The notes under the pieces were generated by a model, which had not been told where the DNA came from, did not search any database, and saw nothing but the letters and a program-made list of their open reading frames with translations. From Blastocladiella britannica (taxonomy: Eukaryota; Blastocladiomycota; Blastocladiomycetes; Blastocladiales; Blastocladiaceae): 30,224 nucleotides of DNA. Both the position numbers and the translations under genes were made by a program. The first letter of the stretch is position 1. Every line of letters starts with the position of its first letter. The stretch covers positions 1 through 30,224 of the forward strand of contig MU624703.1 in NCBI GenBank assembly GCA_025349905.2. The letters run 5' to 3'. Shown piece after piece: positions 1 through 30,224 of the stretch.

Positions 1-528
1 AAAAAAATTACAGAAAAAAGTACCTCGGCCGGGTACGACGGCGCCGGAGAACCCGGGAGCGGGATCGCCGATGGCATCGACATGCCCGTGGCCTCAAACA
101 AGGCCGGGGACGCTGCAGAGGCACCACCGCCGCCGCCAAACATGTCCATGGACGGAGGGGCCGAGGCGGTGGGCATGGCGCCAAACGGATCAGCACCACC
201 AACGGTAGCGCCGCCAGTGAAGGTCGAGGCTGCCGCCGCCGGAGTGTCAAAGGCGTCAATGGGCGGGAACGCGGACAGGTCGGCGGTGACGGCGGCGCTG
301 GTCGAAGAGAGGGGCGCATCGCCCATCAAGAACGGCAGGTCGCCGCCTATATGTCAACATAGATATTAGTGGGTGCTGCTGGCTGGCTGGGAATTAAAAA
401 AAAAACGCCATGATCGAGGTTGCCAGTCACCAGCAAAATAAAATATTTGGCGTACCAAGAGCCGCACGCTCGCGGGCAAGAAAGTCTTCGGTCGGGTCTC
501 CCGAGGTAAAGTTACCAAAGTCAGACAT
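1..528 (-). CDS. CLC1: Clathrin light chain, N-terminal part (runs off left edge)
   Basis: This encodes the clathrin light chain, which binds the heavy-chain hub and regulates coat assembly on endocytic and Golgi vesicles. The start codon is at 528-526. Exon 1 (456-528) gives MSDFGNFTSGDPTEDFL and then AREAL-type residues ending at Leu24. A phase-1 intron (347-455, with a T10 run) follows, and exon 2 (24-346) continues GGDLPFLMGDAP. The block DP-x-x-DFLARE-x-AALGG is the conserved N-terminal motif of fungal light chains. After it comes an Ala/Pro/Gly-rich acidic linker of about 90 residues. A donor (GTAC) at 23 opens a further intron, so the heavy-chain-binding coiled coil lies outside the window. 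The start is only 44-95 bp from the divergent NDUFAF7 start, so the two probably share a promoter. The family call is from the N-terminal motif alone. Confidence 0.82.
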
Positions 529-623
529 TTATTTTACTTGCTTTTGACGTGTAAGTCGATTTGTGAAATCCAATGGAGGCCGAGAGAGAGGAAAAACTTG
601 ACTTTCAATACCAACTAAAAACA
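529..623. promoter_or_regulatory. Divergent promoter between clathrin light chain and NDUFAF7
   Basis: The clathrin light chain ATG (minus, 528) and the preferred NDUFAF7 ATG (plus, 624) are separated by 95 bp, or by 44 bp if the upstream ATG at 573 is used. No other gene fits in between, so both transcripts must start inside or very near this gap. No clear TATA element is visible. Confidence 0.55.
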
Positions 624-2308
624 ATGTTGCACCATCTTGTTCGGCCTGGAGTACGAGGAGGTGGAGCAAGAGGGCCACTTGGCCGCTGGTCGAGGGCAAT
701 CTGGCCACTCTCGTTCACCAAATACGCGCGCTGGAACTCCTCAACCACGTTGGTGACATCAAAAGAAGCTCATGCAAAGGAACCTCTGACCCCGCTCGCG
801 TCCGAAATGGCGGCCCAGATCAAATTCAACGGCCCGCTGTCGGTCGCACACTACATGCGCCGCTCGCTCAACCACCCGACGCACGGCTACTATTCGCAGC
901 AGACGGTCTTTGGTACCGATGGCGACTTTGTCACCAGCCCCGAGATCTCGCAACTGTTTGGCGAAATGGTCGGCGTGTGGTTCATGACCAACTGGATTGC
1001 CGCCAACCGCCCATCGCGCGTGCAGATCGTCGAGCTTGGGCCCGGTCGCGGCACGCTGCTTGCAGACATGCTTCGGGTATGAATGTAGTTGTTGCTGTTA
1101 TTTGTTTGCTGACTGCATCGCGTACCAGGCTCTGCAAGCGTTTCGCATGTTTGGCACATCCCTCTCGCGCATTGTGCTGATTGAAGCCTCGCCCAAGCTG
1201 CGCGAGGAGCAGCTGCGCGCGGTAATGTCGGCGTTTCCGGGCACTTCGGTCGATCGGGAATCGCGCAACGATTTTAAGCACCTGGATCGCGCCGTGCTGT
1301 CCAACCAGCTGGAGGTGCTTTGGTACGAGCACCTGCAGGACATGGAGCACGACGACCACACGTTTTTGATTGCCCACGAGTTTTTCGACGCGTTGCCCGT
1401 GTACAAGTTCAAGGTTTTTTTTTTTTTTCCATTACACACGTCTGTGGTGGTACTCATTTTTAAAATGTTATTTCAGAAAACCGAGGCCGGCTGGCGTGAG
1501 ATCCTGGTGGATATCGATGAAGCGAGTGACGGGCACGGTCGCCCTGTCCCGTTTATTTCTTTATGCCTCACTTATATATCATTCATACAGCCCACACCAT
1601 TTCCGGTACGCCCTCGCGCCGCAAAAGACACCCACTGTGTCTGCCATGCTGGAATCGACAAAGCGGTACGAAAATTGCGTCGAGGGCGACGTGGTCGAGA
1701 TCTGCCCCGAGGCCACTGGCTACATTCAGCGCATCGCTGACGTGGTCGGATCCACCAAGGGATCGGCCTTGGTCATGGATTATGGCAATGATTACGCTTC
1801 TCCGGCGAGTTTGCGGGTATTCATTCTTTTCTTCAATATTGGAAGGTCCCGGCCTCACCTTATTAACCAAAAAATGTAAAAGGCGATCCGCAAGCACCAG
1901 TTTGTCTCCGTGTTTGAATCTCCGGGCATGTGCGACTTGACCGCGGACGTGGACTTTTCGCTGCTGCGATGGGCGTTGGAGCCGTACGCGCGCGGGAACA
2001 CAGACGGCCACCCGCCCGTGCGCGTGTACGGGCCGACCACCCAGCGGCACTTTTTGGCGCGCATGGGCATCGAGGACCGCGCGCGCATGCTGTTGCGCGC
2101 TGCCCCGGACGCCGAAGCCAAGATGGCGCTGCGGACCGGACTGACGCGGCTCATGAGCAAGAAGGAAATGGGCACCGTGTACAAGATGCTGGCGATCGTG
2201 GCCGACGATGACGTGGAGTCCTCTACCTCCAGTGGCAAGCCTAAGCAGCCGCCCGCGGCATTTGAGGCCGCCGATTTTCCGACACCTATGGATCGACCAT
2301 CGACGTGA
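573..2308 (+). CDS. NDUFAF7: Mitochondrial complex I assembly arginine methyltransferase NDUFAF7 (MidA family)
   Basis: This is the SAM-dependent methyltransferase that, in known homologues, symmetrically dimethylates an arginine of the NDUFS2 subunit during early complex I assembly in the mitochondrial matrix. Exons are 573-1076, 1129-1413, 1477-1550, 1591-1816 and 1883-2308 (504 aa from the first ATG), and all junctions keep frame. Diagnostic blocks are the SAM loop VELGPGRGTLLADMLR (about 153-168), AHEFFDALPVYKFK, HHFRYALAP and GDVVEICPEATGY, followed by FESPGMCDLTADVDF. The ATG at 624 (residue 18) is the better start: it has A at -3, whereas 573 has C, and it begins a basic, acid-free leader typical of a mitochondrial presequence. 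Intron 3 uses a GTTTAT donor and is only 40 bp long. The stop lies 14 bp from the convergent Dnmt2 stop. Confidence 0.93.
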
Positions 2309-2322
2309 TTCAATTTATGCAT

Positions 2323-3702
2323 TTAGTATAATGGCTTATCATCGAGCATAAAGTCCACGAGCATGGCCACCACGGCAACGTTCAAGCTGTTACCCACCAG
2401 TCGCCACCCTTGCCGCGTGGAAATGTCGTCGGGGAACGTGAACGTGGCCGGGAATCCGTGCATCGCGGCCATTTCCTCGGGCGCAAAGAACCGCAGCCCG
2501 AACCGCGACAGCGGACACGCCGGCAGGTCCGCCTCTGCCCACGCTTGCGCCGTGAGATCCGATACCAAGGCCGCGAGCCGGCCGCCGAGGGCAGCTGACG
2601 AATCATTGGTAGTCGATCGGTCCAGAGTGGGCTCGATCTTGGCCCATTCGCTGGCAGTGGTGGCGGCGCGAATACGTGCACGCGCGTCGGCATTGACGCG
2701 TTCGTGCACCGCCGGCCGCATTGCCGCGTACTCGGCGCAGGCCGCGCGCCAGTCGTCGTCCGACGTGCCGTCAATAGCAGAACCATCTGTTTCAGGCGTC
2801 ACCAGGACTGATCCGGCACCCTGAGGACGACCCGTCCCGTACGCCTTGGTGAAGCAGCAAGTGCGCGTGCCCGATGGCCACACGGGGTCGTACTGGTCGC
2901 TACGCTGTCGCCACAGATGCACAAGGGGCATGGCCAGGTCGGCGGCGCGCGCGCGGGCAGCGTCCGGGCGTAGGTACGCGGCAATGGTGTTTGATGTAGC
3001 CAATGGAGAAGGACGGTACCGGTCGACGAGCCACTGGGTGTCCACTATAAGCGACGGCGCCAAGGACAAGAGCGCAATCACGTCCGGGTACATTTCATTC
3101 GGACCAATCCCAGCATTCGCCAGCGCGTCGAGTGGTGCAATTGCTGACGCGCGTGCCGTAGCCGGAATATCGAACGGCTCACCCAACCGCGCGACCATAA
3201 AGAACCGCGGCCGCGAGTTGGGAATCCCGAGCTGCTGCGAGTTGACCACGAGCGGCGCGACATGGTACCCGCCCGCAGTCAAGGTCGCCGCCAACCGCGC
3301 AAATGCCACGTCGCGCTCAAATCCCAGCACGTTCTCGAGCAGCAGGTACCGAGGCGGCCGCTGCATTTCCGGCAGCGCGTCCAGCATGCCCAGTAGAGAG
3401 TATGCGCGCGCGTCGGTGGCACCACGACGTAAGCCCTGACGCGAGTACGGCTGGCACGGCGGGGAGAGTAGCCACGCGTCGGCGGCCAGTGCGTCCAGGT
3501 CGGCGGTCGTCAGACGCGAAATGTCGCGGTCCGAGACGTGGCAGTTGTTTTCGGTGGTATTGAACGCATGTACGCGATTGGCGTTGGCGTTGACGTCGAA
3601 CGCGTCCGACACGTGGCCGGCGGTGGGGCCACACGTAGAAGTCGACCAGCCGTACCCGAGCCCACCAATGCCCGCGTAGAATTCGAGGACCTTGTACGTC
3701 AT
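2323..3702 (-). CDS. TRDMT1: tRNA(Asp) cytosine-5 methyltransferase Dnmt2/TRDMT1
   Basis: Dnmt2-family enzymes methylate cytosine 38 in the anticodon loop of tRNA-Asp and some other tRNAs; they resemble DNA methyltransferases. The 459-residue frame has no intron. Motif I is EFYAGIGGLGYGW (about 7-19), motif IV is PPCQPYSRQG (81-90, catalytic Cys83), motif VI is LLLENVLGFE (about 121-129), and motif VIII is RPRFFMVARLG. The Dnmt2-specific CFT signature appears as CCFTKAYGTGRPQG (about 282-295), and the C-terminal motif is RLVGNSLNVAVVAML. The frame stays open upstream to 3897, but the MTYKVLEFYAGIGG start at 3702 matches where the family begins, and the upstream part is low-quality leader. It converges on NDUFAF7. 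Lack of introns contrasts with its neighbours. Confidence 0.95.
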   Translation of the reverse strand: MTYKVLEFYAGIGGLGYGWSTSTCGPTAGHVSDAFDVNANANRVHAFNTTENNCHVSDRDISRLTTADLDALAADAWLLSPPCQPYSRQGLRRGATDARAYSLLGMLDALPEMQRPPRYLLLENVLGFERDVAFARLAATLTAGGYHVAPLVVNSQQLGIPNSRPRFFMVARLGEPFDIPATARASAIAPLDALANAGIGPNEMYPDVIALLSLAPSLIVDTQWLVDRYRPSPLATSNTIAAYLRPDAARARAADLAMPLVHLWRQRSDQYDPVWPSGTRTCCFTKAYGTGRPQGAGSVLVTPETDGSAIDGTSDDDWRAACAEYAAMRPAVHERVNADARARIRAATTASEWAKIEPTLDRSTTNDSSAALGGRLAALVSDLTAQAWAEADLPACPLSRFGLRFFAPEEMAAMHGFPATFTFPDDISTRQGWRLVGNSLNVAVVAMLVDFMLDDKPLY

Positions 3703-4197
3703 CCGTTTTTTTTTTCCAACTTTTTTGGCAATTCGAAACAGGACACCTGCCTGTTCCTCGCGACGCGAACACAAATAAGGCCAATCCGCTAATCGCAGGC
3801 CGCAGCAAGGCGCAACCTCGGTCAAATCCAAAAAAATTCTCACATCACGGCCCGGGATTACGAATACGTGCAGGCCCAAAACGAGCTCGAAACACACTTC
3901 TCCCCCCAGCAGTTACAGCCACGCAACTGTTGTGGCGGCAACAAGCCGATACCATGCACCAAAAGGGTGGAGCAGCCGCTGCCCGTTCTCGGCTGCGCTG
4001 TCGCCCAAGCGTGGAGTGCGCGGTTTAAGTAGCAGCCACGGATCTCACCGTGCCTCCCGTTCATCAAACCGACAGCAACAATTGTAACAAGGATACCTCG
4101 GAAAAACACAGAGCATACAGCGAAGCACAACGAAGTCAATTTAGAATTCATTACCGTACCATTGCCAATTAAAAGTACTTGTGAAAGTTGGCCCGCC
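3703..4197. promoter_or_regulatory. Divergent intergenic region between Dnmt2 and NF-YA, with CCAAT boxes
   Basis: This 495-bp gap drives two outward-facing genes. CCAAT occurs on the plus strand at 3781-3785 and at 4165-4169, the latter about 28 bp before the NF-YA start codon. NF-YA is itself the DNA-contacting subunit of the CCAAT-binding complex, so autoregulation is possible, but this is inference. A T-rich stretch around 3705-3725 lies in the Dnmt2 leader. No other gene is apparent. Confidence 0.4.
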
Positions 4198-5878
4198 ATG
4201 TCTGATAGTACCGACTTTATCGGCTCGAAAGTAGCGACAACCTGTGCATCATCATCGCCAGGACCATTGCAACCAATGCCAGCAGTGCAGTCGCAGTCGT
4301 CCCTTCCCTTTCCACCCCGCATTCATCACCAGGAACACCTCGACCTGAACCCCGTCGCCGTGTTCAACAACGACTACTCCCTGTGCTTTTTTCCTACATC
4401 CATTGCTGATATTGCCACCTCTGCTGCCACTTTCGCCATGCCCTTGACCATGTCCCTGTCCATGTCCCTGGCCATGTCCGTTGCCCCGGACACTGGCTCC
4501 ATGTCCGCAGCAACGTCTCTCGGCGGATTGAGTGCTTCAGACGTGACAACGCTCCCGCAGGTCATCTCGGTCCCGTACTCTGCTGGCCTGCCGCCGCCGT
4601 CGCTCTTGTCCGACGATCCCCAGCAGCACCAACAGCACCAGCACCTCTCGTATGAGCAGCCGTTGCACATGCTCTCGCCGCCGACGCAGATGGTTGTGGC
4701 CCCTGCGGTTGAGGGCGACACCGGCAGCCCAGCTGCAACAGGAACGTCCATGGTAACAGGAACCAAAATGACGTCGCCGGCCCCTCCGCCCATGCACCCG
4801 CCCATACATGCTCCTCAGCCGCAGCAGGGCCAAGACCCCGTGCGGTCGCTGCCGCCTATCCAGTACATGTCTGGTGGTCCTGGCGGTCCCACCGGCATGT
4901 CGTCGCCGTCGTACTCGTCGTCGCCGTACGCGTACTCGCCGAGCGCTCCGCCGAGCGCGCCCGCCTCGCGCCGCGCGAGCTTCACAGCGGTGCCGGGCAT
5001 GGCGCTCCCACCGCCGTCGCCGCTTCCACCGGGCGGCAGTGGTGCCCCAGGTGTCATGTACGCATCGTCGGCCATGCCACCCATGTCGTCCATGGCTCCC
5101 ATGCCGCCAATGGCACCCATGTCGTCCATGATGGCCATGCAGCAGCCTCCACCCCTGCAACAGCAGCACCAGCAGCAACAATACTACCACCAGCAGCAAT
5201 ATCAGCAGCCGATGAACTACGGCGCCGGCCCTCCTCCGCCCATATCGGCCACGTCCGCGTCGCCTTACCCGTCTGTGCCGCCACAGCAGTATATGCCCCC
5301 GCCACCCATGTCGTCCATGGCCGCTCCCTCGCGGGGAATGATGACCATGCAGCAACAGCAGCAGCAGCATCAGTTCCAGGGCACATTTTCGGTTACCCCG
5401 ACCGACGCTCACCTGATCGGCGGTAACGGTGGTGGTGGTGGTGGTGGCCAGCCCAAGCTGGTGGCGATGGTGGGACCGCCGCCCGACATGTCGTCGTGGG
5501 CCCTGGACAGTGTTCCTGCGCCGCCGCGACCCGAGTGCGTTCTCTCTTTCTTTTTCTTTTGTTGTTGCTCTCCTTTATTCATTCATGCTCTTGATCTTTA
5601 TCAGTCCCAAGGAACCCGCATTTGTGAACGCGAAGCAGTTTCAGCGGATCCTCAAGCGGCGCGAGGCGCGTGCCCGCATGGAAGCTGGGCTCAAGGGTGC
5701 TCGTTCCCGCAAGGTATGCCAATTTTTTTTTTATTTAGAACGTCTAGAACTTACATTTATTCAATAGCCGTACATGCACGAATCTCGGCACAAGCACGCC
5801 ATGCGTCGCCCGCGCGGGCCTGGCGGCCGGTTCGTCACTGGCGGCAAAAACGACGGCGAGAACGATGAGAACGAGTAA
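4198..5878 (+). CDS. HAP2: CCAAT-binding factor subunit NF-YA / HAP2
   Basis: NF-YA joins the NF-YB/NF-YC dimer and makes the base contacts to CCAAT boxes. Exons are 4198-5534, 5605-5713 and 5768-5878, giving about 518 residues. The conserved domain is at the extreme C-terminus. Subdomain A1 is [20 protein letters not shown], which binds NF-YB/NF-YC. After a short linker comes A2, [20 protein letters not shown], which binds DNA. Intron 1 sits just before A1 and intron 2 between A1 and A2. The first 440 residues are low complexity: Met/Ser/Pro-rich, with repeated PMSSM units (coding copies at 5080, 5116 and 5305) and Gln runs near 5155-5215 and 5350-5370. These are typical of transactivation regions. 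The start at 4198 is the first ATG of the frame. Confidence 0.93.
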
Positions 5879-5962
5879 ATTTCAACCTTTCCAGATTCCC
5901 TAACATCTTCTTTGTCATCTCCCCACCCTGCCAAATGTAAAAAAAATATGCTTTTTATATAT

Positions 5963-7166
5963 TTACTGAGACTTGGCCACCTCAGTACTGCGCACAAAGG
6001 GGTTGAGCACCACGCCGTCAATCTCAGTGACAAACCGCGATCCAAACGCCAAGCTCGGGGTGGCCGGCCCCGCGTTCTGCTTGACCTTGCCCTGGAGAAT
6101 ACGGCGGGCCGACTCGAGCGACGCGCGCGCAGTGAACAGGTACGCCTCGGGCACCACGACCGAGCCCGTGACGATCTCGCCGGTGGCGGCATTGCGCACC
6201 TCACCCCACACGTCAGTGGCCGCGGTCGCCGACTGCTCGGCGGACGGGCCCTTGACGAACCGGCGCACGAGGGACTCGAGCCCCGACCGGACCGGTCCGC
6301 ACTTCAACAGCCACTGAGCGATCGGCGCGCCATGGTACTGCACCGCGGCCTGGAACGGCGTCGACGGAATGTAGCAGTCGGTGTTGGGAATGCCGGTCGA
6401 GTAGAACGCCGTCAACGTGTCGCCCCAAGGGATGAACGCCACGTACTTTTTGCCGACGGTCGGGAACTGCACCTCGCGGGTCTTGTACGCGACGCGCACT
6501 TGCTGCATGGCGCCGTCGATGCGCGTGCGCACCATCTGGCCCGACGCAAACCCGTCCAGACCCGTCAGCGCGGTACCGACGGAGGGGACCATAGCGTCCG
6601 ATGCAAATGCCAGTTCCAAGTGCGTTGCGCCGGGAAGCGACTCGCCCAGCATCGCCGCAAGGCAGTCGGTCGGCACAATGTCGAATCCGGTGCCCGAAAT
6701 GGCCAAAATCCCGGCCGCCGTGATCTCGGCCGCCCGTTGCTCAAACAGCATTTCGAAAATCGGTTGCTCGCCCGTAATGTCCAGGTAGTGGCACTGGTTG
6801 CGCAGGCACGCGTCCAGCATCGGCGCACACGTGTACGCAAACGGACCCGCCATGTGAATGACGATGCTCACGTCCGCGAGCGCGGCATCGGCTCCGGCCG
6901 TGTCGTCGAGCGAGAATGCGCGGAAAGGAAGCTTGGCCGCGGTGGCAATCGGCTCAATCTTTTCGGCGGAACGGCCCGCGAGAACAATGCGCGACTGGAA
7001 GTCGGTGAAGCTGGGGTTGTTGAGAATCTCTTGGATGGTGAGCTTGGCCGTGAAGCTATTTTATTCATTTGTAAGTGAGTAAGTTGAGAGTTGGCTGCTG
7101 CATGATGAAAGAGAACGCGCACCCGTTGGCTCCGTAGAGAAGGACCTTGGAACCGGTGATGGGCAT
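5963..7166 (-). CDS. Saccharopine dehydrogenase-like NAD(P)-binding oxidoreductase
   Basis: This is a Rossmann-fold oxidoreductase of the saccharopine dehydrogenase-like / trans-acting enoyl reductase family; the substrate is unknown. Exon 1 is 7123-7166 and exon 2 is 5963-7055 (378 aa). The phase-2 intron falls inside the dinucleotide-binding loop, and splicing restores KVLLYGANGFTAKL. Further family features are IVLAGRSAEKI, VSIVIHMAGPFAYTCAPML, CHYLDITGEQPIFE and GTGFDIVPTDCLAAML. The frame stays open upstream to an ATG at 7268, but that 34-residue extension is Ser/Thr/Asn-rich and the family starts next to the GxxG loop, so 7166 is preferred. It could equally be related to the human SCCPDH group. 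The downstream gene on the plus strand, NF-YA, converges on it. Confidence 0.8.
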
Positions 7167-7411
7167 GTCAAATAATGTACTTGAAGGGGTAGTACTTGAA
7201 GGGGTAGTGAATGAAAGGTTGTTATTGCTTTTGGAGCGAAAGACCGCGCGGTAGCGAGAAGCGTCCATTTACGTCAAAAAATTCACAAAGTGAAACCTCA
7301 CACGCGCGCCACTCAAGCTTTGTCACCCAAGTCTGCCGGGCTCCGTATTTGCATGATGCCGCATTCGCTTGCCACGTATAACATCGCTCGTATTTTGAAA
7401 CATATTCATTT
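7167..7411. promoter_or_regulatory. Upstream region of the saccharopine dehydrogenase-like gene, with a 15-bp direct repeat
   Basis: This 245-bp gap separates two minus-strand genes. Right before the 7166 start codon a 17-bp unit (gtacttgaaggggtagt) occurs at 7177-7193 and again at 7192-7208, a 15-bp period. It lies in the leader or core promoter if the 7166 start is right, but would be coding (TTPSS repeated) if translation begins at 7268. Confidence 0.35.
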
Positions 7412-9065
7412 TTACGACGGCGCAAATCTTCGCGACAGCCACTGTGGCAAGCTGATATGTAATGCGGTCCGGTAGTTGCGGTCCAGCGCAATCATGATGA
7501 TCGGGTCCGAGAGCTCCGAGATGAACTTGGTGGCCACAAACACTTGCTCGAACCGCGGGTGCGCGCGCTGGCCGGTGGTGACGGCCACCCACACTATGAG
7601 TTCCATCATGAGTTTTTTTGTGTGTGTTGCTGTATAATGCGGCAGCAGCGTACCCAAGTAGCAGAATGGAAATACAAAACTGAGACATTGCTCATTGTCA
7701 GATCATTTAAAGATGCAAAAAAAAAAGACAAAACAAACCTAAAAGCAAGAAAAGACACGACCCCTCGCTGCAACACGTGCAGCTCGATCGACCGCTGCGG
7801 GCTCATGTTGCTTGCGCTCGGGAACGATCTGAGCGAGAATAAAGGGAGGTGGATGCGCAGTTTTGGAGGAGTCACCAATTTGTCGCCACTGAGGAGGTGT
7901 AATGGCGGTCGATCGGCATTGGTGCTGCTGCGTGTCGCTGATGTCGCGCCGCCAGCACTCCCTTCCGATCTCAAGTGCCTGCAAAATGAGAAAAGTGTGC
8001 GTGAACGTACAGTGGCGAGAGCAGATTGAAAGCGGATCCCGGAGAAGAGGGAGGGATATCTGGTCCGGCCAGGGGTGGCGTAGGATGATCATGTGGAGGA
8101 GGAAAAAATGCGTACGAGGCGACAACCATGCCGTTCTCGCGAAGGCCCTGGACCGTGGATTTCCCAAACTGGAGCAGCTGATTTTGGCTTGCCGCTCGGA
8201 CATAGGACCTCCGGATTTTGCGGAGCATGAATCCGTACACAACTATATTTAAAAGATTCTCATTGAGTGAAGTACAACATGGAGGACATGAGAAACATAC
8301 CCGCAATGCAAAAGATGCAGCCGCCCATGACAGCAATGTCACAGGCTCCCTGCCATGATCCGAGCCGAGTTGGGTAGCAAAATAGCCTTTTGAATAAATA
8401 AATGTCCGTAAACGGAATCAACCAAAACCGAAATAGTGAAAAAGCACCCGCTGCTTCCAATGATGCCGGTCCCGCTTTCAATAAAGTGGATCCCGGAATA
8501 GCCAGCGCTAAACGGCACCATGCACAGGGAGGTCAACAGTGCGTACTTTCGCGGCACCGACCGCTCCAAGACAATGTGGGCGAACCGCTCGGCGCAAATC
8601 AAAAACATGTGCACGCAGGCAAAGCACACCGTGTACACATTCAAAAAGGCGAATTTGACGCATACATCCTGTGCGTGTAATCACTTTAGCTTTGTCAGTG
8701 TTGAATATATGTTGATAGGTACCTTTTCCCAAATGTACTGCGGATCGAGTTCAAATATCCGATAGTACACGATCACGGCACCGTAGAATGCGTTACCAAA
8801 ACTATTATATCATTGAATGAGATTACTTTAAAAAATAATGGCGTAAGAAATACCTCAAAGCAAGGAACAATACGTTGGCTGCGTTGGCGCGGAGGTGCTC
8901 ATGTCGCATGCCCAGAAACAGGATCACACAATTCAGGATCGTGACGATGGACGCCTCGGCCAGCACCACTTTGTTCATGATCCGCGTGCTCGCGGCATAC
9001 TCTTGATTAAAATTGAATGAATCCCACGGCGCGAGCTCCCATGCCTGTAATTCCGTCAAGGTCAT
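7412..9065 (-). CDS. Seven-transmembrane receptor-like protein (class A-like)
   Basis: Seven exons join in frame: 8854-9065, 8723-8801, 8429-8668, 8301-8349, 8116-8242, 7739-7978 and 7412-7679, giving 404 residues. Hydrophobic segments in order are: TM1 VVLAEASIVTILNCVILFLG; TM2 NVLFLALSFGNAFYGAVIVY; TM3 ending FLICAERFAHIVL; TM4 YALLTSLCMVPFSAGY; TM5 GACDIAVMGGCIFCIAVVYG; a long hydrophilic third loop of about 100 residues; TM6 FLAFSFVFPFCYLGTLL; and TM7 FVATKFISELSDPIIMIALDRNYR. The ERF after TM3 and DPIIM in TM7 sit where class A receptors carry E/DRY and (N/D)PxxY. A receptor signalling through G proteins at the plasma membrane is likely but inferred; the ligand is unknown. Splicing around TM4-TM5 (intron 8350-8428) is the least certain step. 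Confidence 0.6.
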
Positions 9066-9193
9066 CTTATTTATCAAAATATTTTCGAAAGTTGGATTCC
9101 CAGGAGTAAAATCGCCACCCGATACAAGAAAAATATAATAAAAATTAACTCTATGTATTTTTCTTCTCAAGGAAAAAGAAAAAAAAAAACTAC

Positions 9194-9679
9194 TTAGAGG
9201 AGGAGAGCACCGAACACGGCAACGGCGGCAACAGCCGAGCCAACCTTGACGGAACCAGCGCCCGACTGCTGGTAGAGCGAGGCGCCGTAGCCGGGGGTGG
9301 CGGTGGGCTTGGTGTCCGCGTACGCCGACGAGGTCGGGGTGGCGTCACCGTAGGCAACCGACGACGACGCGCCGTAAGTGGCGGCCGACGACGCGAGCTC
9401 AGCGGCGCACGGGGTCTTGGTGGGCTTGGCATCATCGTACGCAGCCGAGGTGGCGGGCACCTCGTAGGCGGCCGACGAGGAAGCACCGTACGTGGGCTTG
9501 ACGTCATCCGAGCACGGGGTCTTGGTGGCGGTGGGCTTGGCCGAGTCGTAGCCGGACGGGGTGGTGGCCGGGTAGGTGGCGGTCGACTTGACAACCGACG
9601 ACTCGGACTTGTAGCCGTACGACGGGGCGGCAACGGCAACGGCGGCAATGGCAACGGTAGCGAAAATGGTGGCCTTCAT
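9194..9679 (-). CDS. Secreted Ser/Thr/Ala-rich GPI-anchored cell-surface protein
   Basis: This is a 161-residue intronless protein. It begins with a signal peptide (MKATIFATVAIAAVAVAAP) and ends with a hydrophobic tail (VGSAVAAVAVFGALLL) preceded by small residues, the layout of a GPI-anchored cell wall or plasma-membrane protein. The mature part is rich in Ser, Thr, Ala, Tyr and Pro and likely O-glycosylated. It is built from degenerate repeats of the type (K/T)PT-x-TPC and YGASSS-x-AY; the two Cys are both in TPC units. I recognise no enzymatic domain. A structural or adhesive wall role is inferred from composition alone. An A/T-rich run follows the stop. Confidence 0.75.
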   Translation of the reverse strand: MKATIFATVAIAAVAVAAPSYGYKSESSVVKSTATYPATTPSGYDSAKPTATKTPCSDDVKPTYGASSSAAYEVPATSAAYDDAKPTKTPCAAELASSAATYGASSSVAYGDATPTSSAYADTKPTATPGYGASLYQQSGAGSVKVGSAVAAVAVFGALLL

Positions 9680-10213
9680 TGTTGAATGTGTGGGGTGGTT
9701 CTAAAAATCTATAGAGTCGGGGGTAAAGATTCCTTGCGTGTGAGGTCGAGGGTGGGGCGACCTCGGCTCTTTTGAATCGTTTTCGAGGGTTGGCGAGCAC
9801 GTCACTGAGTCGACTTTTCCTCGCGGTCGGTGGCGTTTCGTTGTTGTTGCACTCGCCACGGTGGCTTTTAGGGTCCATTAAAATTTTGATAACAGGGCCG
9901 CACGTGCGCAGGGCCAGAGCTAATTTTATTGACGGATGGTGCAAGCGGGTACGCGGTACGCGGTACCTGGCTCATGTTGAAGGTGAGAGGAGCGGATCAC
10001 GTTGAAGGCGAGAGGAGCGGTGTCTGTTCACTGACAGGCTGTTGCTGCCGTTTCCGCCGCCAGGCTGAGGTGCGCGACGCGGTGCTGGGTTTGGTGAGGC
10101 AAAACACCCGGCGCCAGCCATTGGCCAGCGATGCAGCAGTCGCGGACGCGAGCACCGTCACCCGCGAAGGCGTTGGGAGCGAGATGCGGTCACTGCGAAC
10201 GCGCAGTTTGTCG
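9680..10213. other. Intergenic region with short direct repeats
   Basis: This 534-bp gap lies between the FetB-like stop and the GPI-protein start, both on the minus strand, so it should hold the GPI-protein promoter and the FetB-like 3' end. A 7-bp unit (tacgcgg) is tandemly repeated at about 9948-9966. A 20-bp unit (gttgaaggtgagaggagcgg) at 9976-9995 recurs with one mismatch at 10001-10020. No convincing coding sequence is present. Confidence 0.4.
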
Positions 10214-11193
10214 TCAATGATGATCAGCGTTGTCAGCTGTTACCATTTTCGTATGAGTACAGGGTAGTCGCTTGAAGTAAAGGAAAAGTGCACCTACAAG
10301 CACGGCAAGCAAGACGGCAATGGCGGTCGAGGACACGATCATGTACATGACAATTTGCTGAAAGTGCACGGCCGAGTCGATCGGTGCACCCGCCAGGATC
10401 TGACCAGTCATTTGCCCTGTTTTGTTCATGTTCGATCAGCTCCCAAGTCTCACACCAAAAAAAAAAAGGACATACCAGGAATGGAGATAAGGCCCATGAC
10501 GGACATGCTGTTCAGAGCCGGCAGAAGCGCCGTGCGCAGGCTCTCGCGAATCACAGGCACAGCTGCCTCGGCTCGCGAAGCACCGAATGCAAGACGCAAC
10601 TCGGTCATGTCTCCTTGCTCCTTGAGCGCCGTTAAACACGAGCGCATGCCGAGCGCAACGCCCGAGATCCCATTACCCAGCACCATGCCCAGTGTCGGGA
10701 TGAACACACGCGCCGAAAACCATGGCTGCGGGTGGACTGCGAAGTTCATTCCTTTTGTTTTGCAAAATAAAAAAAAAATTTAAGTTGGCCGCGGACAAAC
10801 AAGGCAATAAGAATATTTACCAACGGCCATGGTCACGGACGCAGACGCCAGCATGGACACGAGCACGACCGGGATCAGTCCGTCAAATACATATTTCGAT
10901 TTGGAAAGGGCCTCGGAGCTGCCCAAGAGAATTAAGACCGCGGTCATGCCAAACACCACCAGCGGGTTGTCGCCGTTGCCAAAGACGGGCGAGAGCACTT
11001 TGCCCATTACCGAGAGTTGCACGTAACATCGCAGCGCAGAGACAATGATGGCGGCTTCCAGGCCGAGCTTGAATCGCAACGAGAGCAGCACATTGAGCAA
11101 GAGCAAAGACGCGGCGGCGGCCACATTGGTCCAGTCTAGGTCGGTCAGTACATCTGATGGGAGGTTGCCCTTGTCTGGTTCTCCTTGCAGCAT
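10214..11193 (-). CDS. FetB/UPF0014-family membrane permease
   Basis: In bacteria FetB is the membrane half of an iron-export ABC system, and plant ALS3/STAR2 relatives are linked to aluminium tolerance. Exons are 10821-11193, 10476-10751 and 10214-10416, giving 283 residues close to the family length. After a short hydrophilic start there are about seven hydrophobic segments. Family motifs include ALRCYVQLSVMG, PTLGMVLGNGISGVALG, LRLAFGASRAEAAVPVIRES and the hallmark SIPGQMTGQILAGA, which is created by the intron 2 splice. The intron 1 splice rebuilds AVGMNFAVHP. No ATP-binding partner gene is in this window. It starts 65 bp downstream of the OSCP stop on the same strand. Transport substrate is unknown here. 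Confidence 0.87.
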
Positions 11194-11257
11194 TTTATAT
11201 TTACTCAGTATTGTGGACTTCAAAGACAATTTTTTTTAAACAACAATACGCTCAAAT

Positions 11258-12141
11258 TCAAACCGAGTCTACAAAGAGAAAGATCGTGAGGGAGCAATAA
11301 AGGATAAAATATAATGGGAAACGGACCAGCAAGGGACTTCTCAATCTTGGCCATCTTGGACGACACGCTCATGTCAATGGTCTGGTCGCCAACCTCCACA
11401 ATCAGGCCGCCGAGGATCGACGAGTTGACCTTGTTGGAGACAATCAGGGTCTTGTTGCCGGCAGTGAACTTGCCGCCCTTGGCGAGCGCGTCACGCACGC
11501 GGGTCAGGGTCTTGGCATCCAGGCTGGTGGCCGAGGTGACAATGACGGGCACCTCACCGCGGTGGGCCGACATGAGCTGGGCAAACGAGTCCAGCACCGG
11601 GCGCGACAGGTCGAGGCGGCCGTTCTCGGCGAGCAGCGCAAAGAAGTTGGAGGTGGTGGCGCTGTAGCTCTGCTTGGTGGCCACGGCCTTGATCACGTCG
11701 GCCTTGAGGGTGCGGTCCACCACGGGGGACTCGACAAAGCTGCGGAACTGGTCGTCCTTGGCCAGCTGGGAGCCAAACGAGCGCAGGTCGCTCTCAACCT
11801 TCTCCAGGGTCGCATTCTTGGACGCAGCGGTGAAGAGCGCGGTCGCGTAGCGGCCCTCGAGCGAGTGCAGCTGGATGGGGGCCTTTTTTTATACAAATTT
11901 TTTTTCGATTATGGCGTTAATATTGTTTGGTATCGGTGCGTGTGCCGACCAAGAGCAAGCGTAATAAGATCTAATTTTTGATTTAGCTGTACCTGGACCG
12001 AGGCGGTGGCAAAGCCGCGGGCGAGCTGGGTACAGCACGAATAATATTTGAATTAATATTTATATTTAGCAAAATTGGCAGCCATGGCACAATATTCACA
12101 ATATAACGCACCTTGGGCAGACCAGTGCGCAGGACGTTCAT
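11258..12141 (-). CDS. ATP5: Mitochondrial F1Fo ATP synthase subunit OSCP (subunit 5)
   Basis: OSCP is the peripheral-stalk subunit that clamps the top of F1 in the mitochondrial ATP synthase. Four exons, 12112-12141, 11993-12025, 11327-11882 and 11258-11268, give 209 residues. Exons 1 and 2 (30 and 33 nt) encode a basic presequence, MNVLRTGLPK then LARGFATASVQ. Exon 3 carries IQLHSLEGRYATALFTAASK, the central helical domain, and SILGGLIVEVGDQTIDMSVS. The last exon supplies only 11 nt, finishing KIEKSLAGDSV in the position of the fungal ending (K-LN-K-x-LEDSI type). Without that splice the frame would add a 30-residue unrelated tail. Introns 1-3 contain A- and T-runs. It is divergent from the kinase gene. 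Confidence 0.93.
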
Positions 12142-12545
12142 AATGGCAAGTGGGTACGTGATATGTGGTGGGACAGCGTATAGGCCGAGAAAGAGGAGGA
12201 GTTTGTTGTTATCACGTTGTTGTCCAACAAAAATTTCAAAGAATCTTCGCAACCAACCGCGACCTGACCCTTCGCTTTCCCGTGGCCATACCACATCCAT
12301 TCTCTCACTTTGCCTCGAATCCTGCACTCAACCCCTTCTAATTTAAACCGTAACCTAAAATCCACTCATTTGCGGTACCGGATCCGCACTCCCAATGAGT
12401 GCTCTTTAAGAACAACTCTCTTTTTTTTTAACATCTGTTCTTATCACGCCTTTCCACAAACGTTAGTCGCAGCTCTTCCCGTCCCTTCACCTCTAAATAT
12501 CCCTCTGGCCCTCTCTTTCAACCAAACTAACCAACCAAAAACAAA
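12142..12545. promoter_or_regulatory. Divergent promoter region between OSCP and the protein kinase
   Basis: This 404-bp gap lies between outward-facing start codons. The kinase-proximal part (about 12420-12545) is pyrimidine-rich, with a T9 run at 12421-12429 and many CTCT/CCTC blocks, followed by an A-rich segment ending at the ATG (acaaaATG), a common fungal leader layout. I see no gene in it. Confidence 0.45.
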
Positions 12546-14809
12546 ATGAACTTGGTCACTCACGATCTGCCCTCAATCGTGACCGAATCGCTGCTCCTGG
12601 CATCGCCGCTGCGCATTCGCGGCCGCGAGTCCCAGCTCTCGCACGCCGGGGTGGTGCTGCCGTCGCCCACCACGCGCTTACCGCGCTCAACCTCGTCCTC
12701 GGCCATCCACTCGCTGCACACGTCCCCACAGCTGCTGCCGTCGCGCCACGGTTCACTGTCACTGTCGAGCCCCGTGCTCCCGCCACAAACGTACTTTTCG
12801 GGCCGATCGCACCTGTTTGGGGCCCCGCTGCTGCAAGATTTCTTGGACCGCATCGAGCTGTCGGAGGAGGTGCTCGGGATCGGCGCCCAGGCGGTAGTGT
12901 TGCGGGGGACCCTGCGCCGCCCGCTGTCGCCGCTGGACCCGCTGCCCATCGACGCGTCGCTCCTGCACAAGCACGAGTTCCCGCAAGACGTGGCCGCCGC
13001 TGACATGCAACGGCCGTCGAGCGGCCGCCCGACCCCAACCACGGGGGACGCTGTCGCGGTCAAGTTCATTTTCCGCGACCAGAACCTCGCCCGGCTCGTG
13101 CGCGACGCGTTCGCCGAGCTCGAGGCCGCGACCATGCCATCTTTACCCGGGTCCCCGACCGTCTCACAGGTCCACGCGCGCTCGGGTGGTGGTGGTGGCG
13201 CTGTTCCCACCTCCAATTCGTTACCGGTTCCAACAAAGGACTTGCCGGCTCGCGGCGGGTCCCCAAGCCGCGTCTCGCTGTTGGCTAGCAGCGAGGGGCG
13301 GACTCTCGGCCGGCCTTCCTCGGCGCTCGCTCTGGACGCCGATCTCGTGTCGTCGACGCCACCGCGGGTCATGTCGGCGAACCCGCTCCTGGGCCGCTCG
13401 TCGTCGGTCGGGAGCACCTCGGGGTACCCTACCGCGTCCGCGGTCAATGGCAACGGGAGCGGCATTGGCGGCATCCAGATTTCGCAGCCGACGCCCGAGC
13501 ACGCGGGCTACGGGTTTGCGGGCGGAATCACGCGCACATCGTCGGCGTCGCCGATCGGGTCCGAGACGGCGCTCTCGGCTGGCGCCGACCACCACGACGA
13601 CCGCGATGTCCCACCCGAAATTGCGATTCTGTCAATGCTGCCGCACCACCAAAACCTCATCCAGTACCTGCACCACTGGCGCGACGACGTATTCTACTAC
13701 CTGGTGCTAGAACTCGCGGGCCCGCAGGTCGCGTGGTCCGAGGCCGCCGCCGACCATGCCTGGAACTCGGAGGCCCCCGCCCGTGGGTTCGGTGCCGTGG
13801 CCCTCAGTGCCGTCAGCACCCCGCGCACACCGTCGCTAGCCATTCCGCCCAGCTTGTTGTCGCTGAGCACGCCGCGTAGCGGCACCCTCGTTCCCCTGTC
13901 CCCGATCGCCTCCACCGCCAGCGCCGCCGCCGAACAAGAGGTGGCGTTTATGCAGTCCACCATGCGCGACGGCTGGGTGGCGAGCCCCTCGCGCGAGTTG
14001 TTCTTTGGCCCGAGCCTCACTAGTCTCGACGAAATGGACGGCGTGGGCGAGAGTGGCATGTTGCCGCCGCTACCACTGTGGAAAACGTCGCGCGACCTGT
14101 TCGAGTGCTTGGATCGGTTCGGTCCCTTTTGCGAGGACCGTGCGCGGCTCGTGTTTCGACAGTTGGTGGACATTGTCGAGTTTTTGCATGCTCATAATGT
14201 CTGCCATCGTGGTACGGGTACTCCCTTTCTTTGTTTTTAATCAGGTATTGACAACAAAACAAATAACCAGACCTCAAGGACGAAAACATTCTTGTCAATG
14301 ATCGGCTGGAAGTCAAGCTGATTGACTTCGGGTCCGCGGCTGAAGGGTTCTTGTCGCATGGCGCGTTTGGAACCGACGCCTACAATGCCCCCGAGGCCAT
14401 CAAGTCCTCGCGCAAGCCGTGCCCGCGCCTGCAACACCCGCGACCGTCTCCGACAGCGTCGCCGCTAGGCCCGGGTAGTCCCCCTAACGGCGTCACATCA
14501 CCGGCATATGGATCAGCAGCACCCAGTTCGGCGGTGGCGTGCAATCTATGTTACGACGGGTCCAAGGCCGAGCTCTATGCTCTGGGCGTGCTGCTGTACG
14601 TGATGCTCAATGTGGAGGCGCCGTACGACGACCCGGACGATGCGCTGCGCATGCCGCCCAAGCCGTACCAGCGCCGCATCTCGGAGCAGGCCAAGCTGGT
14701 GATTTCGCGGCTCATGCAGCGCGACCCGAACCGACGCTGGAGTATTGCCGATGTGCGCGGCGCGCCGTGGATGAAGGCCGGGTCTGTGCACAAGCCGGCG
14801 TTGGTTTAG
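12546..14809 (+). CDS. Serine/threonine protein kinase with large low-complexity insertions
   Basis: Two exons (12546-14211 and 14271-14809) encode 734 residues. The 59-bp phase-1 intron splits the catalytic loop, and splicing rebuilds CHRDLKDENILV (Asp556, Lys558, Asn561). Other kinase landmarks are LGIGAQAVVLRG (about 110-121, third loop Gly replaced by Ala116), VAVKF (Lys173), a candidate helix-C Glu358 in PPEIAIL, IDFGSAA (574-579), YNAPEAI (593-599) and DGSKAELYALGVLLYVML. The catalytic residues are all present, so it is probably active. The catalytic-loop and DFG neighbourhood (KLIDFGSAA) resembles the PAS-kinase/Psk group, but no PAS domain is visible. Ser/Pro-rich insertions interrupt the domain between the Gly loop and Lys173, at about 195-355, 398-515 and 600-655. 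Substrate unknown. Confidence 0.88.
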
Positions 14810-15042
14810 TTTGACTTTTGATTTTTTTCCCCTCTTTCTTTTCGTCGTCCCTCCTCATTTGCGCACTTTCCCTTTACCCCACCACCACCTCACCCACGAC
14901 TCACTCGCACACATGTAAATAATGCTGCGCGCCGGAGAGTATAAGAGAAAAAGAAGACAAAAAAATGAAGTAAAAATGTACCACCAAATTTGAAGTCGTA
15001 AACATTGCATTTCTTTTACACAACGCAGATCAAGTCATACGG
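14810..15042. other. Shared 3' region of convergent kinase and DHCR7 genes
   Basis: This 233-bp gap lies between two converging stops. It is T/C-rich just after the kinase stop, and tgtaaataat (about 14914) followed by A-rich stretches could serve for 3'-end formation. No gene is seen. Confidence 0.35.
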
Positions 15043-17006
<1,964 letters not shown>

Positions 17007-17317
17007 TGAATCTGCCGGAAGAGCGGCAACGCCCCGCCTGATGAAAGGCCCGTGAATGACGTCCAAATTTCGCCACCAAGCAGATTTTTTTCTTTAACCA
17101 AACTTACCCCCGGACTCGCGTGCATCTACGCCGCCTGACCGGTTCATTTCTACTCTTGGGAGACCATTCGGCGCCGGTGCTCTGATCAGGACATTTTCGG
17201 ACCCGGCCGCTCCTTTAAAACATCATCGGATTTGGCTGCTCTTCCATGCCGCCGGTGTTGTGCAAGGGGGCTACATGCTATAATTTTCTGCGCTAATATT
17301 ATTATTTTCATTCGCGC
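17007..17317. other. Intergenic, upstream of DHCR7
   Basis: This 311-bp gap lies between two minus-strand genes. It contains the DHCR7 leader and promoter and the 3' end of the RING-like gene. The frame upstream of the DHCR7 ATG is open for about 20 residues but has no ATG. Nothing else is recognised. Confidence 0.35.
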
Positions 17318-17512
17318 TTAAGGAACGACGCGCTTCACGTCGCCAAACATTTCGTGGCAGGTGCGGCACTTGCCGCCAGTGCCCTGCTTCATGGCACATT
17401 TCTTGCACAGGGTCGGGCACCCGCAGCTGGAGCCGCCGTACTCGATTGGGTCGCGCGAGCAGACAAGGCACATGGTTGGTTCTTTAATGACTTTTTTGTT
17501 TGCAGTGTCCAT
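17318..17512 (-). CDS. Small RING-like zinc-binding protein (64 aa)
   Basis: This is an intronless 64-residue protein composed almost entirely of one cysteine-rich zinc module: CLVC (15-18), CGCPTLCKKC (30-39) and CRTCHEMFG. The spacing (C-x2-C ... C-x-C-x3-C-x2-C ... C-x2-C) resembles the minimal C3HC4-type RING found in short eukaryotic proteins, so E3-type or protein-interaction function is possible. No transmembrane segment or other domain is present. The N-terminus is Lys-rich (MDTANKKVIKEP). It sits between DHCR7 and the degenerate Fanzor-like gene on the same strand. The exact family is not recognised. Confidence 0.7.
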   Translation of the reverse strand: MDTANKKVIKEPTMCLVCSRDPIEYGGSSCGCPTLCKKCAMKQGTGGKCRTCHEMFGDVKRVVP

Positions 17513-17599
17513 TTTGTACCTATTTTTTGGAAGGTTGGTTGTTGTACGACTCTACGAAGAAAAAAAAGGTCCTCGTGCCTCTGGGATTATTAGCAACAA

Positions 17600-18990
17600 A
17601 AAAGCGATAAGGTTTTTTTAAAAGAGAATTTTACATCCTCAAATGGGTTCGTCTCGGATAACGGCACCGTCTGGACCTCGGCCAGGTGCTGAGCTAAGTT
17701 CAACCCCAGGATGGCCTGCGCCGTGTTGAAGATGTTGGCAACGGCGGGCCAGAGGTCAATCCCAATCGTCGATCGTCCACCACGGAATCCTGGGCGATTG
17801 GACCAGTCGCCGTACAGGAGCGCCTCTTTGATCAGCGCGATGAACTTCCGGATCGACGACCGCCCACCGACAACCGAGCGCCGGCGGTACGCATTCTTGA
17901 CGTAGTATGGTGTGAGGATCGGGTCCACAACCTCTGCTCCCACAAGTACGCCCGAAAGGACTCGAGACGAGAGGTGCGCGCCGAACGGCCCACCAGCGCC
18001 ATGGCTTGACTCTTGATGGTCGATGTCAACGCCAAACATGCCCCGATATCACTGCCGCTGCTTGCCGGCGTCCCTCTTGTTGCGTGAATGGTGCGCCTCG
18101 ACCGACGACCCGACGAGCCCGACCCCGACAGCTAGGAGGTTGCGCTTGCCAGGGTTGCACGGAGTGGTTGGTTGTTCAGTGCCGTGAGAACCAATGGGGA
18201 CAGTTCCGTGATGTAGGAAGGGAAGGGGTCCACGTAGTCGTCTGCGGCAGCGCCCATTTGCAGTAGTTGTACCCTCGACTTGCCGTACAGCTCGTCCTTG
18301 ACGTAACCCGGGTTGGCAGCGAACCCGTTGGTCGTGATCGAGTTGTTGAACAGCAGATGCTGCTTGGCACCGACAGGGCCGATCTTGAGGGTGGCCACAG
18401 CATTGCGGATGGTGGTTTTGCCGTTCTTGATCTTGATGTTGGTCAATGCCATCCACACAGCAGTCCGGACAACGGCCGGTTGCCAGAGCGTGAGCAATAT
18501 ATCAGTGTCGATGCGAATGTGGCCAGGAATGAACGAGGTCCGAAGGGGCAACGGCGAGGGCAGGGGGCTCCAGAGGCCCCCAAGCACATGATTCATGTGA
18601 ATCATGTACGGGAGATAGCGCCACGGGCGAGCCTTGAGGTCGTAAAGGCGGCCCCGATTCCCAACGACACGTGGCACAAAGACGGACAGCAGCGCTTGGA
18701 TCTCGGCCGGGCAGATCTGACATCGATAAAAAAACATCAGTCTTGTGTACCTCGGCGCCATTGAGAAGCGCACGCCTTCATCGCTCGCTTTCGTGCAACG
18801 TCAGTGGCATAGGCCGGGTTGGCTGCTATCACCTCTTCCATGCGCTCTGCAACCAGATTGCGTGACATGCGCTTGACGTACTCCTCGAAATACATCCAAA
18901 CGAACGTGGTTCGTGCAGTTGGTTACCATCGTTCCGGCGCTGCCATCAAAGAAACGAACGAGTCCACCACCGGGGCGGGTCTAGATCACG
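17600..18990 (-). pseudogene. Degenerate Fanzor-like (eukaryotic TnpB/OrfB-type) RuvC nuclease gene
   Basis: Coding-like pieces in three frames line up, in order, with what I recall of Fanzor-like proteins. Piece A (18751-18895) gives MYFEEYVKRMSRNLVAERME, preceded in frame by a TAA. Piece B (about 18134-18731) gives CPAEIQALLSVFVPRVVGN, then LPLRTSFIPGHIRIDTDILL and FNNSITTNGFAA. Piece C, in a new frame (18049-18170), gives NPGKRNLLAVG, the position of the first RuvC motif, where Asp is expected. After an in-frame TGA, piece D (about 17625-18039) gives PYYVKNAYRRRS and LLYGDWSNRPGFRGGRSTIG. The usual EFRTSKTC-type zinc-finger and final RuvC segment is not recognisable. At least two frame changes and two stops argue for a dead copy. 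Family members are RNA-guided nucleases related to transposon TnpB. Assignment is from motif memory, not a search. Confidence 0.55.
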
Positions 18991-19224
18991 AAATGAGGTC
19001 AATCCCACGATTATTTTGGCTACTCTTCAAACGAAATAACAATACAAATCAGGCGAGCCGTGCATGAGTTGACTTGGGTCGGATCGGATCGGGTTCTGCA
19101 AAATGATTTGCTTTGCAAAGTGAGGAGGGAGGAGAGAGGTTGTCTTCGATGTGAATACACCCATTTTGGTGTGAATTCAGCATCAGCATAATCCAGCAAA
19201 ATAATGAAGGTTTCCAAAGAGAAT

Positions 19225-19805
19225 TTACATTGCCATGAGCTCCTCGAGCGTCCCCATGATGATTTGAATGTGGGCCTTGATCTCGCTGGCTTTTCGTGTG
19301 CACTTGTTGGCCTTTCTATTTCATGGATGGCAGTAAACTGTGAGTTCGTGTCAAAATATCAATCAATAACACTGTACTCTTGCAAATGCGACGTTTTCCG
19401 CTCCAGGAATGCGAGCGCTTCGTCCAGCGTCAGCTCCAGGTGAAATCCAAACCCAACATTGACGTAAATGAACTGCGTGTCGGGCACCTTGGCCTGCACG
19501 TAGAAATTGGATCCCAAGTCCACCTGCGTCTTCATTTCCGTGAGCCCTGCATCCTTGATGGTCTGAATTTGGGTCGAAAGCTTTCCACTTTTTTGTTATG
19601 GTTGGTTGTATCCTGTGCCTTGTCAGTGTCAATTTTGGTTTGGCAATACCAAAGAGTAAGGCACAAACTATTCAATGCTCTGCTCCAGGATGCTTTCGCG
19701 CTCGGCCAGCACGGCGCGGAGGTCGACGCGCAAATGGTTTTCCACAAAGTCCGTGTACTTTTCAATCTCGGCGCGAATGTCGGCGTATGGTAATTCTGCG
19801 GCCAT
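19225..19805 (-). CDS. UXT: Prefoldin-like chaperone subunit UXT
   Basis: UXT is an alpha-type prefoldin-like protein of the URI/prefoldin-like module that works with R2TP in assembling large complexes such as RNA polymerases. Exons are 19669-19805, 19378-19587 and 19225-19315, giving 145 residues (human UXT is 157). Splicing is needed twice to keep frame. An N-terminal helix, YADIRAEIEKYTDFVENHL, leads into the beta-hairpin core MKTQVDLGSNFYVQAKVPDT and FGFHLELTLDEALAFLERK, then the second helix KASEIKAHIQIIMGTLEEL. The QVDLG-x-NF and GFGF-x-LELTL-x-EAL blocks are the UXT signature. The start codon is 36 bp from that of the divergent TPR gene. Confidence 0.92.
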
Positions 19806-19841
19806 TTTTCTTTTTGAATTTTCGGAAAGAGAAAAATTACT
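19806..19841. promoter_or_regulatory. 36-bp head-to-head gap between UXT and the TPR gene
   Basis: Only 36 bp (A/T-rich, including ttttttgaattttcgg-like sequence) separate the two divergent ATGs. The promoter of each gene must overlap the other's 5' region or coding sequence, or transcription starts must be nearly leaderless. Confidence 0.6.
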
Positions 19842-20513
19842 ATGACACTGGACGCGATCGGGCTCATTGACACGCGCGCCATCTTGGCCACGGCCGCCCA
19901 GCTCAAGGACGCAGGCAACCAGCATTTCAAGAACCGGCAGTCCGCCCTTGGTCATATATATATATTTTCCATTGTGATATTTTTCTTATATTGAAAATTG
20001 GAATATGCAGCTATCCGAGCCTACCACGAGGCGATCGTGCACTGCCTGGTCCTCCATAATGCAATGCAACCAGCATCATCGGAAGAGCTGGACAAGCGCA
20101 CCTTGGATCCTGGAGCGCAGAGCATCTCTACCAAGACAACGCGGGAAGCCATTGCGCTCATGGTCGCCTGCTACTCGAACTTGGCCGCTTGTCATGTTGG
20201 TGCCCAGGCCTGGGAACGCGTCATTCAAGTGCAGTTTTACTCCATTTACCCGTCCTTGAAAGATCTCACACTTGGTAACAGTGCACTTCCAAGGCACTGC
20301 TCCTTGACAAGTCTCACGCCAAGTGCCTTAACCGTCGTGGGATCGCGCATCAGGCCCTCGGCGACAATCTACTGGCCAAGTGCGACTTTGAAGCAGCAGT
20401 CGCCCTCAATCCGAAAGGTATTTACAATCGCGAATGGGCAATGCACTCCTGACAAAGCAAATACACCAGACATGCATGCCCGCAGCGCCCTTGCAGCATT
20501 GCAAATACAATAA
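19842..20513 (+). CDS. Tetratricopeptide-repeat (TPR) co-chaperone-like protein
   Basis: Four exons (19842-19950, 20011-20228, 20282-20417 and 20470-20513) give 168 residues. The order of helices is that of a three-repeat TPR domain: LKDAGNQHFKNRQSALAIRA then YHEAIVHCLVLHNAM; ALMVACYSNLAACHVGAQAW then ERVIQCTSKALLLD; and AKCLNRRGIAHQALGD then AKCDFEAAVALNP. The tail is DMHARSALAALQIQ. Arg/Lys/Asn positions (KDAGN, NLAAC, KCLNRRG) match carboxylate-clamp TPRs that bind Hsp70/Hsp90 C-termini, so a co-chaperone role is likely. Its head-to-head pairing with UXT would fit a shared chaperone theme, but that is inference. For the last junction, acceptor 20468-20469 is preferred because it keeps a clean short tail. 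Converges on USP5, 23 bp between stops. Confidence 0.78.
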
Positions 20514-20536
20514 TAAGAGAAGACAATCAATCAAAT

Positions 20537-23168
20537 TCAATCCAAGCGACGCAGCACGTACACGTACGCCTCTCCCAGCAACGGCACCGGATCTGGGTTC
20601 ACCACCACCCGGTCATCGTTGATCATGATCCAGCGCGCCGACTCGTTGTCGGTGACATGTGCAATGTAGTGGCCGCACAACATCGACGGGCCCTTGTGGT
20701 TGATGAACGCCTCGACCACGTAACGGGCATCGGTCGCGGCGCCGTCCACGTCACTGCGCGCCCGATTGAGATCCTCGGACGACGACGGCGGCACAGCGGC
20801 CGCGGAAGGACCGTCGTCGTCAGTTGCGTCCGGGTGCGAAAACACCCACTCGATCGCGCGCTCCACGTTGCCCGCCGTCTCGCGCAGCGCCCGCACCGCC
20901 TGGCCGCGGGAAAAGCCCATGTCCATGAGATTGGCCACCGCGCCCTCGTCCACCGGAACCGCGGCCGCCTTACCGCCACTCGCCAGAGACCGCTGGATCG
21001 CATCCTCTTCGGCCTCGTCCACGTCGTCGGGACTAGTAAACACCCAGTTGAGGGCGGCATCGAGCCCACCGCCAGGGTTCAGACGCAGGGCCCGGCGGGC
21101 TTTACCGCGCGGCACGCCAAACTGCAGCAGCTGCACGAGCTCCTCCGAGTCCGGGGCCGACTCGCCCGCCATGGTGCCTTCTTGCGCGCACGGATCGGCG
21201 CCATCGAGCTTGAGCGCGTCGGCGGGAGGCGCGGGCGTGTGCAAAAAGTGCAGGGGAACCGCCGCGTGCGACTCGGCGCCGGGCCACTGGATGTGTACGC
21301 TCGACTTTTTCGGCACCCAGTTGTCGTACGTGAACCGCTGCGCTGTCAGGACCAGGTACTTGGGGAAGGTCTTGAATCCGGTGGTTCTGTTTTTTTTTTT
21401 TTTTTTTTGGGTGTATGAGTTGTGAAGTCAACCAGTGAAAAGAAATGATAACGCACTTGACACCAAGGACCCGAGGGCCGCAGTTTGGGCACTCAAACTC
21501 CACGTGCTCGCGCATGGCCTGCTGCAAGCAGTCGGTCGCCGACACCGTGACCGGCGGGCTGCCCGCAGTCTTGTCGGCTTCCAGCGCGCGCTTGAGTGCC
21601 TCATCAGGCACCATGATGTTGAGCGAGGAGGCGGTGGTCTCGGAGGCGTTGATGCCAAGACATGAAGGGCACTGAATCACCTGCTGCTGCGTAAAGTCAA
21701 AGACATGGGTTGGGCTGGAGCCCTGGCGCCGCTCCTGCTGCGCAACCTGCTTGACCACATATGACCAAAACTCGGACGCGTCCTGCTGCTTCATGCCTGC
21801 AAACTCCTTGTGGCCCTTGGCAATCATGTGCTTGAACATGGCGGGCGTCACCGCGCCATTGTCGGGGCGTGGCGCCGAGGGCTCGCCCGGGACAGTGGGT
21901 GCAGTGGCAGTCGGGTCCACGGGACAGCCGCCCTTGGCCACGGCAGTGGCAATCTTGGCCCACTGACACTGCCAACAGTCCGAGTGCGATGCGGCAGAGC
22001 ACTGTGCGATGTGCGCTTGCGCAGCGTCGCCGCCGTAGCGCTCGCGGAACTCGGGAATGCGCAGCAGGCACTGGATGACGGACGCCATGTAGCACGAGTT
22101 GCCAAGGTTCTTGAGACCCAGCAGGCCCGGCTTGCCCACAGGCGTCATGAGCGCGCCGTCGGCCGAGGTCATGTCAAACTCGAACTTGAGGTTCTGCTCG
22201 ATCTGCAGCTCCACCAGCGATTTCTCCGTCTTGATGGAGGAGGCCAAGTTGACCCCAAAGTGAGCCATGTGGTCGGCCAGGTACGGATCAATGCGCTCGT
22301 CGTCGCACGCGTAGCAATACAGATCCGCGGTGCCCTCGGGGGTGATGGTGCCGAGCTTGACCGCCACCGCATGGCCAGGCGCGCTCGTGGCGTGGGCGAG
22401 CGCGTGGCCGTTGCCCGAGACTCCACCGAATTGCGCACGGCCGCATCCGAGGTGGCCGCACCCGAGGCACAGCCACAGGTTCTCGCGGAGATCGCATTGG
22501 CCGCAGTGCGCGGTGGTCGCGTCCAGTTTCACGCTCGCGGTTTGCTCGAGACAGACCGTGTGTTCGCAGGCCTCGAGCTCGAGTTCCCAGGCCTTGACTT
22601 CGTTCTGGAGGCTGGCGGACGACGCCTTGACGACGGCGGCCACGGCATCCGCGATCTTTTTGATTTTTTTTTTTTGCAATGAGTCGTTTATGTGTGCCAT
22701 CGAATAATGGAGACATGGACGTACCAGGCCGGTTGGCTCAGAGATCAGTTGGTGGTTCGGGCACGCGTAGCACCGGACGGTTGAGCGAACGTCGTACTTT
22801 TCGGCGTCCGACTCGGCAGCAATGGCCAGTCGGGCGATCTTTGCGGGTGGCGGGGTGCCGTCGTCGACGCGGCGCGGCTTGAGCGATCGAGTCAGGTTTA
22901 CGGCAAGTGCGTGGCCGGTACGGGCGGCGTGCGCGCTCGCATGCCCATCAGCTCCGGGGCAGCCCGTGTTGAAGCAGGTCAGGCACACATCCACGCCGTT
23001 CGCGTCGTCCTATACCCCATTTTTGCGTGAGTGAAAATATGAAGGTAAGCGATCAAGGTGGATGCGCACCCACGAGTGAAAGCACTGGGTGCACTCGTCC
23101 TTGTAAATGTTCTGGCCCGACGGTGGGACGCGCGCGGCGGACGGAGCGGAGACGTGAGGGCAGCTCAT
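20537..23168 (-). CDS. UBP14: Ubiquitin carboxyl-terminal hydrolase USP5/UBP14 (isopeptidase T)
   Basis: USP5/UBP14 recycles unanchored polyubiquitin chains in cytosol and nucleus. Exons are 23070-23168, 22725-23009, 21457-22655 and 20537-21386, giving 810 residues (yeast 781, human 858). In order: an N-terminal cryptic zinc finger (MSCPHV...SGQNIYKDECTQC, then VCLTCFNTGC...HAARTGH); the ZnF-UBP (CGQCDLRENLWLCLGCGHLG to YCYACDDERIDP, about 179-252); the catalytic Cys box GLKNLGNSCYMASVIQCL (Cys316); two UBA domains (EELVQLLQFGVPRGKARRAL and VANLMDMGFSRGQAVRAL); and the His box MLCGHYIAHV (His767) with WIMINDDRV. All catalytic residues are present. Intron 3 has an A19 run just before its acceptor and intron 2 an A11 run. 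Alternative start sites are not evident. Confidence 0.96.
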
Positions 23169-24587
23169 ATTATCTTATTCTTTTTGATGATGTTATAAAA
23201 AGAGTGGGCTGAGCTTTCGAAAGCTTCCAAGTCATCTGCGATCTCGTCCGCTATGCAGGCACTACAACCAATTGTGCGACTGGTGCAGCAGAGAGTGGAG
23301 ACCGTTTCTGGCTCCGGGAGAGAAAAGGAAAAAACTACGGCGACGCCGCCACCGCCTTGGCTGCCGCCGTCTCGGCAGCCTTGACCTTGGCTGCTGTCTT
23401 CGCCTCTTGCGCCCTCAACCGCGTGCCCACGAGACTCTCCACCGCGGCGACCAGCTTGGGGTCCCCCTCCGCCGCCGCACGCATGCCAGAACTCGGTAAT
23501 AACGTTCGTCGTTTTTTTTTTTTTTCTGCGCTGGCTGTTTACCTTTTCACTTTTTTTCCAGCAGCAGCGACGATCGCATGGAGGTACTGGTGGCAAAAAA
23601 AACAACAGCCATTCCATCCAGCAATATGGGTGGGTTTACAGCAGCGATTACGTCCGTACCATTGCACTCATTGGCGATCTTTGAGCCCTTGGCGACCATC
23701 AACAGTGCCAACATCACGGATCTGAACCGCCTCCCAACGCAATCGCTCGAGAAGACAATGGTAACAGAATGAGTGGAGTGCCCACGCTCGCCGACACTAC
23801 CGCCAACATAGCGCTGGACACAACAGATGCCATGATCACTGACGAGAACGGCCACCCCACAATCCATTCGTTGAGCATCTAGAATCACTCTCATCGCCTG
23901 CTGATCTCGTGTGACGTTCCCATGGCATACCCAACCGAACTTGGCCCATATTCATCAAGGCATTTTTGAGTTTTGAGCCCATTTCTTTTAACCGTCCTTT
24001 ACTTTTACTCTTCGCCTTATTTCTTTTGTGCACGCGCCGATCTTGTCAATGAGCAGATGGCCTGATCGTCCTCCCATTTGCTTGGTGCTCTTTTGCTTTA
24101 TGTTTATCGTGTCGAGCGCAGTTGAGTGCGTCAGGTGCAGTCGAGAGGCTTGTTGCGGGTGCGGCCTTTCTGGTTTATTTGATCCTCAGTCTCGAGCATA
24201 TGGCCAACATGTTTATTTGTTATGTATAGGTTTCTTTTTGTGTGCGATCAAGTTTGAGCAGGATTTGGATGCGATCGAACGTGTGTATTTGCAAAAGCGA
24301 ATGTATGAACATTTATATATGGTGATTTTGGGAATTGGATTCAGATTCGGCTGGATTTTGGAGCTAAATTCCGCTGGAAAAGTGTTTTGCAAGTCCACTG
24401 GAAAAGGTGATCAAGTTTGATTCCTGAGGAAAATGAAGAAAACATCCAAAGGAATCAAGGCAGCGGCAACGGCTTAGCCAGGCAACAATCCAGCGGAAAA
24501 AGTGGATTTTTATTGCGGAATCGGACTTGGGTTAAAGTTCTGGGTGCCGATAACATTGGCGTCTTTACGGAATACAAGATTTGCGCC
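23169..24587. other. Poorly resolved region with coding-like fragments
   Basis: No complete gene can be assembled here. On the minus strand 23335-23484 is a 49-codon G/C-third-position frame ending VKAAETAAAKAVAASP; it looks like the end of a lysine/alanine-rich protein, but no upstream exon fits. On the plus strand a strong intron-like segment (GT at 23497, pyrimidine tract, CAG ending about 23562) overlaps it. Plus-strand frames at 23578-23772 (ITSVPLHSLAIFEPLATINS) and 23681-23882 (DTTDAMITDENGHPTIHSLS) look like two frames of one decayed gene. From 23900 the sequence is more A/T-rich. A 123-residue plus frame from 24049 starts with a hydrophobic leader and a Cys cluster (VECVRCSREACCGCG), but its codon use is unlike the neighbours. 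Confidence 0.3.
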
Positions 24588-24863
24588 ATGGCTGACCGTG
24601 TTGCACAACGGCAGCCATCCGGATCGGGCGCGTCGGGAGCGGGTTCAAGTGCATCAAGCTTGTCGGCGGCAGAGTCTGCCACGTCGGGGACTTCGACTTT
24701 GGGATCGGGTACATTGGCCGCGTCGGGGACGTTGGCGTCGGGATCGGGCACGTCGGTCGAGGCGGGAGAAAAGCGGATGCGGGGCTGAAATGGCGCCGTG
24801 GAAGAAGACGCGCCACGCAAGAGCAAGAAGGTCACGCTGCCCGAGGAGGAGGATGATGAGTAA
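24588..24863 (+). pseudogene. Ser/Gly/Thr-rich frame with in-frame TGA before an acidic tail
   Basis: An ATG at 24588 (gccATGg context) opens a 66-codon frame, MADRVAQRQPSGSGASGAG and so on, with repeated SGT-L-ASGSG units, ending EAGEKRMRG at a TGA (24786-24788). The same frame continues without a shift as NGAVEEDAPRKSKKVTLPEE and stops at TAA 24861-24863. The acidic/basic tail looks like genuine coding sequence for a nuclear protein. Either the TGA is a nonsense lesion in a decaying copy, or the stop is read through, or an unseen splice removes it. The antisense strand is also open here but has less convincing ends. Family not recognised. Confidence 0.35.
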
Positions 24864-25772
24864 CGAAGCGTCCATTTTGAGTTGGATATTTTTTTTAATG
24901 GAGTTAAGGCGCGTTTTGGTTGAGGTCTTGAAAAAAAAACCGTTTGTTGGTCTCAAAGCACTTCACCGCGAGGTACAAAAGGGACGGCCTCGACCGCTCT
25001 CTCTCTCTCTCTTTCTCTCTCCCACCGTCTTTTTCATTATGTGACCAACCAGTACCGGATGGTAGCAAGAGCCGACCACCACAGGGTACGATCCGCTCTC
25101 TTTATCATTTTCACTCGCGCACCGCGGCCACGAGTACCGCGTGGTCAAGTTATTTTTATTTCTTTCTTTCTTTCTGTCTCGACCCCGAGCGTGATATTTC
25201 CATTGATTCTCGTTCTTAAAAGATGAGCAATGACTGAGGGCAACATATCCTTGGATCGCGTGTTGTATTTGGTATTTTTTCCCCTTCACTTCACATTGTA
25301 TTTTTGATAGGTCGAGAATAAGCAACAAGCGAGCGCGGATCAAGGCCAAGATCAAGCAGGAATCCATGATCAAGGACATATGTGAGCGGTTGATGATGAC
25401 GAGATGAGTGGAAATAGCTGGAATATAAGAAATCTATTGGAAATACTAGATCCGAGCGCTGGAGCTGGAAAGCTGGGTTGGCGGAATGACATTGGAAACC
25501 CGGCCTGGATATCCATTGGGTATCGTGGGGCCGAGGAAAGATCATGGATGGACCGTCCGGAATATCGACGAGAAAGCCGGACTGGTTTGACATTGGAAAA
25601 AAAAATGGGCATTGGAATTCGGATGGAAGGATTGGGACACAATAAATCCATGCAAAGTAAATTGGACAGCGATTTCCATGGCAGGCTAACTTGGAATTCC
25701 ATCTCCAAATCCGGTTTTAGTGCGCAGCCGTCTATCACAAAAACGAAGAAGGAAAAAAAACAAGGGACATCA
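24864..25772. other. Non-coding stretch with pyrimidine microsatellites and TGGAA-like motifs
   Basis: I see no convincing gene. A CT-repeat lies at 24997-25023 and a TTTC-repeat at about 25155-25172. From about 25380 to 25700 the plus strand is dense in short related words (attggaa, tggaat, ggaatcc), echoing 24350-24540, which suggests diverged repeat-derived sequence. A plus frame of about 120 codons passes through it (GNSWNIRNLLEILDPSAGAG), but its codon use is unlike the flanking genes. Confidence 0.35.
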
Positions 25773-27286
25773 CTACTGCTGAGGAGCAGGAGAGGTCGGC
25801 ACCGGCGCGTGCGGCGGGCTCGGCTTGCCACTACTGCTGCCCGTAGGGTAGCCCATTCCCACCGGCGACGTGACTGGCACCATAGGCACGGCGGCCGACG
25901 TCGCAGGAAGAGGAGCAACCGCCACGGGCAGTGTTCCCTGCGGCGCGTACTGCTGCTGCTGCTGCATGTCGCCAGACGGATCCATGGGAGCGTACTGCAT
26001 GCCGGTGGTCGGGTCGTACTGCATGCCGGTCGTCGGGTCGTACTGCAAGCCAGTCGTCGGGTCTTGGTACACCATGCCCTGCTGCGGCGGCTGCTGCATG
26101 TACACGGCCTGCGGCGGCTGCGGCTGCGAGTACATTTGCATGCTCGGATCCATGCCGTACATGCCCGGCTGCTGCTGCATCTGCATCTGCTGATGTGCGT
26201 ACAATGGGTCGGCCATCATGACCGGTTGCTGCTGCTGCTGGCCATAGTACCCAGCGTTCGGGTCCACGTACCCATACTGTTGCTGCTGGATCGGGTACCC
26301 CTGCTGGTCCACGGGCATAAACGCAGGCGGCGGGGTCTTCAGAGGTGGCGAGACCATGGTGGTCTCCTCGTAGTGCACAATTGGGTTGGTGGTGGAACCG
26401 ACCGGCGCACCGTTGCCCACGGAAATGTACTCGACGTGCTCGGTGGGCCGCATCTGGGCGGTGGCAAGAGCTCCGCCGCCCACATACAAACCGGTATTTC
26501 CTGCACCACCAGCACCGGCACCACCAGGACCAGCACCAGGACGCGACGGCCGGAACGCGGCATTGGCGGCGGCAATCTTCTCGTCCAGCGCAGCCTCCTT
26601 GCTCTTGCGGCGGCGCAAGGTGACGGTGGTGATGCACAGGAGCACGGCAGCCGCGCCAGCAGCAATCCCACCAATCAGGAGAGGCGTCGATGGGCCCGAC
26701 GACGACGACGACGACGAGTCGGAACCGCTGGTCGGGGACGCGGTGGCCGACGACGAGTCGGTGGTGGACGCGGTGGTTGTCGACTTGGTGGTGGACGTGG
26801 TCTTGGTGGTGGACGTGGTTGAAGTGGTCGAGGTGGTGGATTTGGTGGAGCTGGTGGTGGACGACGTGCTCGACGACGACGTGTTGGCCGTCGCGCACTT
26901 GCCGGACCGGCACGTCAGCCCGTCCTTGCAGGCGGCGTTGTTGCTGCCGCCGAGAACACCCGTGTTGCAGTCGCCGCCCTCGCCGCGCTTGCTTGCGCAC
27001 GACCCGCCCGTGCAGAACGTGTCGCTGTCGGCGTTGGCGCAGTCCCGGTCAGAGAAGCAGACAGACGGGAGGCTGTGTATGTGTGTGCAACAACCCAATG
27101 GTGAGACACTCGGACTCGTGGTCAAAATTTTAAGTGATGGACGTCGTACCAAAGTCCGTTGCTAGAGCACTTGCCCGACGTCAGAATACCGTTGCAGTCC
27201 GAGTCGCTCGAGCAGGTGCGCCGCTGAGCCAGCGCCGGCGCAGCCATCAAGACCACCAGGACCAGGAGTGCGGCCAGGCGGCGCAT
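25773..27286 (-). CDS. Type I membrane protein with Cys-rich ectodomain and Pro/Gln-rich cytoplasmic tail
   Basis: Two exons (27150-27286 and 25773-27072) give 478 residues. A signal peptide (MRRLAALLVLVVLMAAPALA) is followed by a Cys-rich ectodomain with SSDSDC, CSSNGLC, CFSDRDCANADSDTFC and CKDGLTCRSGKC units. Next comes a Ser/Thr-only stalk of about 70 residues (STTKTTSTTKSTTTASTT type), probably O-glycosylated, then one transmembrane helix (LLIGGIAAGAAAVLLCITTV) with a basic RRRKSK stop-transfer. The cytoplasmic tail is Pro/Gln/Tyr/Met-rich and contains three 8-residue DPTTG-x-QY repeats. The layout recalls fungal wall-stress sensors (WSC/Mid2-like) but I do not recognise the ectodomain as WSC. 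A surface sensor or wall-tethering role is inference. The start at 27286 puts the signal peptide first; an upstream ATG at 27304 is possible. Confidence 0.72.
25993..26064 (-). repeat. 24-bp tandem repeat, three copies
   Basis: Three consecutive 24-bp units (25993-26016, 26017-26040 and 26041-26064) encode the DPTTG(M/L)QY repeats in the cytoplasmic tail of the type I membrane protein. Copies 1 and 2 differ at one base; copy 3 is more diverged. Length preserves frame. Confidence 0.85.
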
Positions 27287-27378
27287 GGTCGGGCGTGGGT
27301 ACATTATTCTTTATTCGTCTAAAAAAGGGCGAAAATAATGGCTTTGGGGAAGGGAGGACTCTGACCTCAAACGTGGCG

Positions 27379-29725
27379 TCAATTGAGGTGAAGCACCTTC
27401 TTGGCGGATGACGGGGAAGTTGACGACGACGAGAGCCATGATGGAAAAGACGGCAGTGGCGGTGGGGTCGATGACGACAGCAAGGGAGCTTGTTCGTCCT
27501 CGCGGGGACTCCCGCCCAAAAACCGAATCAGATCCGACGTGAGTGACCGCCGCCGCTGATGTTTGCTCTCTTGCCGATGAACTTGTGCAAGCGGTCCTGG
27601 CAGCAGCTGCAGCGGCGCCTCGGCGGTGATATTGGCTCCTCCGGTCGATCGACTGCGCATGTGCGTCCCGGCCGCACCGCTCGCCGTCGTCGTCGAAGAA
27701 GTCTCCGACGGCGCAGGGGTACATTGCCGCGCCGGCGACCCGCCGCTTTGCGACCGTGCGGTCCGAATGTCCGCGCCAATGACTCCCGACACCACGACCG
27801 CGACGGCGGTGGTGGTGGACACGGCTGCGCCACTGGCCGTCGCCACCCGGCCCGACGCGCGACGGCGTCCACTCGGGAGGCGCTGCTGCATCTGCGGAGA
27901 GGGTATCACTGGCAGTGGTGGCGGAGTGGCTGGTAGCAATGGAAGTGAAGGTGGTGGAAGTGGAGGCGGGGGTGTCAAATACGACGGCACGAGGGAGTGC
28001 AGGCCTCCAAAAGGAGTAGGAGCAACCAAGGAAGAAGCGGAAGCGACAGATACAGCACCGCTACTGCTGGCGGTTGAGAGCAGCGAGGACGTTGACGATC
28101 CCGAGCGCCCCATTGGGTTTGGCGCGGCGGCCGACAGCAGCAGAACCTCCTCTTCGTCCGGGCCACCACCGGCACGCTCACGCGCCCGCCCTCGCTGCTG
28201 CTGCTGGCGCCTGCGCCCAGTGCGGGCTCCCGTGGCAAGGGAGATGGCGCTGGCCGCGACACTTTGCTCACGGACGGCGGTTGAATTGGGCATGGACTGC
28301 ACACTCGATGACGATGTTACCACCTCCACCATCAAATGCATCGTAACCAAATCAATTATCCCCAAAAGCGCGTGCTGGAGGGCATAGCGGGACTGCACCA
28401 GGCGCAGCGTGTGTGTGTCGAGCACGCGCTTCAAAAAGGGCAGCCCTAGGCGGTCCGCGATCAGCGTGGCGGTCCCAGTGCGGAGAGAGTCGACTGATAT
28501 TGTGGGGTCGGGGGAGAATGGCGAATTGTCCAACGGTTCGTCAATAAAGGTGGCAGTGACCCAGTCCACGACAAAGGCGGCCGCGTCGGGGGTCAGGAAC
28601 GAGTCCGCCAGGCTGGCGAGGGCGCGATCCAGGCGTCGACCCATGCACAGTGCGAGTACTGGGCGGAGGCAGGTCTGCCACACAAGCGACAGGGGCCGGG
28701 TGGTGGGGTCAGAGGAAAAAAGCAGCACCGCGTTCAGGGTCTCGAGAACGTTAAGGTCCAGGTCCGTTCCGGGTGGTGGATTGACCAGCGTCGGATCGAC
28801 CACTGCCGCTGGTGGAAGCCCCAATGCTGCTGTTTGGAGTGTGGTCCAAGTGGTCCTTGCTGCCGTCCATATTGCTGCCCACACCGCGGTGGCAATCCAG
28901 ATGATCAGGCTCGGCGGTGAAAAGAGCGGAACGGGGATCAGGCTAGGCTGCGCTTGCCATAGTGTCAATGTTATGTCTTGGTCAAACATGAAATGAGGAA
29001 GAGGCGCACGCAACCAAGGCACGAATGCCGTGCAGGACGTTCCGCGGATCCGAGGCAGCGTCCACGGCGACAGCCAAGATGCCGGCCACTAGCTCGCGGA
29101 CCAAGATGCGTTCGGCGTCGTTCTCCTTGGCGTGGGCGGGTAAGCACACGTCCAGCACGACAGCAGCGGTGGCTCGCAGGTGGTGGTTCAGGAACGGAAG
29201 GTCTACCAAGGCTGTAGGAGTACCAGAAGGCGGCAGCGTGGGCAGTACCGCAAGGTCAAGAGCCGGGTGTGGGACGAGCGCGTGCAGCAGCGGATCGCGT
29301 GGTAACGAGAGCAAGATGGACGGAGTGGAGGCAGAGGGCCATAGTCCCATTTCATCACCATTGGGTACGAGTGCAGGTGCTCCGCGTCCGCCGCCGCCGC
29401 CGCCCAGGCCAGAAGCAGACGTCAAGGGAGAGCCAGGGGCGGCCACGGCCCAGGCACGGTAGAGGGAGCGGACCAGGGGCAGCACATCAGTCCACAGCAC
29501 GGCGTGCCAGTCGACGTCGGCGGCACGGCGGTCAAGCGTGCGCGTGGCGGTGGCGGCGGCGTCCATTAATGCGGCGCGGAACGCCGGAAGGGGGGAGGGC
29601 GACAGGGACGCGTACCAGGCGCGTGTAATGTATCGGTCAACAACAGAAGTGGCCAGCGTAGCGAGGGCGGCACTGAGGCGCGGGTCACGGGCATATGCCA
29701 GTTGCTGGGGTGGTGGCCTTGCCAT
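27379..29725 (-). CDS. PXA-domain protein (sorting-nexin-associated domain)
   Basis: Exons 29015-29725 and 27379-28947 give 759 residues; the phase-0 intron (28948-29014) has the donor GTTGCG and ends GCGCAG. The N-terminal half matches a PXA domain, which accompanies PX domains in membrane-trafficking and contact-site proteins: RYITRAWYASLSPSPLPAFR, VDWHAVLWTDVLPLVRSLYR, then HALVPHPALD, LPFLNHHLRA and ERILVRELVAGILAVAVDAA, with DPRNVLHGIRAL. After the intron is a hydrophobic, Trp-rich stretch (LIIWIATAVWAAIWTAARTT), likely membrane-associated, and a helical region (about 270-420). The C-terminal 300 residues are Ser/Pro/Arg-rich and disordered. No PX or RGS domain is visible. The start at 29725 places PXA immediately after it; the frame is open to 29947. 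Confidence 0.68.
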
Positions 29726-29921
29726 TTTGCGATTCTCCACGGCTGGGAGAGTCGGAACAAAATCCGGCGGGGAACAGTCAAAAAGCTTCAGGATAAACAG
29801 GACAAGAAACCACAGGAAACTGCAAATTTGACCATGAGCGCGCGTTCGGGTACAGCGGGCTGCGCCCAAACCTTGCGTGCCTGTGACCACCACGGCCTCC
29901 ACCGCCGCCACCACCGCCACC
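29726..29921. promoter_or_regulatory. Divergent upstream region of the PXA gene and the right-edge gene
   Basis: This gap of about 196 bp lies between outward-facing candidate starts. The right part (29880-29921) is a low-complexity CCACC/GCC run. No specific element is recognised. Confidence 0.35.
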
Positions 29922-30224
29922 ATGTCCGCTCGTGGTCTGAACGTCATCCACCGCCAACTCGGCCACCAACTCGGCCACCACCAACGAGACCACCACCACC
30001 AACATCAAAATTGACGCGTACCGCAAGGACACCAACAAGATGTACCACGAGATTAGCGGCCACAGCTTCAGGAAGCTGATCGGGTCGGATCCGGGTGCGA
30101 CCAAGGTGCAGTCGCTGGTGATCGTGGAGACCGACGGCACGTCGAGGGACCGCGCGCTCTTGCGGAAGGAGTACATCCACGGGCGCGGCGACAACATCGC
30201 GAACGCCAAGCGCAAGGCGTTGGA
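29922..30224 (+). CDS. Unrecognised protein, 5' part (runs off right edge; frame change near 29940)
   Basis: From 29941 to the edge one plus frame is fully open and nearly every codon ends in G or C. It encodes a Thr/Ser/Asn stretch and then a hydrophilic region: NIKIDAYRKDTNKMYHEISG, GSDPGATKVQSLVIVETDGT and LLRKEYIHGRGDNIANAKRK. I do not recognise the family. The start is unclear. The ATG at 29922 (gccaccATG, good context) is in a frame that would need a +1 shift at about 29940 to join it, because the downstream frame has a TGA at 29938-29940. Either an upstream intron is missed, or there is a one-base sequence error or lesion. The ATG at 29834 begins in the third frame. Confidence 0.5.

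What the first reader, a model, noticed from the sequence alone, without database searches (positions are those of the whole stretch)
17600..18990. Relic of a Fanzor-like RNA-guided nuclease gene
Ordered fragments on the minus strand match several blocks I associate with Fanzor/TnpB-like eukaryotic ORFs: LPLRTSFIPGHIRIDTDILL, FNNSITTNGFAA, NPGKRNLLAVG and LLYGDWSN...GGRSTIG. They occur in the right order with about the right spacing, but in three frames. Fanzors are the eukaryotic counterparts of TnpB, so a decayed copy implies active relatives may exist elsewhere in this genome, with guide (omega) RNAs next to them.
Basis: partly seen in the sequence, partly recalled or inferred. Interest (0 to 1): 0.75.

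Follow-up and report, generated by a model that had tools for sequence, protein, structure and literature searches.

The report
Decayed Fanzor1 nuclease gene, fungus
A stretch of this fungal genome is the broken remains of a Fanzor1 gene (a eukaryotic RNA-guided DNA-cutting enzyme); the relic is ordinary, but better-preserved relatives, and repeated element ends that may encode guide RNAs, lie elsewhere in the same genome.

Summary
Minus-strand sequence at about 18910-17644 is a decayed Fanzor1 gene. It aligns in order with two paralogues in the same genome (C4, C40; best piece 96 bits, best of 50 shuffles 29.6), and its 213-residue piece alone hits the solved Guillardia theta Fanzor1 (E 3e-9). 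The genome is that of Blastocladiella britannica. The relic is dead: the RuvC-I aspartate reads Asn (NPGK), there is a frameshift (-7 nt), an in-frame stop, and a deletion that removes the RuvC-II glutamate, zinc finger and RuvC-III aspartate. The four named blocks lie in two frames, not three; a third frame appears only upstream and fits a 34-nt GT...AG intron where paralogues also break frame. Family 1 has matches on 41 other contigs; C4 and C40 keep the catalytic motifs. A second Fanzor family exists, and the window's right edge (29738-30224) is the 5' part of one such element. In both families conserved right ends stop sharply at unique flanks: omega-RNA candidates, unproven. New member of a known kind.

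The parts
17644..18910 (-). Relic of a Fanzor1 gene (family 1), 5' truncated or decayed upstream of 18910
   Evidence: tblastn of C4/C40; piece 18135-18773 to GtFz1 E 3e-9
18752..18910 (-). N-terminal block, matches residues 245-297 of the C4 N-terminal ORF
   Evidence: 45% identity, E 1e-8
18717..18750 (-). Probable 34-nt GT...AG intron at a position where paralogues also change frame
   Evidence: sequence; inferred, no transcript
18198..18641 (-). Block with DLKARPWRYLPYM, LPLRTSFIPGHIRIDTDILL and FNNSITTNGFAA; lacks 51 residues that C4 has (also short in P0002-P0005, so perhaps not a lesion)
   Evidence: E 1e-23
18157..18197 (-). Frameshift: 41 nt where C4 has 16 residues (48 nt), net -7
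   Evidence: arithmetic on HSP coordinates; C40 gives the same -7
18118..18156 (-). RuvC-I block NPGKRNLLAVGVG; C4 and C40 have DPGK
18049..18051 (-). In-frame stop codon inside the coding block
17761..17823 (-). LLYGDWSNRPGFRGGRSTIG block (RuvC-II region)
17746..17760 (-). Deletion junction: 5 residues where C4 has 88, which hold NEFRTS (RuvC-II Glu), the zinc finger and NRD (RuvC-III Asp)
   Evidence: against alignment A1
17644..17745 (-). C-terminal/right-end block, 79-83% DNA identity to C576, C618 and C84
29738..30224 (+). 5' part of a second-family Fanzor element, left end to contig end; open frame with SDPG at about 30085-30096
   Evidence: 85-96% DNA identity to C37, C215 and one copy in C3; 74% and 69% to a second C3 copy and C2; frame
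24193..24514 (-). Sequence shared with the 5' region of family-2 elements, inside a larger repeat
   Evidence: 84-94% identity to C37, C3, C215; repeat copies

Best explanation
A dead copy of a Fanzor1 gene. Its ancestor belonged to a multicopy, probably mobile family in Blastocladiella britannica. By homology to tested Fanzor1 enzymes it would have bound an omega RNA made from the element's right end, used the adjacent flank as guide, and cut matching DNA with a RuvC domain. Shown here: homology, order of blocks, lesions, paralogues with the catalytic motifs, repeated right ends. Inferred: mobility, RNA binding, guide use and cutting by the paralogues. The relic itself cannot cut: of the three RuvC catalytic positions one is changed and two are gone.
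For: Paralogue alignment far above 50 shuffles; direct hit of a window piece to GtFz1, E 3e-9; profile A1 to three solved Fanzor1 proteins at 9e-55 or better; C40 alone to GtFz1 at 5.5e-22; C4 and C40 show DPG, NEFRTS with the Glu seven positions before the first zinc-finger Cys, four Cys and NRD, which fits the DPG and alternative-Glu fingerprint given for Fanzors in PMC10711439 (section read); lesion map; shared frame break upstream.
Against: No Pfam match for 3 of 3 pieces. The 149-residue C-terminal piece alone finds no Fanzor among PDB sequences, so its assignment rests on the paralogues. Structure prediction of P0001 failed (mean pLDDT 32.9), so there is no fold-level test. The N-terminal part was not found beyond 18910.
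Confidence: 0.97

Rival explanations
1. A working, intron-containing gene whose exons look like pieces.
For: One of the two frame changes does coincide with a GT...AG stretch at a position shared by paralogues.
Against: At the second frame change only 41 nt lie between blocks against 48 in C4, no room for an intron; an in-frame stop follows; the catalytic D is N and the segment with Glu, zinc finger and RD is missing.
Confidence: 0.02
2. A relic of TnpB or Fanzor2 rather than Fanzor1.
For: Same superfamily; the Pfam Cas12f1-like TNB model rings weakly on C4 and C40 (E 0.18 and 0.07).
Against: Profile hits are to three Fanzor1 structures with large margins; the next PDB matches are at E 0.72 or worse.
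Confidence: 0.01
3. Chance resemblance.
For: Weak pieces in several frames are a usual source of false calls.
Against: 95.9 bits against a best of 29.6 in 50 shuffles; DNA-level identity of 79-86% to other copies.
Confidence: 0.001

Closest known systems
Guillardia theta Fanzor1 (GtFz1, PDB 9cer)
   Same: Best solved relative of both the window piece (E 3e-9) and C40 (5.5e-22); same order of blocks, DPG, zinc finger
   Different: The window copy is changed or deleted at all three catalytic positions; WWNRD in C40 reads WWNRN in the aligned GtFz1 chain
Spizellomyces punctatus Fanzor1 and its Spu-1 elements (PMC10432273, two sections read)
   Same: Multicopy Fanzor1 with partial copies and 'ghost' elements that keep the ends and lose the gene; omega RNA from the right end ending at the element boundary
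   Different: There the RNA was sequenced; here it is only a conserved right end; terminal inverted repeats here are short or unclear
Allomyces macrogynus Fanzor1 families (table entry seen as a passage of PMC3627910)
   Same: Fanzor1 in a fungus that I recall to be of the same phylum (Blastocladiomycota)
   Different: Sequences not compared here

Membership tests
Fanzor1 (window relic) | Significant sequence similarity to a characterised Fanzor1 | tested here: met
   GtFz1 E 3e-9 for window 18135-18773; not met by the C-terminal piece alone
Fanzor1 (window relic) | RuvC-I DPG motif | tested here: not met
   NPG in the relic; DPG in C4 and C40: read as loss by decay
Fanzor1 (window relic) | Alternative Glu before a C4 zinc finger, then RD | tested here: not met
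   Segment deleted in the relic
Fanzor1 (paralogues C4, C40) | DPG, alternative Glu, C4 zinc finger, RD | tested here: met
   D247, P248, G249, E481, C488, C491, C534, C539, R546, D547 of C40 are invariant in the 6 rows of A1
Fanzor1 (paralogues C4, C40) | Fanzor fold | tested here: inconclusive
   AlphaFold2 model of P0001, mean pLDDT 32.9; no fold search run
Fanzor element | Omega RNA from the right end, guide from the flank | not testable with these tools
   Only candidates: conserved right ends with differing flanks, 17 aligned in family 1 and 12 in family 2
Fanzor element | Carried in a transposon with defined ends | tested here: inconclusive
   Right ends sharp; left ends of family 1 and target duplications not settled; C37 shows a possible CAATACA duplication by eye

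The most novel reading that the evidence does not exclude
B. britannica carries two active or recently active Fanzor1 systems whose right ends encode two new omega RNAs, and which spread short ghost elements (family 2) and chimeras with an antisense piece of a LINE-like ORF (family 1, C92 type) in trans; the window relic is an old member of the first.
Probability: 0.35. Interest if true: 0.5.

Novelty: new member of a known kind. Interest (0 to 1): 0.3.

Why it matters
A dead Fanzor1 copy is ordinary: partial copies are described in Spizellomyces (PMC10432273, section read). It matters as a pointer to a fungal genome with at least two Fanzor families, paralogues that keep the catalytic motifs, and repeated right ends that give testable guide-RNA boundaries in what I recall to be an early-branching fungal lineage.

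Tried and rejected
Pfam on the pieces: nothing. Rfam and tRNA scans of the window: nothing; Rfam on six element loci: nothing at gathering score. Structure of P0001 with a five-row alignment: uninformative. Covariation: 1 of 24 pairs (family 1) and 0 of 40 pairs (family 2) with a double change kept, the copies being 91-93% alike; so structure is not shown by covariation. Target-site duplications: read by eye, not consistent, not claimed. LINE link: a LINE-like RNase H ORF lies downstream of C4, and an antisense piece of the neighbouring ORF lies upstream of Fanzor sequence in C92, C224, C87, C274, C107, C167 and C561; I thought of retrotransposon-type 5' truncation (C184, C306, C359 and C76 begin inside the gene) but looked for no further support. 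A search for Fanzor with pseudogen gave 3 papers, none by title on Fanzor relics (listing only).

Full report
Observation. tblastn of the C4 and C40 frames against the whole window gives 95.9 and 94.4 bits for the piece 18647-18177 and 73.2 and 75.1 bits for 18099-17728; besides the short linked NPGK pieces (23.5 and 22.7 bits) every other listed match has at most 26.9 bits (C4) and 23.5 bits (C40). The best of 50 mononucleotide shuffles is 29.6 bits. The named blocks lie in two frames. A block upstream, 18910-18752, lies in the third.

What it is. The same genome holds paralogues of both halves. C40 has an open frame of 586 and C4 one of 574 residues, each with a separate N-terminal frame upstream. 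The C40 protein matches GtFz1 at 5.5e-22, SpuFz1 at 1.9e-10 and PpFz1 at 3.5e-10. A profile of C40, C4 and four database proteins (P0002-P0005, sources ena, jgi, metaclust) matches the three at 2.2e-60, 3e-58 and 8.8e-55. The window's 213-residue piece alone matches GtFz1 at 3.1e-9; the 149-residue piece alone matches no Fanzor. No Pfam family is found for the three pieces. The database copy of C40's own protein is hypothetical protein BC828DRAFT_436528 of Blastocladiella britannica (P0001, 100% identical), which names the organism.

Lesions. (1) RuvC-I reads NPGK where C4 and C40 have DPGK. (2) Between the FNNS piece and NPGK there are 41 nt where C4 has 16 residues: net -7, a frameshift; C40 gives the same figure. 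(3) Stop at 18051-18049. (4) After GGRSTIG five residues lead to AVANIF; C4 has 88 there, with NEFRTS, the zinc finger and NRD. (5) 51 residues of C4 after LWEP are missing in line; this stretch is also short in P0002-P0005, so it may be family variation. One frame change is probably not a lesion: at 18750-18717 there is a 34-nt GT...AG stretch where C4, C40, C119, C514 and C525 also break frame at an AG (by eye).

Place. The relic lies between a 64-residue Cys-rich ORF (17318-17512) and minus-strand ORFs at 19.4-19.9 kb. Its nearest DNA relatives are C611 (86% over 123 bp), C576, C618 and C84 (79-83% over 97-103 bp) and C87 (77% over 120 bp). C576, C618 and C87 matches run to the contig's end, C611's family match begins 37 bases from it, and C576 and C618 stop at the same base of the repeat, as expected where an assembly breaks in a repeat. 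Counting contigs named, family 1 has matches on 41 contigs besides the window's; many are short, and only the best candidates are scored, so this is a lower bound.

Right ends, family 1. A C92-type query gave 39 rows. I fetched 18 stretches (17 from this query, C450) and aligned 15 of them with C92 and C224: 17 sequences, 93% mean column identity. Their identity stops at ATAAA, after which the flanks differ; the end points in A3 were set by that motif. The block begins in the last codons and runs past the stop. Folding: z -3.0 for C107, only -0.8 for C224, and the antisense strand of C107 gives -2.1, so the fold is weak evidence. The window's own block does not fold better than shuffles (z +1.1).

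Second family. The TNB model finds seven loci, on contigs without family-1 hits. C37 carries DPG, DEYRTS, four Cys and DRD in one frame (TNB 7e-10). C2's frame alone matches SpuFz1 only at E 0.017, so the assignment of family 2 rests on the motifs and the TNB model. A C37 query gave 73 rows with 40 of 140 candidates scored; 19 rows, C37 included, reach query position 1943 or beyond, near the right end at about 1963. Eight short stretches (501-661 bp, too short for the gene) were fetched: 8 of 8 have the right end and 6 of 8 a recognisable left end, in C39 and C6 altered. The last 133 nt, sense strand, fold at z -2.3 (C37), -3.3 (C248), -3.7 (C39) and -1.7 (C270); the antisense strand, tested for C37 alone, gives -1.0, and three other stretches of C37 give -0.6, +0.1 and +0.3. 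The final stem closes on the element's last bases, CACG...CGTG, and the flank starts there. In C37 the block overlaps the end of the open frame. This is what an omega RNA could look like, but no RNA was seen.

The window's right edge. 29738-30224 matches the left end and 5' part of family-2 elements at 85-96% in the closest copies and holds a frame with SDPGATK; the contig ends there. It starts close upstream of an ATG of a minus-strand ORF. A further stretch, 24193-24514, shares the 5' region of family-2 elements and lies in a larger repeat of unknown kind.

Known or new. Fanzor1 is known (PMC3627910, abstract and passages; PMC10432273, two sections; PMC10711439, one section). Partial and ghost copies are known in Spizellomyces. 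A search of the held library for Fanzor with Blastocladi gave 0 papers; 'Blastocladiella britannica' gave 3 and Blastocladiella with transposable element 8, none by title on Fanzors (listings only). Most subscription papers are not held, so this is not proof of absence in print. The verdict is a new, dead member of a known kind.

Noticed in passing
window 29738-30224: 5' part of a second-family Fanzor element running off the contig end, close upstream of a minus-strand ORF start.
   Followed up: partly
window 23233-24546: Repeat of unknown kind with many copies (C111 over nearly all of it; C258, C120, C549 and others over parts) that shares about 320 bp with the 5' region of family-2 Fanzor elements.
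   Followed up: partly
window 25254-25731: Another repeat, 77-90% identical to stretches on many contigs, present as an inverted pair in C499.
   Followed up: no
L036:3746-4998: LINE-like ORF with an RNase H domain (Pfam E 7e-9) downstream of the C4 Fanzor gene; an antisense piece of the neighbouring ORF sits upstream of Fanzor sequence in C92, C224, C274, C107, C167, C561 and C87.
   Followed up: partly
window 2326-3897, minus strand: C-5 cytosine methylase domain ORF (PF00145, E 4e-29).
   Followed up: no
window 20540-22994, minus strand: Zn-finger plus ubiquitin hydrolase and UBA domains in two overlapping frames, probably one intron-containing gene.
   Followed up: no
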